The notes beneath the pieces were generated by a model that was not told the origin of the DNA, did not search any database, and saw only the letters and a list, made by a program, of their open reading frames with translations. This document shows, in pieces, positions 1 to 64,000 of a stretch of DNA of 64,000 nt. Location of the stretch: positions 1 to 64,000 of the forward strand of contig JAUQWO010000050.1 in assembly GCA_030835135.1 (NCBI GenBank), written 5' to 3'. This stretch comes from Bacteroidota bacterium (lineage in GTDB: Bacteria > Bacteroidota > Ignavibacteria > UBA10030 > UBA6906). Within the stretch, counting starts at the first letter, position 1. Each line of letters starts with the position of its first letter. Made by a program: the position numbers and the translations under genes.

Positions 1-288
1 AGCGAGACTCCCGTCGCCGCCTTCAGCAGCGACGGAGCTGAGCTACGCCCCGTTCAACAGAACGGCAGAAGAGGAAGACTCCTCGCGCGGTGCACACACT
101 ATACACATGGGCCCCGAAAGATCGCCGCAGGTCCACATGCGTGTATGCCTGCTTCCTTTTTCCCCTTGCCTTTACGCGCATCAATATACTGAACTTCCCC
201 TCCCCATTCAACTCCCCCCTGTGCGCCCGGTCACGAACGCGAGCCGGCCTCGCGTGTATATTATACACACACACTACTCGCACACCTT
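1..288. other. No convincing gene (left edge)
   Basis: Short open frames exist on both strands here, but their composition (Arg, Cys and His rich) is unlike the clear genes of the window. None has a ribosome binding site or a recognisable domain. The region contains CA/TG-rich runs and a small AT-rich palindrome at 254-268. I see no RNA gene. Confidence 0.5.
254..268. repeat. 15-bp AT-rich inverted repeat
   Basis: GTGTATA-t-TATACAC forms a perfect 7-1-7 palindrome about 20 bp before the start of the small gene at 289. It also contains -10-like sequence, so it could be an operator or promoter element. No paired -35 box is evident. Confidence 0.35.
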
Positions 289-570
289 ATGCACATGCTG
301 AATCCGAATACCAGGCTCAAACAGGAGGTCATCACGACCCCGACCTGGAAATACTCGTCCAGCGTCTATCTTCCCAAGCACCACTGCGTGATCTACAGGG
401 ATGACGCGCTCGGGGTTCAGAAACAGGTCATGACCCGCCGGTGGACGTTCCTGTTCCAGCCGCGCGAACGCGAGTTCTTCTTCATTGACGGCGATAAGCG
501 CACGTTCCGCTCGGAAGACCGCCTCATGGCAGCCCTCCGCTCACGGATGCGTGTCACGACCCCCGGCTGA
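289..570 (+). CDS. Small hypothetical protein (93 aa)
   Basis: I do not recognise this protein. It is soluble-looking, with no signal peptide or membrane segment, and its C-terminal half is rich in aromatic and charged residues. The codons end mostly in G or C, as in the clear genes of the window, which is the main reason to accept it as coding. ATG codons at 289 and 295 are both possible starts, and neither has a clear Shine-Dalgarno sequence. It is convergent with the DUF1501 gene. A chance open frame cannot be excluded. Confidence 0.45.
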   Translation: MHMLNPNTRLKQEVITTPTWKYSSSVYLPKHHCVIYRDDALGVQKQVMTRRWTFLFQPREREFFFIDGDKRTFRSEDRLMAALRSRMRVTTPG

Positions 571-675
571 TACAACCCCCACGCTCGCTGCGATTTGAAG
601 AACTCCCGGAATGCCCCCGACCGGAATCCCGGCACGATGTCCGCGGCGGCTCGCCGGAGATGAACGCCTGCAGAA

Positions 676-2262
676 TCAGCGGACCAGGACCATCTTCCGC
701 GCCTCCACGTGCGCGCCGGCCTGCAACCGGTACACATACGCGCCGCTCGCGAGGTGCGTGGCCGCAAACCCGACCTCGTGAATGCCCGCGCCCACGGCCC
801 GGTCCACCAACACCGCAACCTCACGGCCGGTCATGTCATAGACCACCAACCGCACCGGTACGCTCCCCGCATCCGCAGGCACCGCAAACCTGATGCGCGT
901 CTCACCGTTGAAGGGATTCGGATAGTTCTGCCGCAGCTCGAACGAGACCGGCAACGACGTATCCTCCACACCCGTCGCACCACCACCCTTGATCAACGGC
1001 AATGGCTGCTGTCCCGGCAGGATCGCGTTGAGCTGCGTCGCTGTCGCACCGAACCAGTCCTTGACTATCGCCGCATAGACACGGCGATAGTCGAACTGCA
1101 TCGCAATGTTGTCATTCGATCCTGCTGCTGCAGGCAGGACGGGATTGCTCCCGACCACACCGCCATTCACATTCGACCCGAAGACGAACAACGGAGCCGC
1201 TGCACCATGGTCCGTTCCAGTGCTCGCGTTCGATTTGATGCGCCGCCCGAATTCCGAGAACGTCAACCCCACCACCCGGTCCTGGAACCCCTGCAACGCC
1301 GCATCGTTCATGAACGCCGAGATCGCCACCGACACACGGCTCAACAGCGTCGCGTGCGTCCCGGTGTCGGTCGCCCCTCCCACGGCCTGCCCCGCATGGG
1401 TGTCGAACCCCCCGAGACTCACCACATAAATGCCCGTACGCAGGCCGCCGGACATGAGCTGCGCCACGATCTTCATCTGGTCCGCCAGCGAGTTGGAGCC
1501 GGCCGTCGGCCAGAGCGTGGACAGGGTCTTCCCCTTCGATGCAGCATTCCTGATCGCGGCGCCGTAGAGCGATGTCTGCTCGGCAACATCTCTCACGAAC
1601 GTGAGCTCATGCCCTGCCGGGGTGTTCGGAGGCGTGTCCTCTGCCCCTGGCAGAATGTATGTGGTATTCGGATTGGTGATGGCCAGACCCATCGACACCG
1701 ACGGCCCCTGAAGCCCGGGCGATACGAGCGATCCGATCTGGATCGCCAGCGGGTCCGGCATCTCGACCGTCGGATACCCCGTCGGGAACCCCGGATACGC
1801 CTGATCCAGATAGCGACCCATCCACCCGCTCGAGAGGATCTGGTTCGAGTCCGATCCGGTGAGCCAGATGTCCGTAGCACGGAAGTGCGAGAAGTTCGGA
1901 CTCGGATACCCGACGCTCTGCACCACCGCGACCTTTCCCTCATTATAGAGCGCGTGCAGCCCGGTCATCGCCGGATGCAGCCCCGTCGCCGCGGTCAACG
2001 CCAGCACCCTGGATTCCGCGATCATGATGTTCGACCGCGCCGCCGCCAGCGCCGCGTACTGGTCACGCGGAATGACCATGTTCAATCCGTCATTCCCGCC
2101 GTTGAGCTGGATCAGGATCAGGACCCGGTCCGTCGCCGCCGCAAGTGATGCCAGTCCGTCAAGGAACGGCGAACGGCCAAAGGCCTGCAATGTGTGTCCG
2201 CCGAGCAGGAATGGGATCGTGCTGACGGGTATGGCTCGTCGTAAGAATGTTCTGCGCTTCAT
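676..2262 (-). CDS. DUF1501 family protein with T9SS sorting domain
   Basis: The protein is 528 aa. It starts with a twin-arginine-like signal (RRTFLRRA followed by a hydrophobic stretch), then has the DUF1501 body with the family's GGNDGLN motif near residue 55. Residues 445-528 form a type IX secretion C-terminal sorting domain, starting QNYPNPFN and ending with a YVYRL strand and KMVLVR. It should therefore be exported and then passed through the outer membrane or surface anchored. DUF1501 proteins are distantly related to the sulfatase/phosphatase fold, and no substrate is known. Start chosen at ATG 2262, preceded by a strong AGGAGGGGAG site. It lies 11 bp after the DUF1800 gene; the pair is a common conserved two-gene unit in bacteria. 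Confidence 0.88.
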   Translation of the reverse strand: MKRRTFLRRAIPVSTIPFLLGGHTLQAFGRSPFLDGLASLAAATDRVLILIQLNGGNDGLNMVIPRDQYAALAAARSNIMIAESRVLALTAATGLHPAMTGLHALYNEGKVAVVQSVGYPSPNFSHFRATDIWLTGSDSNQILSSGWMGRYLDQAYPGFPTGYPTVEMPDPLAIQIGSLVSPGLQGPSVSMGLAITNPNTTYILPGAEDTPPNTPAGHELTFVRDVAEQTSLYGAAIRNAASKGKTLSTLWPTAGSNSLADQMKIVAQLMSGGLRTGIYVVSLGGFDTHAGQAVGGATDTGTHATLLSRVSVAISAFMNDAALQGFQDRVVGLTFSEFGRRIKSNASTGTDHGAAAPLFVFGSNVNGGVVGSNPVLPAAAGSNDNIAMQFDYRRVYAAIVKDWFGATATQLNAILPGQQPLPLIKGGGATGVEDTSLPVSFELRQNYPNPFNGETRIRFAVPADAGSVPVRLVVYDMTGREVAVLVDRAVGAGIHEVGFAATHLASGAYVYRLQAGAHVEARKMVLVR

Positions 2263-2273
2263 GGTCTCCCCTC

Positions 2274-3989
2274 CTACTGTAACTGGAATTCAGGCATGGA
2301 CAGCATGAACGCATAGAGTGCCTGCAGCTTGGTCAGCACCGCGTTCCGTTTCGTCGCATTGCCCGGGTCGGCAAGATACAGATCCCACTCGAGCGTCCAC
2401 TCATAGTCCGGTAACCCCGGTATGAGCGTCTGCTTGAGGAATGCCTTCTGTGTCGCCGTGAGGGGAACCGCAAAAATGATCCGCGCACTCTCCTCGATGA
2501 GCGCATCAATGTTACGCGAATCGGGCAGATTCGCGGTGAAGGTGATGACATCCGCCACAAACTTGAACCCGGACGTGCTGTAGCCGTTCTTCACCAACGT
2601 GTTGCTGAGCGTCGCACGGCGCGGCAATGTATCCGAATTGATCCACAGTTCATAGAACTGCGGCGTCTGATAGTAGGCCGGCCATCCCGCTACGGACGGT
2701 GGATCCGCGATGTCCTGCTGCATGGCCGCAGATTGTGTCGCGATGTAGTAAAAGACCTTGTACTTCGTCGCGATATCCGCCGGCGTGGGCATGCTGAAGA
2801 TCCTCGGAATGCCGGCGGCGAACTCCAGCGGACTCTTGATCATGCACCCGATGTTGAGCGGATCATAGAAATGCGCGCTCTGGAACAACGCACGCAGGGC
2901 GGGCAACACGTTGTAATTGTTCTGCCGGAGGATGTTCGCCATCGGCACGATCACATTGGCCTCCACCGCCTCATCGATCACGTAGTACACGAACCAGCGG
3001 TACAGCTTCCGGCACAGATGCTTCGCCGTCTCTTCCTGTTCGAAGATCATGTCGAGCAGGGCGTTGACCTCGGTGATGCCATCCGTGGACCCCGCGATCG
3101 TCCGGTTCCCGTACCGCGCGGAGAACTGCTTGGCGGAGGTATCGTGGCGCGACAAGGTGAACTTCGACGGCCGGACACCGGGCTGCGGCAACACCGTCGA
3201 ATCGTCCTGCCAGCCGGTCAACACTTTCGCGGCCGCCTTGACATCAGCTTCTGTGTACGTGGTGTAGTCGCCCGGCCCCGCAAGTGGCCCCTTCCCGATC
3301 GTGAACAACTCCTGCAACTCGCGCCCGTAATTCTCATTGGGGTTCGTCCGGGTATTCACGTTGCCGTTGAGATACCGCAACATCGCGCCGGTGAGGGTCA
3401 TCTCCCGCGCTAGATCCTTCCAGTTCCCGAGCGCGTGCTGTCGCAGGAGATCGATATACCGCCACTGAAAGCGCGGCTCATTCACCACATTCCGCTGGGT
3501 CACGAAATGATCGTGCCAGAACAGCACCATCTTCTCCATGACGGACGCCGATTGCTGGAGCATCAGTCCCGTCCACCACGACTTCAACGACGTGTACCGT
3601 GCTCCTGTCGGGTCGAATGTGGAGTTCGGGTCCCTGGCATTGGAGTACACCCATGTGTCTCCCACAGCCACCATCTCACGGCTGTCGGTGGCAAGGGGCT
3701 TGCTATCGACGGCCGACGTGGACAGGATCATGTCCAGCGCGGCTGTCATACTCATGGTTTGAAATGCCTGCAGGTCGACAGGCGAGGGGCCGAACGTGGT
3801 GCGCCGGAGCAGATGAAAGATCTGCTCCCTGCCCCAGAGACCCGTGTAGGGTTCGAGGCCACTGAGGGCGCGTGGCGTGTTCGGAAGTTCGGTGTTGGCG
3901 AACGCGAGCGGATCGGATGGATTCGCGTGCGGAGAAGGATCGGCCAGGGCAGCATCGAGCATGCCGCCAAGTACAGTTCGTCGGTCCAT
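2274..3989 (-). CDS. DUF1800 family protein
   Basis: The protein is 571 aa and matches the DUF1800 family. Visible features are the LLRRTTFGPS start of the domain near residue 60, FWHDHFV near residue 160 and NENYGRELQELFTIG near residue 215. The molecular function of the family is unknown. It is first in a two-gene operon with the DUF1501 gene. The N-terminus from ATG 3989 lacks an obvious signal peptide and a good Shine-Dalgarno site, so the true start could differ. A TATAAT sequence on the minus strand at 4038-4033 could be its -10 box, but no matching -35 is seen. Confidence 0.85.
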   Translation of the reverse strand: MDRRTVLGGMLDAALADPSPHANPSDPLAFANTELPNTPRALSGLEPYTGLWGREQIFHLLRRTTFGPSPVDLQAFQTMSMTAALDMILSTSAVDSKPLATDSREMVAVGDTWVYSNARDPNSTFDPTGARYTSLKSWWTGLMLQQSASVMEKMVLFWHDHFVTQRNVVNEPRFQWRYIDLLRQHALGNWKDLAREMTLTGAMLRYLNGNVNTRTNPNENYGRELQELFTIGKGPLAGPGDYTTYTEADVKAAAKVLTGWQDDSTVLPQPGVRPSKFTLSRHDTSAKQFSARYGNRTIAGSTDGITEVNALLDMIFEQEETAKHLCRKLYRWFVYYVIDEAVEANVIVPMANILRQNNYNVLPALRALFQSAHFYDPLNIGCMIKSPLEFAAGIPRIFSMPTPADIATKYKVFYYIATQSAAMQQDIADPPSVAGWPAYYQTPQFYELWINSDTLPRRATLSNTLVKNGYSTSGFKFVADVITFTANLPDSRNIDALIEESARIIFAVPLTATQKAFLKQTLIPGLPDYEWTLEWDLYLADPGNATKRNAVLTKLQALYAFMLSMPEFQLQ

Positions 3990-4081
3990 AAGCGCCTATG
4001 TGCAAGAACGGTGAAGGTAATCCGCAGGTTGGATTATACGCATGGTGCGAACTTTCCGGGTGACATGCAAGCCGGCCGGGT

Positions 4082-4109
4082 TTGACAAAGCTCGGAATTC
4101 TTCTATATT
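4082..4109 (+). promoter_or_regulatory. Sigma-70-type promoter of the 4162 lipoprotein gene
   Basis: TTGACA (4082-4087) is followed after 16 bp by TATATT (4104-4109). This predicts a start near 4116 and a leader of about 46 nt before ATG 4162. Confidence 0.7.
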
Positions 4110-4161
4110 AAGAGGCACTTCTGCGTCCAACCCACGACTTCCTCACGTAGCGGAGGTTCCC

Positions 4162-4662
4162 ATGAAGCAGATGCTCCTCGCTCTCTCCCTGGTGGTGCTG
4201 GCTGCCTGCCTGTTCACCGGCTGCGGCAAATCCGACGAGATGAAGAAGATCGAAGCTGCACTGAACACGGAAGTGATGGACAAGCACGATGTGATCATGA
4301 AACTTGTCCCCGAACTGGATGGCCTGACCTCTCGCATTTCCGCCGTGATGGCCACGCACGATTCACTGGTCAAGAAGTACCCGGCCCTGACCACCGGACA
4401 CACGGCCGGTGACCTGGTCGCAGCCCAGGAAAAGATCACCGCCGCCAAAGCAGCCATGGATGCCTGGATGCGGGCCTTCCGGCCCTATGACCCCGATGCG
4501 AAGCACGATGCGGTCATCGCAGGTCTGAACGTCCAGAAGGACGAGCTCGTCGCCATGGAGAAACAGTTCGCGGAAGCACGACAGGCGGCAACGGCAGCGA
4601 TCACCGCACACGAGACAGCATCCTCGGACCTGATCGCCAGAACCGCCAAAAAGAAACACTGA
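4162..4662 (+). CDS. Small coiled-coil lipoprotein
   Basis: The protein is 166 aa. An N-terminal lipoprotein signal with lipobox LFTGC is followed by Lys/Asp-rich residues and then an all-helical, Ala-rich sequence that looks coiled-coil. I do not recognise a named family. Start chosen at ATG 4162, which has a GGAGG site 5 bp upstream and begins the signal peptide; the frame is open further upstream but without signal-like sequence. It has its own promoter and terminator, so it is monocistronic. Confidence 0.8.
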   Translation: MKQMLLALSLVVLAACLFTGCGKSDEMKKIEAALNTEVMDKHDVIMKLVPELDGLTSRISAVMATHDSLVKKYPALTTGHTAGDLVAAQEKITAAKAAMDAWMRAFRPYDPDAKHDAVIAGLNVQKDELVAMEKQFAEARQAATAAITAHETASSDLIARTAKKKH

Positions 4663-4684
4663 TCCGTTCACAGGAGAGACGAGC

Positions 4685-4720
4685 GAGGGGATCATGCCTA
4701 CCATGATCCCCTCTCCTTTT
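4685..4720 (+). terminator. Rho-independent terminator, abutting truA
   Basis: A perfect 12-bp stem (arms 4685-4696 and 4702-4713) with a 5-nt loop is followed by a pyrimidine tract ending in TTTT at 4720. The truA start codon follows at 4722. Confidence 0.85.
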
Positions 4721-4721
4721 G

Positions 4722-5510
4722 ATGGCCCGGTATAAACTGACAGTCGAATACGAGGGGACGCGCTACCGCGGGTGGCAGCCCCAGAAGAATGTCCGGACCG
4801 TGGGCGGCGAGATCCAGCGCGCTATCCACGACGTCTGCAAGACCTCTACCTTCGAGTTCCAGGGGTCCGGACGTACCGATGCGGGCGTCCATGCCCTCGG
4901 ACAGGTGGCCCACCTCGAGATCGCAACCCAGCTCGCGCCGGATGTCCTGCGGATGAAGCTGAATGATGTCCTGCCGGCGGACATCTCGATCCTCGACCTC
5001 GTGCGCGCGGATGCCCGCTTCCACGCCCGCCACCATGCGGCCTCACGCAGCTATCTCTACCAGATCTGCCGCCGCCGCACCGCGCTCGGGAAACGGTTCG
5101 TCTGGTGGGTGAAAGACCCCCTGAACGTCCGTGCGATGCAATCAGCCGCACATCATTTCATCGGGATGCACGACTTCCGGTCCTTCACGGACGATGACCC
5201 CGACGAGAAATCCACGAAGGTCGAAGTGGAGGAACTCCGCGTCGAAGAGCACGGCGACCTCGTCCTCGTGCGCATGCGCGGCTCTCACTTCGTCTGGAAG
5301 ATGGTCCGCCGTGTCGTCGGGGTGCTCGCGGAAGTGGGCCGCGGCGCTCTCCCCGGTACGGCGGTCCCCCGCCTGCTGCACGAAGAATCCGATCTCCCGG
5401 CACAACTCACGGCTCCGCCCTCCGGCCTCTTTCTGGAGCGCGTCTATTATAAAGACGAACCTATTCTCACAGATCTCCAACCCGTAACGAATATCTCCTA
5501 TGAGCGATAA
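4722..5510 (+). CDS. truA: tRNA pseudouridine(38-40) synthase
   Basis: The protein is 262 aa and makes pseudouridine at positions 38-40 of the tRNA anticodon arm. The N-terminus YEGTRYRGWQ is typical of TruA, and GSGRTDAGVHALGQVAH carries the catalytic aspartate. The later MVRRVVG segment is also conserved. The ATG at 4722 lies only 8 bp after a terminator stem and has no visible Shine-Dalgarno site. A TTG at 4719 is in frame but inside the terminator's T run. The gene overlaps ettA by 11 bp, so the two are probably cotranscribed and translationally coupled. Confidence 0.95.
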   Translation: MARYKLTVEYEGTRYRGWQPQKNVRTVGGEIQRAIHDVCKTSTFEFQGSGRTDAGVHALGQVAHLEIATQLAPDVLRMKLNDVLPADISILDLVRADARFHARHHAASRSYLYQICRRRTALGKRFVWWVKDPLNVRAMQSAAHHFIGMHDFRSFTDDDPDEKSTKVEVEELRVEEHGDLVLVRMRGSHFVWKMVRRVVGVLAEVGRGALPGTAVPRLLHEESDLPAQLTAPPSGLFLERVYYKDEPILTDLQPVTNISYER

Positions 5511-7170
5511 CAAGATCATCTTCTCCATGGTCGGCGTGGGCAAAGTGTACCCTCCCAACCGCCAGGTCCTCAAGGACATCTACCTCTCCTTCTTCTATGG
5601 CGCGAAGATCGGCGTCCTCGGTCTCAATGGCGCCGGCAAAAGCAGCCTGCTTCGCATCATCGCCGGACTGGACAAGGACTACCTGGGCGAGATCACCGCA
5701 CAGAAGGGGATCACGTTCGGCTACCTCCCGCAGGAACCGGAACTGGACAACGCGAAGACGGTGAAGGATATCGTGGAGGAAGGCGTCGCGGAGACCGCCG
5801 CACTCCTCAAGCAATACGAGGACGTGAGCAATAAGCTCTCCGATCCCGAGGCGGATTTCGATGCGCTCCTGGAAAAGCAGGCCGCTCTCCAGGAGAAGAT
5901 CGACCATGCGAATGCGTGGGACCTCGAGAGCCGCCTCGACCAGGCAATGGACGCACTCCGCTGTCCACCCGGCGATACGCCGGTGAAGGTCCTCTCCGGC
6001 GGTGAACGCCGCCGCGTCGCCCTCTGCCGCCTCCTCCTCCAGAATCCGGATGTGCTGCTGCTCGACGAACCCACGAACCACCTCGATGCCGAGTCGGTCG
6101 CGTGGCTCGAACACTTCCTCGGCCAGTATCCCGGCACCGTCCTCGCCGTGACCCACGACCGTTACTTCCTGGACAACGTCGCCGGATGGATCCTCGAACT
6201 CGACCGCGGCGAGGGGATACCGTTCGAGGGGAACTACTCCTCCTGGCTGGACCAGAAACGTGCCCGCCTTGCTATCGAAGAGAAACAGGAATCGAAACGC
6301 CAGAAGACCCTCCAGCAGGAACTCGAATGGATCCGGCTGAACCCGAAGGGACAACACGCCAAGAGCAAGGCACGTATCGCCGCCTATGAGAAGATGCTCA
6401 GCGAGGAATCGGAGAAGCGTAACGAGGAGTTGGAGATCTTCATCCCACCTGGACCGCGGCTCGGCACCGTCGTGATCGAGGCACAGGGCGTGTCAAAAGC
6501 CTACGGCGAGAACGTGCTGTTCGAGAACCTCAATTTCCAGCTCCCTCCGGGCGGGATCATCGGCGTGATCGGCCCCAACGGGGCAGGCAAGACGACGCTC
6601 TTCAAGATGATCACAGGTCTGGTCACACCGGATGACGGGTCGTTCAAGATCGGCGAGACGGCGAAACTCGGTTACGTGGACCAGAACAGGCCGCTCGATC
6701 CCGAGAAGACCATCTGGCAGGAGATCTCCGGCGGACAGGACCTGCTCCAACTCGGTCACCGCGAGGTGAACTCACGCGCCTACGTGGCCCGCTTCAATTT
6801 CAGTGGCACGGATCAGCAGAAGAAGACCAGCGCTCTCTCCGGCGGCGAACGGAACCGCGTCCACCTGGCCAAGATGCTGAAGGAAGGCGCGAACGTGCTG
6901 CTCCTCGACGAACCTACGAATGACCTGGACGTCCATACGCTCCGTGCATTGGAAGAAGCACTGATGAACTTCGCGGGCTGCGCCGTGGTCATCTCCCACG
7001 ACCGCTGGTTCCTGGACCGTATCGCGACCCACATCCTCGCATTCGAAGGCGAGAGCAACGTGGTGTGGTATGATGGGAACTACACCGAGTATGAAGCGGA
7101 CAGGAAGAAGCGACTCGGCATCGAAGCCGACCGGCCACACCGCATCAAATACAAACGCCTGATCCGCTGA
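5500..7170 (+). CDS. ettA: Energy-dependent translational throttle protein (ABC-F)
   Basis: The protein is 556 aa, the usual EttA length. It has two ABC ATPase domains in one chain: Walker A GLNGAGKSS and GPNGAGKTT, signatures LSGGERRRVA and LSGGERNRVH, and Walker B LLLDEPTNHLD and LLLDEPTNDLD. A linker between the domains is rich in charged residues. There are no membrane segments, as expected for ABC-F proteins that bind the ribosomal E site and gate elongation according to energy state. The ATG lies inside the end of truA, which suggests coupled translation. Confidence 0.95.
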   Translation: MSDNKIIFSMVGVGKVYPPNRQVLKDIYLSFFYGAKIGVLGLNGAGKSSLLRIIAGLDKDYLGEITAQKGITFGYLPQEPELDNAKTVKDIVEEGVAETAALLKQYEDVSNKLSDPEADFDALLEKQAALQEKIDHANAWDLESRLDQAMDALRCPPGDTPVKVLSGGERRRVALCRLLLQNPDVLLLDEPTNHLDAESVAWLEHFLGQYPGTVLAVTHDRYFLDNVAGWILELDRGEGIPFEGNYSSWLDQKRARLAIEEKQESKRQKTLQQELEWIRLNPKGQHAKSKARIAAYEKMLSEESEKRNEELEIFIPPGPRLGTVVIEAQGVSKAYGENVLFENLNFQLPPGGIIGVIGPNGAGKTTLFKMITGLVTPDDGSFKIGETAKLGYVDQNRPLDPEKTIWQEISGGQDLLQLGHREVNSRAYVARFNFSGTDQQKKTSALSGGERNRVHLAKMLKEGANVLLLDEPTNDLDVHTLRALEEALMNFAGCAVVISHDRWFLDRIATHILAFEGESNVVWYDGNYTEYEADRKKRLGIEADRPHRIKYKRLIR

Positions 7171-7193
7171 GCCGGAAGGATGCTCCAGAAACG

Positions 7194-7228
7194 AAAAGAG
7201 GAGAGTGCCCGGTGGCCTCTCCTCTTTT
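7194..7228. terminator. Terminator between convergent ettA and FecR-like genes
   Basis: A perfect 12-bp inverted repeat (AAAAGAGGAGAG, 7194-7205, with its complement at 7217-7228) has an 11-nt loop. The A and T ends on both sides would allow it to act in both directions. Confidence 0.85.
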
Positions 7229-7254
7229 GCTTTACATTATCGGGTGTCCGTCAT

Positions 7255-7367
7255 CCATTCCCCATTGCATTGTCCGTTGCCGGCTATTCATCCCCCCTTG
7301 CATTGTCCATTGTCCTTTGTCCTTTGTCCGCTATCCATTCCCCATTGCATCGTCCATTTTCCGCTAT
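7255..7367. repeat. Degenerate intergenic tandem repeat, about 33-47 bp unit
   Basis: Three units start with CCATTCCCCATTGCAT-like sequence and end with GGCTAT or CGCTAT (7255-7287, 7288-7334, 7335-7367). A fourth partial unit runs into the FecR-like stop codon. The middle unit is longer because of repeated TCCTTTG triplets. No coding function is seen. Confidence 0.75.
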
Positions 7368-7374
7368 CCATCCC

Positions 7375-8091
7375 TCATCGCTGAGTATTCCTCCGCAACG
7401 CCTCGATCCTCGCATTCACCACCGCGGTCTGCGACGGCGTTAACCCGCTCATCTGCCGTATCGCATGGTATTCCGTCACGGCCTCCCCCCTCAGGTTCGC
7501 CTTCTCCATCGCCCCGGCTAACACGAGACGATTGTCCACGATCCCCGCCAGCGACGGGAATAACCGGAACACTTCCATCGTCCGCAACACCGCGGTCGCG
7601 GAGAAACCGTTCTCCAGCAGCACCTTGGCGCCATTCAGCAACGAGCGGCCAACCTGAGGGTCGTTCTCCGCCATCGCTCCCGCGCGCCCCGCGTCCGTCC
7701 CATGCATCACCGCGGCATTGGAGATCTGCGGACCACCATTCCGATCCTGCTCGGGCGTCGCACGCACCTTCTGCATCGTGAGCTTCAACATCAACTCCTC
7801 CTGCGTCAGCTCACGCACATCCGACATGTCCACGATCACGTCCGCCGGCAATGCCAGACGCCGCACCACTCCCGCCGGGCCTTCCTGCACGAGCAACGTC
7901 GCCGACCCGCTCTTCCCCGTCCGCATCGAATCGTACGGACGCAAGGCGTCACCGGCCGCGACGGTCGTCCACTCTTCCGTCACACCATGCCGCACCGCGA
8001 CCTCGCCGTTGAGCTTCTGGATCGTGATCGTCCCCGCCTGCGCCACCATCGTTCCCGATAGCAGCAGCGTCAACAGCCCTGTCAGTCTCAT
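7375..8091 (-). CDS. FecR-domain protein, exported
   Basis: The protein is 238 aa. A signal peptide of about 18 residues is followed by a FecR-like domain (GTITIQKLNGEVAVRHG, then a W-x-x-V-x-x-GD-x-L pattern and a SG-x-ATLLV strand). The C-terminal half is helical. Start chosen at ATG 8091 because GAGGAG precedes it and the signal peptide begins there. It is the last gene of a four-gene minus-strand operon, 11 bp after the beta-barrel/transglutaminase gene. FecR domains outside iron regulation often occur in envelope proteins; no partner sigma factor is present here. Confidence 0.75.
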   Translation of the reverse strand: MRLTGLLTLLLSGTMVAQAGTITIQKLNGEVAVRHGVTEEWTTVAAGDALRPYDSMRTGKSGSATLLVQEGPAGVVRRLALPADVIVDMSDVRELTQEELMLKLTMQKVRATPEQDRNGGPQISNAAVMHGTDAGRAGAMAENDPQVGRSLLNGAKVLLENGFSATAVLRTMEVFRLFPSLAGIVDNRLVLAGAMEKANLRGEAVTEYHAIRQMSGLTPSQTAVVNARIEALRRNTQR

Positions 8092-8102
8092 GCTCTCCTC
8101 CT

Positions 8103-10112
8103 TCAGTTCACATCCACGATACGGACCCACCCGTGGGCAAGTCCGAGCCCGACCTCCACATCATCAAAATAGCGCTGTGCACCCGACGACCAGGCCTCTT
8201 CGAAACCACGCGCGATCACCGTCGTCTCGATGGGGATCCAGACCGTTTCCTTCCCCCCGGCATTCCGCCGGACGACATAGCGCTTCGGATTGCCGGCGAT
8301 AGCCGACCCATAGCGCGGCTCCACGCCGGTGTCGAACAACAGATAGATATGCCCCTCCTCGGGCTTCCCGGGCGGCACCACATCCACGAACGCCGTCGGG
8401 ATCCCGATGCTGCTCAGCAACGATGCAAAACAGACGGTCATGTCGTCGCAATCCCCTCCACGCAGATCGAGCGTCTCCGCCGGATACTGCACGAAGTCGG
8501 CACTGAGCCGCGGGTCATTGACGTACTGCAATTTGCCGGCGAAGGCCGCAATGAGTGTCCGCGCTCTCTCGAACTGTTCCGGCACGCCGGTCTGTGCCGC
8601 GAGAGAGTCACGCCTCCCCAGCAACTCGTCGCGCGAATACTTCAGTACCGCGGGGTCATCCGGTGTGACGAAATACCGGAGCGTCATCACATCACCATCC
8701 CACGCATTGCGCCCGTGGATGAGCAACCGCGTCTGGAACCGGTCGTCATATTCTTCCGCCGGCGTGGCATTCACAAAGACATTTCCCTCACGGATGCTCT
8801 GCGTGGACACCCGGTCCACCTGGTCATTGAACACCGCCATGACCGGCACATCGGCCTCCGCACCGGGCACAAGATACACCGGCTGCGATTCTGTCGGCGC
8901 ATCCATCAGCCGGTCCACGAAGAAACTCACGCGCGCGTGGATGGGCCTGTCGGATATGTTCCGCACCCGCGCCGTGCCGATCGGTTTGTACGCGAGAAGT
9001 TCACGGGCGGCGGGATACACCCCCGCGGCGATCGTGACACCTTCGATGCGCGCCAGACTCTCACGGACGTGTCCGAAGATCGCCCGCACCGACAGTGTGA
9101 CACGGTCGCGGCTGTACGGTTGCATGTCAAGACTCACGATGTCGCCGGCCGAGAAGCGCGACGCAGACGTGCTTCCGCGGTGACCCGCATCGTTGAGAAA
9201 ATGAAGGACGCCGACATCCACGGAGAAGAACTGATAGGACCAGCCGATCCCCGCACCGAACGCCGCGAGAGCTGGCCGCTCGGCACGGTTCACCGTCGCA
9301 CTCCCCCGGATGGCAAAGCCTCCTCCGGGCATCCACTCTGCGCCAACCCCACCGATGCCCGATGTGCTCGCCGACGCGTACAGATCGAGCGCCGGCACAG
9401 GCCTGACACCCAACCCGCCCTCCACGGTCAGCACCGATGGGAGCCGGTATGCATCCAGGATGGTCCCGACCTCGCCGGGCGTGGATCGGAGGAGATTGCG
9501 CGCGACGAGCGCCACGGACCAGATACCGGACGGCCGCCACTGAAGGCCAAGATCGGCACTCCAGGTCGTTGCGCGATAACTCTCCTTCGAGACTGCCGCG
9601 TAAGATATCGTGTCCTTGATGACAAGCTGATAGCGGGTATCGACCACTTCTTCCTGCCGGACTCGCGCCCCGACCCCGGCAGAGAACTCCGACGAGAAGC
9701 GATGCGCATAGGCAAAGGCGTACGGTTCGCGATACGTGATCTCGCGGTCCGCCGACCCGGGGGTGTTGGAACCTCCGATGATCAGAACAGGCGGGATAGT
9801 GAATGAGATCTCCGCGCCGGGGGTATAGCGGAACGCGGCGGCCTCGTGCTCCAGGAACCGCTTGCCAACGGCAAGGCCGTGGAACACAAAACCATTCTTT
9901 ACGGTCGACGGGTCGCTGTAGGCACCCAGACTCAGCTCCCAGTCGCGCAACGCGACAAGCCCGGCAGGGTTCGTGATGAACTCCCTCGTGTCGCGTACCG
10001 CCGCGGGCTGGAGGCCAAGCGCAAGCGAACGCGCTTCAGACAGCGACTGGGCCCACGACTGCCCACCAAGGGCGATCACGCCGATCAGAAATATGCCGGT
10101 CCGGCAGCGCAT
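8103..10112 (-). CDS. Outer-membrane beta-barrel-like protein fused to a transglutaminase-like domain
   Basis: The protein is 669 aa with a signal peptide cut after SWAQ. Residues about 25-320 have alternating beta strands and a DTREFITNPAGL segment like PorV/FadL-type outer-membrane proteins. A beta-sandwich-like middle follows. The C-terminal domain (about 500-640) is transglutaminase-like: GGDCDD with Cys555, GHIYL with His588, and WIPIETT, where Glu629 sits where the usual Asp is found. This suggests a surface or periplasmic cysteine peptidase or transferase anchored by a barrel. The barrel assignment is from strand pattern only. The neighbours are a lipoprotein 5 bp upstream and FecR-like 11 bp downstream. 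Confidence 0.7.
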   Translation of the reverse strand: MRCRTGIFLIGVIALGGQSWAQSLSEARSLALGLQPAAVRDTREFITNPAGLVALRDWELSLGAYSDPSTVKNGFVFHGLAVGKRFLEHEAAAFRYTPGAEISFTIPPVLIIGGSNTPGSADREITYREPYAFAYAHRFSSEFSAGVGARVRQEEVVDTRYQLVIKDTISYAAVSKESYRATTWSADLGLQWRPSGIWSVALVARNLLRSTPGEVGTILDAYRLPSVLTVEGGLGVRPVPALDLYASASTSGIGGVGAEWMPGGGFAIRGSATVNRAERPALAAFGAGIGWSYQFFSVDVGVLHFLNDAGHRGSTSASRFSAGDIVSLDMQPYSRDRVTLSVRAIFGHVRESLARIEGVTIAAGVYPAARELLAYKPIGTARVRNISDRPIHARVSFFVDRLMDAPTESQPVYLVPGAEADVPVMAVFNDQVDRVSTQSIREGNVFVNATPAEEYDDRFQTRLLIHGRNAWDGDVMTLRYFVTPDDPAVLKYSRDELLGRRDSLAAQTGVPEQFERARTLIAAFAGKLQYVNDPRLSADFVQYPAETLDLRGGDCDDMTVCFASLLSSIGIPTAFVDVVPPGKPEEGHIYLLFDTGVEPRYGSAIAGNPKRYVVRRNAGGKETVWIPIETTVIARGFEEAWSSGAQRYFDDVEVGLGLAHGWVRIVDVN

Positions 10113-10117
10113 CGCGG

Positions 10118-10996
10118 TCAGCGCAGCTCGACGAACACATTGTACACCGCGGCGGCCTGCGTCAGCACCCGTCCCGTGACGGGTTGCGTCACGGTGGTTA
10201 CGGTCTTGTTCGCGAGAACGAACGTCAGGACGAATGTCGTCCCGGCGGGAAGCTGAGTCAGGAGCTTCGCCGGGATCACCGCACGCCCATTGTTGGTCCG
10301 CACCCGAAGCTCCAGTAACGGCCGCGTCTTCTTCCGGATGACGTCATAGACACTGATGATGACGGTCATCTTGCCCTTGCCGCCGTTCCATGCGATCGGC
10401 ATGTTCGACGTGCGGGCATGGATCGCACCACCGCGCGGCGACAGCACATTGAGTGCCTCGGGGCTCCGTTCACCAACGGTCAGGATCGGCTGCAGACGGT
10501 TGATCACCGTCCAGGAGTAGGCATGGTCATGCTGGTAGGACCCGGTGAGATCGGAGAGATATTCCACCCCGCGGACGATGGCCGAATCAGAGAAGACCGG
10601 ACGCAGCACCGGGATCCGGTGCGGTACCTTCACCATCAGTGCGCCGTCCAGCACCACCGACCCGACGTCGCGGCCGACGAAGCCGACGGTCGACCCCGAG
10701 AGCCGCACCACACTGTCCGCGAAGAAGGCCCGGCTGTAGGCCACGGTCTTCTTGACGCTCCCGGCATCCCAGGTGACCGCATTGATCAGGAAGGCAGCCG
10801 CGGCCTTGATCTCTTCGTCGGGCAGGACACCGGTGGAATCCACCGACGCCGTGGCAATGTTCGAATCAGGGATCGAGACGGCGAACGCCTCGAGATTCGT
10901 CGTGGCGGACTCATCAACGAGCTCGACCTCCGAAGGATGTTTGCATCCCCCAATGGCCAGAGCCATCAGACTGAAGACAACGAGCAGGCGCTTCAT
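10118..10996 (-). CDS. Lipoprotein of unknown function
   Basis: The protein is 292 aa. A lipoprotein signal (lipobox ALAIGGC) is followed by a beta-rich sequence without a domain I recognise. The C-terminal part (ITVYDVIRKKTRPLLELRV-type strands) looks immunoglobulin-like. Start chosen at ATG 10996, which gives the lipoprotein signal and leaves 7 bp to the glycosyltransferase stop; a longer frame would run into that gene. It is the second gene of the operon. Confidence 0.7.
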   Translation of the reverse strand: MKRLLVVFSLMALAIGGCKHPSEVELVDESATTNLEAFAVSIPDSNIATASVDSTGVLPDEEIKAAAAFLINAVTWDAGSVKKTVAYSRAFFADSVVRLSGSTVGFVGRDVGSVVLDGALMVKVPHRIPVLRPVFSDSAIVRGVEYLSDLTGSYQHDHAYSWTVINRLQPILTVGERSPEALNVLSPRGGAIHARTSNMPIAWNGGKGKMTVIISVYDVIRKKTRPLLELRVRTNNGRAVIPAKLLTQLPAGTTFVLTFVLANKTVTTVTQPVTGRVLTQAAAVYNVFVELR

Positions 10997-11003
10997 GGCT
11001 ACC

Positions 11004-12131
11004 CTATCCTGCGGACATCGCTTCGCCGTAGATCCGTTCAAGTGCGGCCGAACGGTCCTCCGGACGGCATGCCGCTGCGATCCGTGCAAGTGCACGGCGA
11101 CCTTTGTCCTTCGCTATGCCGGGGTTGTCACAGATCGAACGGAGATGCGTGAACAGCTGTTCCTCGATCTCCCGCGAAAGCCGCTTCCGCTGGGCGTCAC
11201 GCTTCCGGTAGGCGATGCCGAACGAGTCCTTCGGCACGCGGATCATCCAACCGATATCATCATTGTTGATCTCGGGAAGCGCGCAGATATCCGTACTGAT
11301 CACCGGGCACCCGGCTGCCTGTGCTTCGAGGACGGAGTAGCCATAGATATCATCGTAGGTGGGCAACAGGCCCACGTGAGAATTCTTGAACATCGTCAGG
11401 ACCGCATCATTCGGGAGATTCCGGTAGTGCCGCACGACGCCCGGCAACCGGGCGATCATGCGCTCCGCCTGCCGGACATCCTCTCCCCCCGCATGCGAGG
11501 CGTAGTCGCCCGCATCCAGACTGGAGACGATATTGACCCGGATCGGATAGCCCTGCAGGGCGAGCCGCTCGGTCGCACGCAGGATCTCCATCCCGCCCTT
11601 TCTGAAGAAATCAGCCCCCACAAGTGTGCAGACAACGGCATCCTTGTCCAGTTCTTTGGCCTCGAACGACGGGATCAACGCCGGCTGCGCAGGATGTAAC
11701 ACCACCAGCTTCTGGCGGATCGCCTCCCGGTACATGGGATACCGGTCGATGAGCGCCTCTTCATACGCGAACGCAAAGGCACTGATGGCGATCAACTTCC
11801 GGCAGGCCTTGCCCGCAAGCAGACTCATACCGAACCGCGAGACCATGTTCCATCGCGGCAGATAATGGGAGAACGTCGATATCCAGGGCGTGGAGGAGGC
11901 GCTGATGCTGTTCACCAGGTGCAGGAGGTTGAAACGATGCCGGAACGGGTTCCAATGGATCGTATTGAGGAATGAGGTTGCCGGCGGATTTCCGCGGAGT
12001 CTCCGCTGAACGAAGTTCAGCCCACCCATGATGTCGTACTCCCGTCCCAGCGTGACGTTCCGGAACGGCAGTGACAGCAGATTGCGCTGCTCGATATACC
12101 CGGCACCCGTATTTCCGACGGACACTCCCAC
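11004..12131 (-). CDS. Glycosyltransferase family 4-like
   Basis: The protein is 375 aa with a GT-B fold. The C-terminal half carries TLVGADFFRKGG (the usual nucleotide-sugar domain entry) and the EX7E-type segment YGYSVLEAQAAGCPVI followed by ALPEI. It should transfer a sugar from an activated donor; the acceptor is unknown. I chose GTG at 12131, which has GGAG 6 bp upstream. A longer frame starts with TTG at 12182, but that codon overlaps the predicted -10 box, so it cannot be the start. First gene of the operon with the lipoprotein, beta-barrel/transglutaminase and FecR-like genes. Confidence 0.82.
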   Translation of the reverse strand: MGVSVGNTGAGYIEQRNLLSLPFRNVTLGREYDIMGGLNFVQRRLRGNPPATSFLNTIHWNPFRHRFNLLHLVNSISASSTPWISTFSHYLPRWNMVSRFGMSLLAGKACRKLIAISAFAFAYEEALIDRYPMYREAIRQKLVVLHPAQPALIPSFEAKELDKDAVVCTLVGADFFRKGGMEILRATERLALQGYPIRVNIVSSLDAGDYASHAGGEDVRQAERMIARLPGVVRHYRNLPNDAVLTMFKNSHVGLLPTYDDIYGYSVLEAQAAGCPVISTDICALPEINNDDIGWMIRVPKDSFGIAYRKRDAQRKRLSREIEEQLFTHLRSICDNPGIAKDKGRRALARIAAACRPEDRSAALERIYGEAMSAG

Positions 12132-12180
12132 GATGCACTCCGCTTGGTGTTGTTCTCTGCACCACCGCCCCCGGGAGAAC

Positions 12181-12210
12181 AATATAGAATTTTTCGCCTC
12201 AATTGCGCAA
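12181..12210 (-). promoter_or_regulatory. Promoter of the glycosyltransferase operon
   Basis: Read on the minus strand, TTGCGC (12210-12205) is followed after 18 bp by TATATT (12186-12181). The predicted start is near 12174, giving a leader of about 43 nt to GTG 12131. Confidence 0.55.
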
Positions 12211-12212
12211 AC

Positions 12213-12252
12213 AACCGCCCCCGGAGCCTCCCAACGGCCTCCGGGGACGGTT
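12213..12252 (-). terminator. Hairpin terminator after the 12270 lipoprotein gene
   Basis: A 14-bp stem with one mismatch (arms 12213-12226 and 12239-12252) and a 12-nt loop lies just past the stop codon. On the minus strand it is followed by TTGTTT, a weak T tract. It separates this gene from the glycosyltransferase promoter. Confidence 0.6.
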
Positions 12253-12269
12253 CTCCCACCACATGCTGC

Positions 12270-13250
12270 TTAGAACACCCGGTACGGCACACCCCACCAG
12301 CTCACCGAGTACGGAGCCGAATCATCCATCAGGGTCGCACGGGTGATCGCATCGATCCCCATGTGGAACCAGCCGCGATGGAAATGAATGAACTGGGGTG
12401 CTGTCCGGGCGATCTCGAATACCCGGGTATACGTCCCGTTCCCATTGTTCACCTCAGACACCAGGGCCAGACGGACGCGCTTGTGGTTGTTCCCGCCCAC
12501 ACCGTACCGCAGCGCAACAAAGTCCGTGTCCGCAGAAGCCGACACCACCGTCACCTGAAGCTTCAGCGACTGCCCGGCAAGGAACTCCGGCACATCCTTC
12601 CTGCCACCGTTGAACAGCTTGAGCCAGCGATAGCGGAGGAAATAGGCGGTCGGATCGGTGATCGTGATCGTGTCCAACGCGGAGGTGTACAGCACCACCG
12701 TGGTGATCTCGATCTGGTTGTTCGGTGAGGCCGTGCCACCTTCCACCAGCGACGTCGCGACCGGCACCCAGTTCAACCAGAACTTGTCCGTGGCGCGGTT
12801 CACGCGCTTGAAGATGACGTTCCGCTTCGACACGTCGTTGAACGGCTTCTCGATCGTGACCGTATCGCCGGCCCCGTTGATGCCACGGATCTTCAACATG
12901 CCCGTGATGCTCTTGTCCACCACCGCAGTGGCGATCGTGTCACCCGGCTGAATGGTCGTCGTCACTGTCCGCGTCACACTCGTCACGAACCGGCCCCAGC
13001 GCAGCGGAGTGATCGCCGCATCCACCTTGCCGAACGTACCATAGTCGAAACTCTCGATCGACTTGTCCGCAAAGGTCTCTTCATCATTCGCCACGAACTC
13101 ATCATTCTTGGCAAAGTACTGCATCGCCTGCTCTTCGTTCGTCACGCCGACCGGAGCGGCCTCATCCGGACCACTGTCCTTCTTGCACCCCGTCACAAGC
13201 AACCCGGTCATCATGACCGCCGCCATCAGCACCATCGTGGTTCGTTTCAT
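12270..13250 (-). CDS. Lipoprotein of unknown function, probable sigma-54 target
   Basis: The protein is 326 aa. The lipobox LLVTGC is followed by KKDSGPDE and a beta-rich body with no family I recognise. Residues near 90-110 contain a Thr-rich strand (RTVTTTIQPGDT) and the C-terminus is aromatic-rich (FIHFHRGWFHMG). Start chosen at ATG 13250 with an excellent GGAGGAG site. The upstream region lacks a good sigma-70 promoter but has a near-consensus sigma-54 element and upstream repeats. The sigma-54 activator gene ends 229 bp away, so it may be the activator's local target. Confidence 0.75.
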   Translation of the reverse strand: MKRTTMVLMAAVMMTGLLVTGCKKDSGPDEAAPVGVTNEEQAMQYFAKNDEFVANDEETFADKSIESFDYGTFGKVDAAITPLRWGRFVTSVTRTVTTTIQPGDTIATAVVDKSITGMLKIRGINGAGDTVTIEKPFNDVSKRNVIFKRVNRATDKFWLNWVPVATSLVEGGTASPNNQIEITTVVLYTSALDTITITDPTAYFLRYRWLKLFNGGRKDVPEFLAGQSLKLQVTVVSASADTDFVALRYGVGGNNHKRVRLALVSEVNNGNGTYTRVFEIARTAPQFIHFHRGWFHMGIDAITRATLMDDSAPYSVSWWGVPYRVF

Positions 13251-13325
13251 TGTCTCCTCCTCAAGGAATGTTGTTGTTGGTGATACCGTCCTGACTGCAT
13301 TTGCTTCGTTGCACTGCTCAGGACA

Positions 13326-13343
13326 TTTCAACACGCGTGCCAG
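13326..13343 (-). promoter_or_regulatory. Candidate sigma-54 (-24/-12) promoter
   Basis: On the minus strand the sequence is CTGGCACGCGTGTTGAAA. The -24 element TGGCACG matches the sigma-54 consensus fully and the 5-bp spacing to TTG is exact. The -12 element reads TTGA instead of TTGC, a mismatch in the normally conserved GC. The predicted start is about 13316, giving a leader of about 66 nt before ATG 13250. Confidence 0.5.
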
Positions 13344-13431
13344 GATCGGCCACGCCGGGGAACAATCGAGTAAGTGCTTGGAGGATAGAAGGTTATCGGG
13401 GGGTCCGGCCTCTGGGGGAACGGAACCCATC

Positions 13432-13469
13432 TGCGGGAAGTGCGGGAATCAGCAAGAGAAGTGCGGGAA
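13432..13469. repeat. Three direct TGCGGGAA repeats, candidate activator sites
   Basis: TGCGGGAA occurs at 13432-13439, 13441-13448 and 13462-13469. The last two belong to a longer repeat, GAAGTGCGGGAATC (13437-13450 and 13458-13471), offset by 21 bp or two helical turns. They lie about 115-155 bp upstream of the predicted sigma-54 start, where enhancer sites are usual. Confidence 0.45.
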
Positions 13470-13478
13470 TCGCGGATT

Positions 13479-16109
13479 TCAGGCGCTGGGAGGGAGCATC
13501 CAGAGCTTGCGGAAATACCCCTCGGCGGCCTGTTCCAGATACCCATGATACCGCTGGGGAAGATTTTTGGTCTTGGTGCGGAGACGCGGACGGGCGGCTT
13601 CCCATGGCAACGAGACGTCGATCCCTTCCACAATATTACTGAGGTATTCGATGTACCGCTTCCTGACCCGATCGTTGACCGCCGCATCGCCGGATAGGGA
13701 GATATGCATGACCGCCTGCTCGAGGTCGAACTGGTGCTCGGCGAAGGTCCTCAGGAACTCCCCCCGCACATACTCCGCAACAGTGCCCCGGTTCAATCCC
13801 CCAAGCGCCGCAGCAGTTTCCGTGATCGCACTGCGTGAGAATCCGAATTCCCTGACCATATCCAGGATCTGCTCCTGCACGGGCACACTCCTGCGCCCGG
13901 CATCCGCCAGATCTTCAGGCAGGTCGCGGAGATGAATGAGCGTCCGGTCCTCCGACCTCGCGAGCACAGCCCCCCGGCGGATCGCACTCTCCAGTTCCCG
14001 TACATTGCCGGGCCAGCGGTGCTGCTGGAGCACGTCCATCACATTCCGCGAAATGCGCAGGCCGCTCTGTTCCCTCGCAAGGAAATGCTCCACCAGCAAT
14101 GGGATGTCCTCATGCCGCTCACGCAGCGGCGGCAGCGCCACGGTCAGGACGTTCAGACGGTAGTACAGATCCTCGCGGAATTTCCGTACCTTCACCAGCT
14201 CCCGCAGGTCCTTGTTCGTTGCGGCAACCACCCGAACGTTCAGCCTGATGGTCCGCGTCCCGCCAACACGCTCCAACTCACCCTCCTGCAGCACGCGCAG
14301 CAGCTTCAACTGGAACCCCTCCGAGACCTCACCGATCTCATCCAGGAAGATCGTTCCGCCATCCGCCAATTCGAACCTGCCGAGCTTGTCCTTCACGGCC
14401 CCGGTGAATGCGCCCTTCTCATGACCGAACAGCTCGCTCTCCAGAAGCGATTCCGACAACGCCCCGCAGTTCACGGCAATGAACGGTGCTGCCGCACGCT
14501 GGCTCCGCACATGGATCGCACGAGCAACACGTTCCTTCCCGGTCCCGCTCTCTCCCAGAATGAGGACGGGGGCATCACTGCCCGCGATCTTGCCGATGAA
14601 TTCCACCACCGCACGCAGAGGACTGTTCTTCCGGTAGATCATGCCCTCGAAGTCCAGCCGCTCATCGTCCCCGCCTCCGCCGGCATATTCTTCCATATCG
14701 TCGGCACGCGACGACAGGGTACGGATCTCCGCCTTGTTCTTGCGGATCTCCTCGAGCAATTCCTCCGTGCGGTCCGCCGGCCGCGCGGTCTGATAGTCCA
14801 ACAGCTCCCGCTCGAGCACCGCCAGACGTGCCTCACGATCCCGCAACTCCGCAAGCACCGCGTTCTTCTCCGCGGCGAGAGCATCCACCTGTCCGCTCGT
14901 GATGCGGTGCCGCACGACAGCGGCGGTGACCGTTGCCACGCCCCCCACCAGCAGCGGTGCAAGCACCGGCACAACCACGGCCATCCACCCAAAAGCCACC
15001 TGCGAGACAACGAGAAGGAGCACGGTCGCCAGGATCGGACCCAGACGGTCCCAGGGCGCGGGCAAGAGGAGCACGGCCGCACCACAGATCAGACCGAAGA
15101 GAAGCGCCACCAACGATGTCATCCAGCCGGGCATCGCTGTCTGATACCTCCCGGCCAGTGCATTGTCGAGCGCAGTGGCATGCACAAGCACCGATGGAAG
15201 ACGGGGATCGACCGGCGTGTCCACGAAGAACCCGCGCCCACTGGCGATCGGTCCGATGAGCACGATCTTGTCCTTCAACCGGAGCAATGACAAAGAGGAT
15301 CCCTCCCCCCCACGCACGCGGTCGTAGTCACGCAACACCTGAAGGAACGACAGTGCCGTGAACGAAGAGAGCCGCCCGGGATGATCGAGCGTGACCGCTC
15401 CGCTCGCCGGAATGTCATGCACGACGCGCGCCGTCCGGCTGCGGATCGCCAGGGTCCCGCCGTCGAACTGCACCGCATCGCGGGAAACACCGGCGCTCAC
15501 GCGGGCAAGCTCGGCGGCAAAGGAAGGAACGATCCCTGTCCCATACGCAACGAACACGGGAATGGCCCCACGGCCGGAGAAGTTCACATGACCAACACCG
15601 GCCGATGCATCACGAAAGATGGTCAACGGCAGATGGAGGCCACGGCCGGACAGCGGCGGCTCGGCAACACCCGGATACGAGAAGAACCCCGCGGGGACGG
15701 TCACACTATCGGCGGGTCGCTCATGCGCAACGGAATCCAGATAACACGTCATGACCACCGGCGCAGACGTACGCATCACCGCGGCCAGCACCTGGTCATA
15801 CTCCGGGTACTCATCGCGCCGGTCATCGAGCACCGGCTCGATACCGATCGCCCGGACATGCAGGTCGGTGAGGGTCTGCACCATGAGCGCGTGGAAATTG
15901 CGCGGGACGGGCCAGCCCATCACCCCGATCGCTTCGTCATCGATATACACCACCACGATGTTCGTGTCCGCCGTACGCTCCCCGCGCAGCGCGTATCGCC
16001 CCGCCGTCACACCCTCCTCCAGCGACGCGAAGGGACCATGCAGGATGATGGTCAGCAACAGCGCAAGGACGGCGGCACCGCCGACGGTGGCCGCGGCACG
16101 CGGGTTCAT
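13479..16109 (-). CDS. CHASE2-domain sigma-54-dependent activator
   Basis: The protein is 876 aa. TM1 (about 5-22) is followed by a periplasmic CHASE2 sensor domain, a cluster of TM helices near 330-405 and a coiled coil. A sigma-54 AAA+ domain follows: Walker A GESGTGKE at 519, GAFTGA sigma-54 loop at 566-571, Walker B GGTIFLDE at 584-591. A Fis-like helix-turn-helix ([20 protein letters not shown]) lies near 763-782, then a C-terminal extension of about 95 residues. It would sense an extracytoplasmic signal and directly activate sigma-54 promoters without a histidine kinase. The start ATG overlaps the EnvC-like stop as ATGA, indicating coupling. No alternative start has a good ribosome site. 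Confidence 0.9.
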
Positions 16110-17317
16110 TGGCGCATGAGCCATTGTTCGGGGTTCTGTTTGTCGCGGTCTTTCCACACTTCAAAATGCAGGCGCGGGCCATCGACCGAATCGCCGCTGG
16201 TCCCGATCACATCACCCTCGCTGATGACCTGCCCCTCGAGGACGTCGATCTCGGCAAGATGGGTATAGATCGTCCGGTACCCGTCGTGATGATTCAGGAT
16301 GATGAGATTGCCATACGATGGGATGAACCAGATCTTCGCCACCTTGCCGGCGGCAACCGCGGTCACCGAACTGCCCGGCTGGACGGCGATATCGATCCCC
16401 GTATTCGTGGTCACGGTGCGCAACGTGGGATGCCGGTAGGGCCCGAAGCGTGCCACGATACTGCCTTCCGTCACCGGCCAGCGGAGCCGGCCCTTCTTGA
16501 GTTCGAATTCTCCGGGCACTACCGGGGCTTCCGGCGTCGGCGGAAGCTTCTTGGCCACGGCCGCTTCCCGCTCGTGCTCGGTGCGCACGCGCTCCTCTTC
16601 GATCAACCGCGCGATCATGTCCTCCATGGCCTTCGCGGCCTTGATCTGGCGCTGCATCTGCCGCGCCATCATATTCTTGTCCTTGCGGATCTTGATCAAT
16701 GCCTCGCGCCGCTCCGCCGTCAGCACGGCCAGTCGGTCCTCTTCCGCACTCTTCTCCGCAAGCAGCCGTCGCTCCTCGCTCAATTCCTTCTCTGCCCGCA
16801 CCTGGATCTCGGACAGCTGCTGCTGTTTCCGCTGGATCCGGCGCGTATCGCTCCTGCGCTGTTCGCTGAACCGGTGAAGATACTCATTGCGCGCGATGAA
16901 CTCCTCCACCGACGAGGATGCGAACAGGAGTTCCATGTCGTGCATCCTCCCGGTCTTGTACACCGAACGGACATGCTTGGCATAGTGGGCCTTCAGGAAC
17001 GCGAGCTGGGCTTCGAACGACCGCGTACTGCGACGCGTGGTGTCGATGCGCGCCTGGAGTTGCCGCTCGGCGGACTTGAGGCGCGTGATCAGCTTGCGCA
17101 CCAGCGTCGCCTTGGTGTCGTAGGTGTCCAGCAACTCCAGGGTCTCTGCCTCGTTCTGCTGCTGGACCTTCACCTTCGCCTCCAGCTGACGGATCTGCTC
17201 GCGGAGCGTCTCGAGTTCATCCTGCCTGCGCTGAAGATCCCCCTGCGCATGGACGGGAAGAACCCCGGCGAGCACGCACACGAGGAACCACACGATGAGT
17301 CGTGAACGGCGATTCAT
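16106..17317 (-). CDS. Murein hydrolase activator EnvC-like (M23 family)
   Basis: The protein is 403 aa with a signal peptide cut after PVHAQ. A long coiled coil (about 25-270) is followed by a LytM/M23 domain (about 290-400) with GIDIAVQPGSSVTAVAAG and PRLHFEVW. The usual metal ligands are incomplete: the first motif reads TNTGIDIA rather than HxGxD, so it is probably a non-catalytic activator of amidases, as EnvC is. It acts in the periplasm in septum splitting. Start at ATG 17317 overlaps the previous stop as ATGA. It sits between the DUF4292 gene and the sigma-54 activator. Confidence 0.85.
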   Translation of the reverse strand: MNRRSRLIVWFLVCVLAGVLPVHAQGDLQRRQDELETLREQIRQLEAKVKVQQQNEAETLELLDTYDTKATLVRKLITRLKSAERQLQARIDTTRRSTRSFEAQLAFLKAHYAKHVRSVYKTGRMHDMELLFASSSVEEFIARNEYLHRFSEQRRSDTRRIQRKQQQLSEIQVRAEKELSEERRLLAEKSAEEDRLAVLTAERREALIKIRKDKNMMARQMQRQIKAAKAMEDMIARLIEEERVRTEHEREAAVAKKLPPTPEAPVVPGEFELKKGRLRWPVTEGSIVARFGPYRHPTLRTVTTNTGIDIAVQPGSSVTAVAAGKVAKIWFIPSYGNLIILNHHDGYRTIYTHLAEIDVLEGQVISEGDVIGTSGDSVDGPRLHFEVWKDRDKQNPEQWLMRQ

Positions 17318-18093
17318 GGTTTCGATGACCGGATCTGTGCTGTACGCGGGACCGCATACCGGAACGAGAGTTCCGATGGATTCAGTGTCAGGTCGGTATA
17401 ATAGACCGCGAGCTGTCTCCCCTCCGAGGGGAACGACAACGTGATCTCGCGGGGCATCCGCATCCCATCCTCTTCCATCGGACGCGATGTTTCCGCCCAC
17501 ACGGACATCCCATTCTCCGTCCGTGAATACCGTGTCACCAGTGCCGTTGCCGGATCCACCCAGAACGTCTGCGTATCGCGCTCCGCCGTGTACGACAACA
17601 GGAAGTGCTCGTCGTCAACCGCGTACCGAGCGGGGACCGCACCGGCAGGAAATCGGAAGGCACCGGTGAATGCATCCAGCACCTGTTCCACCGTCAGCTC
17701 GAACGGTATCGCCCAGCGGATCCCTCCCCGGGAGGGATCGCCAGAATAGACGGTGTTGTCCATCCGGTTGAACATCACATACTGCGACCGGCTGAGGAAC
17801 AGAAATCCTGCATCGAGACCGAAGGGCCCCTCGAACCGGATGAGCAGGGAATCGGGTTTCTTGAGCGTGAGCGTGAAGAACGCGGAACCACCCATCCCCG
17901 GGCCTTCGAACGAAACGGTCCCCGACCCGGTCAGGGTGGTGATGCGCGACGCATTGGCCGTCACACGCGAGACCACGGCAGCAGGCGGCACCTGGCGCGT
18001 GTCCAGCACCAGCTCCGCGGCTTTGGGTGAGCATCCGGCGAGCATCGCACCCAGACAAACGACAGCAAGGGCACGCGTTGGAACGGAGGTCAT
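17314..18093 (-). CDS. DUF4292-type lipoprotein
   Basis: The protein is 259 aa. The lipobox AMLAGC is followed by a beta-rich domain of the LolA/LolB type (ITTLTGSGTVSFEGPGMGGSAFFTLTLKKPDSLLIRFEG reads as successive strands), matching the DUF4292 family of Bacteroidota lipoproteins. It may bind lipid or lipoprotein. The frame is open much further upstream, but that part is a shadow of the TPR gene. Start at ATG 18093 overlaps the TPR stop as ATGA. Confidence 0.8.
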   Translation of the reverse strand: MTSVPTRALAVVCLGAMLAGCSPKAAELVLDTRQVPPAAVVSRVTANASRITTLTGSGTVSFEGPGMGGSAFFTLTLKKPDSLLIRFEGPFGLDAGFLFLSRSQYVMFNRMDNTVYSGDPSRGGIRWAIPFELTVEQVLDAFTGAFRFPAGAVPARYAVDDEHFLLSYTAERDTQTFWVDPATALVTRYSRTENGMSVWAETSRPMEEDGMRMPREITLSFPSEGRQLAVYYTDLTLNPSELSFRYAVPRTAQIRSSKP

Positions 18094-19814
18094 AAGGACC
18101 CGCGTGAGATCTTGTCGCGCAACTGCGTGTTCTGCTCGTCCAGCTTCAGCGCCATGTTCCAGTGCTCGATCGCGAGGTCCTTCTGGTTCATGCAGTAGTA
18201 GATGTCGCCCAGGTGTTCGTACACGACCGCATTGACCTCTCCTTTGCTGATCGCCTTTTTCGTCCAGGTCATTGCTTCGGGGTACCGCCCAAGACGGTAA
18301 TAGATCCACCCGATCGTGTCGAGGTACGATGCGTTGTCCGGTTGCTGGTCCACGGCCTTGCGCGACATCGTCAGGGCCCGCTCGAGCTGGAGGTTCCGGT
18401 CGGCCAGACTGTACGCGTAGTTGTTCAGAACAAGATGGTTCTCCGGATCGATCTTCAATGCCTCTTCGTACAGCGCATCGGAATCCTCGAACCGGCGCAT
18501 GGCATCGTACACCAACGCCAGCTGTGCGATGGCATCCAGGTCCTTCGGGTTCAGCTGCCGCGCATGCTCGAGCACGCGTGCGGCATCGATATTCCGGTTC
18601 AGCCTGCTGTAGGACAACCCGAGGAAGAAGTTCACCCGAAAATCGTCCGGCAGGATCCTCACTGCCGACTCGAGGATGCGGGCGACCTCGGCGAAGTTGT
18701 TCTTGCCGAGGAAGACCCCCGACATATACACCCACGCATCCGCGTTCCAGCTCGCCAGCTCGGTGACGCGCCGGAAGCTGCGCAGCGAGAGCGAATCGTC
18801 GCGGGTGACACTCCCAATCGCACCAAGGAACCAGAAGGCACGCCAGTCGTCCGGATGCTTCGCGGCGACCCTCTCGAAGATGCTCCGCGTCACCGGCGCC
18901 AGCGTTGAATCCTTCGCCATCTGCCCGAAGTACATTTCGCCGATGTGCACCTTCACATCCACCGACACGGTATCGCGGGCAAGCAGCGTATCGAATTCCT
19001 TCGCCGCGCGTGGGTATTCGCCGCGCGCGAGATACAACCCGGCCACCTCCGCCTGGATCTCCAGATCGTCGGGATGGATGTCGCGCAGATCGGTGTACAC
19101 CGCGAGCGCATCGTCGAACTTGCCTGCCCGTGCATACGTCTGTGCCAGCGTCTTCTTCAACTCCTTGTTGCTCGGGTCGAGCTGGGTCATCTCCCTCAAC
19201 GCGTCCGCGGCCTTGTCGAACCGCCCCAGCCGGTTGTTCAGATCGGCGATCTGAAGGAACACGTCCCACTCGGGGCCGAAGCGGTCGATGATGTGTTCGT
19301 ACACCTCGAGAGCGCGGAGCGGCTTGCGCTGCTGGGCGATGCGCGCCAGGTTGTACCAGGCCTCGACCTGGGCAGAATCGCGTTTGATGATCTCTTCGAA
19401 TTGCTGCGCGGCAGCATCGAAATCGAATGCCGCGGCAAGGACATCTGCGTAGTTCCGGCGGTAGGTCAGCTGCTCGGGGGCAAGGCGGACAGACTCCCGG
19501 GCGTTCTCGATGGCAAGCGAGTGCTTCGAAAGCTGGGAATAGCACTTGGAAATGGCATAATAGATGGCCGGATCATTGTCGAACCGGAGCGCATCCTGGT
19601 ACTCCAGAATGGCCTGGGGAAGATCACCTTTCAGCTCGTACACCGATCCATCGACAAAATGCTGCATTCCCAGACGCCGGGAGGCATCGTCGGCCTTCGA
19701 ACCCGGCGCAGATGCGGCTTCCGCATCCGGTTTTCCCGTTTGGGACCCCCCGGAGCATCCTCCCAGGAGCAGCAGTGTTCCACCCAGCATGAGCAGCAAC
19801 AACACGTTCTTCAT
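18090..19814 (-). CDS. TPR-repeat lipoprotein
   Basis: The protein is 574 aa. The lipobox LLLLGGC is followed by a Gly/Ser-rich linker and about twelve to fourteen tetratricopeptide repeats covering residues about 45-560 (for example DLDAIAQLALVYDAMRRFED and NASYLDTIGWIYYRLGRYPE). It should act as a periplasmic protein-protein scaffold. Start chosen at ATG 19814 with GGAGGAAAGG upstream. It is the first gene of the operon that continues into DUF4292, EnvC-like and the CHASE2 activator. The order resembles Bacteroidota gene sets for envelope assembly. Confidence 0.88.
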   Translation of the reverse strand: MKNVLLLLMLGGTLLLLGGCSGGSQTGKPDAEAASAPGSKADDASRRLGMQHFVDGSVYELKGDLPQAILEYQDALRFDNDPAIYYAISKCYSQLSKHSLAIENARESVRLAPEQLTYRRNYADVLAAAFDFDAAAQQFEEIIKRDSAQVEAWYNLARIAQQRKPLRALEVYEHIIDRFGPEWDVFLQIADLNNRLGRFDKAADALREMTQLDPSNKELKKTLAQTYARAGKFDDALAVYTDLRDIHPDDLEIQAEVAGLYLARGEYPRAAKEFDTLLARDTVSVDVKVHIGEMYFGQMAKDSTLAPVTRSIFERVAAKHPDDWRAFWFLGAIGSVTRDDSLSLRSFRRVTELASWNADAWVYMSGVFLGKNNFAEVARILESAVRILPDDFRVNFFLGLSYSRLNRNIDAARVLEHARQLNPKDLDAIAQLALVYDAMRRFEDSDALYEEALKIDPENHLVLNNYAYSLADRNLQLERALTMSRKAVDQQPDNASYLDTIGWIYYRLGRYPEAMTWTKKAISKGEVNAVVYEHLGDIYYCMNQKDLAIEHWNMALKLDEQNTQLRDKISRGSL

Positions 19815-19853
19815 GACACCTTTCCTCCGGCCGTCTGTACTTCTGCAACAAAA

Positions 19854-19882
19854 AATATACCCATTGCCATAGTGAATAACAA
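19854..19882 (-). promoter_or_regulatory. Promoter of the TPR-DUF4292-EnvC-CHASE2 operon
   Basis: On the minus strand TTGTTA (19882-19877) is followed after 17 bp by TATATT (19859-19854). The predicted start near 19847 gives a leader of about 33 nt that holds the ribosome binding site. Confidence 0.65.
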
Positions 19883-19961
19883 GCTGCCTTCCGGAGGGTT
19901 CCTCAGGCCGCCGGCGCCTCCCCGTGTGCCTTCCACAGATCGGCACAACACGCCCGTCAAC

Positions 19962-19990
19962 TTGACATTGCTTGCCTTGTTTGATACATT
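19962..19990 (+). promoter_or_regulatory. Promoter of the YbgF-like gene
   Basis: TTGACA (19962-19967) and TACATT (19985-19990) are spaced by exactly 17 bp. The predicted start is near 19997, 36 nt before ATG 20033. It is divergent from the TPR operon promoter about 80 bp away. Confidence 0.7.
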
Positions 19991-20032
19991 TACGCCATAC
20001 CGAACACCTAATCCTTTAAGGAGGAAGCCTCA

Positions 20033-20722
20033 ATGAGCAGCAACGACAGAAGGTTCAACATTCTGGCAGGTCTCATGCCGGTGGCAGCACTGGTACTCTC
20101 GCTCTCCGTGTTCGGCTGCGGATCGTCCGAGGAGTCGATGGAAGAGTGGGAAAGTGCCCCGGCCGTATCCCCCACGGCGATGCTGGAATACCGCGTCGAT
20201 AGCCTCCAGAACGAGAACCGCCGCCTGCAGGATCAGATCGAAGCGGTCGCATCCGAGAACCGCAAACTGACGGCCCGGAATGCCGAACTCGAAACGAAAC
20301 TCACCGAGGCAATGGCTGCTCCGAAAGCCACCGCACCGGAAGAGAAAGCACCCAGCGTGGCCGGTGGCTATGACGGCGCACTCGCAAAGTTCCACGCGAA
20401 GGACTATAGCGGAGCGATCGCCGACTTCAAAGCACTGCTCGACAGCGGTATCGAAGCCAGCCTGGCCGACAACTGCCACTATTGGATCGGCGAATCCGAA
20501 TACGCCCAGAGGAAGTACAAGAGCGCACTCACCACCTTCGAGAATATCATCGAACTCCCCCGCTCCGGGAAGAAGGCGGACGCCACGTTCATGATCGGCA
20601 ATTGCCAGCTCGCACTCGGCAACAAGACCGCTGCGAAGGAAGCATTCCAGAAGGTCGTCGCCGACTTCCCGACCAGCAGCCTCGTCGAAAAAGCAAAAGC
20701 GAAGCTGACCAAGCTGCCCTGA
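20033..20722 (+). CDS. CpoB/YbgF-like coiled-coil TPR lipoprotein
   Basis: The protein is 229 aa. The signal has a lipobox-like SVFGC at residue 29, followed by an acidic linker, a coiled coil (about 45-90, YRVDSLQNENRRLQDQIE) and three TPR units of the YbgF/CpoB type (about 110-225, YDGALAKFHAKDYSGAIADF and the repeats after it). In other bacteria CpoB links Tol-Pal and peptidoglycan synthesis at division. No tol genes lie nearby. Start at ATG 20033 has AAGGAGGAAG upstream. It is a single-gene unit with promoter and terminator. Confidence 0.82.
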   Translation: MSSNDRRFNILAGLMPVAALVLSLSVFGCGSSEESMEEWESAPAVSPTAMLEYRVDSLQNENRRLQDQIEAVASENRKLTARNAELETKLTEAMAAPKATAPEEKAPSVAGGYDGALAKFHAKDYSGAIADFKALLDSGIEASLADNCHYWIGESEYAQRKYKSALTTFENIIELPRSGKKADATFMIGNCQLALGNKTAAKEAFQKVVADFPTSSLVEKAKAKLTKLP

Positions 20723-20748
20723 TCCTGCGTCACGTCTGTACCAAACAC

Positions 20749-20786
20749 AACCCCCTGGTCCCGCTCATCGGAACCAGGGGGTTTCT
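20749..20786 (+). terminator. Terminator after the YbgF-like gene
   Basis: An 11-bp perfect stem (20749-20759 with 20773-20783) is followed by TTTCTGTT. It lies between convergent genes and could also serve fbp. Confidence 0.8.
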
Positions 20787-20810
20787 GTTGCAGCCCCACC
20801 GTATGCCCTC

Positions 20811-21824
20811 TTACGTCCTCTTCCCCGTCACGAACTCCGTCGCGATCCGCACATCCTCCACACTCCCGATGAACATCGGATACCGCTCATGCAGACTCTT
20901 CGGCACGAGGTCCAGCATGCGCGTCTCCCCCGTGCTGCAGGCCCCACCGGCCTCCTCGATCACGTAGGCCAGCGGGTTGTTCTCATACATCAGCCGCAGC
21001 TTCCCGCGGGGGTTCTTCGTGTCGCCCGGGTAACAATAGATCCCACCGTACAACATCGTCCGGTGCACGTCGGCCACCATCGATCCGATGTACCGTGAGG
21101 AGTAGGGACGTCCCGTCGCCGCATCCTCTTCCTTCAGCCACCGCACATAACGCTGCATCCCCGCGCTCCACCGATTGGTATTGCCTTCGTTCACACTGTA
21201 GATCGTCCCCTTCGGCGGGATCCGGATGTTCTCATGCGACAGGAGAAATTCCCCGACACTCGGATCGAGCGTGAAACCGTGCACGCCATGCCCCGTGGTG
21301 TACACGAACATCATGCTGGAACCGAACAGGACGTACCCGGCCGCCACCTGCTGGTTCCCGGATTGGAGTATGTCCGCCATCGTCCCCGGGCCCTCCTGCG
21401 ATACCCGCCGGTAGACCGAGAAGATGGTGCCGATCGTTGCGTTGGCATCGATGTTCGATGAGCCGTCGAGGGGATCGTACAGCAGAACGTACTTGCCGTT
21501 CGGATAGTGCGAGGGGATGTGGAGCAGGTCCTCATTCTCCTCGGACGCCATCACGCACAGATGGCCCAGATGGTCCATCGCCCGGTAGATGGTTTCGTCC
21601 GCGAAGACATCGAGCTTCTTCACCACGTCGCCGCTGATGTTCATCCGGTCGGTCTTCCCGAGGATGTTCACCAGACCGGCCTTCGTCACCTCCCGCCAGA
21701 TCAGCTTTGCGGCAAGCGAGAGCCCGTGGAGCAGACTGGAGAACTCACCCGTGGCACCGGGGTGGTTCCGTTCTCCTTCGATGATGTGCCGTTCGAGGGT
21801 GACGAGACGGTCGGCAGTGCTCAT
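20811..21824 (-). CDS. fbp: Fructose-1,6-bisphosphatase class I
   Basis: The protein is 337 aa, the normal class I length. It hydrolyses fructose 1,6-bisphosphate to fructose 6-phosphate in gluconeogenesis. Metal and substrate motifs are visible: YDPLDGSSNIDAN, the MLYGGIYCYPGDTKNP active-site loop, and NNPLAYVIEEAGG. Start chosen at ATG 21824 with GGAG upstream; the frame extends 117 bp further but without family-like sequence. The region upstream (21825-21992) shows no convincing promoter. Confidence 0.95.
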   Translation of the reverse strand: MSTADRLVTLERHIIEGERNHPGATGEFSSLLHGLSLAAKLIWREVTKAGLVNILGKTDRMNISGDVVKKLDVFADETIYRAMDHLGHLCVMASEENEDLLHIPSHYPNGKYVLLYDPLDGSSNIDANATIGTIFSVYRRVSQEGPGTMADILQSGNQQVAAGYVLFGSSMMFVYTTGHGVHGFTLDPSVGEFLLSHENIRIPPKGTIYSVNEGNTNRWSAGMQRYVRWLKEEDAATGRPYSSRYIGSMVADVHRTMLYGGIYCYPGDTKNPRGKLRLMYENNPLAYVIEEAGGACSTGETRMLDLVPKSLHERYPMFIGSVEDVRIATEFVTGKRT

Positions 21825-21992
21825 GAGGGACTCCCGCAACGCGACCGGTCCGGCCGCGTGCCTTTTCGTTTCGCATAAGGCTGATCGTGCGCTACGCATG
21901 AGCACGACCGGCCTGGCCGTACACTGATGGGTCCGGCGCACGGTCCGTGGAGGTCTGCCGGTGGTACCCCGGGTCGTGCTGCACCGGGATAC

Positions 21993-23789
21993 TTACCTCT
22001 TGGTCGGCAGTTCCTGGTCCTTGTACTGCAACTGATACAACTTGAAGTACAACCCACCCATCGTCAGCAACTCCTGATGCGTCCCCATCTCCCGGATCTC
22101 TCCCTTGTGCATCACCAGGATCTTGTTCGCCGACTGGATCGTGGACAACCGGTGGGCGATGACGATCGATGTCCGGCCGTGCAGCAATTTCTTGATCGCT
22201 TCCTGGATCACCAGCTCGGTCTCGGTGTCCACGCTCGACGTCGCTTCATCCAGCACCAGGATGCGCGGATGGTACGCGAGCGCGCGCGCGAACGAAATGA
22301 GCTGCTTCTGACCCACCGACAACGTCGCGCCCCGCTCCTTCACCACGCCCGCATACTGTCCGGGCAGATTCTCGATGAACCGGTGCGCCCCAACGACCCG
22401 CGCGGCTGCCCGCAACCGGTCCTCCGGAATCTGCGCATTGCCCAGGCCGATGTTCCCGGCGATGGTGCCGGAGAACAGGAACACATCCTGCAGCACCACG
22501 GCCATATGCCTGCGCAGATCGGCCTGCGTCACCTGCCGGATGTCGATGCCGTCCACCAGGATCTGGCCCCTCTGGATGTCATAGAACCGTGCCAGCAGAC
22601 TGATGATCGTGGTCTTGCCGGCACCGGTGTGCCCCACGATCGCGACACTCTCGCCGGCGGTGATGGTGAACGACACATTGCGGAGCACCCACTCGGGCTC
22701 GGTGCCGTCCTTCGGCTCATTGTACGTGAACCAGACATTCCGGAACTCGATGTCGCCGCGCACCGTCCCGAGCGCGACCGGCTCCGCGGGGTCGGCCACC
22801 TTCGTCGTGTCGTCCAGCAAACGGAAGACGCGCTCGGAACTCGCCATCGCCGTTTGCATGATATTGTACTTCTCGGACAGGTCCCGGATCGGGCGCCAGA
22901 ACATCTCATTGAATTGCAGGAATGCCATCACCGTTCCCACCGTCACCGCGCCATCGAGCGCCTCGATGCCGGCATACCACACGATGAGACCGACAGCGAT
23001 CGCCCCGATGAGTTCCACGCCGGGGTAGAAGATCGCATAATACAGGATCGACTTGATGTTCGCGTCGCGGTGCTGCCCGTTGATGCCCGAGAACTGCGCG
23101 TACGCCTTCTCCTCGCGATTGAATACCTGGTCCACCAGCATGCCGGTGATGTGCTCCTGCATGAACGTGTTGATGCGCGCGATGTACAGGCGCACTTCGC
23201 GGTATGCCTCGCGTGCCTTCCGGCGGAACAGGAACGTCCCGTAGAACAACAACGGCAGTACGCTCAGCGAGATCAGCGCCAGCCGCCAGTCCATGGAGAA
23301 CATGAACGAGAGGATGCCGATGATGGTGAAGATGTCGCTGAACACCATCACGATGCCCGAGGAGAACATCTCGTTGAGCACTTCGATGTCGTTGGTGACG
23401 CGCGTGATGAGCCGCCCGATGGGATTCCGGTCGAAGTACTTCAGCCCGAGGTGCTGGAGGTGCTCGAAGATCTCCATCCGGAGATCGAAGATGGTCTTCT
23501 GTCCGATCCACTGCGTGAGGTAGGCGTTCAGATACTGGATGAACCCCCGGACGAGCATCAGGGCGCAGAATCCGAGGGTGGTCATCAGCAGCCCGTGCGG
23601 ATCGCTCGCTTTGATGTCGACGTCCACCGCCTGCTTGATGAAGTACGGACGCACGGCTTCCATGGCCGACACGGCGATGCTGAGCAGGATGCCCGTGACG
23701 ACATACCAGCGGTACGGCTTCAGATACTTCAGGAGCCGCCGCATCAGGGTGCCGTCGTATGCTTTTCCGAGGACTTCGTCTTCCTGCAT
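21993..23789 (-). CDS. ABC exporter half-transporter, catalytically complete subunit
   Basis: The protein is 598 aa, with six TM helices (about 25-320) followed by a nucleotide-binding domain. Walker A is GHTGAGKTT, the signature is the variant LSVGQKQL and Walker B is ILVLDEATSSVD with the catalytic glutamate present. It overlaps the preceding ABC gene by one base (TGATG), so the two should form a heterodimer of the BmrCD or TM287/288 type. The substrate is unknown (lipid, peptide or drug). Confidence 0.88.
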   Translation of the reverse strand: MQEDEVLGKAYDGTLMRRLLKYLKPYRWYVVTGILLSIAVSAMEAVRPYFIKQAVDVDIKASDPHGLLMTTLGFCALMLVRGFIQYLNAYLTQWIGQKTIFDLRMEIFEHLQHLGLKYFDRNPIGRLITRVTNDIEVLNEMFSSGIVMVFSDIFTIIGILSFMFSMDWRLALISLSVLPLLFYGTFLFRRKAREAYREVRLYIARINTFMQEHITGMLVDQVFNREEKAYAQFSGINGQHRDANIKSILYYAIFYPGVELIGAIAVGLIVWYAGIEALDGAVTVGTVMAFLQFNEMFWRPIRDLSEKYNIMQTAMASSERVFRLLDDTTKVADPAEPVALGTVRGDIEFRNVWFTYNEPKDGTEPEWVLRNVSFTITAGESVAIVGHTGAGKTTIISLLARFYDIQRGQILVDGIDIRQVTQADLRRHMAVVLQDVFLFSGTIAGNIGLGNAQIPEDRLRAAARVVGAHRFIENLPGQYAGVVKERGATLSVGQKQLISFARALAYHPRILVLDEATSSVDTETELVIQEAIKKLLHGRTSIVIAHRLSTIQSANKILVMHKGEIREMGTHQELLTMGGLYFKLYQLQYKDQELPTKR

Positions 23790-25549
23790 CAGAGGTGCTC
23801 GATCTCGTCTTCCAGCAGCTGTTTCCGGTGCAGCTCGGCGTAGATGCCGTTCTGCGCCACAAGGTGATCGTGCGTGCCGCGCTCGGCGATCCGCCCCTCG
23901 TGCAGCACGATGATCATGTCCGCTTCCTTGACGGTCGAGATGCGATGACTGATGATGATACTGGTGCGCCCTTTCATCACGCCACGGAGCCGCTTCAGGA
24001 TCTCTTCTTCGGTATAGGTATCCACCGCCGACAGGGCATCATCCAGGATCAGGAGCTTCGGCTGGCGCATGAGCGCCCGCGCGATACTCGTGCGCTGCTT
24101 CTGCCCGCCCGACAACGTGATCCCGCGCTCTCCCAGGATCGTCTCGTATCCATGCGGGAACTCCGTCACATCCTTCCCCAGCTGCGCGATGTCCGCCACC
24201 TCCCGCACACCGGCATCACTCCCGCCGTCCACACCGTACCGGATGTTCTCCGCGATCGTCTCGGAAAACAGGAAGGTTTCCTGCGGGACGTACCCGATGT
24301 TCGACCGGAGCACATCCAGCGGGATCGTCCGTATGTCGCGGCCGTCCACCAGCAACTCGCCCCCCGTCACATCCATCAGGCGCGGGAGCAGATTCACCAG
24401 CGTGCTCTTGCCGGATCCGGTGTACCCGACAATGGCCAGCGTGGTCCCCGCCGGCACGCTGAGGGAGATATCAGACAGCGTGTCCCGCTCCGCACCCGAA
24501 TGACGGAAGGACACGTGCCGGAATTCCAATGCGCCCTCCACCGCCGTCACGCTCCGGTCGGTCCCGGGTCCATCGGTGATGTCCGCCGGCGTGTCCATGA
24601 TCTTCATCAGCCGCCCCATCGACGCCGAACCCTGCTGCAACATGTTGATCACCCACCCGAAGGCGATCATCGGCCAGATGAGCATGCCGAGGTACACAAA
24701 GAATGCCGTCCAGGTCCCCGGCGTGATCTCACCGCTGATCACGCGCATGCCGCCGAAATACATCGTCAGGATGAGCGAAAAACCGATGAGCAGGAACATC
24801 AAGGGCCACATGATCGACTGGACACGGGCCAGGACGAGGTTCTTCGTGAGATAATCCAGACTCAGCGCCCGGAAGAGCCCGATCTCGTACTGCTCACGGA
24901 CATACGCCTTCACCACCCTGATGCCGGACAGATTCTCCTGTGCACGTGTGGTCAGTTCCGAGTACGTCGCCTGCCGCGCCTCGAACTTCTGATGCACGAT
25001 CTTGCCGAGCCGGTACACCGCATACGAAACGAACGGGAGCGGGACCAGCGCAAAGAGCGTGAGCTGCCAGTCCAGCGTGACCATCACCGAGATCACCATC
25101 ACGAACGTCACCAGCGTGTCCGCGGGATACATGATGCCCGGGCCCACGACGTTGCGCACCGCCCCGATGTCGTTGGTGGCATGCGCCATCAGGTCGCCGG
25201 TGGGCGTATTCTGAAAGAACGACAGCGAGAGCTTCTGGATGTGCGCGAGGAAGTCGTTCCGGAGATCGAACTCGATGTGCCGCGATGCGACGATGAGGGT
25301 CTGCCGCGTGAGGAACGAGAAGATCCCGGCGATCACCGAAGTGCCCACGACCGCCGCGGCGTACCACGCAAGGCTGCCCGTCGCCCCCTCCCCCTTCTGG
25401 AGCACGGCGTTGAGAACGTCGATCGCACGCCCGATGAGCAGCGGCTGGACGACGGTGAAAAGATTACTGCTCACGACCGCGATGGCACCGGTCACCAGCA
25501 GGCGGCGGTGGCGTCGCAGATACGGGAGCAGGCGCAGCAGTGGTTTCAA
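23789..25549 (-). CDS. ABC exporter half-transporter, degenerate-site subunit
   Basis: The protein is 586 aa with an N-terminal six-TM domain and a C-terminal nucleotide-binding domain. Walker A is GYTGSGKST and the signature LSGGQKQR is canonical. Walker B reads LLILDDALSAVD, so the catalytic glutamate is Asp. In heterodimeric exporters such a subunit forms the non-hydrolysing site, paired with the partner's variant signature LSVGQ. The start lies 4 bp after serS. Confidence 0.88.
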   Translation of the reverse strand: MKPLLRLLPYLRRHRRLLVTGAIAVVSSNLFTVVQPLLIGRAIDVLNAVLQKGEGATGSLAWYAAAVVGTSVIAGIFSFLTRQTLIVASRHIEFDLRNDFLAHIQKLSLSFFQNTPTGDLMAHATNDIGAVRNVVGPGIMYPADTLVTFVMVISVMVTLDWQLTLFALVPLPFVSYAVYRLGKIVHQKFEARQATYSELTTRAQENLSGIRVVKAYVREQYEIGLFRALSLDYLTKNLVLARVQSIMWPLMFLLIGFSLILTMYFGGMRVISGEITPGTWTAFFVYLGMLIWPMIAFGWVINMLQQGSASMGRLMKIMDTPADITDGPGTDRSVTAVEGALEFRHVSFRHSGAERDTLSDISLSVPAGTTLAIVGYTGSGKSTLVNLLPRLMDVTGGELLVDGRDIRTIPLDVLRSNIGYVPQETFLFSETIAENIRYGVDGGSDAGVREVADIAQLGKDVTEFPHGYETILGERGITLSGGQKQRTSIARALMRQPKLLILDDALSAVDTYTEEEILKRLRGVMKGRTSIIISHRISTVKEADMIIVLHEGRIAERGTHDHLVAQNGIYAELHRKQLLEDEIEHL

Positions 25550-25553
25550 CGGA

Positions 25554-26822
25554 TCAGCCTATCACTTCAAAACCGGTGTACGAATGGAGCGCGGCCGGCA
25601 CGATGACCTTCCCCTCGGGGGTCTGGTACTGTTCCAGCAGCGCGGCGACGATGCGCGGCAGCGCCAGCGACGATCCGTTCAGCGTATGGACCATCTCAGG
25701 CTTGCCGCCTCCCGCAGGACGGTACCGGATATTGAGCCGGCGCGCCTGATAGGATTCAAAATTACTGACCGATGAGACCTCCAGCCAGCGCTGCTGGCCG
25801 ACGGACCACACTTCGAGATCGTACTTCTTCACCTGGGTGAAGCCCAGATCGCCGGCGCACATCAGCAGGGTACGGTAATGCAAACCCAATTTCTGCAGGA
25901 GTTGTTCCGCCGTGGCTCGCATATCTTCCAGCGCCTGCATCGACCGCGAAGGATGCACCAGATTCACGAGTTCCACCTTGTCGAACTGGTGCAGACGGTT
26001 GAGCCCGCGCACGTCCTTCCCGTACGACCCTGCCTCCCGGCGGAAACATGGCGTGTACGCACACAACTTCACCGGAAGCTGCTCTTCGCCCAGGATCTCG
26101 TCCCGGTAGAAATTCGTGACCGGCACCTCGGCGGTCGGCACCATATAGAACCCATCCAGCGGGGCCACGTACATCTGCCCTTCCTTGTCCGGCAACTGGC
26201 CGGTGCCCGTCGCGCTGTCCGCATTCACCATCAGCGGCGGCAACAACTCGGTGTACCCCGATGCCTCCGCATGGTCCAGAAAGAACGAGATCAACGCCCG
26301 CTCGAGCTTCGCACCCTTCCCGACATACACCGGGAAGCCCGCCCCGGTGATCTTCGTCCCACGGTCGAAATCGATCAACCCGAGCGATTTGATGAGGTCC
26401 CAGTGCGGCTTCGGCGTAAAATCAATGACGGGCGGCGCGCCCCAATGTGCGATGGGCTTGTTGTCCTCCGGCGTCCTCCCATCCGGCACCGACGCATCGG
26501 GCAGGTTCGGGATCTGCAACATCACCGTGCGCAGATCCTCTTCAACTCTCTTCAGCTCCTCGTCCAGCGCCTTGATCTCGTCCGCCACCCCGCGCATCTC
26601 GGCGATCACGGACGTGGCATCTTCTTTCTTCGCCTTCATCGCGGCGACCTGCTGCGAGACCGTGTTCTTCCGGCTCTTCAAGGCCTCGCCCTGCTGCACC
26701 AGCGCGCGGCGGCGCGCATCGAGACCGATCGCCGTATCGACGTTCGCAGGGTCTTCGCCCTTGCGGAGGATGCCGGCACGCACCAGGTCGGGTTGTTCAC
26801 GGAGAAGTCTGATGTCAAGCAT
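25554..26822 (-). CDS. serS: Serine-tRNA ligase
   Basis: The protein is 422 aa, typical of bacterial SerRS. It has an N-terminal antiparallel coiled-coil arm (about 28-105) that contacts the long variable arm of tRNA-Ser. The class II core includes motif 2 (CFRREAGSYGKDVRGLNRLHQF) and motif 3 (NGSSLALPRIVAALLEQYQ). It charges tRNA-Ser and tRNA-Sec with serine. It sits within a seven-gene minus-strand run, 33 bp after the RmlD-like gene. Confidence 0.97.
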   Translation of the reverse strand: MLDIRLLREQPDLVRAGILRKGEDPANVDTAIGLDARRRALVQQGEALKSRKNTVSQQVAAMKAKKEDATSVIAEMRGVADEIKALDEELKRVEEDLRTVMLQIPNLPDASVPDGRTPEDNKPIAHWGAPPVIDFTPKPHWDLIKSLGLIDFDRGTKITGAGFPVYVGKGAKLERALISFFLDHAEASGYTELLPPLMVNADSATGTGQLPDKEGQMYVAPLDGFYMVPTAEVPVTNFYRDEILGEEQLPVKLCAYTPCFRREAGSYGKDVRGLNRLHQFDKVELVNLVHPSRSMQALEDMRATAEQLLQKLGLHYRTLLMCAGDLGFTQVKKYDLEVWSVGQQRWLEVSSVSNFESYQARRLNIRYRPAGGGKPEMVHTLNGSSLALPRIVAALLEQYQTPEGKVIVPAALHSYTGFEVIG

Positions 26823-26855
26823 GGGTCAACGCTTTCAGATGGATGAGGTGCGGTC

Positions 26856-27779
26856 CTATTTTCCGGCCCGGACAAGCTGGCTCTTCAACAATGCAAGCCC
26901 TTGCTCGACACCGGAGAGTTTCAGCCCGAGGTCCACTTCGGCCTTCAGGGTGATCAGGCCGGACTTGAGCGGACGTGCCGCGGGCTGGTTCAACTGCGCG
27001 GTCTTGATCGGCTGGATCAGCGATGCATCCAGCCCGAAGGCCCGCGCCAGCGATACGGCAAAATCGAACCGGCTGACGATGTCCTTGCCGGCTATATTAT
27101 AGATGCCCCTCCGCTTCATCTCCATCGCACGGATCAGACCGAAGGCAAGGTCGTCCACCAGCGTCGGATTACCGATCTGATCATCCACGATCCGCACGGT
27201 CTGACCTTCACGCAGACTGTTCACCAGCCACAGCGCGAAATTCGCCTTGACCCCCTCCGCATAACCGTATAACACCATCGTGCGGGCGACGAAGAACGGG
27301 ACGTCCGACGTCCGCAGGGCGTTCTCACTCGCCAGCTTCGACTTCCCGTAATAACTCAGCGGCTCGGGCCTGTCTTCTTCCGTGTACGGGCCGCTCTTCC
27401 CGTCGAACACGTAGTCACTCGAGACGTGGATGATCGCGGTCGACCGCTTCCGCGCGGCCTCGATCAGATGCTCCACCCCGCCGACATTGATCTTCCAGGC
27501 GATCTCCCGCTCGGTCTCGCACGCATCCACATTCGTCATCGCCGCACAATTGATGATGACGTCCGGGTTCACCGACGCGATCAGGTCCTTGACGGCCTTC
27601 CGGTTCGTGATATCCGCCTGCAGATACGGGGCGGCGGGCATCTCACGGACCGGGGCGGATTCCACGGATGTCAGGGTGACATGATAGTTGAACCCACGCA
27701 GCAACTGCTCGGCCACCTTCTGCCCCAGGAGTCCGTTACTCCCCACCACGAGCACACGTTCGACATCCACTGCGTTCAT
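26856..27779 (-). CDS. RmlD-like NAD(P)-dependent sugar-nucleotide reductase
   Basis: The protein is 307 aa, an extended short-chain dehydrogenase. The nucleotide-binding motif is GSNGLLGQKV and the catalytic YxxxK is YYGKSKLASE. Also visible is the family-typical HVSSDYVFDGKSGPYTEED. It is most like dTDP-4-dehydrorhamnose reductase, but no rmlABC genes are nearby, so the substrate is uncertain. Its start overlaps the PfkB-like gene's stop as ATGA. Confidence 0.82.
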   Translation of the reverse strand: MNAVDVERVLVVGSNGLLGQKVAEQLLRGFNYHVTLTSVESAPVREMPAAPYLQADITNRKAVKDLIASVNPDVIINCAAMTNVDACETEREIAWKINVGGVEHLIEAARKRSTAIIHVSSDYVFDGKSGPYTEEDRPEPLSYYGKSKLASENALRTSDVPFFVARTMVLYGYAEGVKANFALWLVNSLREGQTVRIVDDQIGNPTLVDDLAFGLIRAMEMKRRGIYNIAGKDIVSRFDFAVSLARAFGLDASLIQPIKTAQLNQPAARPLKSGLITLKAEVDLGLKLSGVEQGLALLKSQLVRAGK

Positions 27780-28642
27780 TCCGCCCTTCCGGCCGTCGTG
27801 CTGCCCTGCGCCGATTCGGCGGCAGCCATGATGTTGTGATTCTTCACATAGTGATAGACGAACGCCGCACCGAACATGTCCCCACGCCCGACCGGAGAAC
27901 CCTCAGGGTCGACGGAAGGCACTGCGAAGTCCGTCCGGACCACCTTCTTCTGCTCATTCATATACACGCTCACCCCGCGTGCGCCACGGGTGATCAGCAC
28001 GCCCTTCACGCCCAGCATCAGGATGTGGCCGACCGCGCGCTCCTCCTCCATCGCCTCCACCGTCAGCCCGGCCACCTCTTCTTCATTCATCTGGATCGTG
28101 TCGATCATGAACGCCCACCGCCGCCAGTCCGGCACCGGTCTGCGAAAGCGCTCGTGACGGTCGTTCACGCCCAGCGTCAGACTGTGCAGGTCCAGGTGCA
28201 CCGGAATGCTCTCATGGCGCACCGCCATGCGGATCTCATCCAGGGTATCCAGGGTGATATCCACACCCGACACCATGTTGATCAGGATGCCGTGCACATC
28301 CAGATTCGGCTTGATCTTCGCGAACGGTATCGGCGGGGCAAGATCGTGCGTGCACGCGACATAGTCGCGCTCATTCTGATAGTAATAGTGCACACGATGC
28401 ACAGGGGTGTCGTGAAGATACAGACCATCGGTCTGCACGCCCTGCATCGCCTCGAGGCGCTCGCGCATCGCAGGCAATTCCTTGCGCGTGAGGCCGGCCA
28501 CCGGGGTGAACGCATCACCGCGGCCCGCAAGGCCCGACAATGCACTGAGACCGCGCAGGATCCCGCCGGCCTCTTCGCGTTCCGCGCCGTCCGCCATATG
28601 GACGACGTCCATCGAGAGGTGACCGATGATCAGGAGTTTCAT
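27776..28642 (-). CDS. PfkB-family carbohydrate kinase
   Basis: The protein is 288 aa. The N-terminus (LLIIGHLSMDVVH) and the C-terminal anion-hole/base motif GRGDMFGAAF match the PfkB/ribokinase family, where GAGDxF is usual. The N-terminal half is less typical and rich in His and Asp. It phosphorylates a sugar or nucleoside that cannot be named from sequence. It lies between purE and the RmlD-like gene and is coupled to the latter by ATGA. Confidence 0.75.
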   Translation of the reverse strand: MKLLIIGHLSMDVVHMADGAEREEAGGILRGLSALSGLAGRGDAFTPVAGLTRKELPAMRERLEAMQGVQTDGLYLHDTPVHRVHYYYQNERDYVACTHDLAPPIPFAKIKPNLDVHGILINMVSGVDITLDTLDEIRMAVRHESIPVHLDLHSLTLGVNDRHERFRRPVPDWRRWAFMIDTIQMNEEEVAGLTVEAMEEERAVGHILMLGVKGVLITRGARGVSVYMNEQKKVVRTDFAVPSVDPEGSPVGRGDMFGAAFVYHYVKNHNIMAAAESAQGSTTAGRAE

Positions 28643-28675
28643 GAACGTACCGGGATGGTATGCGTGGGAGGCACC

Positions 28676-29134
28676 TCAGAACCTTGCACCGGCGGCCCGG
28701 AACTCACGCAGCCGTGCCGTCAATGATGGTTCGCCCAGCGCCAGGATCTCGGCGGCAAGCACCGCGGCATTCTTGGCGCCAGCCGAACCGATCGCCACCG
28801 TTGCCACGGGGATCCCCGCCGGCATCTGCACGATCGCATACAGCGCGTCCACCCCCTTCAATTCCGACCCGGCCAGCGGCACCCCGATCACCGGGAGCGT
28901 GGTATACGCCGCGGCGACGCCCGGGAGATGGGCGGCCATCCCGGCAGCCGCAATGATGAGCGCGTACCCGTTCTCTTCCGCCGACTTCACGAACGCCGCA
29001 GTGGCGTCCGGCGTCCGGTGCGCCGAGAGGATCTTCAGGTCCCACGGAATGCCGAACTTCGTGAGATAGTCCGTGCACCCCTTCATGACCTCTTCATCGG
29101 AAGCGCTGCCCAGAAGGACGGCGACCTTCTTCAT
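28676..29134 (-). CDS. purE: N5-carboxyaminoimidazole ribonucleotide mutase
   Basis: The protein is 152 aa, normal for class I PurE. It interconverts N5-CAIR and CAIR in purine synthesis. Visible motifs are LLGSASDEEVM, LSAHRTPDATAAF with the active-site His, and AGMAAHLPGV. Start at ATG 29134 is fixed by family length and by the hisA-like stop only 1 bp upstream. No purK is adjacent. Confidence 0.95.
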   Translation of the reverse strand: MKKVAVLLGSASDEEVMKGCTDYLTKFGIPWDLKILSAHRTPDATAAFVKSAEENGYALIIAAAGMAAHLPGVAAAYTTLPVIGVPLAGSELKGVDALYAIVQMPAGIPVATVAIGSAGAKNAAVLAAEILALGEPSLTARLREFRAAGARF

Positions 29135-29135
29135 A

Positions 29136-29888
29136 TCACACCTTCGCTGTGTAAGGATAATCCCTGGCTTCACACATGCGCCAGAGCGCCTGACAGGCAA
29201 ACCTGTTCTGATAGAGGGCACGTCCGATCACGACAGAGTCGACACCATATGGCTCCAGCTCCTGGATGCGGAGAAGGTCCTCGAGTCCCCCGACCCCGCC
29301 CGATGCGGTGATGCGCAGGCCCGACTTCTGAGCAAGCTCCTTGATCATCGGCAGGTTCATCCCGCGCATCGTTCCGTCCATGCGAATGTCCGTGTACACC
29401 ATGCGCGTGAACCCCAGCGCCTTCGCGTTGAGCGCCACCGTCATCGCTGTCAGCCCCGACGATTCTTCCCAGCCGTTCGTCGCCACGATGCCATCCATCG
29501 CATCGATGCCGAGGATGATCCGGCTCGCCGTGTATGTCTCGATCAGCGAGCGCGCTTCATCCGGATTCTGGATCACCATCGTGCCAACGCGGACACGATA
29601 CACCCCGAGATCGAATGCCTTCTTCACTTCGTCGGCATCGCGCAACCCGCCGCCCAGCGCGATCGGAATATCCACCTTCTCCACCATGCGCTTGATGGTC
29701 TCGGTGTTCACCAATCGGCCGGCACGCGCACCATCGATGTCAGTCACATGGAGCGATTTGGCGTTCTCGAGCCGGCACAGGCGTGCCATGTCTTCGGGGG
29801 CATCCGAATATGCGAATCCTTCGACCCCCTGGACCATCTGGACGGAGCGTCCACCACGTATCTCTATCGCAGGAATAACGAGGATCAT
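29136..29888 (-). CDS. hisA: HisA-like phosphoribosyl isomerase with altered catalytic residue
   Basis: The protein is 250 aa with a (beta/alpha)8 barrel. HisA features include the DIDGARAG loop, GGGLRDADEV, the GIDAMDG segment, YTDIRMDGTMRG and ASGGVGGLEDL, the two phosphate sites. The family isomerises ProFAR to PRFAR in histidine synthesis. Odd point: the N-terminal catalytic Asp (normally IPAID) is Glu9 here (IPAIE), and the next segment RGGRSVQM is also atypical. No other his gene is in the window. It may be a true HisA or a relative with a shifted role. It is the first gene of the minus-strand run. Confidence 0.8.
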   Translation of the reverse strand: MILVIPAIEIRGGRSVQMVQGVEGFAYSDAPEDMARLCRLENAKSLHVTDIDGARAGRLVNTETIKRMVEKVDIPIALGGGLRDADEVKKAFDLGVYRVRVGTMVIQNPDEARSLIETYTASRIILGIDAMDGIVATNGWEESSGLTAMTVALNAKALGFTRMVYTDIRMDGTMRGMNLPMIKELAQKSGLRITASGGVGGLEDLLRIQELEPYGVDSVVIGRALYQNRFACQALWRMCEARDYPYTAKV

Positions 29889-29995
29889 ATGTTAAACTTG
29901 CGTAAAATCCGCCAGATTTTCAAGCCACCCCTTTTTTCTGAGCGGTTCCCTATGTACCATGTAGGCATACTCTCACAGCCTGGATAGTACGTCCC

Positions 29996-31681
29996 ATGCA
30001 CGTTCGTCTCCGCACCGCCTTCATCCTGACAGCTCTCCTCCTTCTGACAACGGGCACCGGCAATGGCGCAACCCCGGCCGCCAAACCCCGTCTGGTCGTC
30101 GTCATCACCCTCGACCAGTTCCCATACGAGTACATCGCCCGGTATCACCAGTTCTATGGCCAGGGCGGGTTCCGCTACCTCATGGACGGCGGCGCGGTCT
30201 TCACCAACGCATCCTACAAGCACGCGAATACGTCCACCGGCCCCGGTCACGCGGTGATCCTGAGCGGCACGTATGCCAGGACGAATGGCATCTCCCGCAA
30301 TTCCTGGTACGACCGGAACCTCGGACGGAGCATGTATTGCGTTGAGGACCGCTCCGTGGAGATCCTCGGTGCAAAGGCCGAAGGACGCTCCCCCGCGAAC
30401 TTCAAAACCTATACCTACGGCGATATGCTCCGGATCGGGACCGCCTTCAAGGCGAAGTCCATCGCCATCTCGAACAAGGACCGCGCCGCCGTACTCCCCG
30501 GCGGCAAACTCGCCAACCTCGTCCTCTGGCAGATCGATTCGTCCTTCGTGTCGTCAACCTACTACGTGAACGACCTTCCGCCCTGGGTGAAGAAGTTCAA
30601 CGCATCCGGCCTGATCAACTCCTTCTTCGGCAAGACCTGGGAACGTTCTCTGCCGGCATCGGCCTTCGCCCTCGTCGATCAGGACGATGCACCGTATGAA
30701 GGCTTCCCGGCCGGACAGGGGAGGACCTTCCCCCACCCGATCGTGGGAGACTCCGCCTCACACATCACGCCCTCGTACTACACATCGATGATCGGCAGCC
30801 CGTTCGGGGCACAGGCGCTCGCCGCACTCGCCCGCGAAGCGGTGACCAACGAACAACTCGGCTCGCGCAATGTGACGGACCTGCTGAGCGTCAGCTTCTC
30901 ATCCACGGACTACGCCGGACACGCGTATGGTCCGAACAGTCAGGAAATGCTCGAGATGAATGTGGCAATGGACCGGATCCTCGCCGACTTCTTCCGGTTC
31001 CTGGACAAACAGGTCGGTCTCGCGCACTGCCTCGTGGTCCTCACCGCGGACCACGGCATCTCTCCCATCCCCGCATATGTCAGCCACGCCATCGGACGGC
31101 CGGTCTTCCAGAAGCTGGACGGCAAAGGGATCAAGGCACGCGCCGAGTCGCTGCTCACGGCCCGTTTTGGCAAGGTGTCATCCGGTAAATGGATCGAGAG
31201 CCTGTCCGGCGGTTCGCTCTTCATCGCACCCGCGGCCCTCGCCCAGGCCGGTGTCACCGCCGAGATCGCCGCCTCCGTGGTGTGCGATGACCTTCGCCGC
31301 CGGCCCGAGGTCGTGGCCGCCTACACACGCGGACAGATCCTCATGTTGACGGAAGGCTCGCGCCTGGAAGCACGCATGCGGAATAGTTTCAGCGATGAGC
31401 GGAGCGGCGACGCCATCATCACCTACAACCCCTTCTTCAAGGACGACCCGGACGAGCATGGCGCTTCCCACGGCGATCCGATCGAATCGGATGCCCGTGT
31501 GCCGGTCATCTTCCGTGGACCCGGCGTCCGGCCGGGGTACTACGACGCGGACGCAAGCCCGGCGGACATCGCGCCGACCTTGTCGGTCCTGACAGGCGTG
31601 GAATTCACTCCGTTGCGTGAGGGACGGGTATTGCTCGAAGCGCTGGACCGTTCTGCCGGCCCCGCGAAGGTCAGGCGTTGA
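29996..31681 (+). CDS. PafA-like alkaline phosphatase family protein
   Basis: The protein is 561 aa with a signal peptide. It belongs to the alkaline phosphatase superfamily, nearest to PafA. The nucleophile is probably Thr81 in STGPGHA. Two-zinc ligands are visible in TLDQF (Asp40), SSTDYAGH (Asp and His), LTADHG (Asp and His) and the late DEHGASHGDP. It would hydrolyse phosphomonoesters or diesters in the periplasm. It is divergent from the hisA-like run, and its last 11 bp overlap the VWA gene end on the other strand. No clear ribosome site precedes ATG 29996. Confidence 0.85.
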   Translation: MHVRLRTAFILTALLLLTTGTGNGATPAAKPRLVVVITLDQFPYEYIARYHQFYGQGGFRYLMDGGAVFTNASYKHANTSTGPGHAVILSGTYARTNGISRNSWYDRNLGRSMYCVEDRSVEILGAKAEGRSPANFKTYTYGDMLRIGTAFKAKSIAISNKDRAAVLPGGKLANLVLWQIDSSFVSSTYYVNDLPPWVKKFNASGLINSFFGKTWERSLPASAFALVDQDDAPYEGFPAGQGRTFPHPIVGDSASHITPSYYTSMIGSPFGAQALAALAREAVTNEQLGSRNVTDLLSVSFSSTDYAGHAYGPNSQEMLEMNVAMDRILADFFRFLDKQVGLAHCLVVLTADHGISPIPAYVSHAIGRPVFQKLDGKGIKARAESLLTARFGKVSSGKWIESLSGGSLFIAPAALAQAGVTAEIAASVVCDDLRRRPEVVAAYTRGQILMLTEGSRLEARMRNSFSDERSGDAIITYNPFFKDDPDEHGASHGDPIESDARVPVIFRGPGVRPGYYDADASPADIAPTLSVLTGVEFTPLREGRVLLEALDRSAGPAKVRR

Positions 31682-32768
31682 ACCGCTTGCGCCGGTTGCG
31701 GATGTAATCCACGAAGAGGAATTGACCCAGCGTGTTCAGGGACGAGTAGTACGCTCGTCCCTGATTTGCTTTGGTGAGCTCTTCCACGAAGTTCACGAGG
31801 TACGGGTCCTGCGCGATCATGAACGTCGTGATCGGGATGTGTTCGCGGCGGCACGCCACGGCCTCATCCAGCGTCTTGTTCACGATCTTGGGATCCAGTC
31901 CGAACGAATTCTTGTACAGCCGCCCGCCCGGCAGCGTGATCGCCGACGCTTTGCCGTCGGTGACCATGAAGATCTGCTTGTTCACATTCCCCCGCCTGCG
32001 CAGCAGATCGCGCGCCAGCTGCAGTCCGGCCCGCGTGTTCGTATGGAATGGGCCCACCGTCAGGAACGGCAACTCCGCGATGCTCACCAGCTTCGCGTCA
32101 TCCCCGAAACACACCAGCGCCAGATAGTCCTTCGGAAAGCGCGTCATGATGAGCTCGGCAAGCGCCATCGCCACCTGCTTCGCCGGGGTGATACGGTCCT
32201 CGCCGTACAGGATCATGCTGTGACTGATATCGATCATGAGCACCGTGGCGCACCCGGTCTGATGCTCGGTCTCGTACACCTCCACATCCTCTTCCGCAAG
32301 GGTGAAGTTCTCGATCCCGTCGCGGCGGAATGCATTGGTGAGCGTGGACGTCAGGTCGATGTCCGTCGGCTGGTCACCAAAGGCGAACTTCCGCGTTTCG
32401 TTGAGCCGCTCCACCCCCCGGCCGGAGAACGGCGTCTCGTGGGTCCCGCTGGGAGCCTTCTTCAACGATGTGAAGATCTCGTTCAGCGCATCCTGGCGGA
32501 TGCGTTTGATACCGGACGGCGTGAGCATCAGACCGCTCTCCGCGTCGGCGATGAGACCCATCTCGCGCAGTCTATCGATGAGATCGTCCATCGTAAGGTT
32601 CTCATCGAAGATCCCGTGCTCCTCCGCAAGCTGCCGGAGCCACTGCAGCGCCTCGTCCACGTCCCCGCTGGTGCCGGTCACCAGATAGTTGAAGAGCGAC
32701 ACAAGCTGTTGTAGCCGCTGGTCGTCGGTGGCCGCATCGGGCCGCCAGCGGCTATAGATGAATCGCAC
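31671..32768 (-). CDS. VWA-domain protein, MoxR partner
   Basis: The protein is 365 aa. The N-terminal half (about 1-175) is helical. A von Willebrand factor A domain follows with a MIDAS motif DISHS and a later MVTDGKA. Such proteins pair with MoxR-type AAA+ ATPases to remodel or metallate client proteins. It starts with GTG, sharing one base with the MoxR stop (TAGTG), and GAGGGACGAAGAG lies upstream, which indicates tight coupling. No client gene is evident nearby. Confidence 0.85.
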
Positions 32769-34324
32769 TACTCTTCGTCCCTCATGGTCCTCTCCACGGA
32801 AAAGATGCTTCCAACCATGTCCTTGTACGAGATCACATGGTCCGCTTCATCGCGCGCAATGCGCGAGTGCTGGTGCAGGCCGTCCAGCACGAATTCCATC
32901 ATCGCCGGCCGGTCCAGCGCCGGATCGAGACCCGGCTTCAACTTTTCCACCAGCTCACGCAATCCTTTCACACCCTCCAGCGCCTTCCGGTACGCCGCGG
33001 CGGGCATCTCGTCGCTCAACTCCAGCCTGTTGCCGGCCTCAAACCAGGTGACGATCGGCGCGTAGTCTCCGTCGGCGGCCTTCACGGGCGCCGCCTCCTG
33101 CTCCCCGCCCTTGCGTTGACGCTTGCGCAGGGGGTCGGGGAAATAGCGCGAGAAGATCTCCCGCACGGCCTTCCCGACGAGCGCACGGCTGACCTTGACA
33201 CTTCCCTCCTGCTCCCCCTCGAAGACCAGCTCCACCTTCCCCGTGAGTCCTGGCAGGATGTGCGGGAGGTCGCAGATCCGCGGCATCACCACGGCATCGC
33301 CGGTCACGATGGCGCGCCGCTCCGCGTTACTCACGAGATTCTCCATCGCTGCGATGGTGAGACGTGCGCTCACGCCGGACTTCTGATCGACGAACTCGTT
33401 CTTGCGCGCTTCGAACGCGACCTGCTCGATGATCTCCTTGAAGAACTGCGGCACGCGCACCTCGCGTCCATCACGCGCAACATGGGCCTCCTGCTCGGTG
33501 ATGCGGATCGCATCATCCATCGACCGCGGATAGTGCGTCAGGATCTGGGAATCGATGCGGTCCTTCAGCGGCGTGATGATGTTGCCACGGTTGGTATAGT
33601 CCTCCGGATTCGCCGTGAAGACCAGCATCACGTCCAGCGGGATGCGGATGTTGAACCCGCGGATCTGGATGTCCTTCTCCTCCAGGATATTGAAGAGACC
33701 CACCTGGATGCGCGGCTGAAGGTCCGGCAATTCGTTGATCGCGAAGATCCCCCGGTTGGTGCGCGGAATGATCCCGAAATGGATCGCACCCTCATGCGCA
33801 TAGTGCAGGCGTTGCGACGCCGCCTTGATCGGATCGATGTCCCCGATGAGGTCGGCAATGGTCACGTCGGGCGTGGCAAGCTTCTCTCCATACCGCCGCG
33901 AGCGGTGCAGCCATTCGATCGGCGTGTCATCGCCCCGCTCCCGGATCAGATCGACCGCGTACTTGCTCACCGGCGCGAACGGATCGTCGTTGATCTCACT
34001 CCCCTTCACCACCGGGACGTATTCATCCAGCAGCGTGTACAACAACCGGACGATGCGTGTCTTGGCCTGTCCGCGCAACCCGAGCAGGATGATGTCGTGC
34101 CGGGCGAGCAACGCGTTGGTCAGCGCAGGGATGACGGTGTGCTCGTAACCGATGATCTCGGGGAACAACGGCGCCCCCGAACGGAGACGGGCGATGAGAT
34201 TGTCGCGGAGTTCGTCGCGAACAGGACGGACGGCATAGCCGCTCGCCCGCAAACCACCCAGTGTTTCCGGCCTTCCGGACGACCAGCGGTCTCCGGCGTG
34301 AAGGGGCTGTGCCTGTGAGTTCAT
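32768..34324 (-). CDS. MoxR/magnesium-chelatase-like AAA+ ATPase
   Basis: The protein is 518 aa. Walker A is variant (GLRGQAKT). It also has the Mg-chelatase-like segments ITPLKDRIDSQILTHYPRS and an INELPDL segment at the Walker B region. The C-terminal 150 residues form an extension with no clear domain. It probably works with the downstream VWA protein. Start chosen at ATG 34324; a frame nine codons longer exists but would extend into the divergent promoter. It is divergent from the GT9 gene. Confidence 0.82.
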   Translation of the reverse strand: MNSQAQPLHAGDRWSSGRPETLGGLRASGYAVRPVRDELRDNLIARLRSGAPLFPEIIGYEHTVIPALTNALLARHDIILLGLRGQAKTRIVRLLYTLLDEYVPVVKGSEINDDPFAPVSKYAVDLIRERGDDTPIEWLHRSRRYGEKLATPDVTIADLIGDIDPIKAASQRLHYAHEGAIHFGIIPRTNRGIFAINELPDLQPRIQVGLFNILEEKDIQIRGFNIRIPLDVMLVFTANPEDYTNRGNIITPLKDRIDSQILTHYPRSMDDAIRITEQEAHVARDGREVRVPQFFKEIIEQVAFEARKNEFVDQKSGVSARLTIAAMENLVSNAERRAIVTGDAVVMPRICDLPHILPGLTGKVELVFEGEQEGSVKVSRALVGKAVREIFSRYFPDPLRKRQRKGGEQEAAPVKAADGDYAPIVTWFEAGNRLELSDEMPAAAYRKALEGVKGLRELVEKLKPGLDPALDRPAMMEFVLDGLHQHSRIARDEADHVISYKDMVGSIFSVERTMRDEE

Positions 34325-34352
34325 TGCAATTGCCGCGAAAAAATGGTACAAT
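34324..34352 (+). promoter_or_regulatory. Promoter of the GT9-waaA-larC operon
   Basis: TTGCAA (34324-34329) and TACAAT (34347-34352) are spaced by 17 bp, with a predicted start near 34359. An in-frame ATG at 34343 lies within this promoter and so cannot be the start of GT9. Confidence 0.6.
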
Positions 34353-34366
34353 GGAAAAGAGCCGGC

Positions 34367-35419
34367 ATGGATCGCGTACTGACTACAACATTGATTATCC
34401 GGTTTAGTTCCGTCGGCGATATCATCCTCACGTCACCGCTCATTCGGACGCTGCGTACCCGCTATCCGCACTGCCGCATTGACTTCCTGGTCAAAGAGGA
34501 TCACGCCGACCTCGTCCGGCACAATCCGCATCTCTCACAGACACTCCTCCTGCCACGGGGAAGTGGCCTGACGGAATTGCGTCGCATCCGTACGCAGATC
34601 CACGCGTCCCGCTATGACGTGATCCTCGATATGCACGACAATCTCCGCAGCCGGTTCCTGACCTTCGGGCCGACACCGGTACTGCGCTACCGGAAACGGC
34701 GGCTTGCACGCTTCGTGCTCATCAACGCACATCTGGATATCTACCGCTGGACCGGCGGTGCCCTTCCCATGCACCAGCGCTACCTCGAACCCCTCGCGCC
34801 GTACGGCGTGCTGGACGACGGCGCGGGACCGGAGGTGTTCGTAACGAAGGAGATCGAAGCCTCAGCGTCCGCGATCCTTGCCGCCGCCGGACTCGACCCG
34901 GCGGAGCATGCCATCGGCATCTGTCCATCGGCGCGCCATGCCACCAAGATGTGGGATGCGGACCGGTTCGCCGCGGCAGCGTCCGCCCTTGCGCAGGAAC
35001 ACAGGCTCCCCATCGTGCTCTTCGGATCACCGGAAGAGCAGACCCGGTGCGAAGAGATCGCCCGGCGGGTTCGTGCTGCCACCCCGTCGACGGCGGTCAT
35101 CAACACAGCCGGACGATGCTCGTTGCTCGAAACGGCGGCAGCGATGGACCGCTGCTCCCTGGTGCTGACCAACGATACCGGACTGATGCACCTCGCGGCA
35201 TCGCGCAAGCGCCCGATCGTGGCCGTGTTCGGCCCGACCGTCCGGCAGTTCGGGTTCTACCCGCATGGGAACCAGAGCCTCGTCGTTGAACACCCGGATC
35301 TCCGCTGCCGTCCGTGCACGGGGATCGGCCGGGCATCCTGTCCGAAGGGGCATTTCCGTTGCATGAACGATATCGAGCCCCCGCGCGTTATCGACGCGGC
35401 GCGCTCACTTCTCCATTGA
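34367..35419 (+). CDS. Glycosyltransferase family 9 (heptosyltransferase-like)
   Basis: The protein is 350 aa. Its N-terminus LIIRFSSVGDIILTSPLIRTL is the GT9 hallmark. The C-terminal half has NDTGLMHLAASRKRPIVAVFG, the ADP-heptose-binding region. It probably adds a heptose or related sugar to the LPS inner core at the cytoplasmic face. ATG 34367 is used, but a TTG at 34391 would give the usual family N-terminus with a longer leader. waaA follows 14 bp downstream. Confidence 0.88.
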   Translation: MDRVLTTTLIIRFSSVGDIILTSPLIRTLRTRYPHCRIDFLVKEDHADLVRHNPHLSQTLLLPRGSGLTELRRIRTQIHASRYDVILDMHDNLRSRFLTFGPTPVLRYRKRRLARFVLINAHLDIYRWTGGALPMHQRYLEPLAPYGVLDDGAGPEVFVTKEIEASASAILAAAGLDPAEHAIGICPSARHATKMWDADRFAAAASALAQEHRLPIVLFGSPEEQTRCEEIARRVRAATPSTAVINTAGRCSLLETAAAMDRCSLVLTNDTGLMHLAASRKRPIVAVFGPTVRQFGFYPHGNQSLVVEHPDLRCRPCTGIGRASCPKGHFRCMNDIEPPRVIDAARSLLH

Positions 35420-35433
35420 TCCCCGGATACCGT

Positions 35434-36738
35434 ATGCACACCATCTGGCGCCTCCTCTATAATGTGATCTTCATCCCCCCGTTCTGGGCGGCGTTGCATG
35501 CGCTCGGACTCGTCAACAAGAAGGTCGCACGCGGCATCGCGGGGCGGAAGACCCTCTTCGCCGACCTCGGCAGGACGATGGCCGGCATGGCGGCGGGCCC
35601 GCGGGTCTGGGTGCACGCCTCCTCGATGGGAGAGTTCGAACAGGCCAAACCCATCATCGCCGCACTGAAGGCACGGCATCCGGACGTCCGCATCATCGCA
35701 TCATTCTTCTCCCCCTCCGGCTTTGAACACTCACGGAAGTACCCCCTCGCCGATGCGATCGTGTATATCCCCTTCGACTCGCCCGGACGCGCACGGCGCT
35801 TCATCGATCTCATCCGCCCGGATGTGGCCGTGATGGTCCGCTACGATATCTGGCCGAACCACATCTGGGAACTCCGGGCCCGCGCGATACCGGTGATCAT
35901 CGCCAATGCCACCATGAGCCGGCGCACGTTGCGCCGCCTCCCGTTCCTCCGGTCGATGCATCACTCCGTGTACAACAGCATGGACAGCATTCTGACCGTC
36001 GCGGAGAGTGATGTTGCCGCATTCCGCGCCTTCCGTTTGCAGCGGCCGACCGTCAAGGCCATCGGCGATACGCGGTACGATCAGGTCGCCACACGCAGCG
36101 CCGAGGCACGCAAACGCCATATCGTACCGCCCGCGGTGGTCGCCGGCAAGAAGGTGATCGTTGCGGGAAGCACCTGGCCCGAGGACGAAGAAGTGCTCCT
36201 CCCCGCATTCCTCACCCTCCGCGCGGAGCGGTCGGACCTCCTGCTGATCCTGACCCCCCACGAACCCACGCTCGAACATTGCGAAGGCATCGAGCGCGAG
36301 CTTGCGGGACATGCGACCACGATCCGTTTCTCCGCCCTCAACGAATACAGCGGAGAGGATGTGATCATCGTGGACAGCGTGGGCGTCCTGCTGGTCCTGT
36401 ACGCAAGCGCACACCTTGCCTACGTGGGAGGCAGCTTCCGCCAGGGCATCCATAATGTCCTGGAAGCTGCCGTGTACGGCATCCCGGTGTTGTTCGGCCC
36501 GAAGCACCGGAACTCGCATGAACCGCTGATGCTCGTGGAACGCGGCGGCGGCTTCATCGTGACGAACGAGGAAGAATGCAGCACGACCGCCGGCAATCTG
36601 CTCCGGGATGAGCGGATCCGGACCACCGCCGGCGAACGGGCGTCGTCGTTCGTGCAGTCACATCTCGGTGCCACGGAACAGATCCTGCAATTCATCGAGC
36701 CACATCTCACCACCCGGAGCAACGGAACCTCGCAATGA
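35434..36738 (+). CDS. waaA: 3-deoxy-D-manno-octulosonic acid transferase
   Basis: The protein is 434 aa and transfers Kdo from CMP-Kdo to lipid A. It has an N-terminal hydrophobic anchor (about 5-22), VHASSMGEFEQAKPII with the catalytic-base region, FFSPSGFEHSRKYP, and a C-terminal GGSFRQGIHNVLEAAVYGIPVLFGP donor site. Start at ATG 35434. Upstream neighbour is GT9, and its stop overlaps the larC start as ATGA. Confidence 0.95.
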   Translation: MHTIWRLLYNVIFIPPFWAALHALGLVNKKVARGIAGRKTLFADLGRTMAGMAAGPRVWVHASSMGEFEQAKPIIAALKARHPDVRIIASFFSPSGFEHSRKYPLADAIVYIPFDSPGRARRFIDLIRPDVAVMVRYDIWPNHIWELRARAIPVIIANATMSRRTLRRLPFLRSMHHSVYNSMDSILTVAESDVAAFRAFRLQRPTVKAIGDTRYDQVATRSAEARKRHIVPPAVVAGKKVIVAGSTWPEDEEVLLPAFLTLRAERSDLLLILTPHEPTLEHCEGIERELAGHATTIRFSALNEYSGEDVIIVDSVGVLLVLYASAHLAYVGGSFRQGIHNVLEAAVYGIPVLFGPKHRNSHEPLMLVERGGGFIVTNEEECSTTAGNLLRDERIRTTAGERASSFVQSHLGATEQILQFIEPHLTTRSNGTSQ

Positions 36739-37931
36739 GGATCGCCTACTTTGACACCATCGCCGGCATCGCCGGCGACATGACCATGGCCTCGCTGATC
36801 GCCGCCGGGGTCTCCTTCGACGAGCTCGTCGGGGAACTGAAGAAACTCGATCTGCAGGGGTTTGAACTGACCGCGCAGCACGTGCGCCGGAGCGCGATCG
36901 ACGCAGTGCACTGCGACGTGGTGATCACTCAGGCCCCGCACTACCATCGTCACCTGAAGGACATCCTGGCGATCATCGGCAACTCGTCGCTGACCCCCGC
37001 CGTGAAGGAACGCGCCTCGGCGATCTTCACGGTGCTCGGACACGCGGAAGCGAAGGTGCACAACACCACGATCGAAAAGATCCACTTCCATGAAGTGGGC
37101 GCGCTGGATTCCATCGTGGATATTGTCGGCACGTGCATCTGCCTGGAGATGCTCGGGATCGAGGCCGTGTACTCATCGCCCGTCCGCCTGGGCAGCGGTG
37201 GCATCGTCAAGACCCAGCACGGCATGATGCCCACACCGGCACCGGCCACCGCGGAGGTCCTGCGCGACTATCCCGTCGTCCTAACGTCCATCCCGGAAGA
37301 GCTCACGACACCCACCGGTGCGGCGATCATCAAGGCGCTGTCACGCGGGGTCCTGACCGACGAGCCGATCCGGATCCGGTCCGTCGGCTATGGTGCCGGC
37401 ACGAAGGAGTTCGAAGGCATCCCCAATCTCCTGCGGGTGGTGGTGGGCGAACTGGCCGACGATCACCTGCGTGATGGTTCAGTGGTACTCGAGACCAACA
37501 TCGACGACATGAATCCCCAGCTGTATCCATATGTCATCGACCGCCTCCTCGCCGCGGGCGCACACGATGCCTATCTCATCCCGGTGGTCATGAAGAAGGG
37601 CCGCCCGGGCATCCTGCTGTCAGTCCTCACGGACCCCGCCCGCACCGAAGAGATCGCCCATGTGATCTTCCGGGAGACGTCGTCCATTGGCCTCCGCGTC
37701 CAGACCGTCGGACGGAGGAAGCTCTCCCGTATCGCGCTCGTCGCAACGACCTCTCTCGGGCCGGTCAAAGCGAAGGCCGTGCAGCGCGACGGCGCAACGG
37801 TGGTCACGGCTGAATATGAAGAATGCAAACGCATCGCTGCCGAGCGGAACATGCCGCTCGCGGACGTGATGCGGATCATCAACACGGAACTCCGCTCATC
37901 AACGCCCACTTTTGAGGAGCCACACCCATGA
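36735..37931 (+). CDS. larC: Nickel-pincer cofactor biosynthesis protein LarC
   Basis: The protein is 398 aa, the full LarC length. LarC is a CTP-dependent cyclometallase that inserts nickel into the pyridinium dithiocarboxylate precursor to make the cofactor of lactate racemase and related enzymes. Recognised by GIAGDMTMASLI at the N-terminus, IHFHEVGALDSIVDI, and the late ETNIDDMNPQLYPY. larB, larE and larA are not in the window. The gene overlaps waaA and the M49-like gene by ATGA on both sides. Confidence 0.93.
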   Translation: MRIAYFDTIAGIAGDMTMASLIAAGVSFDELVGELKKLDLQGFELTAQHVRRSAIDAVHCDVVITQAPHYHRHLKDILAIIGNSSLTPAVKERASAIFTVLGHAEAKVHNTTIEKIHFHEVGALDSIVDIVGTCICLEMLGIEAVYSSPVRLGSGGIVKTQHGMMPTPAPATAEVLRDYPVVLTSIPEELTTPTGAAIIKALSRGVLTDEPIRIRSVGYGAGTKEFEGIPNLLRVVVGELADDHLRDGSVVLETNIDDMNPQLYPYVIDRLLAAGAHDAYLIPVVMKKGRPGILLSVLTDPARTEEIAHVIFRETSSIGLRVQTVGRRKLSRIALVATTSLGPVKAKAVQRDGATVVTAEYEECKRIAAERNMPLADVMRIINTELRSSTPTFEEPHP

Positions 37932-39583
37932 TGTTCTCAAAGACGCTCACAGGCCTGGTGTTGGCCGGACTCGTGTCATTCTCCTGCACCTCACATCAGG
38001 ATCAGAAGGCCATGGACCCACTCGCAGACAAGGCGGCGCGGTTCGTTGCCGCCCCCATCACCAGCGATACCACCCGCCTCTCCCCCGGCAACCGCGAAGC
38101 ACTCCGGCTGCTGATCGAGGCGGCCCGGGTGATGGACACCCTCTACCGCCGCCAGGTCTGGAGCGGGAATGAATCGCTCCTGAAGAAGCTCGAGCAGGAC
38201 ACCACACCGGCAGGCAAGAGCCGGCTCGCATACTTCCTCATCAATCAGAGTCCGTGGTCGCAGCTGGACCACAATGAGCCGTTCATCGATGGGGTGCCCA
38301 GCCCCCGCCCGCCAATGGCGAATTTCTATCCCGAAGACATGACCAAAGAAGAATTCCAGACCTGGCTGACGCGGCTTCCGGAAGCCGAGCAGAAGCAGGC
38401 AACGGGATTCTTCACCGTCATCCGCCGCAACGCCGACAGCTCACTGAAGATCGTCCCGTACAATGTGGAATATGCCGAGGAGCTCGGCCGCGCCGCGCAA
38501 CTCCTGCGGACTGCCGCCACCGCAACGGACAATGCCTCACTGAAGAGCTACCTGCTCACGCGTGCCGACGCCTTCCTGAGCAACGAGTACTATGACAGCG
38601 ATGTCGCATGGATGGACCTCGACAGCCCGATCGATGTGACCATCGGGCCATACGAGGTCTACATGGATGATCTCTTCAATTATAAGGCCGCGTTCGAAGC
38701 GTTCATCACCCTGCGCAATGATGAAGAGACCGCAAAGCTCGCGATGTTCTCCGGGCTGCTCCAGGACATCGAGAACAACCTGCCGATCGACCCGAAGTAC
38801 CGGAATCCAAAGCTGGGTGCCCTTGCTCCGATCCGCGTCGTCGACGAAGTGATGACCGGCGGCGAGTCGCGTGCCGGCGTGCAGACCGCGGCATTCAATC
38901 TCCCCAACGACGAACGCGTGACGGCCGAGAAGGGGAGCAAGCGCGTCATGCTGAAGAATGTGCAGGAGGCGAAGTTCACGAAGATCCTCACGCCCCTCGC
39001 CGCCATCGTCCTCGGCCCGTCCCAGAAGGACTCCCTCGCATTCGAGCCGTTCTTCACGCATATTCTCGCCCACGAACTCATGCATGGCCTCGGGCCCCAC
39101 AGCATCGTGGTCGACGGCAAAAAGACCACGGTGCGCCAGGCGATGAAGGAGCTCAGCTCCGCATTCGAAGAGGCGAAAGCCGATATTTCTGCTTTGTGGT
39201 CGCTGCAGTACCTCATGGACAAGGGGGCGATCGACCGCTCCGCCGAGCATCAGATGTACATCACGTACCTCGCCGGCGTGTTCCGGTCGGTACGGTTCGG
39301 CATCAAAGAGGCCCACGGCCGCGGCATGGCGTTCCAGTTCAATTATCTGTCTGATGCGGGAGGGTTCGCGTATGACGAAGCCTCCGGTACCTTCACCGTC
39401 GACATGCAGAAGATCAAACCGGCCGTGCGCGACCTGACGGCCCTCATCATGACCGTGCAGGCCGAAGGCAACTACGCGAAGGCGAACGAACTCCTCGAGA
39501 GATATGCGGTGATGCGTCCGCCGATGGAGAAGGCCCTGAAGAAGCTCGAAGCGATCCCGGTGGATATCGTGCCCGTGTTCTGA
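37928..39583 (+). CDS. M49-like (dipeptidyl peptidase III-type) metallopeptidase, lipoprotein
   Basis: The protein is 551 aa. The lipobox VSFSC has Cys20. A zinc motif HELMH lies at 382-386 and a second motif EEAKAD at 414-419, the counterpart of EECRAE in dipeptidyl peptidase III. True M49 enzymes have a longer HExxGH motif; here it is a plain HExxH followed by GLGPH. I read it as a periplasmic peptidase of an M49-like branch, with substrate unknown. The start overlaps larC by ATGA, with GAGGAG upstream. Confidence 0.75.
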   Translation: MMFSKTLTGLVLAGLVSFSCTSHQDQKAMDPLADKAARFVAAPITSDTTRLSPGNREALRLLIEAARVMDTLYRRQVWSGNESLLKKLEQDTTPAGKSRLAYFLINQSPWSQLDHNEPFIDGVPSPRPPMANFYPEDMTKEEFQTWLTRLPEAEQKQATGFFTVIRRNADSSLKIVPYNVEYAEELGRAAQLLRTAATATDNASLKSYLLTRADAFLSNEYYDSDVAWMDLDSPIDVTIGPYEVYMDDLFNYKAAFEAFITLRNDEETAKLAMFSGLLQDIENNLPIDPKYRNPKLGALAPIRVVDEVMTGGESRAGVQTAAFNLPNDERVTAEKGSKRVMLKNVQEAKFTKILTPLAAIVLGPSQKDSLAFEPFFTHILAHELMHGLGPHSIVVDGKKTTVRQAMKELSSAFEEAKADISALWSLQYLMDKGAIDRSAEHQMYITYLAGVFRSVRFGIKEAHGRGMAFQFNYLSDAGGFAYDEASGTFTVDMQKIKPAVRDLTALIMTVQAEGNYAKANELLERYAVMRPPMEKALKKLEAIPVDIVPVF

Positions 39584-39588
39584 ACCCC

Positions 39589-39688
39589 GTAGGGGCGGAC
39601 CGTCCAACATGCACCATCCGTGTAGGGGCGGTGCATCAACGACCATCCAACGCGCACCATCCGTGTAGGGGCGGTGCATGCACCGCCC
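39589..39688. repeat. GTAGGGGCG repeat cluster with terminal palindrome
   Basis: GTAGGGGCGG occurs at 39589, 39622 and 39665. A perfect 26-bp direct repeat covers 39611-39636 and 39654-39679 (offset 43 bp). The last copy closes into the palindrome GGCGGTGCATGCACCGCC (39670-39687). There is no reading frame of interest. See the related elements at 40500, 40545, 54479 and 56058. Confidence 0.85.
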
Positions 39689-39722
39689 TGCGTTGGTTTG
39701 TACAACAAGCCCCACGCATCAC

Positions 39723-40499
39723 ATGAGAACCTCCATGCTTACGAACTCCATCGTCCTCATCACCGGTGCCAGTAGCGGCATCGGAGAAGCATGCGCCCAC
39801 CTGTTCGCCCGCGAAGGGTGCGCGCTGATCCTCGCCGCACGGCGCATGGACCGCATCAGCGCAATTGCCAGCGAACTGCGCACGGCGCATGGCATCCGCA
39901 CCCTCACTATCGAACTTGATGTCCGGAGCCGGAATGCGGTGGAAGCTGCCATCGCCAATCTCCCCGGCGACTGGGCATCGATCGATATCCTCGTGAACAA
40001 CGCCGGGCTCTCGCGCGGTCTGGGCAAGCTGCACGAGGCCCAGGTGGAGGATTGGGAGGAGATGATCGATACGAATGTGAAGGGGCTCCTCTACGTGTCG
40101 CGTGCCGTGGTCCCTGGTATGGTCGAGCGCCACCGTGGACACGTCATCAACATCAGCTCCATTGCGGCACACCAGACGTACCCCGGCGGCAACGTCTACT
40201 GCGGCAGCAAGGCCGCCGTCCGGGCCATCACCGAAGGCCTCAAGATGGACCTGCTGGGCACGGGGGTCCGAGTCTGCGCCATCGCCCCGGGCATGGTGGA
40301 GACCGAATTCAGCGTGGTGCGATTCCACGGCGACGAGCAACGGGCGGCAAAGACCTACGAGAACATGAAGCCGCTCACGGCCACCGACATCGCGGAGATC
40401 GTCCTGTTCGCCGCTACGCGACCTGCCCATGTCGATCTGCCGGAGATCATCGTCATGCCGGTGGACCAGGCATCGGTCTACCACGTCCACCGGGGGTGA
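39723..40499 (+). CDS. Short-chain dehydrogenase (YdfG-like)
   Basis: The protein is 258 aa, a classical SDR. The NADP motif GASSGIGE is followed by AARRMDR, the structural NNAG, catalytic Ser in NISSIAA and YCGSKAA (YxxxK). It is most like YdfG-type 3-hydroxy acid or serine dehydrogenases. ATG 39723 is used; ATG 39735 is equally possible and neither has a strong ribosome site. It is flanked on both sides by palindromic repeats. Confidence 0.88.
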   Translation: MRTSMLTNSIVLITGASSGIGEACAHLFAREGCALILAARRMDRISAIASELRTAHGIRTLTIELDVRSRNAVEAAIANLPGDWASIDILVNNAGLSRGLGKLHEAQVEDWEEMIDTNVKGLLYVSRAVVPGMVERHRGHVINISSIAAHQTYPGGNVYCGSKAAVRAITEGLKMDLLGTGVRVCAIAPGMVETEFSVVRFHGDEQRAAKTYENMKPLTATDIAEIVLFAATRPAHVDLPEIIVMPVDQASVYHVHRG

Positions 40500-40518
40500 G
40501 GGGCGATCACGCCGCCCC
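40500..40518. repeat. GGGGCG...CGCCCC hairpin after the SDR gene
   Basis: A 6-bp stem (40500-40505 with 40513-40518) and 7-nt loop directly follow the SDR stop codon. No T tract follows. It shares its outer arms with the dispersed palindromes. Confidence 0.5.
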
Positions 40519-40544
40519 GGCGCGGCGGACACACATATGCTCTT

Positions 40545-40577
40545 GCAGGGGCGGTCCCGTTTGCGCCACCGCCCCCA
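40545..40577. repeat. Dispersed palindromic element, diverged copy
   Basis: GCAGGGGCGGT (40545-40555) and ACCGCCCC (40568-40575) form an 8-bp stem around a 12-nt loop. It is a shorter relative of the copy at 39665. Confidence 0.6.
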
Positions 40578-40629
40578 CGACGATATCACCGAACTCATCG
40601 TTGCACGGCGGCCGCTTCACCAGGGACCT

Positions 40630-40902
40630 ATGACAGACATCTTGTTGTTCAACGACGCAAACCTCGCCGCGCAGGTGGCTACCGCCCCCTTCACGCTGGG
40701 CTTCTTCACGCTGCGCTTCTATGCCGAGAACGGCAAACCGGTGAACCGCGTCACGCCCGCCGTGGAGGAATTCTATCTGTATCCTTCCGGCGGCACCTTG
40801 CGGGATTCCTCCTTCAACCTTATCTTCTACGATTCGCGCTACGATACCTACAGAGGGTTCCAATTGCCCCACATGCGCACCACCGAGACCGGCCACCCAT
40901 GA
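40630..40902 (+). CDS. Small hypothetical protein upstream of murB
   Basis: The protein is 90 aa. I do not recognise a family. It is a compact, aromatic-rich cytoplasmic-type sequence (TLGFFTLRFYAENGKPVNRV; SSFNLIFYDSRYDTYRGFQ). Acceptance rests on its ATGA overlap with murB and on codon use like its neighbours. The ATG at 40630 lies just after the repeat element. Confidence 0.6.
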   Translation: MTDILLFNDANLAAQVATAPFTLGFFTLRFYAENGKPVNRVTPAVEEFYLYPSGGTLRDSSFNLIFYDSRYDTYRGFQLPHMRTTETGHP

Positions 40903-41984
40903 CGGCTGCTCCGGCGATCCTCGAGAACTACCCCCTTGCATCGCTGACCACCATCGGCCTCGGCGGAACGGCGCGGCACTTCGCCATGTGTGCATCGGTC
41001 GACGAATGCCGTGCGGCGATCGAATTCGCACGTACCCGCCGCCTCCCCATCCATATCCTCGGCGGAGGAAGCAATACCATCTTTCTCGATGAGGGCTTCC
41101 CCGGTCTGGTCATCCAGGTGTTCATCTCCGGCCTCACGGTCCTCGACATTCAGGGAGGCGTCGTGCTCGACGTCGGTGCGGGCGAACTGTGGGACGATGT
41201 CGTGACAAGCGCGATCGCCCGTGGCTTCGGCGGCATCGAATGCCTCGCGGGCATTCCCGGCACCGTCGGCGCGGCGCCCATCCAGAACATCGGCGCGTAC
41301 GGACAGGAAGTGCGCGAGACCATCACACGGGTCGATGCCATCGAACTGGACACCCTGGAGGAACGGCGGTTTGCAGGCAGCGAATGCGGCTTCGGCTACC
41401 GCACCAGCAGGTTCAAGGATGCCGATCGCGGACGGTTCCTGATCACAGGAGTTTCCTTCCAGCTGCAACCGGAAGCCCGTCCGGTCCTCCGCTATCCTGA
41501 GCTCGCCAAAGCGGTGGCCGCCGACGGACCGATGACCGATCTTGCGCCGGGACAACCCGCTCTGGGCCGTGTGCGGAAGACGGTACTGCGCCTGCGCCGC
41601 GCCAAGGGCATGGTCGTGGATCCCGCGGACAGCGAAAGCCGTTCCGCAGGATCCTTCTTCATGAACCCGTTCGTGTCGCCGGAAAAATTCTCCGACATCC
41701 AGAAGCGGTGGACCGGCGAAGGGAACACCGAGCCGATCCCCTACTATCAGAGCACCGGTGGCGTGAAGGTCCCCGCTGCCTGGCTTGTGGAACATGCCGG
41801 CTTCCCCCGTGGCACCCGACGCGGGAACGTCGGCGTGTCAACCAGGCATGCCCTCGCACTCGTGAATCGCGGCGGCACGACCCGGGATCTCCTCGCACTG
41901 GCAACGGAGATCCAGGACGCCGTCTCCCGCACCTTCGGGATCTTCCTCGCGATCGAACCCGTCGTCGTTTCACCGGAGCCCTGA
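40899..41984 (+). CDS. murB: UDP-N-acetylenolpyruvoylglucosamine reductase
   Basis: The protein is 361 aa, type I MurB. It reduces UDP-GlcNAc-enolpyruvate to UDP-MurNAc with NADPH and FAD in peptidoglycan synthesis. Visible motifs are ILGGGSNTIF and GIPGTVGAAPIQNIGAYGQEV (FAD binding), YRTSRFK, and SAGSFFMNP with the catalytic serine. The start overlaps the small upstream gene by ATGA, and the HAD gene follows 4 bp downstream. Confidence 0.95.
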   Translation: MTAAPAILENYPLASLTTIGLGGTARHFAMCASVDECRAAIEFARTRRLPIHILGGGSNTIFLDEGFPGLVIQVFISGLTVLDIQGGVVLDVGAGELWDDVVTSAIARGFGGIECLAGIPGTVGAAPIQNIGAYGQEVRETITRVDAIELDTLEERRFAGSECGFGYRTSRFKDADRGRFLITGVSFQLQPEARPVLRYPELAKAVAADGPMTDLAPGQPALGRVRKTVLRLRRAKGMVVDPADSESRSAGSFFMNPFVSPEKFSDIQKRWTGEGNTEPIPYYQSTGGVKVPAAWLVEHAGFPRGTRRGNVGVSTRHALALVNRGGTTRDLLALATEIQDAVSRTFGIFLAIEPVVVSPEP

Positions 41985-41988
41985 CCGC

Positions 41989-42594
41989 ATGATCCAGGCC
42001 ATCATCTACGATTTCGGGAACGTGCTCTGTTCGTTCCGCGTGACCTCATTCTTCGAACATCTGGCTCGCCGCAGCACGTGCACGGTGGATCAACTCATGG
42101 GATTGATGCCCGAGATCTCCCACCTTGCCATCGAGTACGAATCGGGTCGGATGACTTCACAGGAATTCTTCCGGGACTTTTCACTCCTCGCACGGATCTC
42201 CATCACCGAAGAGGCGTTCATCCTTTCGTACACCGACATCTTCACACCGATCGACGGAACGCTCGAGACGATCCGGCGGCTCACAGGCAGGTACCGCCTC
42301 GGCCTCCTGTCGAATACGAACGAGTGGCACTTCATCCACTCCATCCGGCCGCTCGCGGTGTTTCCCCTGTTCGATGCCGTGACCCTCTCCTATGAAGTGG
42401 GCGCCATGAAACCGGCCGCGCCGATCTACCAGGACATGCTGAACAAGATCGGCGTTCCCGCGGATGCATGCGTGTACTTCGACGACATTCAGGAGAACGT
42501 GGATGCAGGCGTACGGGCGGGCATGCATGCCCGGCTCTTCACGACCGCGGAAGCGATGCAGGCCGACCTCGCCGCGCTGGACGTGATCGTCTGA
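41989..42594 (+). CDS. HAD-family hydrolase
   Basis: The protein is 201 aa. Motif I is YDFGNVL with nucleophile Asp8, where the second Asp is Gly as in YihX-type members. Motif II is LLSNTNEWH, motif III Lys is in MKPAAPIY and motif IV is YFDDIQENV. The alpha-helical cap is of the C1 type. It is probably a sugar or nucleotide phosphatase. It is likely cotranscribed with murB. Confidence 0.88.
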   Translation: MIQAIIYDFGNVLCSFRVTSFFEHLARRSTCTVDQLMGLMPEISHLAIEYESGRMTSQEFFRDFSLLARISITEEAFILSYTDIFTPIDGTLETIRRLTGRYRLGLLSNTNEWHFIHSIRPLAVFPLFDAVTLSYEVGAMKPAAPIYQDMLNKIGVPADACVYFDDIQENVDAGVRAGMHARLFTTAEAMQADLAALDVIV

Positions 42595-42661
42595 AGGAGT
42601 GGAACCCCGCTCCCCGACCGGCTGTTCCATAGTGTACAACAACCGGAAAAAGGAGTATAGT

Positions 42662-43045
42662 ATGTCCAAACTTTCTATCGTGACCGGCATCATTCTCACG
42701 GCCCTCGGCCTGGGAGGGTACGCGTTCAGTGGCGCCGTCAGCCCGACGGCCCTCATCCCCGCGGGATTCGGGGTCCTCTTCATCGTGTTCGGACTCCTCG
42801 CGCGCAAGGAGTCGATGCGCCGTCATGCGATGCATGGCGCCGCGCTCCTGTCCATCCTCGGCATCATCGGGTCATTCAAAGGGACCATCGCCGCCGTCAC
42901 GCTGCTCGGTGGAGGCGTCGTGGATCGGCCGCAGGCCGCCATCGCGCAGGCCATCATGGCGGTGACCTGTTCCGTCTTCTTGTTGCTGGCGATCCGTTCA
43001 TTCGTCAATGCGCGACTGAAACCCGCGCCTCAGCAGAATCCATAA
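42662..43045 (+). CDS. Small four-TM membrane protein
   Basis: The protein is 127 aa with four hydrophobic segments (about 5-24, 30-47, 58-75 and 95-115). I recognise no domain. Start at ATG 42662 is supported by AAAAAGGAG upstream; the longer frame to 42599 lacks one. The cupin gene follows 10 bp downstream. Confidence 0.75.
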   Translation: MSKLSIVTGIILTALGLGGYAFSGAVSPTALIPAGFGVLFIVFGLLARKESMRRHAMHGAALLSILGIIGSFKGTIAAVTLLGGGVVDRPQAAIAQAIMAVTCSVFLLLAIRSFVNARLKPAPQQNP

Positions 43046-43055
43046 GGACCATCCC

Positions 43056-43418
43056 ATGCCCCGACTGCTTGCCAAACCGTCCATCATCAGCGCCGCAGGC
43101 AACAAACCCAAGATCATCCGCGAGGTCTTTGGCCGCGTGAACTCAGGGGATGCGGGCGTCAGCATCGCCCACATGACCAGCCCCGAAGGATGGGTGGAGC
43201 CGGGGCAGACCCCGCAGTTCGACGAGTATACGTATGTCCTCCAGGGCACGCTGCGCGTCGAACATCACGGTGGGACTCTCGAGGTGCAGGCGGGACAGGG
43301 GATCCACACCGCGAAGGGCGAGTGGATCCGCTACAGCTCGCCGGCACCGGGCGGCGCGGAGTACATCGCCGTCTGCATGCCCGCGTTCTCACCGGACACG
43401 GTGCGGCGGGACTCCTGA
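43056..43418 (+). CDS. Cupin-domain protein
   Basis: The protein is 120 aa, a single cupin fold. Motif 1 is degenerate (PGQTPQFDEYTYVLQGTLRV), with few of the usual His ligands, and motif 2 is GQGIHTAKGEWIRY. It may be a metal-poor or non-enzymatic cupin. It is the last gene before a terminator. Confidence 0.8.
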   Translation: MPRLLAKPSIISAAGNKPKIIREVFGRVNSGDAGVSIAHMTSPEGWVEPGQTPQFDEYTYVLQGTLRVEHHGGTLEVQAGQGIHTAKGEWIRYSSPAPGGAEYIAVCMPAFSPDTVRRDS

Positions 43419-43429
43419 CGTACCGATCG

Positions 43430-43466
43430 ACGGGCAGGGTGCGCTTGCACTCCTGCCCGTTTCTGT
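43430..43466 (+). terminator. Terminator after the cupin gene
   Basis: ACGGGCAG (43430-43437) pairs with CTGCCCGT (43453-43460), and an inner GTGC/GCAC pairing closes the loop. TTCTGTT follows. priA starts only 14 bp later. Confidence 0.7.
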
Positions 43467-43479
43467 TGATATTTCCTTC

Positions 43480-46008
43480 ATGCCCCACTACGCCGACGTC
43501 GCCATCCCCACCGGTGTCGACAAGACATTCACGTATCTGATCCCCGATCCCCTCGTCCCTGCTGCCCGGGCCGGCGTGCGCGTGCTCGTCCCCTTCGGCA
43601 AGAAGACCATCGTCGGAATCATCGTGTCGCTGCCCGCAAGCACGAACCTCCCGCACGTTCGCCCCATCACCGATATTCTCGATGCTTCGCCGGTGCTGCA
43701 GGACCACCTGCTCCAACTGTGCTCCTGGATGAGCCACTATTACATGGCACCCATGGGCGATATCGTCCGGGCGGCCATGCCGGCCGGCCTCGGTCAATCC
43801 AGCAAACGCCGCGTCAGCCTCAACGTTCCCACGGATGATCCACGGCTCGCGGATGCCCGCAAGCGGTCACCGAAACGTGGGAAACTGTTCGATCTGCTGA
43901 TCGCACAGGGACCGATGCTCGCCACCGAACTCCGGAAGAGGACGGGACTCAGCACCATCCATGCTGTGATCGCGGAGCTGGAACGGGAAGGCATCCTGAC
44001 CACCGAAGAGATCATACCCGGGCCGAAGGCCAGGGTAAAGGTCCGTGAGTTCATCGCAGTGGACGGACTCGACAGGGACACTCTGCAGAATGCGATCGAC
44101 GCACTCCCCGCCCGCCAGAAGAAGGCACGGGAATTCCTCACGGCACTCCTCGCACTCGCGGCGGGGTCGGACCGTGAAGTGGCGCTCCTCGATTTCATGA
44201 AGCGGACGCGCACGCCCAGCACAACGATCAAGCCATTCCTTGCGCAGGGAATGATCCCGGTCGTACGCCGGGAGGTGACCCGGCAGCAGGACTACGGTAC
44301 CGAAGCGAAGACGCTTGCCATCCGCCTCAATCCCGCCCAGGAAGCTGTACGCGCGAGGATCGCCGGTGCCCTGGATCAACACACATCGCACACATTCCTC
44401 CTCCACGGCGTCACGGGCTCCGGAAAGACCCAGGTCTACATCGAGGCTATCAAGCAGTGCGTGCACGCCGGCCGCACCGCGATCGTCCTCGTGCCCGAGA
44501 TATCTCTTACCCCCCAGATCGTCCGCCGCTTCAAAAGCCACTTCGGTGACAGTGTCCTCGTGGTCCATAGCCGGATGTCCGCCGGCGAACGCTACGATGT
44601 CTGGCGACTGGCACTCTCCGGGGCATGCCGTGTGGTGATCGGCCCGCGCTCCGCGGTCTTCGCTCCCGTGCAAAACCTCGGACTCATCGTGGTGGACGAG
44701 GAACATGAAGCGTCATACAAACAGTACGATGCCACGCCCCGCTACCATGCGCGCGATGTGGCCATCATGCGCGGGCGCTATGCCGGCGCGGTGGTGGTGC
44801 TGGGATCGGCGACCCCGTCGGTCGAGTCCTTCGCGAACGCACGGTCGGGCAAGTTCGAACTCCTCTCGCTGCCCGACCGCATCGACGATGCCGTGATGCC
44901 GGCGGTCCGTGTGATCGATATGACCCGGGAGCGGAAGCAGGTCTACACCGCAGCTAAAGAGGCACTCCCGTACGATCAGCGCGGCAAGATGAAGGAGTTC
45001 AAACACTCCTCGCTCTCCCGCGTCCTGCAGGAGAAGATCGCCGATCGGATCGCACGCAAAGAAGGGATCATCCTCCTGCAGAACCGACGGGGCTTCGCTC
45101 CCTTCGTGGAATGCCAGGAGTGCGGACACGTGGAGATGTGCGACAACTGCCATGTCTCCATGACGTATCACGCCACGAAGAAGCACCTGCGCTGCCACTA
45201 TTGCGGGCTCGTCCGACGGCCGGCGCTGCTCTGCCCCGGATGCGGCGGAGCGGATCTGCGCATGCACGGCATCGGCACACAACGCGTCGAAGAAGAGCTG
45301 CTCACACTCTTCCCCGATGCCCGCATCGTCCGCATGGACCTCGATACCACCGCGCGTCGCGGAGCCCACGACCGCATCCTGCGGCAATTCGGCGACCGGC
45401 AGGCTGACATCCTTCTCGGTACACAGATGGTCGCCAAAGGTCTCGACTTCCCCCACGTGACACTGGTCGGCGTGATCAGCGCCGACACGCAGATGCTGCT
45501 GCCGGACTTCCGCTCGTCGGAACGCACTTTCCAGCTTCTCACGCAGGTCGCAGGCCGTGCCGGCCGCAGTTCATTGCAGGGTGAGGTGATCGTCCAGACA
45601 TCCCAGCCCGGACACCGTACGCTCGTCCACCTGGTGGATCATGACTATCTCGCCTTCTTCGAGGAAGAGATCAAGGAGCGCGAGGAACTTTCGTATCCGC
45701 CGTTCTCCCGTCTCGGGCTGGTGGAAACGCGTGGAGAGAACGAGGAGGAGGTGCGCACGCTCGCGGAGCGCATCGGCGCGGCGTTGCACCACAACGCCCC
45801 ACCCTTCCAGGTCCTCGGCCCCGCCCCCGCCGTGATCGGCAAGATCAATAAGAACTTCCGGTGGCATATCGTGGTGAAGACATCCAAGACCATCGACCCG
45901 TCCGGCTCCCTCACCAATGCACGCCTGCGTCAGGCCGTGGACGCGGCGCAGAGTGCAGCACGTACGACACACATCATTGTGGATATCGATCCGGCGGGGA
46001 TCATGTAG
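43480..46008 (+). CDS. priA: Primosomal protein N' (replication restart helicase)
   Basis: The protein is 842 aa. An N-terminal 3'-DNA-binding domain (YADVAIPTGVDKTFTYLIP) and winged helix precede a helicase core with Walker A GVTGSGKTQ and DEEH box VVDEEHEASYKQ. Eight zinc-binding cysteines lie between QECGHVEMCDNC and LCPGCGG. GTQRVEEELLTLFP and VAGRAGR are conserved helicase segments. It reloads the replisome at stalled forks. ATG 43480 is chosen from family length and because the frame upstream belongs to a shadow of the cupin gene. Confidence 0.95.
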   Translation: MPHYADVAIPTGVDKTFTYLIPDPLVPAARAGVRVLVPFGKKTIVGIIVSLPASTNLPHVRPITDILDASPVLQDHLLQLCSWMSHYYMAPMGDIVRAAMPAGLGQSSKRRVSLNVPTDDPRLADARKRSPKRGKLFDLLIAQGPMLATELRKRTGLSTIHAVIAELEREGILTTEEIIPGPKARVKVREFIAVDGLDRDTLQNAIDALPARQKKAREFLTALLALAAGSDREVALLDFMKRTRTPSTTIKPFLAQGMIPVVRREVTRQQDYGTEAKTLAIRLNPAQEAVRARIAGALDQHTSHTFLLHGVTGSGKTQVYIEAIKQCVHAGRTAIVLVPEISLTPQIVRRFKSHFGDSVLVVHSRMSAGERYDVWRLALSGACRVVIGPRSAVFAPVQNLGLIVVDEEHEASYKQYDATPRYHARDVAIMRGRYAGAVVVLGSATPSVESFANARSGKFELLSLPDRIDDAVMPAVRVIDMTRERKQVYTAAKEALPYDQRGKMKEFKHSSLSRVLQEKIADRIARKEGIILLQNRRGFAPFVECQECGHVEMCDNCHVSMTYHATKKHLRCHYCGLVRRPALLCPGCGGADLRMHGIGTQRVEEELLTLFPDARIVRMDLDTTARRGAHDRILRQFGDRQADILLGTQMVAKGLDFPHVTLVGVISADTQMLLPDFRSSERTFQLLTQVAGRAGRSSLQGEVIVQTSQPGHRTLVHLVDHDYLAFFEEEIKEREELSYPPFSRLGLVETRGENEEEVRTLAERIGAALHHNAPPFQVLGPAPAVIGKINKNFRWHIVVKTSKTIDPSGSLTNARLRQAVDAAQSAARTTHIIVDIDPAGIM

Positions 46009-46049
46009 CCTGCATCCCGCGCGGAACCTCCCGCGTTCCGTCCGCGTTC

Positions 46050-46877
46050 ATGGAAGAAATGGACCGTCCACTGTTCACGATACCCATGATCGCGGCGGCG
46101 TTGCTCGCCATTGCGGTAGCGCCGCATGCATACGCCAGAGGATCGGCGCAGCCCCTCGTCACCGTCTCCCTGAGCATCCCTCCAACCGCATGGGATGGCC
46201 CGGTGCAGGCAGTGATCCGCTTCACGATCGAACCGCACTGGCATCTGTATTGGTCCAACCCGGGCGACGCGGGCCTTCCCCCGACGATCCGTTGGAAGCT
46301 GCCGCACGGCTTTCAGGCCGGCCCCCTCTCCTTCCCCACGCCGACGAAGATCGTCGCCGACGGCCTTCTGGCCTATGGCTACTTCGATGAACTGATTCTT
46401 GTCGCTACCCTTACCCCGCCACCGGGGTACCGACCGGCGCTGAACGATTCCATCCACGGCGGGATCGATTGGCTGGTCTGCAAAGAGAGTTGCCTCCCGG
46501 GCAGCAGGACGATCTCTGTGCCGTGTGCGGGAACCGGCGATGAACGCGATGCCGCCAACGGACTCCTGGCACGGTTCGCCCTGACTGCGCCGGTGCCGTG
46601 GCCCGGATCCGACGCGGACACTCCTTTCGCCATTGCATCCCGGTCCGACGGCGCGATCACGCTTCACTTCGACCCGGGCGCACCGGTGACTGACTTCTAT
46701 CCCGATCTCCTCGAGAATACCGTCGTGGACCTTGCAAGCATTCGCGTCGGAACCGGAGGAGTATCATTCAGAGCGCTTCCCTCCGGACCCCTCGTGTCCA
46801 TGACGAGGTTGCGGGGCATACTCATCTCCGGGGCGAAGGCATATAGCATAGACGTTCCCGTACACTACCAGAATTGA
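46050..46877 (+). CDS. DsbD N-terminal-domain-like periplasmic protein
   Basis: The protein is 275 aa with a signal peptide cut near AYARG. The body matches the N-terminal (alpha) domain of DsbD/ScsB-type reductases, with HWHLYWSNPGDAGLP and the signature DWLVCKESCLPGS carrying two cysteines. The membrane and thioredoxin parts of DsbD are absent, so it is a stand-alone domain. It should take part in thiol redox exchange or binding. The start is uncertain (46050 or 46059). The redoxin gene follows, which supports a redox role. Confidence 0.78.
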   Translation: MEEMDRPLFTIPMIAAALLAIAVAPHAYARGSAQPLVTVSLSIPPTAWDGPVQAVIRFTIEPHWHLYWSNPGDAGLPPTIRWKLPHGFQAGPLSFPTPTKIVADGLLAYGYFDELILVATLTPPPGYRPALNDSIHGGIDWLVCKESCLPGSRTISVPCAGTGDERDAANGLLARFALTAPVPWPGSDADTPFAIASRSDGAITLHFDPGAPVTDFYPDLLENTVVDLASIRVGTGGVSFRALPSGPLVSMTRLRGILISGAKAYSIDVPVHYQN

Positions 46878-46908
46878 ACCATGTCCATGAACATCAAGAG
46901 GAGGTACC

Positions 46909-47523
46909 ATGCTCACACGCATGAGGAACAATGCACTGGTCCTTGTACTTGCCGCCATCACGACGGCCGCTGCCGGTAAGGCCGACCCACCAGCGGCCGC
47001 GATCGGCAAGGCAGCGCCCGGCTTCACTCTGGCAGATCTTGAGGGACGGACCCGCTCGCTCTCCGAGTTCGCCGGAAAGATCGTTGTCCTCGAGTGGACC
47101 AACCCCAACTGCCCCGTCGTGCGACGGACATATGGGAGCGGCATCATGAACACCCTGCAGAAGGAGTATACTGCCCGCGACGTCGTCTGGCTCACGATCA
47201 ATTCCACCAATCCCGAGCACGCCGACAACGAGACGCCCGCTAGGCAGAAGGAGCGCTACGCGGCATGGAACGCATCGCCGACCGCACAGCTGCTCGACCT
47301 CGAAGGAACGGTGGGACGGACATACGGCGCAAAGACCACGCCGCACATGTTCATCATCGACGGCAAGGGGTCGCTCGCCTACAACGGTGCCATCGACGAT
47401 GACCCACGCGGCGGCAACTCCGACCGGAAGGCCTTCGTGAAGGACGCGCTCGATGCGCTCCTGGCAGGCAGAGCGGTCGCCGTGAGTGTGTCGAAACCGT
47501 ATGGTTGTGGAGTGAAGTACTGA
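46909..47523 (+). CDS. Exported redoxin/AhpC-TSA family protein
   Basis: The protein is 204 aa with a signal peptide. The thioredoxin-fold domain has APGFTLADLEGRTRSLSEFAGK, the active-site region NPNCPVV with one cysteine in place of CxxC, and the cis-Pro segment TTPHMFIID. A C-terminal GCG gives a possible resolving cysteine. It is probably a periplasmic peroxiredoxin-like thiol protein. ATG 46909 has GAGGAGG upstream. It pairs with the DsbD-like gene. Confidence 0.85.
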   Translation: MLTRMRNNALVLVLAAITTAAAGKADPPAAAIGKAAPGFTLADLEGRTRSLSEFAGKIVVLEWTNPNCPVVRRTYGSGIMNTLQKEYTARDVVWLTINSTNPEHADNETPARQKERYAAWNASPTAQLLDLEGTVGRTYGAKTTPHMFIIDGKGSLAYNGAIDDDPRGGNSDRKAFVKDALDALLAGRAVAVSVSKPYGCGVKY

Positions 47524-47575
47524 GAACTACGGGAGCGGAGTGCCGGCACGGCTGGGACGTGAATTCTTCAGGAGA

Positions 47576-47600
47576 GCGCGGGTGATGCTACCCGCGTTTT
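47576..47600 (+). terminator. Terminator between convergent redoxin and regulator genes
   Basis: CGCGGGT (47577-47583) pairs with ACCCGCG (47590-47596) around a 6-nt loop, followed by TTTT. The right arm overlaps the stop codon of the response regulator on the other strand. Confidence 0.75.
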
Positions 47601-48370
47601 CGTCTTGCCGATGGCCGGCCCGCCGCGTGGGAGGAGCGGGATGAGGTCGTGCGTCTGCTCCGTCCGGCCACGGCAACCGGTGCAACGACAAGACGGAATC
47701 CCTTTCCATGCACGTTCACGATCTGCACCGCCGGATCGGCTGCAAGGCGTTTGCGCAACCGGCTGATGAAGACGTCCATGCTTCGTCCGGCGAAGAACGT
47801 GTCGTCCCCCCAGATCTCCCGGAGCGCCACCGATCGTTCCAACAGCCCTTGATCGCGCCGACAGAGCAGGGTCAGCAATTCGGCCTCACGGGTGGTCAAT
47901 TCTTCGGACGTGCCCTCCCGGACCAGCGTGCGTGCGCCGGCATCAAAGCTGAATGTCCCGATGCCGTACCGGCCCTGCGCCGGGGGCGCTTCCGTGGGTG
48001 GATGCACCCGCTTCAGGACCGCACGGATGCGCAGCATCAGCTCTTCCATGCTGAACGGCTTGGTGATGTAATCGTCCGCACCGATCCGCAGCCCCTCCAC
48101 GCGGTCTTCTTTCAACGAACGTGCCGTCAGGAAGATGAGTGGCACGGCCTCGTCCTGTGCACGTACCTCCTTCGCGAACGTGAACCCGTCCTTCTTCGGC
48201 ATCATCACATCCACCAGACAGAGCGCATGGTCACCGCGACGGAAGCGGTCCATCCCTTCAACGCCGTTCGTCGCAAGGTCCACCGCGTACCCCTGCATCT
48301 CCAGATGCTCCTTCAGGATGAAGCCCAGATTGGGGTCGTCTTCCAGCAGGAGAACGCGCAGGCGGCTCAT
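47588..48370 (-). CDS. OmpR-family response regulator
   Basis: The protein is 260 aa. The receiver domain has LLLEDDPNLG, phospho-acceptor Asp54 in LVDVMMPKKDG and the conserved Thr/Lys in FLTAR and TKPF. A winged-helix DNA-binding domain (about 135-230, ELTTREAELLTLL and VFISRLRKRLAADPAVQIVNVHGKGFRL) follows, with a basic Arg/Ser-rich tail. It resembles the Bacteroidota RprY/CopR type. ATGA overlap with the kinase gene gives a two-gene operon. Confidence 0.92.
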   Translation of the reverse strand: MSRLRVLLLEDDPNLGFILKEHLEMQGYAVDLATNGVEGMDRFRRGDHALCLVDVMMPKKDGFTFAKEVRAQDEAVPLIFLTARSLKEDRVEGLRIGADDYITKPFSMEELMLRIRAVLKRVHPPTEAPPAQGRYGIGTFSFDAGARTLVREGTSEELTTREAELLTLLCRRDQGLLERSVALREIWGDDTFFAGRSMDVFISRLRKRLAADPAVQIVNVHGKGFRLVVAPVAVAGRSRRTTSSRSSHAAGRPSARRKRG

Positions 48371-50064
48371 GTCCTCCCCTCCGGCACACGGGGAAACGAC
48401 AGGATCACCGTCGTTCCTTTGCCGGGCGCGCTCTCGATCGCAACCGTGCCGTTCATCGCGTTCACCATCAACCGCACGTACGCAAGCCCGAGGCCGAACC
48501 CCTTCACATCGTGCCGGTCCCCTGTGGACACGCGGTAGTACTTATCGAAGACCCGCCCCGTCTCCTCCGGTGCCATGCCGATCCCGTTGTCGCTGATGCG
48601 CACCGTGACGCTGCCATCCGCCAGGCCCGTGCGGATGGCGATCTCCGGGACACCGGGCGTGTACTTCACCGCGTTTTCGAGGATGTTGTGGACGATGTTC
48701 GTCAGATGCAAGTGGTCGGCGATCACCCGGGCTGCGGCCCCGCCCTGGTGGAGCGTCAGAGAACCACCACGGCTCTCCACCTGCACGGCGAACGCTGAAG
48801 CGGCCTTCTCCAGGAGAGCGTGCACATCCACTGGCACGAGCGACAGATCATAATCGCCTTCTTCCACCACCGCCATCTGAAGGATCTTGGAGACCCCGGT
48901 CCGCATGCGTCCCGTCTCTTCACCGATCACATGCACATACCGGCGGATGCGGGACCGCTGGCCGATCACATCCGGGCGGACGACGGCCTCCGCCGCGAGC
49001 GTGATCGTGGAAAGGGGCGTCTTGAACTCGTGCACCATGTTGTTGATGAAGTCCCTGACCTGGGTGCTCAGACGCTGTTGGCGTGCGATGGTGCGGAATG
49101 CGGAGAGGGACGCCACCACGATGATCGCGGCAAAGAGCAGCGTGGCCAGCGCATACGGCCCGATCTGCCCCACCAGATACCAGCGGGCACCCGGGAAGCT
49201 CACCATGAGATCGCTCCGGGGAGCAAGGATGTCGGCAGGGAATAGTCGCGTCCGATAGGGAGTGGCAATGACATCCTCCCTCGCTGCCCCCGGGCCGCCG
49301 ATGCGGAGGGTGTCCTCACCATACCCCATCACGCCAAAGACAAAGTCGAGCAGGATCCCATTCGCCCGGAGTTCGGACCGCAGCAGGGAATCGAGCTGGG
49401 CCGCATCGGTGCGGCTCTGGATCGGTTTGCGCTCTGCTCCACTCAGACGGTCGATGACCCGTGTGACGAGAGCGCTCCGGGTATGGTCTCCGGGGTGTGG
49501 TGCATCAACAATGACGGAATCGCCGCGCACGACCTTCCGGAGCATCGTGTCGGCCGTGGTCTCGAAGCGAAAGTAGAACCGGACGCTGTCCGCACAGGAC
49601 GACCCGCTCGCCGGAGCCGACGTTACCTCTCGTTGCACAGTGGTCAAGCGAACGCGATCCGGCGCTGCCTGCGTACCGGCGCGGGTCACGTTCACCTCGT
49701 GCAGTTCCCTGACCATCGGCGGCTGACCGGCTTCTCCGGTGATGCCAATGCTCAACCGGGTATCACCAACACTGTCCGCTGTCGCGCTGCGCGGCAACGC
49801 CATCATGATCCGCGGTCCGCGTGGATCCTGCCCGGGATTCCCCGTCGTGGTCCGGGTCTCACCCACCCACAACACCGTCGTCACGATCTCCCTGGCTTCG
49901 AGCCGCTGCGCCACGGTCTGCAACGCCGCGTTCACATTCTGTTCGAATGCCCGGTCGGCCGCCCGATATGCCTTGTCGATCAGGATCACCTGGATAGCGA
50001 GCAGGCCGATCACCGCGATGATCGTGCCGGCAAGCAACAAGGGATATCTGCGCGTGGAGTCCAT
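48367..50064 (-). CDS. Sensor histidine kinase (RprX-like)
   Basis: The protein is 565 aa. TM1 (about 8-28) is followed by a periplasmic sensor domain of about 270 residues, a second TM (ALATLLFAAIIVVASLSAF) and no HAMP domain. The H-box is NNMVHEFKTPLS, the N-box NILENAVKYT, and G-boxes RISDNGIGM and GFGLGLAYV follow. ATG 50064 is preferred over an in-frame TTG at 50070. The gene is divergent from the PDZ/NEW3/ABC genes, with a repeat-type operator between them, so this pair probably controls both itself and that set. Confidence 0.92.
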   Translation of the reverse strand: MDSTRRYPLLLAGTIIAVIGLLAIQVILIDKAYRAADRAFEQNVNAALQTVAQRLEAREIVTTVLWVGETRTTTGNPGQDPRGPRIMMALPRSATADSVGDTRLSIGITGEAGQPPMVRELHEVNVTRAGTQAAPDRVRLTTVQREVTSAPASGSSCADSVRFYFRFETTADTMLRKVVRGDSVIVDAPHPGDHTRSALVTRVIDRLSGAERKPIQSRTDAAQLDSLLRSELRANGILLDFVFGVMGYGEDTLRIGGPGAAREDVIATPYRTRLFPADILAPRSDLMVSFPGARWYLVGQIGPYALATLLFAAIIVVASLSAFRTIARQQRLSTQVRDFINNMVHEFKTPLSTITLAAEAVVRPDVIGQRSRIRRYVHVIGEETGRMRTGVSKILQMAVVEEGDYDLSLVPVDVHALLEKAASAFAVQVESRGGSLTLHQGGAAARVIADHLHLTNIVHNILENAVKYTPGVPEIAIRTGLADGSVTVRISDNGIGMAPEETGRVFDKYYRVSTGDRHDVKGFGLGLAYVRLMVNAMNGTVAIESAPGKGTTVILSFPRVPEGRT

Positions 50065-50103
50065 ACCCAAAGATACGACCTCGCCCGGTCATTTGCTGTG
50101 CCG

Positions 50104-50138
50104 TTAACGTTCATTAACACTCCGTAACACAGTTTAAC
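50104..50138. promoter_or_regulatory. Four (T/G)TAAC direct repeats at 10-bp steps
   Basis: TTAAC (50104-50108), TTAAC (50114-50118), GTAAC (50124-50128) and TTAAC (50134-50138) are spaced by exactly 10 bp. OmpR-family regulators bind tandem direct repeats with 10-11 bp period, so this is a likely binding array for the adjacent regulator. It lies between the divergent kinase gene and the PDZ gene. Confidence 0.6.
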
Positions 50139-50204
50139 TATGACCACCGCAACAGATGCCGTATGTTGACGTCACACCGATATCACATTGCTTCCGGAGG
50201 ACCC

Positions 50205-50696
50205 ATGCGTACGATCATGATCTCAGCACTCATCGTCCTGACCGCGACAGCCGCAGTCGCGCAAACGGTGATCAAGAAAACGGATGGCGGACAGACCATC
50301 ATCACCACAACTACCGGCGGCCCCGCTGCGGGTCAGAAGTCCGAAGGCGGAAAGACCATGATCCGCATCGAAGGGGGCGCTTTCATCCCCGAGCTCGGAT
50401 GCGTCCTGGGCGACGAAGGGAAGCAGGTCAAGGTCCTCCATGCCATGCCCGGTACGAACCGTCCGAAGGCGTACGCCGGCATCGATGTCCAGGCGAACGA
50501 TCTGATCCTCATGGTCAATGCAAAACCCTTGAAGACCGCCGCGGCGTTCAAGGCCCTCTATGAGACCCTCGCACCCGGCGATACGATCACGCTCGGCATC
50601 AAACGTGGTGAGGCCATGCATCTGGCGTCCTTCGTGAAGGTGGACCCGAAGGACATGCCCAAGGACCGCAAGATCATCATCAAGAAGAACGACTAG
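50205..50696 (+). CDS. Exported PDZ-domain protein
   Basis: The protein is 163 aa with a signal peptide cut after VAQ. A Thr/Gly/Lys-rich linker (about 22-60) leads to one PDZ-like domain (LGCVLGDEGKQVKVLHAMPGTNRPKAYAGIDVQANDLILMVNAKPLKTAAAF). There is no protease domain. It could bind C-termini of envelope proteins. ATG 50205 is fixed by CGGAGGACCC upstream. First gene of the NEW3/ABC set; the NEW3 gene begins 3 bp after its stop. Confidence 0.82.
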   Translation: MRTIMISALIVLTATAAVAQTVIKKTDGGQTIITTTTGGPAAGQKSEGGKTMIRIEGGAFIPELGCVLGDEGKQVKVLHAMPGTNRPKAYAGIDVQANDLILMVNAKPLKTAAAFKALYETLAPGDTITLGIKRGEAMHLASFVKVDPKDMPKDRKIIIKKND

Positions 50697-50699
50697 ACG

Positions 50700-52208
50700 A
50701 TGACACACCCCGCTGCGTTCCGCAGTATCATCGTCGGTCTTCTCATCCTTGCGGTCTGTGCCGGTGAACTCGTGGCCCAGACTGGCACGTTCTACAATCA
50801 GCGCGACGATAAATACCGGGTGCTGGGGTTGAAGCGCGCCAAAGAAGCGTACGAGGTGGCGAAAAAGGACTTCGAACGGCAACAGGAGCTCTTCGCCCGC
50901 GGCCTGATCGCCCAATCGGAACTCGACAGGGCCCGGGGGAATTTCGCGGACGCCGAAGTGAATTTCCAGCAGTCGCTCCTGGCCGTCCTCTTCGAGCAGC
51001 AATACGTTTCGATCACCCGCGCTGTCAAGTATCAGACCGCCGACGGCACCCGGCACGTCCGCATCCGCCTCGAGAATGCTTCGGGCGGGACCGAGGAGTT
51101 CCGCAAATTGCTGAACCTCGAGGACAAACTGTTCCGGACGCTGCAACCAGACCTGATCAGCAATGTGTACATCTCGCTCCTGAACAACGAAAGTGCCATC
51201 ATCAGCCAGCCGTACGAGGCGAAACTCGACCAACTGCAATACGGTCATCCCCGCGATATTGACTTCACGATCCTGCAGGACCTCGATGCGGTGACCGTGA
51301 ACATGATCTACGGGAACGGCACGCAGCGCAGCATGAAGATCTTCCTCCAGAAGGATGTCTCCGTGAACCGCGTGATGGTACAGGCCGATCAGTTCTCGCT
51401 CGAAGGTGAGCTCGGCTCCTCGGCCGTCTTCGACCTCCGTCTGGAACTGTTCAGCAAGGACCAGAACACCTTCACCCTGGCCACCGTCAACCTGCCGAAG
51501 CAACTCCTCGCTGTCTTCAAGGACCCCGCGACCAGCGCCCGGCTCAGCCAGTTCCGGTTCACCGAAGCCACGAACACGCGGAAGGTCGCCCTCGACGTCT
51601 CGCTGCCGGACCGCCCCACTGACGACGTGGTCATGGACAAGCCGGTCGTCTTCTACGTCCTCGTGGTCCCCCAGAGCCAGGCGGCATCACTGGTATCAGC
51701 CGGAGAGCGTACCTGGACGCAGCGCGAGATCGAACAACTGCAGGTGGGCTTTGCGCGGCTGGAACTCGTTCCCCGCGGCAAAGGCCGCCTCCTCGTCCGC
51801 CTGGCGCAGCTCTATCACACCATCGGGGCATCGGACCAGATCACGTTCCCGGTTGAACTGGTGAATGAGGGGACCCGCAGACTCGATAATGTCGAGATCA
51901 AGGTTGATCTCCCGCCGCTCTGGACCAAGGAGATCACACCCGCCGTCACTCCACGCCTGGAGGTCTCGGCTGAAGCACGGAGCCAGATCGTCGTCCACCC
52001 ACCGGCCGGCATTTCCCCCGGACGGTACGAGATCCGCCTCCGCACGAGTGGTCTCTCCGACAATCAACCTGTGAATGCCGAGGACAAGACCATGACGATC
52101 GAGGTCCAGGGGGGAAGCAACATGTTCATGACCGTCATCCTGATCATCGTGATCCTCGGGCTTGTCACCGGGATCGTGGTGTTCGGGATACGGCTCTCAC
52201 GGCGGTAA
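50700..52208 (+). CDS. Membrane-anchored hairpin/NEW3 protein associated with ABC transporter
   Basis: The protein is 502 aa with a signal peptide or anchor at 8-26. Residues 43-102 form a helical hairpin like those of periplasmic adaptor (MFP/HlyD) proteins: Arg60, Leu64, then RGLIAQSELDRA. A long beta-rich middle follows. A NEW3 (alpha-galactosidase-associated, COG1470-like) domain covers about 385-465, and a C-terminal TM lies at about 475-498. Such NEW3 membrane proteins are often encoded beside ABC-2 transporters. I infer an adaptor or sensor for the following ATPase and permeases. The start at 50700 is supported by the 3-bp gap after the PDZ gene. Confidence 0.75.
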   Translation: MTHPAAFRSIIVGLLILAVCAGELVAQTGTFYNQRDDKYRVLGLKRAKEAYEVAKKDFERQQELFARGLIAQSELDRARGNFADAEVNFQQSLLAVLFEQQYVSITRAVKYQTADGTRHVRIRLENASGGTEEFRKLLNLEDKLFRTLQPDLISNVYISLLNNESAIISQPYEAKLDQLQYGHPRDIDFTILQDLDAVTVNMIYGNGTQRSMKIFLQKDVSVNRVMVQADQFSLEGELGSSAVFDLRLELFSKDQNTFTLATVNLPKQLLAVFKDPATSARLSQFRFTEATNTRKVALDVSLPDRPTDDVVMDKPVVFYVLVVPQSQAASLVSAGERTWTQREIEQLQVGFARLELVPRGKGRLLVRLAQLYHTIGASDQITFPVELVNEGTRRLDNVEIKVDLPPLWTKEITPAVTPRLEVSAEARSQIVVHPPAGISPGRYEIRLRTSGLSDNQPVNAEDKTMTIEVQGGSNMFMTVILIIVILGLVTGIVVFGIRLSRR

Positions 52209-52244
52209 CATACGCGAAGACCTGTTCATCAATCGGGAGCCACC

Positions 52245-52973
52245 ATGTCGCAGCCAACATTCGAAGCGGTCAACCTCACCAAGCGGTATGAGGACGGCGT
52301 CCTCGCTCTGGATCACGTGTCGTTCGAGGTCCATCCCGGCCAGATCTACGCCATGCTCGGTGCAAATGGGGCCGGGAAGACCACGACGATCAATATCTTC
52401 CTGAATTTCCTCGAACCGACGGAGGGCGAGGCGCGTATCAACGGCGTCTGTACCCACACCGACCCGCTTGCCGCCAAGGCACAGATCGCCTATGTGTCGG
52501 AGAACGTGATGCTGTACCCTGCGTTCACCGCCATGCAGAACCTCGAGTACTTCACACGATTGGGTGGGCGTGACCATCACACGAAGGACGAGTATCACCG
52601 GGTCCTGGAACGTGTGGGACTCCAGCGCGAGGCGCACGACAAGCGGCTCCGCGGGTTCTCGAAAGGGATGCGGCAGAAGTGCGGACTGGCGATCGCGATC
52701 CTCAAGGACGCTCCCGCCATCGTGCTCGATGAGCCGACCTCAGGACTCGACCCGCAGGCGGGCTATGAGTTCACCCAACTGCTGACTGCGCTGCGCGACG
52801 AAGGGAAGGCGATCCTCATGTCCACCCACGATATCTTCCGCGCGCGGGAGATCGCCAGCACCGTCGGCATCCTGAACCGCGGACGCCTGGTGATGCAGCG
52901 TTCCGCTGCCGAACTCGGCGGCGCCGATCTCGAACAGCTTTACCTCGAACACATTGCCGGCCACGCGGCCTGA
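52245..52973 (+). CDS. ABC transporter ATP-binding protein
   Basis: The protein is 242 aa with a single ABC domain. Walker A is GANGAGKTTT, the signature FSKGMRQK is the variant usual in ABC-2-type systems, and Walker B is IVLDEPTSGLDP. It should energise the two permeases that follow. ATG 52245 has GGGAG upstream. Confidence 0.92.
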   Translation: MSQPTFEAVNLTKRYEDGVLALDHVSFEVHPGQIYAMLGANGAGKTTTINIFLNFLEPTEGEARINGVCTHTDPLAAKAQIAYVSENVMLYPAFTAMQNLEYFTRLGGRDHHTKDEYHRVLERVGLQREAHDKRLRGFSKGMRQKCGLAIAILKDAPAIVLDEPTSGLDPQAGYEFTQLLTALRDEGKAILMSTHDIFRAREIASTVGILNRGRLVMQRSAAELGGADLEQLYLEHIAGHAA

Positions 52974-53004
52974 CCTTCGACCCACAGCTCCGGACACCGT
53001 CACC

Positions 53005-54420
53005 ATGCTCCGTCTTCTGATCATCAAAGAGATCCGCGACATCGTCGGGTCCACCAAATTCGCCGTGACCTTCGGGGTATGCTCCCTCCTGGTACTCCTG
53101 GTGTTCATCGTCGGCGCGCGTGCGTATCACACTGCGGTCGGGCAGCATGATGCGGCGAAACGAGAGAACCTCCGCCGCATGGAAGGGATCACCGACTGGA
53201 TGCAGGTCCATGACATGAACGTGTACATGCCTCCGCAGCCGCTCTCGGCACTCGTCGCCGGCGTGGCCCATGATATCGGGCGCACCGTGACCGTCGAGGG
53301 ACGGGGAGAGTTGACCGCGCACGACAGCCGGTACAGTGATGAGCCGATGCTCGCTGTGTTCCGCCAGTTCGATCTGGAGTTCCTGTTCACCGTCGTCCTC
53401 TCGCTCTTCGCCATCCTGTTCGCCTTCGACGCGGTCAGCGGGGAGAAGGAACGGGGAACATTGCGGCTGACCTTTGCCTCCCCGGTCCCCCGCCGGACAT
53501 TCATCGCCGGCAAACTGCTGGGTGCGTACCTCACGCTGGTCGTCTCCCTCCTGCTCCCGATCGCGGCCGGTTCTGCCCTCCTCATCGTCATGGGCGTCCC
53601 CATGACGGGAGACGACTGGGTGCGCCTCACACTGATCATTGCCGCGGGGTTCCTCTACCTCGGCGTGTTCCTGTCGCTCTCGGTGCTCGTCTCGGCCATG
53701 ACCACCCGTTCCACGACGTCGTTTCTCGTGCTCCTCGTCGTCTGGATCGTGGCAGTGCTGATCGTTCCCCGCGCCGCCGTGCTGTTTGCGGGGCGTGCCG
53801 TGGACGTGCCTTCCGTGGATGCTGTGGCCGCACAGAAGGCGAAGTTCAGCGCCGGACTCTGGGGCGACGACCGCTCCGCGATGGCGGCCTTCAAGCCATC
53901 GAAGTCCGGCGACATGCAGGCGGTGATGCAGGAGTTCCAGCAGATGATGCAGAAGCTTGCGGATGACCGCGACAGGAAGATGCGTGAGTTCGCATCGCGC
54001 GTGAATGAAGAACGCCGGAACAGGCAGGATGTGCAGGAGGCCGTGGCATTCGGTCTCGCCCGGATCACGCCGGCTGCGTGTTTCACGCTCGCCGCGACAC
54101 GATTGGCGGGGACTTCGTTCGAAATGAAACAGCACTTCCTCGCGGCAACGGAGCGGTACCAGAAAGCATTCGGGGAATTCATGGTCGCCAAGACCGGCAT
54201 GAATCCCGGCGGACGGATGGTCGTGCTGCGCGTCGTGGTGGGTGACGAGAAGAAGCCCGAACCGATCAACACGGCCGAGATCCCGGCCTTCTCCTATGCA
54301 CCCATGCAGGTCGCAGATGTCGCCGGAGGCACCGCGCTGGATATCCTCCTGCTTCTCGCCGTGAACCTGTTCTTCATCGTGGGCGCGGTGGCGGCATTCC
54401 TGAGGTACGACGTGCGGTGA
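53005..54420 (+). CDS. ABC-2 type permease with large external domains (1)
   Basis: The protein is 471 aa. TM1 (about 22-42) is followed by an external segment of about 90 residues, then a block of five TM helices (about 135-285). A second external helical domain (about 290-445) and a last TM follow. This layout is typical of DUF3526-like ABC-2 permeases. ATG 53005 is preferred over 52954 because the latter overlaps the ATPase gene and gives no membrane-like start. It is paralogous to the gene at 54549. Confidence 0.85.
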   Translation: MLRLLIIKEIRDIVGSTKFAVTFGVCSLLVLLVFIVGARAYHTAVGQHDAAKRENLRRMEGITDWMQVHDMNVYMPPQPLSALVAGVAHDIGRTVTVEGRGELTAHDSRYSDEPMLAVFRQFDLEFLFTVVLSLFAILFAFDAVSGEKERGTLRLTFASPVPRRTFIAGKLLGAYLTLVVSLLLPIAAGSALLIVMGVPMTGDDWVRLTLIIAAGFLYLGVFLSLSVLVSAMTTRSTTSFLVLLVVWIVAVLIVPRAAVLFAGRAVDVPSVDAVAAQKAKFSAGLWGDDRSAMAAFKPSKSGDMQAVMQEFQQMMQKLADDRDRKMREFASRVNEERRNRQDVQEAVAFGLARITPAACFTLAATRLAGTSFEMKQHFLAATERYQKAFGEFMVAKTGMNPGGRMVVLRVVVGDEKKPEPINTAEIPAFSYAPMQVADVAGGTALDILLLLAVNLFFIVGAVAAFLRYDVR

Positions 54421-54478
54421 GCACATGAACGGGTCCCCGCAAGGACGCAGCGCCGTGGGTGCGGCAACGGATCTGCCT

Positions 54479-54502
54479 GTAGGGGCGCAGCATGCTGCGC
54501 CC
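54479..54502. repeat. Perfect palindromic GTAGGGGCG element between permease genes
   Basis: GTAGGGGCG leads into a perfect 20-bp palindrome at 54483-54502, with inner arms CAGCA/TGCTG. It lies in the 128-bp gap between the two permease genes. Confidence 0.8.
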
Positions 54503-54548
54503 GCACAACCCGCGGACAGATAGGCAATTCACTCTGGAGATAAGGCGC

Positions 54549-56015
54549 ATGTTCACCACTGTCGTTATGAAGGAACTCAAAGGCATCCTGCTCAGCCAGA
54601 AGTTCGCGCTGACGTTCGGTGTCGTGTCGGTGCTCATCCTCATGAGCATCGTCGCAGGGATCAGTGAATTCACCGCCGGAGCGCGGCAGTATGACACCGC
54701 CGTGCAGCTCGCCGAACAGCAACTCCGCGAGGCATCGAATTGGATGGCCATCAGCGCCCGCGCCCTGCGCCCCCCCGACCCGCTCGTGGTCTTCGTGAGC
54801 GGCGTCCACAACGATATCGGCAGGCTGTCCTCGATCAATGGACATGAAGCCGTGAAGCTCCTGAACAGCGTGTACGCGGACGACCCGATCTTCGCTGTCT
54901 TCCGCTCTCTGGACCTCATGTTCATCGTCCAGGTCGTGTTGTCGCTGTTCGCCATCCTGTTCACCTACGATGCGATCACGGGGGAACGCGAGAGCGGAAC
55001 CCTCCAACTGTCACTGGCGAACCCGCTCCCACGGCGGACATTCATCCTCGCCAAGGCTACCGGCATATGGGCAGGCCTGCTCCTTTCGCTCTCTGTGCCC
55101 ATGATCCTGGGACTCCTCGTCGTCTCCCTTGCGGGTGTGCCGTTGTCGGATTCCGACTGGATGCGCATCGGCGCGCTGTTCGTTGGATCGCTCCTGTATT
55201 TCACGGTCTGGGTTGCCGGAGGGATCGCGGTCTCCACCTGGACCCGCACGCCATCCGCGTCGTTCATGGCGTGCCTCGTCCTCTGGATCGCGACAGTGCT
55301 GATCCTCCCCCGCGTCGGCGTGCTCGCCGCGGAACAGTTGGTGGGCGTTCCGACTGTCGCGGAAGTGGATGCCCAGAAGGATGGATTTGAGAAGGCGGCG
55401 TGGGAGAAACAGATGGCCGGGTTGAGCGAGCGCTGGAAGAAGCGGGAAGAAGCGATGCAGGGCTTCTCCAAGGAACAGCGCGAAGCGTACCGCGATGCGC
55501 ATATGTGGCAGTGGATGCAGGAGGAGGACGCCGGCAGAAAGGCGGTCCAGACCGAGATCGATGCGTATGGCCTGCGGCTCCAGGAGGACCTACGGAACAA
55601 GCGCTCCGCTCAGGAACGCCTCGCGTTCACCCTCGCACGGACCTCTCCTGCTGCGATCTATCAACTCGCCTCCATGCAGATCGCACGAACGTCAGTGACC
55701 CTCAAGAACGCTACTGAGACCTCCATGGAAGAGTACCGTTCGCAATTCACCGCACATGTGGAAAAGAAGCAGCAGGAATCTGGCGGCACAGGTGGGTTCA
55801 AGATCACCGTCGACTCGGAGAAGGGGTTCTCATTCAGCTCGCCCCGGGAGCGGGGGACACTCGACATCAGCGACCTGCCGCGGTACCAATGGAACCCGAC
55901 ACCTGTCGGCCAACTCCTCGCGGACGCCGGATGGGACGGCCTGCTGCTTGCAGTCTTCGCCCTCGCCTCCCTGGCGCTTGCCGTGATCGGGTTTCACCGG
56001 TACGATGTGCGGTAG
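54549..56015 (+). CDS. ABC-2 type permease with large external domains (2)
   Basis: The protein is 488 aa, with the same topology as the preceding permease and shared segments: KELKGILLSQKFALTFG against KEIRDIVGSTKFAVTFG, and VVLSLFAILFTYDAITGERESGTLQL against the matching stretch. The two probably form a heterodimer. The second external domain is rich in Glu, Lys and Gln and looks coiled. ATG 54549 has GGAGATAAGG upstream. Confidence 0.87.
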   Translation: MFTTVVMKELKGILLSQKFALTFGVVSVLILMSIVAGISEFTAGARQYDTAVQLAEQQLREASNWMAISARALRPPDPLVVFVSGVHNDIGRLSSINGHEAVKLLNSVYADDPIFAVFRSLDLMFIVQVVLSLFAILFTYDAITGERESGTLQLSLANPLPRRTFILAKATGIWAGLLLSLSVPMILGLLVVSLAGVPLSDSDWMRIGALFVGSLLYFTVWVAGGIAVSTWTRTPSASFMACLVLWIATVLILPRVGVLAAEQLVGVPTVAEVDAQKDGFEKAAWEKQMAGLSERWKKREEAMQGFSKEQREAYRDAHMWQWMQEEDAGRKAVQTEIDAYGLRLQEDLRNKRSAQERLAFTLARTSPAAIYQLASMQIARTSVTLKNATETSMEEYRSQFTAHVEKKQQESGGTGGFKITVDSEKGFSFSSPRERGTLDISDLPRYQWNPTPVGQLLADAGWDGLLLAVFALASLALAVIGFHRYDVR

Positions 56016-56057
56016 CACACCACGGTCACGTGATCTCCCCACCACCACCCGGGCCTT

Positions 56058-56091
56058 GCTGGGGCGTTCCCGCACGCGGGACCGCCCCTGC
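56058..56091. repeat. Dispersed palindromic element, long-stem copy
   Basis: GGGGCG (56061-56066) pairs with CGCCCC (56083-56088), and an inner TCCCGC (56068-56073) pairs with GCGGGA (56076-56081). It is the same outer frame as the other copies with a different inner stem. Confidence 0.75.
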
Positions 56092-56168
56092 AACGCGCTG
56101 ACCGTGATGCATTCCCCGACTCTCCGAACGACATGCTGATGCAATTCGCCGTTGCATTTGTGTCCACC

Positions 56169-56194
56169 CCTCATGATATTTCATGATCATGAGG
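56169..56194 (+). promoter_or_regulatory. Leader hairpin covering the ribosome site of the metallopeptidase gene
   Basis: CCTCATGAT (56169-56177) and ATCATGAGG (56186-56194) form a perfect 9-bp stem with an 8-nt loop. The right arm contains GAGG, the likely Shine-Dalgarno sequence for ATG 56203. Confidence 0.45.
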
Positions 56195-56202
56195 CGACCC
56201 GA

Positions 56203-57453
56203 ATGACACAGCATGCTCTCCCGCACCAACTCGATGCCGCGGCCGAACGCTACGTCCGCACGGTCCTGGCGCTCGGCCGGCACGACGCCGACTACGTCGA
56301 TGCGTACTACGGTCCTACGGAATGGAAGGCGGCGGTCGATACCGCCGCGCTCCCCGTTTCCGCCATCCGCTCCGAAGGCGAAGCCCTTCTCGCCGGATTG
56401 CAGGCCATCATTCCCCCGCCGTCAGACACCGCCGCCGTCCGACGGCACACGTTCCTTCTCCGCCAGACCGCATCGCTGATCGCACGCTGCCGGATGCTCG
56501 AAGGATGGGTACCGTCGTTCGATGAGGAATCACTGGCATTGTATGATGCCGTCGCCCCCACGCATGAACCTGACCACTTCGAAGCATTGCTCCGTGATAT
56601 AGACCGGGCAATGCCGGGCACGGGAAGCGTCCAGGAGCGGTACCATACATTTCTCGCCGACTTCATCATCCCGCGCGATCGTCTGGATGCGGTGTTCCAT
56701 GCAGCCATCAATGAGGGGCGCACGCGATCGGCCCGGCATCTCCGCCTGCCGGAGAACGAGAGCTTCACCGTCGAGTATGTCACCGACAAGTCCTGGAGCG
56801 GCTACAACTGGTACCGGGGCACGAATACCAGCGTGATCCAGATGAACGTCGATTTTCCCATCACGATCGACCGCGCCATCGACCTCGCCTGTCATGAAGG
56901 GTATCCCGGCCATCACGTCTACAACAGCCTGCTCGAACAGGAGCTGGTGCGCAAACGCGGGTGGTGGGAGTTCTCGGTCTATCCTCTGTACAGCCCGCAG
57001 TCGCTCATTGCCGAGGGAACGGCGAACTTCGGCATCGAGATGGCATTCCCCGGAAAGGAACGGCTGACCTTCGAACAGACAATACTGTTCCCACTCGCCG
57101 GCCTCGATCCCGCAAAAGCAGAGGTGTACGCGTTCGTCCACGGACTTGTCCAGCGGCTGGCGTACGCGGGCAACGAGGCCGCACGAGGCTACATCAATGG
57201 CACCATGACGCGCGAAGCCGCGGCACACTGGCTCGCAATGTATGCGATGATGTCGCCGGACCGGGCCTGGCAGCGCACGAAGTTCTTCGATGCATACCGC
57301 AGCTACGTCATCAATTATAATCTCGGCCAGGATCTCGTGCGCGGCTACATCGAATCGCACGGGGGCACCATGGACAACCCACGTCGGCGCTGGGAGGTCT
57401 TCGCGGATCTGCTGTCGCTCCCCTATCTGCCGTCTGAATTGTTGGCGCGCTGA
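56203..57453 (+). CDS. DUF885-like putative metallopeptidase
   Basis: The protein is 416 aa. The motif HEGYPGHHVYN matches the HExxPGHH signature of DUF885-type metallopeptidases, and SLIAEGTANFGIEM downstream gives a further acidic ligand. It has no signal peptide and is shorter than the usual 550-600 aa of DUF885, so it may be a compact subfamily. The substrate is unknown. ATG 56203 is chosen over 56152 because GAGG precedes it and the extra residues are not family-like. Confidence 0.75.
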   Translation: MTQHALPHQLDAAAERYVRTVLALGRHDADYVDAYYGPTEWKAAVDTAALPVSAIRSEGEALLAGLQAIIPPPSDTAAVRRHTFLLRQTASLIARCRMLEGWVPSFDEESLALYDAVAPTHEPDHFEALLRDIDRAMPGTGSVQERYHTFLADFIIPRDRLDAVFHAAINEGRTRSARHLRLPENESFTVEYVTDKSWSGYNWYRGTNTSVIQMNVDFPITIDRAIDLACHEGYPGHHVYNSLLEQELVRKRGWWEFSVYPLYSPQSLIAEGTANFGIEMAFPGKERLTFEQTILFPLAGLDPAKAEVYAFVHGLVQRLAYAGNEAARGYINGTMTREAAAHWLAMYAMMSPDRAWQRTKFFDAYRSYVINYNLGQDLVRGYIESHGGTMDNPRRRWEVFADLLSLPYLPSELLAR

Positions 57454-57484
57454 CCGCGTAGCGATCCAGCGATCACACTGTACC

Positions 57485-57535
57485 CGGACGCTCCCGGGCC
57501 GACCGGCACCGGGCGTCCGCTCCGTTCATTGAGCG
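57485..57535 (+). promoter_or_regulatory. Two overlapping hairpins before the propeller kinase gene
   Basis: CGGACGC (57485-57491) pairs with GCGTCCG (57513-57519). CGCTC (57518-57522) pairs with GAGCG (57531-57535) and shares bases with the first stem. No T tract follows either, so a plain terminator is not clear. Confidence 0.35.
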
Positions 57536-57600
57536 AACACGACCACACATGATCACGGGCACGCACCCCCATGCTGCCCACGATCCAGGGAGGGCTGGAG

Positions 57601-60600
57601 ATGAAGAGGTGGAAGGGAGACGATCGGCGTTGCTTCATGCCTGCCCGCCTGCTCGCCCGCGTTCCTTTCGTCTTCCTCCTTGCTTCCACCGCGCTCTGCC
57701 CCGCAACGCACGGTCAAACCCTTCACCCCGAATTTCGCCACCTCTCCGTCGCCGACGGACTCTCCCACTCGCAAGTCGCATCGATCACCCAGGACCGATA
57801 CGGATTCATCTGGATCGGCACACGCTCCGGACTCAACCGGTATGACGGATACCGCTGCACCGTGTTCAAACACCGGACGGATGATCCCTCATCCATCTCC
57901 GGCGACTTCATCCTCTCGCTCTGCGCGGCGAGCGACGGACGGCTCTGGATCGGCACACAGAACCGCGGACTGAATGTGTTCGATCCTGCCACCGGACATT
58001 TCACCCATGCGCCAAAGGGGTCGCCCGGAGCCGCACTGACGATCCCCGTCCTCATGGAAGATCATACCGGCACTCTCTGGGTCGGCACCACCGATGGTCT
58101 GTTCACCGTCGACCTCTCCGGGAGTACGTTCTCGCTGCTGCCGGTCTCCGACTCGTCAACCTCTCCAGCGTCGCGACTGTCCGTCGTCCGGGCCCTGCTT
58201 GAAACCCCCGACGGCACGTTGTGGGTCGGCACCGAGAACGGCGTGAAGAAGTTGCCACCCACAAAGCGCGCCGCACGGAAGTTCATCGCTCTTCCCCATG
58301 CCGCCGGCGATCCCGCCAGCCTGAGTGTCGGCATCGTCCACGCTCTGACGGCCGATCCCTCCGGTGGCGTGTGGGCCGGGAGCCGGACGGGCGGTGTTCG
58401 TCGCATCGACCCGCGAGGGCACATCGACAGGTTCCTTGCAGATGCACAGGAGCGCTCGCTGTTCACCGACCGGTCCGGGACCGTCTGGCTCGGCACCCTT
58501 GATGAAGGTGTATTCACGATCTCCGGAAGACCGGACCTTCCGGTCATCGAGAACTTTCGGCACGATCCGAACAGCGGGGAGGGACCGGGAGCGAACGAGA
58601 TCAGTTGCATCACCGAAGACCGGTCCGGCCGCATCTGGTTCGGCACCGCCGGTGGTGGAGTGTCGTATGTCGACCCGCTTCGTCGAAAATTCCAGCACCG
58701 CCACCATATCCCCTATGCCAGGGGAACACTCTCGGCTGATCTTGTCAGGGCCATGGCGGTCGACCCGGCCGGTGACCTCTGGGTGGGTAGTCAGGGTGGC
58801 GGCATCGACCGATTCCCGCGGGGCAACGACCGGTGTGTGCATTACACAACAGGCGGTGTCGAGGAGAAGGACAACCTGCTCACAGCCCTGGTCTGCCGCG
58901 GGAACGGCGAGGTGTGGGCCGCCTACACCTTTGGAGGGATGGTCCGGATGTTCCCCGGACGGAAGGAGCCGCAACATTTCCTTCACGACACGCGCGACAC
59001 GACAGGACTGACAGGCATCAACGTCGTGCGTGCGATGTTCGAGGATTCTCGCGGAACGCTGTGGATCGCAACGCACGGGTTTGGCGTTTTACGGTTTGAT
59101 GACCGGACCGGTACATTCTCGCGGTACGGGATGTCGGACCGGGGGCGGTTGCGGAGCAATCATGTCTGGTGCATCACCGAGGACCGCGACGGGATGATCT
59201 GGTTCGGACTCCGGACCTATGGACTTGCCCGGCTCGATCCGGCGACGGACGCCGTTGCGCATTTTCCGTCCGGCGCGGCCGACTCCGTTCTCTCCGATGA
59301 CCCGGCACTCGCGCTGCTCGCCGCATCGGACGGATGTCTGTGGGCAGCCACAGCAGGTGGCGGGCTGCAGCGTCTCGACCCTCGCCGGGGAATGGTGACA
59401 CGCTACAACGAATCGCGGGGCTTCCCGGAGAATATGGTGTATGGCATTCTCGAAGACGCCCACCGCGATCTCTGGCTGAGCACAGGCAAAGGCATCGTCC
59501 GGTTCACGCCATCCACACACAAGGCCCGCCTCTTCGGGATGGCTGATGGGATCCAGAGCACCGAGTTCACGGCGGGCACATGTTGCGTGACACCGGATGG
59601 CTGGATGGGGTTCGGTGGGATCAATGGATTCAACTGGTTCCATCCCGACAGCATCGCATTCAACACGGTTCCTCCGCCCGTCGCCCTCACCGGCTTCCGC
59701 GTGTTCGATACGGAACGCCACGTCGCCCCCATACCCCCTCCATCGGCACCTCTGATCCTCCGGCGCGACGAGAATTTTTTCTCTGTCGAATTCGCCGCCC
59801 TGGACTACACGTCACCCGGTGAGAACCAGTATTCCTACAAGCTGGAGGGGTTCGACCGCGACTGGGTCCATGCAGGACGCTCGCATCGCGCGACCTACAC
59901 CAACGTCGGACCGGGCGAATACATCTTCCGGGTCCAGGCTGCGAACAACGACGGCGTATGGAACATGGAAGGGGCGTCGCTCGCCATCGTCATCCTTCCC
60001 GCAGTCTGGGAGACCTGGTGGTTCCGTGCGCTCGTTGTGATCGCCGCCGGAGTCATCGGCGTCGTGCTCTATCGCTATCGCATCAACCGGCTCCTGGCTG
60101 TGCACCGGACCCGCGAGCGGATCGCGCGGGACCTCCACGACGATGTCAGCGCGATCCTCAGCGGCATCGTGTATTTCAGCAGCGCCGTGGAGACGGACGG
60201 TGGCAACGCCCTGTCCGATCGCTCCTCCCACTTCCTGACCCAGATCCGCCGCAGCTCCACCGAAGTCCTGGAACTTCTTCACGACATCATCTGGTCGATC
60301 CACCCGGACGGCGACTCCCTGGAGAGCATCCTCACCAAGTGCCGTCGCTTCGCGGCCGATCTGTGTGAAAGCCGGGGGATCGCGCACGACATCTTGGTCA
60401 CGGACAGTGTGCCTGCGCGGAACGTGGACCCGGAGAAGCGCCGGGACCTCTGGCTGATGTACAAGGAGATGATCACCAATGCCGTCCGCCACTCCGCCTG
60501 CACGACGCTGCAGGTCAGGATAACCGTCGGTCCCGAAGGAGAGCTCGCGTTGACCGTGGCGGACAACGGAACCGGTTTCGACAGCACGCAGCCCGGCCGT

Positions 60601-60711
60601 GAGAGCGGATTGCGGAACATCCGCGCCCGGGCAACTGCGTTGAAAGGCGATCTGCACGTGGTGAGTGTCCCCGGCCAGGGGACTCGATGGGAGTTCCGGA
60701 CCGTCCTCTGA
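57601..60711 (+). CDS. Propeller/Y_Y_Y sensor histidine kinase
   Basis: The protein is 1036 aa. A signal peptide (about 1-39) is followed by a two-component-regulator propeller region of about 14 repeats (to about 690; units like DRYGFIWIGTRSGLNRYD). A Y_Y_Y domain follows (YSYKLEGFDRDWVHAG). One TM lies at 806-828. Then comes a HisKA_3-type domain with His846 in RDLHDDVSAIL, and a HATPase domain (EMITNAVRH at 956, VADNGTGF). It is a hybrid-type sensor without a receiver. ATG 57601 is preferred over 57571 because AGGGAGGG lies 6 bp before it. The NarL-type regulator downstream is its likely partner. Confidence 0.92.
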   Translation: MKRWKGDDRRCFMPARLLARVPFVFLLASTALCPATHGQTLHPEFRHLSVADGLSHSQVASITQDRYGFIWIGTRSGLNRYDGYRCTVFKHRTDDPSSISGDFILSLCAASDGRLWIGTQNRGLNVFDPATGHFTHAPKGSPGAALTIPVLMEDHTGTLWVGTTDGLFTVDLSGSTFSLLPVSDSSTSPASRLSVVRALLETPDGTLWVGTENGVKKLPPTKRAARKFIALPHAAGDPASLSVGIVHALTADPSGGVWAGSRTGGVRRIDPRGHIDRFLADAQERSLFTDRSGTVWLGTLDEGVFTISGRPDLPVIENFRHDPNSGEGPGANEISCITEDRSGRIWFGTAGGGVSYVDPLRRKFQHRHHIPYARGTLSADLVRAMAVDPAGDLWVGSQGGGIDRFPRGNDRCVHYTTGGVEEKDNLLTALVCRGNGEVWAAYTFGGMVRMFPGRKEPQHFLHDTRDTTGLTGINVVRAMFEDSRGTLWIATHGFGVLRFDDRTGTFSRYGMSDRGRLRSNHVWCITEDRDGMIWFGLRTYGLARLDPATDAVAHFPSGAADSVLSDDPALALLAASDGCLWAATAGGGLQRLDPRRGMVTRYNESRGFPENMVYGILEDAHRDLWLSTGKGIVRFTPSTHKARLFGMADGIQSTEFTAGTCCVTPDGWMGFGGINGFNWFHPDSIAFNTVPPPVALTGFRVFDTERHVAPIPPPSAPLILRRDENFFSVEFAALDYTSPGENQYSYKLEGFDRDWVHAGRSHRATYTNVGPGEYIFRVQAANNDGVWNMEGASLAIVILPAVWETWWFRALVVIAAGVIGVVLYRYRINRLLAVHRTRERIARDLHDDVSAILSGIVYFSSAVETDGGNALSDRSSHFLTQIRRSSTEVLELLHDIIWSIHPDGDSLESILTKCRRFAADLCESRGIAHDILVTDSVPARNVDPEKRRDLWLMYKEMITNAVRHSACTTLQVRITVGPEGELALTVADNGTGFDSTQPGRESGLRNIRARATALKGDLHVVSVPGQGTRWEFRTVL

Positions 60712-60721
60712 TCACCACTGA

Positions 60722-60766
60722 ACTACCGGTTTATGTAGTGTGATGATCACACCTCATCCGTATCAT
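60722..60766 (+). promoter_or_regulatory. Candidate regulator-gene promoter with ACTACC-N7-GTAGTG operator
   Basis: ACTACC-N7-GTAGTG (60722-60740) is followed after exactly 20 bp by TATCAT (60761-60766). A perfect 15-bp palindrome, GTGTGAT-g-ATCACAC (60738-60752), overlaps its end. The same operator and spacing occur at 61684. This would let the regulator gene be transcribed separately from the kinase gene. Confidence 0.5.
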
Positions 60767-60808
60767 GCGCACTCCAACGAAGCACCTTTCAGGGAAGACA
60801 ATGCAGAC

Positions 60809-61465
60809 ATGGATCCGATCAACGTTGCGATCGTCGAAGACAATCCGTACGTGCGTGAGGCGTGGGGCGCCATGGTGGAGGCGGACGAGGGACTGCGCCT
60901 GAGCGGCTGCCACAGGAGCTGCGAAGAGATCCTGGCATCCGACACGCTCGAGCGGACCGATGTGCTGCTGCTTGACATCGGTCTTCCCGGGCGCTCCGGC
61001 ATCGAGGGTCTTGCCGACATGCGGAAACGCGCCCCCGGCCTGCTGGTGATCATGTGCACGGTGTTTGAGGACGACGCCAACATCTTCAACGCGCTGTGCG
61101 CGGGAGCGGTGGGATATATCCTCAAAAAGACCCCTCCGGAAGAGATGCTCCGCGCGATCTATGACGTGGCCGCCGGCGGATCGCCTATGAGCCCATCCAT
61201 TGCGCGCAAAGTGATCCGGTCCCTGCACACCGGCCCGACACACCCGCACGGCCCGGGGTCCGTGGTCCTCTCGGAACGCGAACAGGAGATCCTGACCCGG
61301 CTCGTCCAGGGTCGGTCGTATCGGGACATCGCCAACGAGCTCTTCATCTCGGTGGATGGTGTGCGCTACCATCTGCGCCACATCTACGAAAAGCTGCAGG
61401 TCTCATCGCGGGCTGAAGCAGTGGCAAAAAGTCTCAAGGACCGTCTCGTGCCGCCTCCCCGCTGA
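60809..61465 (+). CDS. NarL/FixJ-family response regulator
   Basis: The protein is 218 aa. The receiver domain has IVEDNPYVREA and phospho-acceptor Asp56 in LLLDIGLPG, with KKTPPEE near its end. A LuxR-type helix-turn-helix (about 155-208, LSEREQEILTRLVQGRSYRDIANELFISVDGVRYHLRHIYEKL) follows. It should bind inverted-repeat operators. ATG 60809 gives the family start; the frame is open back to 60740. It follows the propeller kinase by 97 bp that contain a candidate own promoter. Confidence 0.92.
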   Translation: MDPINVAIVEDNPYVREAWGAMVEADEGLRLSGCHRSCEEILASDTLERTDVLLLDIGLPGRSGIEGLADMRKRAPGLLVIMCTVFEDDANIFNALCAGAVGYILKKTPPEEMLRAIYDVAAGGSPMSPSIARKVIRSLHTGPTHPHGPGSVVLSEREQEILTRLVQGRSYRDIANELFISVDGVRYHLRHIYEKLQVSSRAEAVAKSLKDRLVPPPR

Positions 61466-61537
61466 CGCACTCCGCCTTATCCTTTGTGTCCTTTCCATTC
61501 GCCATCCCCGATCCTCGTTGCACCACCGTCCATTCTC

Positions 61538-61598
61538 CTTCTTACTTCTTACTTCTTTCTTCTTCCCTCTTTCTTCTTACTTCTTACTTCTTTCTTCT
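61538..61598. repeat. 26-bp direct repeat in polypyrimidine tract
   Basis: Two identical 26-bp copies (61538-61563 and 61573-61598) are separated by 9 bp and consist of C, T and two A residues. Confidence 0.85.
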
Positions 61599-61683
61599 CT
61601 CTTCATTTTCCTTTCTTCCTTTTTCCTTCTTTCTTCTCCTTCTTCCCTCCTCATTTTGCCCCCTTCCCCCATGCTTCGATAAA

Positions 61684-61728
61684 ACTACCCGATCCGGTAG
61701 TGCGTCCTCTCACCCCTCTTTGTATACT
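61684..61728 (+). promoter_or_regulatory. Candidate promoter with ACTACC-N7-GTAGTG operator, secreted-protein gene
   Basis: ACTACC-N7-GTAGTG (61684-61702) is followed after exactly 20 bp by TATACT (61723-61728). The operator is centred near -42 of the predicted start at about 61735, a usual place for a class II activator. The gene begins at 61775 with GAGG upstream. Confidence 0.55.
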
Positions 61729-61774
61729 CCCACTCCTCCGCGATGATCCGTTCTTTTACAGATACGAGGTACCT

Positions 61775-62053
61775 ATGATCCGTGAGTTCACCATGGCGGT
61801 GATCACCGCCTTCGCATCCATTGCCGCCCATGGACAGACACTCTGGCAATGGCAGCACCCACGTCCACTGGGACACTCCCTCTACGCGGTCGGTACCATT
61901 GACGACCACAGGATGGTGGCAACCGGCGGACTGGCGAGCAGTGTGTACTTCTACCGGCTCGAGGTCCGGCCTTCGGACGGCGGCTCCGGGCGCCACTCCG
62001 GAGATGGAACGGGCACCCATACAGAGACCGAACGCATGCTCCTCACACGATAA
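61775..62053 (+). pseudogene. Shrunken T9SS-type secreted protein (92 aa)
   Basis: A signal peptide (about 1-20, ending AAHG) is followed by QTLWQWQHPRPLGHSLYAVG, like the start of Ycf48/BNR-repeat T9SS proteins (W-x-WQNP-x-P-x-G-x-x-LY-x-V). After VATGG it jumps directly to LASSVYFYRLEV...TETERMLLTR, the end of a T9SS sorting domain. The large middle expected in such proteins is missing. I read it as an internal-deletion remnant, although a real small secreted protein is possible. ATG 61775 has GAGG upstream, and the frame itself is intact. Confidence 0.55.
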
Positions 62054-62088
62054 CTGAAGAATGGCACTGAAGGGAAAGGAAGGGTGGT

Positions 62089-64000
62089 ATGAAGAAGATC
62101 ATGAGGACTGTTATCCTTGTCGCCATCGCGGGCATCATGGCATCAACCGCAACAGCCGGCATCCGCTGCACCGCCACAAAGTCCGGGAATTGGAGCGATC
62201 CGACGGTCTGGGACACGGGGGTCGTCCCCGGCCTGGGGGATGATGCATGGATCGACCTCGGTTCGAACGTCACGGTGGATATATTCGGTGCCGTGTGCCT
62301 GGATGTGTTCATATACAACGGGAAGATCACGATAGCGTCCGCAGGTGCTCTCCTGTCCGTCACCGATTTCTTCACGATCGGCAACGATCCGGCGAACACC
62401 GGCACACTGGTGATGTCTGCCGGCAATCTGTTCGTGGGTGGCAATTTCAACATCTCTTCCGACGGGACGGCGGACATCACCGGTGGGACCCTGCACCTGA
62501 CCGGGTCCGGCCAGAACCTGGACCCCGGAACGTACTTCAATATCCGCATGTCCGGCGGCACCAAGACCGTTTCCGGAGACATCACGGTGGACGGTACCAT
62601 GGAGATCCTCAGTGGGGCGACGTTCGATGGCGGGGCGTTCACCCACCGGTTCAAGGGCGACTGGACCAATGACGGCACGTACACCCCGAAGATGAGCACG
62701 GTCATCTTCAACGGAAGCACGCCACAGGCGATCTCCGGCACGTCATCGTTCCGCCATCTTTCATTCACCGGCCCGGGGATCAAGACACTGAGCGGCTCGC
62801 TGCTCGTGAACGGGGATGTCACCGTCGGGGCGGCGGCAACGGTACGGGCCGGGTCGTCATCCATGGAAGTGGGCGGGAACTGGTCGTGTGTCGGCACGTT
62901 CAACGGACAGACCGGGGAGGTAGTGTTCGATGGCCCGTCGATCGCGATCTCCGGCGGCGCGGCATTCCATCACGTGACCATCCGTGGAGCGACTGTCGTT
63001 ACGTGCTCGAACAATATCACGATGGATGGCGATTTCTCGACCAGTAACCAGGCGACCTTCGATGCCAACGCACAGACACTGACGGTGGGCGGGGACTGGT
63101 CGAACTCCGGCGTTTTCAAAGGGGTGGGGGCGACGATCGTCATGAATGGCACCACCCAACAGATGGTGACAGGCTCGCGGAGAGTGACCAACCTGACGAT
63201 CGACAACAGCGCCGGGATCCAACTGGCAGTCGGTGCCATTGACACGGTCATCGGAACCCTGACCTTCACCCAGGGAAGCATCTGGCTGCTGAACGGCAAC
63301 GTTCACCTGGGAACGAACTCGGGAGTCGTCGGCGCAGGTGCAGGTCAATGCATCATCACCAACTCGGTCGGTTACGTGCACCGGAGGGTTCAGGGTGGCG
63401 TGAGTGCTGTACCATTCACATTCCCCGTGAGTCCCGATGCAACGACCTACAACCCGGTGACCATCGCCCTGCGGTCCGTCGCCGGCGAGCCCGACGAGAT
63501 CTTCGCCGTCCGCGCATCCGTTCTTAAATCCGGCTCACCCGGGTTCGCTTCGATCGATACGACATTCTGGGTGTGGCGCTTCTGGGACATCATGGAAGAG
63601 ACTCCCGGAGGCAACCATGCCGATCTCACGTTCCAATGGGACCGTGAGTCGCAGGGCTCGCTCTCGTGGCCCGTCAAGAATGCTGTCGTGAACGCTGGGT
63701 TCTACCTGTACGATCCCGTCTCGCATGTGTTCACCCAGTTCACCGGCGCAACCGGGCCCGCACCGTTCGGCGGGCCGCTCACTGCCGCGTCCTCGCAATC
63801 CAAAGCGACGTCGTTCGGCATTATCACCGTCGGTCCGGATGTCACCCTGCCGGTCCAACTCTCGGCATTCACCGCGACACGCGTATCGCGTTCATCGGTC
63901 ACGCTGACGTGGACAACGCTGAGCGAGAGCCAGAACTACGGATTCTACGTGCAAAGGCGGGACAACGCCTCCGCCGCGTGGACGGAGATCCCGGGGTCGT
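62089..64000 (+). CDS. Large T9SS-type secreted beta-repeat protein, 3' end outside window
   Basis: At least 637 aa are visible, open to the right edge. The signal peptide (to about TATAG) is followed by SGNWSDPTVWDTGVVPG, a common start of Bacteroidota cell-surface adhesin-like proteins. Repeated beta units then have the pattern VGG-x-W...F-x-G...Q-x-ISG-x-x-x-F-x-x-L (about 110-430). Near the edge LPVQLSAFTATRVSRSSVTLTW is the fibronectin-like segment that often precedes a T9SS sorting domain, which would lie beyond 64000. ATG 62089 has AAGGAAGGG upstream, and the gap to the previous gene is 35 bp. It is probably under the same promoter at 61684. Confidence 0.85.
   Translation, partial: MKKIMRTVILVAIAGIMASTATAGIRCTATKSGNWSDPTVWDTGVVPGLGDDAWIDLGSNVTVDIFGAVCLDVFIYNGKITIASAGALLSVTDFFTIGNDPANTGTLVMSAGNLFVGGNFNISSDGTADITGGTLHLTGSGQNLDPGTYFNIRMSGGTKTVSGDITVDGTMEILSGATFDGGAFTHRFKGDWTNDGTYTPKMSTVIFNGSTPQAISGTSSFRHLSFTGPGIKTLSGSLLVNGDVTVGAAATVRAGSSSMEVGGNWSCVGTFNGQTGEVVFDGPSIAISGGAAFHHVTIRGATVVTCSNNITMDGDFSTSNQATFDANAQTLTVGGDWSNSGVFKGVGATIVMNGTTQQMVTGSRRVTNLTIDNSAGIQLAVGAIDTVIGTLTFTQGSIWLLNGNVHLGTNSGVVGAGAGQCIITNSVGYVHRRVQGGVSAVPFTFPVSPDATTYNPVTIALRSVAGEPDEIFAVRASVLKSGSPGFASIDTTFWVWRFWDIMEETPGGNHADLTFQWDRESQGSLSWPVKNAVVNAGFYLYDPVSHVFTQFTGATGPAPFGGPLTAASSQSKATSFGIITVGPDVTLPVQLSAFTATRVSRSSVTLTWTTLSESQNYGFYVQRRDNASAAWTEIPGS

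Follow-up and report, generated by a model that had tools for sequence, protein, structure and literature searches.

A putative two-component module with paired operators at the promoters of a NarL-type regulator gene and adjacent type IX secretion cargo genes

The locus described here, at the right-hand end of the window (the whole stretch of DNA analysed, 64,000 nucleotides), very probably encodes a self-contained two-component module, in which a NarL-type response regulator would activate both its own promoter and that of adjacent genes for cargo of the type IX secretion system (T9SS). By sequence comparison, the locus is one member of a large family of modules, each equipped with a half-site of its own. 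With rather less assurance, we favour the view that insulated sensor-regulator-cargo modules of this sort are widespread in Bacteroidota and neighbouring phyla, that their operators are private, that helix 9 and half-site have coevolved, and that the operator would be predictable from the regulator sequence. The features on which the argument rests are as follows (all on the forward strand).

57571 to 60711, +: sensor histidine kinase with Reg_prop two-component propeller, Y_Y_Y, HisKA_3 and HATPase_c domains (Pfam, all above cut-off)
60722 to 60739, +: predicted operator 1, ACTACCGGTTTATGTAGT, an inverted repeat of 18 bp with imperfect symmetry, past the kinase gene and ahead of the regulator gene (exact pattern match)
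60739 to 60766, +: predicted promoter 1 core, TG at 60739-60740, 20 nt, TATCAT at 60761-60766 (sequence; spacing conserved in homologues)
60809 to 61465, +: response regulator of the NarL/FixJ type (218 aa), with Y187 in its recognition helix SVDGVRYHLRH (Pfam and structure match)
61684 to 61701, +: predicted operator 2, ACTACCCGATCCGGTAGT, an inverted repeat of 18 bp with near-perfect symmetry, ahead of the cargo genes (exact pattern match)
61701 to 61728, +: predicted promoter 2 core, TG at 61701-61702, 20 nt, TATACT at 61723-61728 (sequence; spacing as in promoter 1 and homologues)
61775 to 62053, +: 92-aa open reading frame, an internally deleted-looking cargo (C-terminal match to the T9SS neighbour)
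62089 to 64000, +, continuing past the window end to contig position 64488: secreted protein of 799 aa with a T9SS type A sorting domain (TIGR04183, PF18962)

The locus and its paired operators

The regulator consists of a receiver domain (Response_reg, PF00072, 70.6 bits) followed by a LuxR-type helix-turn-helix (GerE, PF00196, 58.8 bits); its closest match among solved structures in the PDB is NarL (1a04), and its predicted phospho-acceptor, D56 in LLLDIGLPG, is invariant in 18 homologues. On the cargo side, the sorting domain of the 799-aa protein scores 31.9 bits with TIGR04183 (cut-off 23) and 30.1 bits with PF18962 (cut-off 27). The 92-aa frame directly behind operator 2 opens with what looks like a signal peptide. 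Over residues 51-91 it matches two other proteins encoded in the genome at their C-terminal ends, the neighbouring T9SS protein being one of the two. No Pfam or NCBIfam domain was found in it, and it looks like a T9SS cargo gene whose middle has been deleted.

The earlier note had pointed to two sites with identical halves, spacer length and distance to a -10-like box, and direct reading of the sequence bears this out. Site 1 (60722-60740) reads ACTACC-GGTTTAT-GTAGTG and site 2 (61684-61702) reads ACTACC-CGATCCG-GTAGTG, each followed after 20 nt by its box, TATCAT at 60761-60766 and TATACT at 61723-61728, respectively. Their starts lie 962 bp apart, operator 1 falling within the 97 bp that separate the regulator gene from the kinase gene and operator 2 beginning 218 bp past the regulator stop. 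Throughout the genome (4,897,289 bases in 88 contigs), exact copies of ACTACC-N7-GTAGT occur at 60722 and 61684 only, with at least one mismatch at every other place; since there are just these two, the pair is not the product of a common word. The search with the full ACTACC-N7-GTAGTG pattern and box, which the same note had proposed, likewise returned two matches, both at the regulator and cargo promoters, and the composite ACTAC-N8-GTAGTG-N20-TANNNT gave two perfect matches genome-wide, followed by three with two mismatches. Two candidates for a third site (C42:25643 and C34:36552) were discarded, as each carries two mismatches to the composite in an unconvincing promoter context. Plasmids yielded no match to the DNA.

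A mismatch-tolerant scan, confined to the window, found 26 loose matches where 21 were expected, so weak matches carry no meaning, whereas the perfect two do. The commonness of such loose matches is what speaks for a chance pair, or for a repeat without relation to the regulator. We find this hardly credible, as both exact genome matches fall at the locus and the same arrangement, spelled in other letters, recurs elsewhere far beyond chance, in contradiction to this explanation (see the comparative counts below).

From its letters, the operator is best described by ACTACC-N6-GGTAGT, an inverted repeat of 18 bp, after which comes TG-N20-TAnnnT. Eight of nine positions pair in site 2 and five of the outer six in site 1, whose right half is degenerate on its inner side. 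The 6-bp half GTAGTG of the earlier description is therefore retained in part: GTAGT is symmetric, but the terminal G lies outside the repeat and is assigned to the promoter, because most homologous promoters have a TG 20 nt ahead of the -10 box, TG-N20-TA being conserved, and this G is its second base. In both sites 21 nt separate the repeat from the box, and the repeat centre lies 30.5 bp ahead of the first T of the box, that is, at about -42.5 if that T is -12. Judged from sequence alone, both predicted operators thus lie where a class II activator would be expected (near -41.5, overlapping -35/-33). The boxes TATCAT and TATACT differ from the commonest form among the homologous promoters, TAnnTT. 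In Flavobacterium, TAnnTTTG is found at -12 to -5 (PMC9723704).

Two further features of the DNA around the promoters were seen. The spacer of promoter 1 holds a second inverted repeat, GTGTGAT-G-ATCACAC (60738-60752), which promoter 2 lacks, and directly upstream of operator 2 runs a long pyrimidine-rich tract (61530-61665) with TTCTTACTTC-type repeats, comprising eight copies of a 44-nt family.

Recurrence of the arrangement in homologous loci

The operator geometry was sought, irrespective of its letters, in 113 NarL-type regulator loci from 60 related genomes and the window's own genome, by requiring a palindrome with at least five of six outer pairs and scoring the distance to the next TANNNT. 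This distance showed a single sharp peak at 22 nt, with 30 counts upstream and 31 downstream of the regulator gene, against 0-9 at other distances. Sites at 21 or 22 nt were present upstream in 36 of 112 loci (dinucleotide-shuffle mean 2.3, maximum 7) and downstream in 35 of 113 (mean 5.9, maximum 10), while control distance pairs gave 3-14 loci; under this strict rule about one third of the homologous loci carry a site on a given side. Where both sites exist (n = 17), the upstream and downstream copies share 10.9 of the 12 outer positions, as compared with 6.2 when the downstream sites are redistributed among the 17 loci; none of 5000 such shuffles attained the observed agreement. Between loci, the half-sites vary (ATGACA, ATCGCA, ATAGAA, ATACCG, ACTGAA, ACTCCC and others), so that the operator is, by this comparison, private to its locus, as it is at 60722 and 61684. 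A search of 150 relatives with the literal ACTACC pattern gave scattered, chance-like matches; such a search misses the family because the operator letters are locus-specific.

Alignment of 68 sites yielded the consensus A-A-Y-n-n-c...g-n-n-R-T-(T)-G-N20-TAnnTT; these promoters had been picked for a 21/22 spacing, and the open distance histogram peaks only there. TG-N20-TA is common to both spacing classes, the palindrome lying 21 nt from the -10 box in the subclade of our regulator (helix SVDG-RYHIR) and 22 nt from it in the others. Relatives within this subclade, all at 21 nt, are Balneola with ACCACAT (upstream and downstream), Fodinibius with ACTACAT, and another Balneolaceae genome with ACCGCAT; the half-site form of the subclade, Balneola and Fodinibius included, is ACYnCAT.

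Three verrucomicrobial regulators (L219, L232 and L240; helix SYETVHTYIRR) have common GTCMCCAGNACTGGTGAC-type sites downstream, 22 nt before TANGGT, and by their example the operator-promoter arrangement may reach past Bacteroidota. At another locus (L028, about 685-845 on the contig strand), the palindrome AATCACC-N6-GGTGATT stands three times, about 70 bp apart, past a regulator gene on the opposite strand, like a multiplied operator.

The main rival to activation is repression by the same regulator from the same operator, in which the protein bound at -51 to -34 would block RNA polymerase until a signal releases it, with negative autoregulation as a consequence. The operator does overlap the -33 region, where repressors can also act. 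However, a repressor would tolerate varied positions, whereas the repeat centre keeps to -42.5/-43.5 and to one helical phase across the 68 aligned promoters, as contact between an activator and the polymerase requires. Moreover, regulators of the NarL/FixJ type bound near -42.5 are mostly activators. We therefore consider repression unlikely and favour class II activation, on the strength of operator position and fixed phase.

The genes around the homologous regulators recur as well. At site-bearing loci, the upstream gene encodes HisKA_3 in 46 of 47 cases, Y_Y_Y in 42 of 47 and Reg_prop in at least 32 of 47, the last being a lower bound because the final 1.4 kb of each gene was read. Downstream, 22 of 28 genes carry a T9SS type A sorting domain within the last 130 residues. 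Genes for such cargo number about 50-150 per genome in this group, by estimate a few per cent of the total gene number, so this proportion represents a strong enrichment. The order kinase, regulator, operator, T9SS cargo was seen repeatedly among the homologous loci.

The recognition helix and the half-site

Half-site letters follow the recognition helix, which provides the base contacts in RcsB-DNA structures (PMC5829831). Among 45 non-redundant regulators, from which poorly symmetric or oddly placed palindromes had been removed by hand as spurious, Y187 was, of 170 columns spanning both domains, the one that covaried most with the half-site: its summed adjusted mutual information was 1.05, that of the runner-up 0.71. 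It aligns to V189 in the recognition helix of NarL, a residue number that assumes a PDB chain offset of one. Over all loci, Phe, Tyr or His at 187 is accompanied by C in the second position of the half-site (16 of 16, other residues 0 of 52), and where the column has Asn, the third position is G (10 of 10). The aromatic rule held beyond the discovery set, in named loci that were gathered separately and selected by symmetry alone (at least 7 of 9 pairs), with five of five against none of 11; one of these five is a His, joined to the aromatic class when the second set was scored. Our regulator conforms, having Tyr at 187 and an operator that starts with AC.

Relatedness among the regulators is partly controlled for. 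In a tree from which the helix columns were left out, each trait changes seven times, and all four independent contrasts on supported branches agree, which are too few for significance alone (sign test p = 0.125); the ranking of columns across the whole protein served as a second control. The residue-base covariation is hence strong by count and modest by independent events. Taken as it stands, it suggests that the half-site of each module is largely set by the helix-9 residues of its regulator, notably position 187.

Within the window's own genome, which encodes several NarL-type paralogues, prediction of operators from the helix gave a mixed outcome: clean for one paralogue (L084), half for a second (L083), and none for a third (L082). 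L084 (C46:275228-275851) has a clean operator, ATACCGCGAATGCGGTAT, downstream, 22 nt before TACATT, and a weaker one, ATACCGTGAACGCGGGAA, upstream. For L083 (C66:48095-48724) the helix predicts ATAGAAC, and downstream stands only the right half, GTTCTAT, 22 nt from TACATT, which may represent a decayed operator. Around the L082 gene no clean operator was seen. Another regulator of this type (L192, C16:82542-83177; 46% identity) follows about 21 kb beyond ours on the same contig and is without a clean operator.

These paralogues, and the room for cross-talk that the sequence leaves, give some ground to the idea that a different regulator, such as a paralogue or a global factor encoded elsewhere, binds the sites while the local one acts elsewhere. 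A global factor would, though, impose one motif everywhere, whereas the half-sites vary by locus and track the linked recognition helix, and we regard this explanation as very improbable. Assignment of the operators to the local regulator is instead supported by the recurring gene order, the match of operators within loci and the tracking of the helix by the half-site.

Proposed mechanism and relation to known systems

We propose that the propeller-type kinase would sense a signal and phosphorylate the adjoining NarL-type regulator, a dimer of which would bind ACTACC-N6-GGTAGT near -42.5 of two sigma-A-type promoters and, by touching RNA polymerase, bring about class II activation. From promoter 2 this would drive the adjacent genes for T9SS-exported proteins, and from promoter 1 the regulator's own gene, a positive feedback that would raise the regulator but leave out the kinase. 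DNA binding, the dimer, phosphotransfer and activation over repression are what we infer; the regulon probably consists of these two promoters alone. The earlier note had the kinase/regulator pair autoregulating and driving the surface proteins. Self-control of the regulator and control of the cargo find comparative support, but the kinase drops out, because promoter 1 falls between the kinase and regulator genes and the predicted autoregulation covers the latter only.

Like NarL, VraR, RcsB and ChrA of the NarL/FixJ family, the regulator combines a receiver with GerE and has an inverted repeat as its predicted site; the covariation seen here falls in the helix that contacts bases. It differs in its 18-bp repeat with half-site A-Y-N-N-C, in the fixed spacing to a Bacteroidota-type promoter, and in what is probably a very small, local target set where theirs is a dispersed regulon. 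With the propeller/Y_Y_Y sensors, including the hybrid systems (HTCS) of Bacteroides, the module shares Reg_prop, Y_Y_Y, a histidine kinase core and local targets. An HTCS, however, joins sensor, kinase, receiver and AraC-type output in a single chain and usually controls genes for glycan use, whereas here the kinase ends at 60711 without receiver or helix-turn-helix and the NarL-type output resides in a separate GerE regulator. PorX/PorY-SigP likewise ties two-component control to type IX secretion, but its target is the secretion machinery, in contrast to the single neighbouring cargo genes that would be targeted here. Finally, the promoters resemble Bacteroidota sigma-A promoters (-7 element TAnnTTTG) in the TAnnTT box of most homologues, with the difference that the upstream element (TG) merges with the 3' edge of the operator.

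Every component is of a known kind. In the open-access papers searched we could not find a description of kinase, regulator, operator and cargo as a recurring unit with operators of its own, together with a residue-to-base rule, nor anything on propeller kinases combined with LuxR-type regulators and T9SS, or on covariation of operator and helix in NarL-type regulators. To our knowledge, little has been described of how single T9SS cargo genes are switched. If our reading is true, the fixed operator-promoter grammar, together with the residue-base rule, would allow cargo genes to be assigned to their sensors from sequence alone, and the family would be a natural series in which the origin of new regulator specificities that do not cross-talk could be tested.
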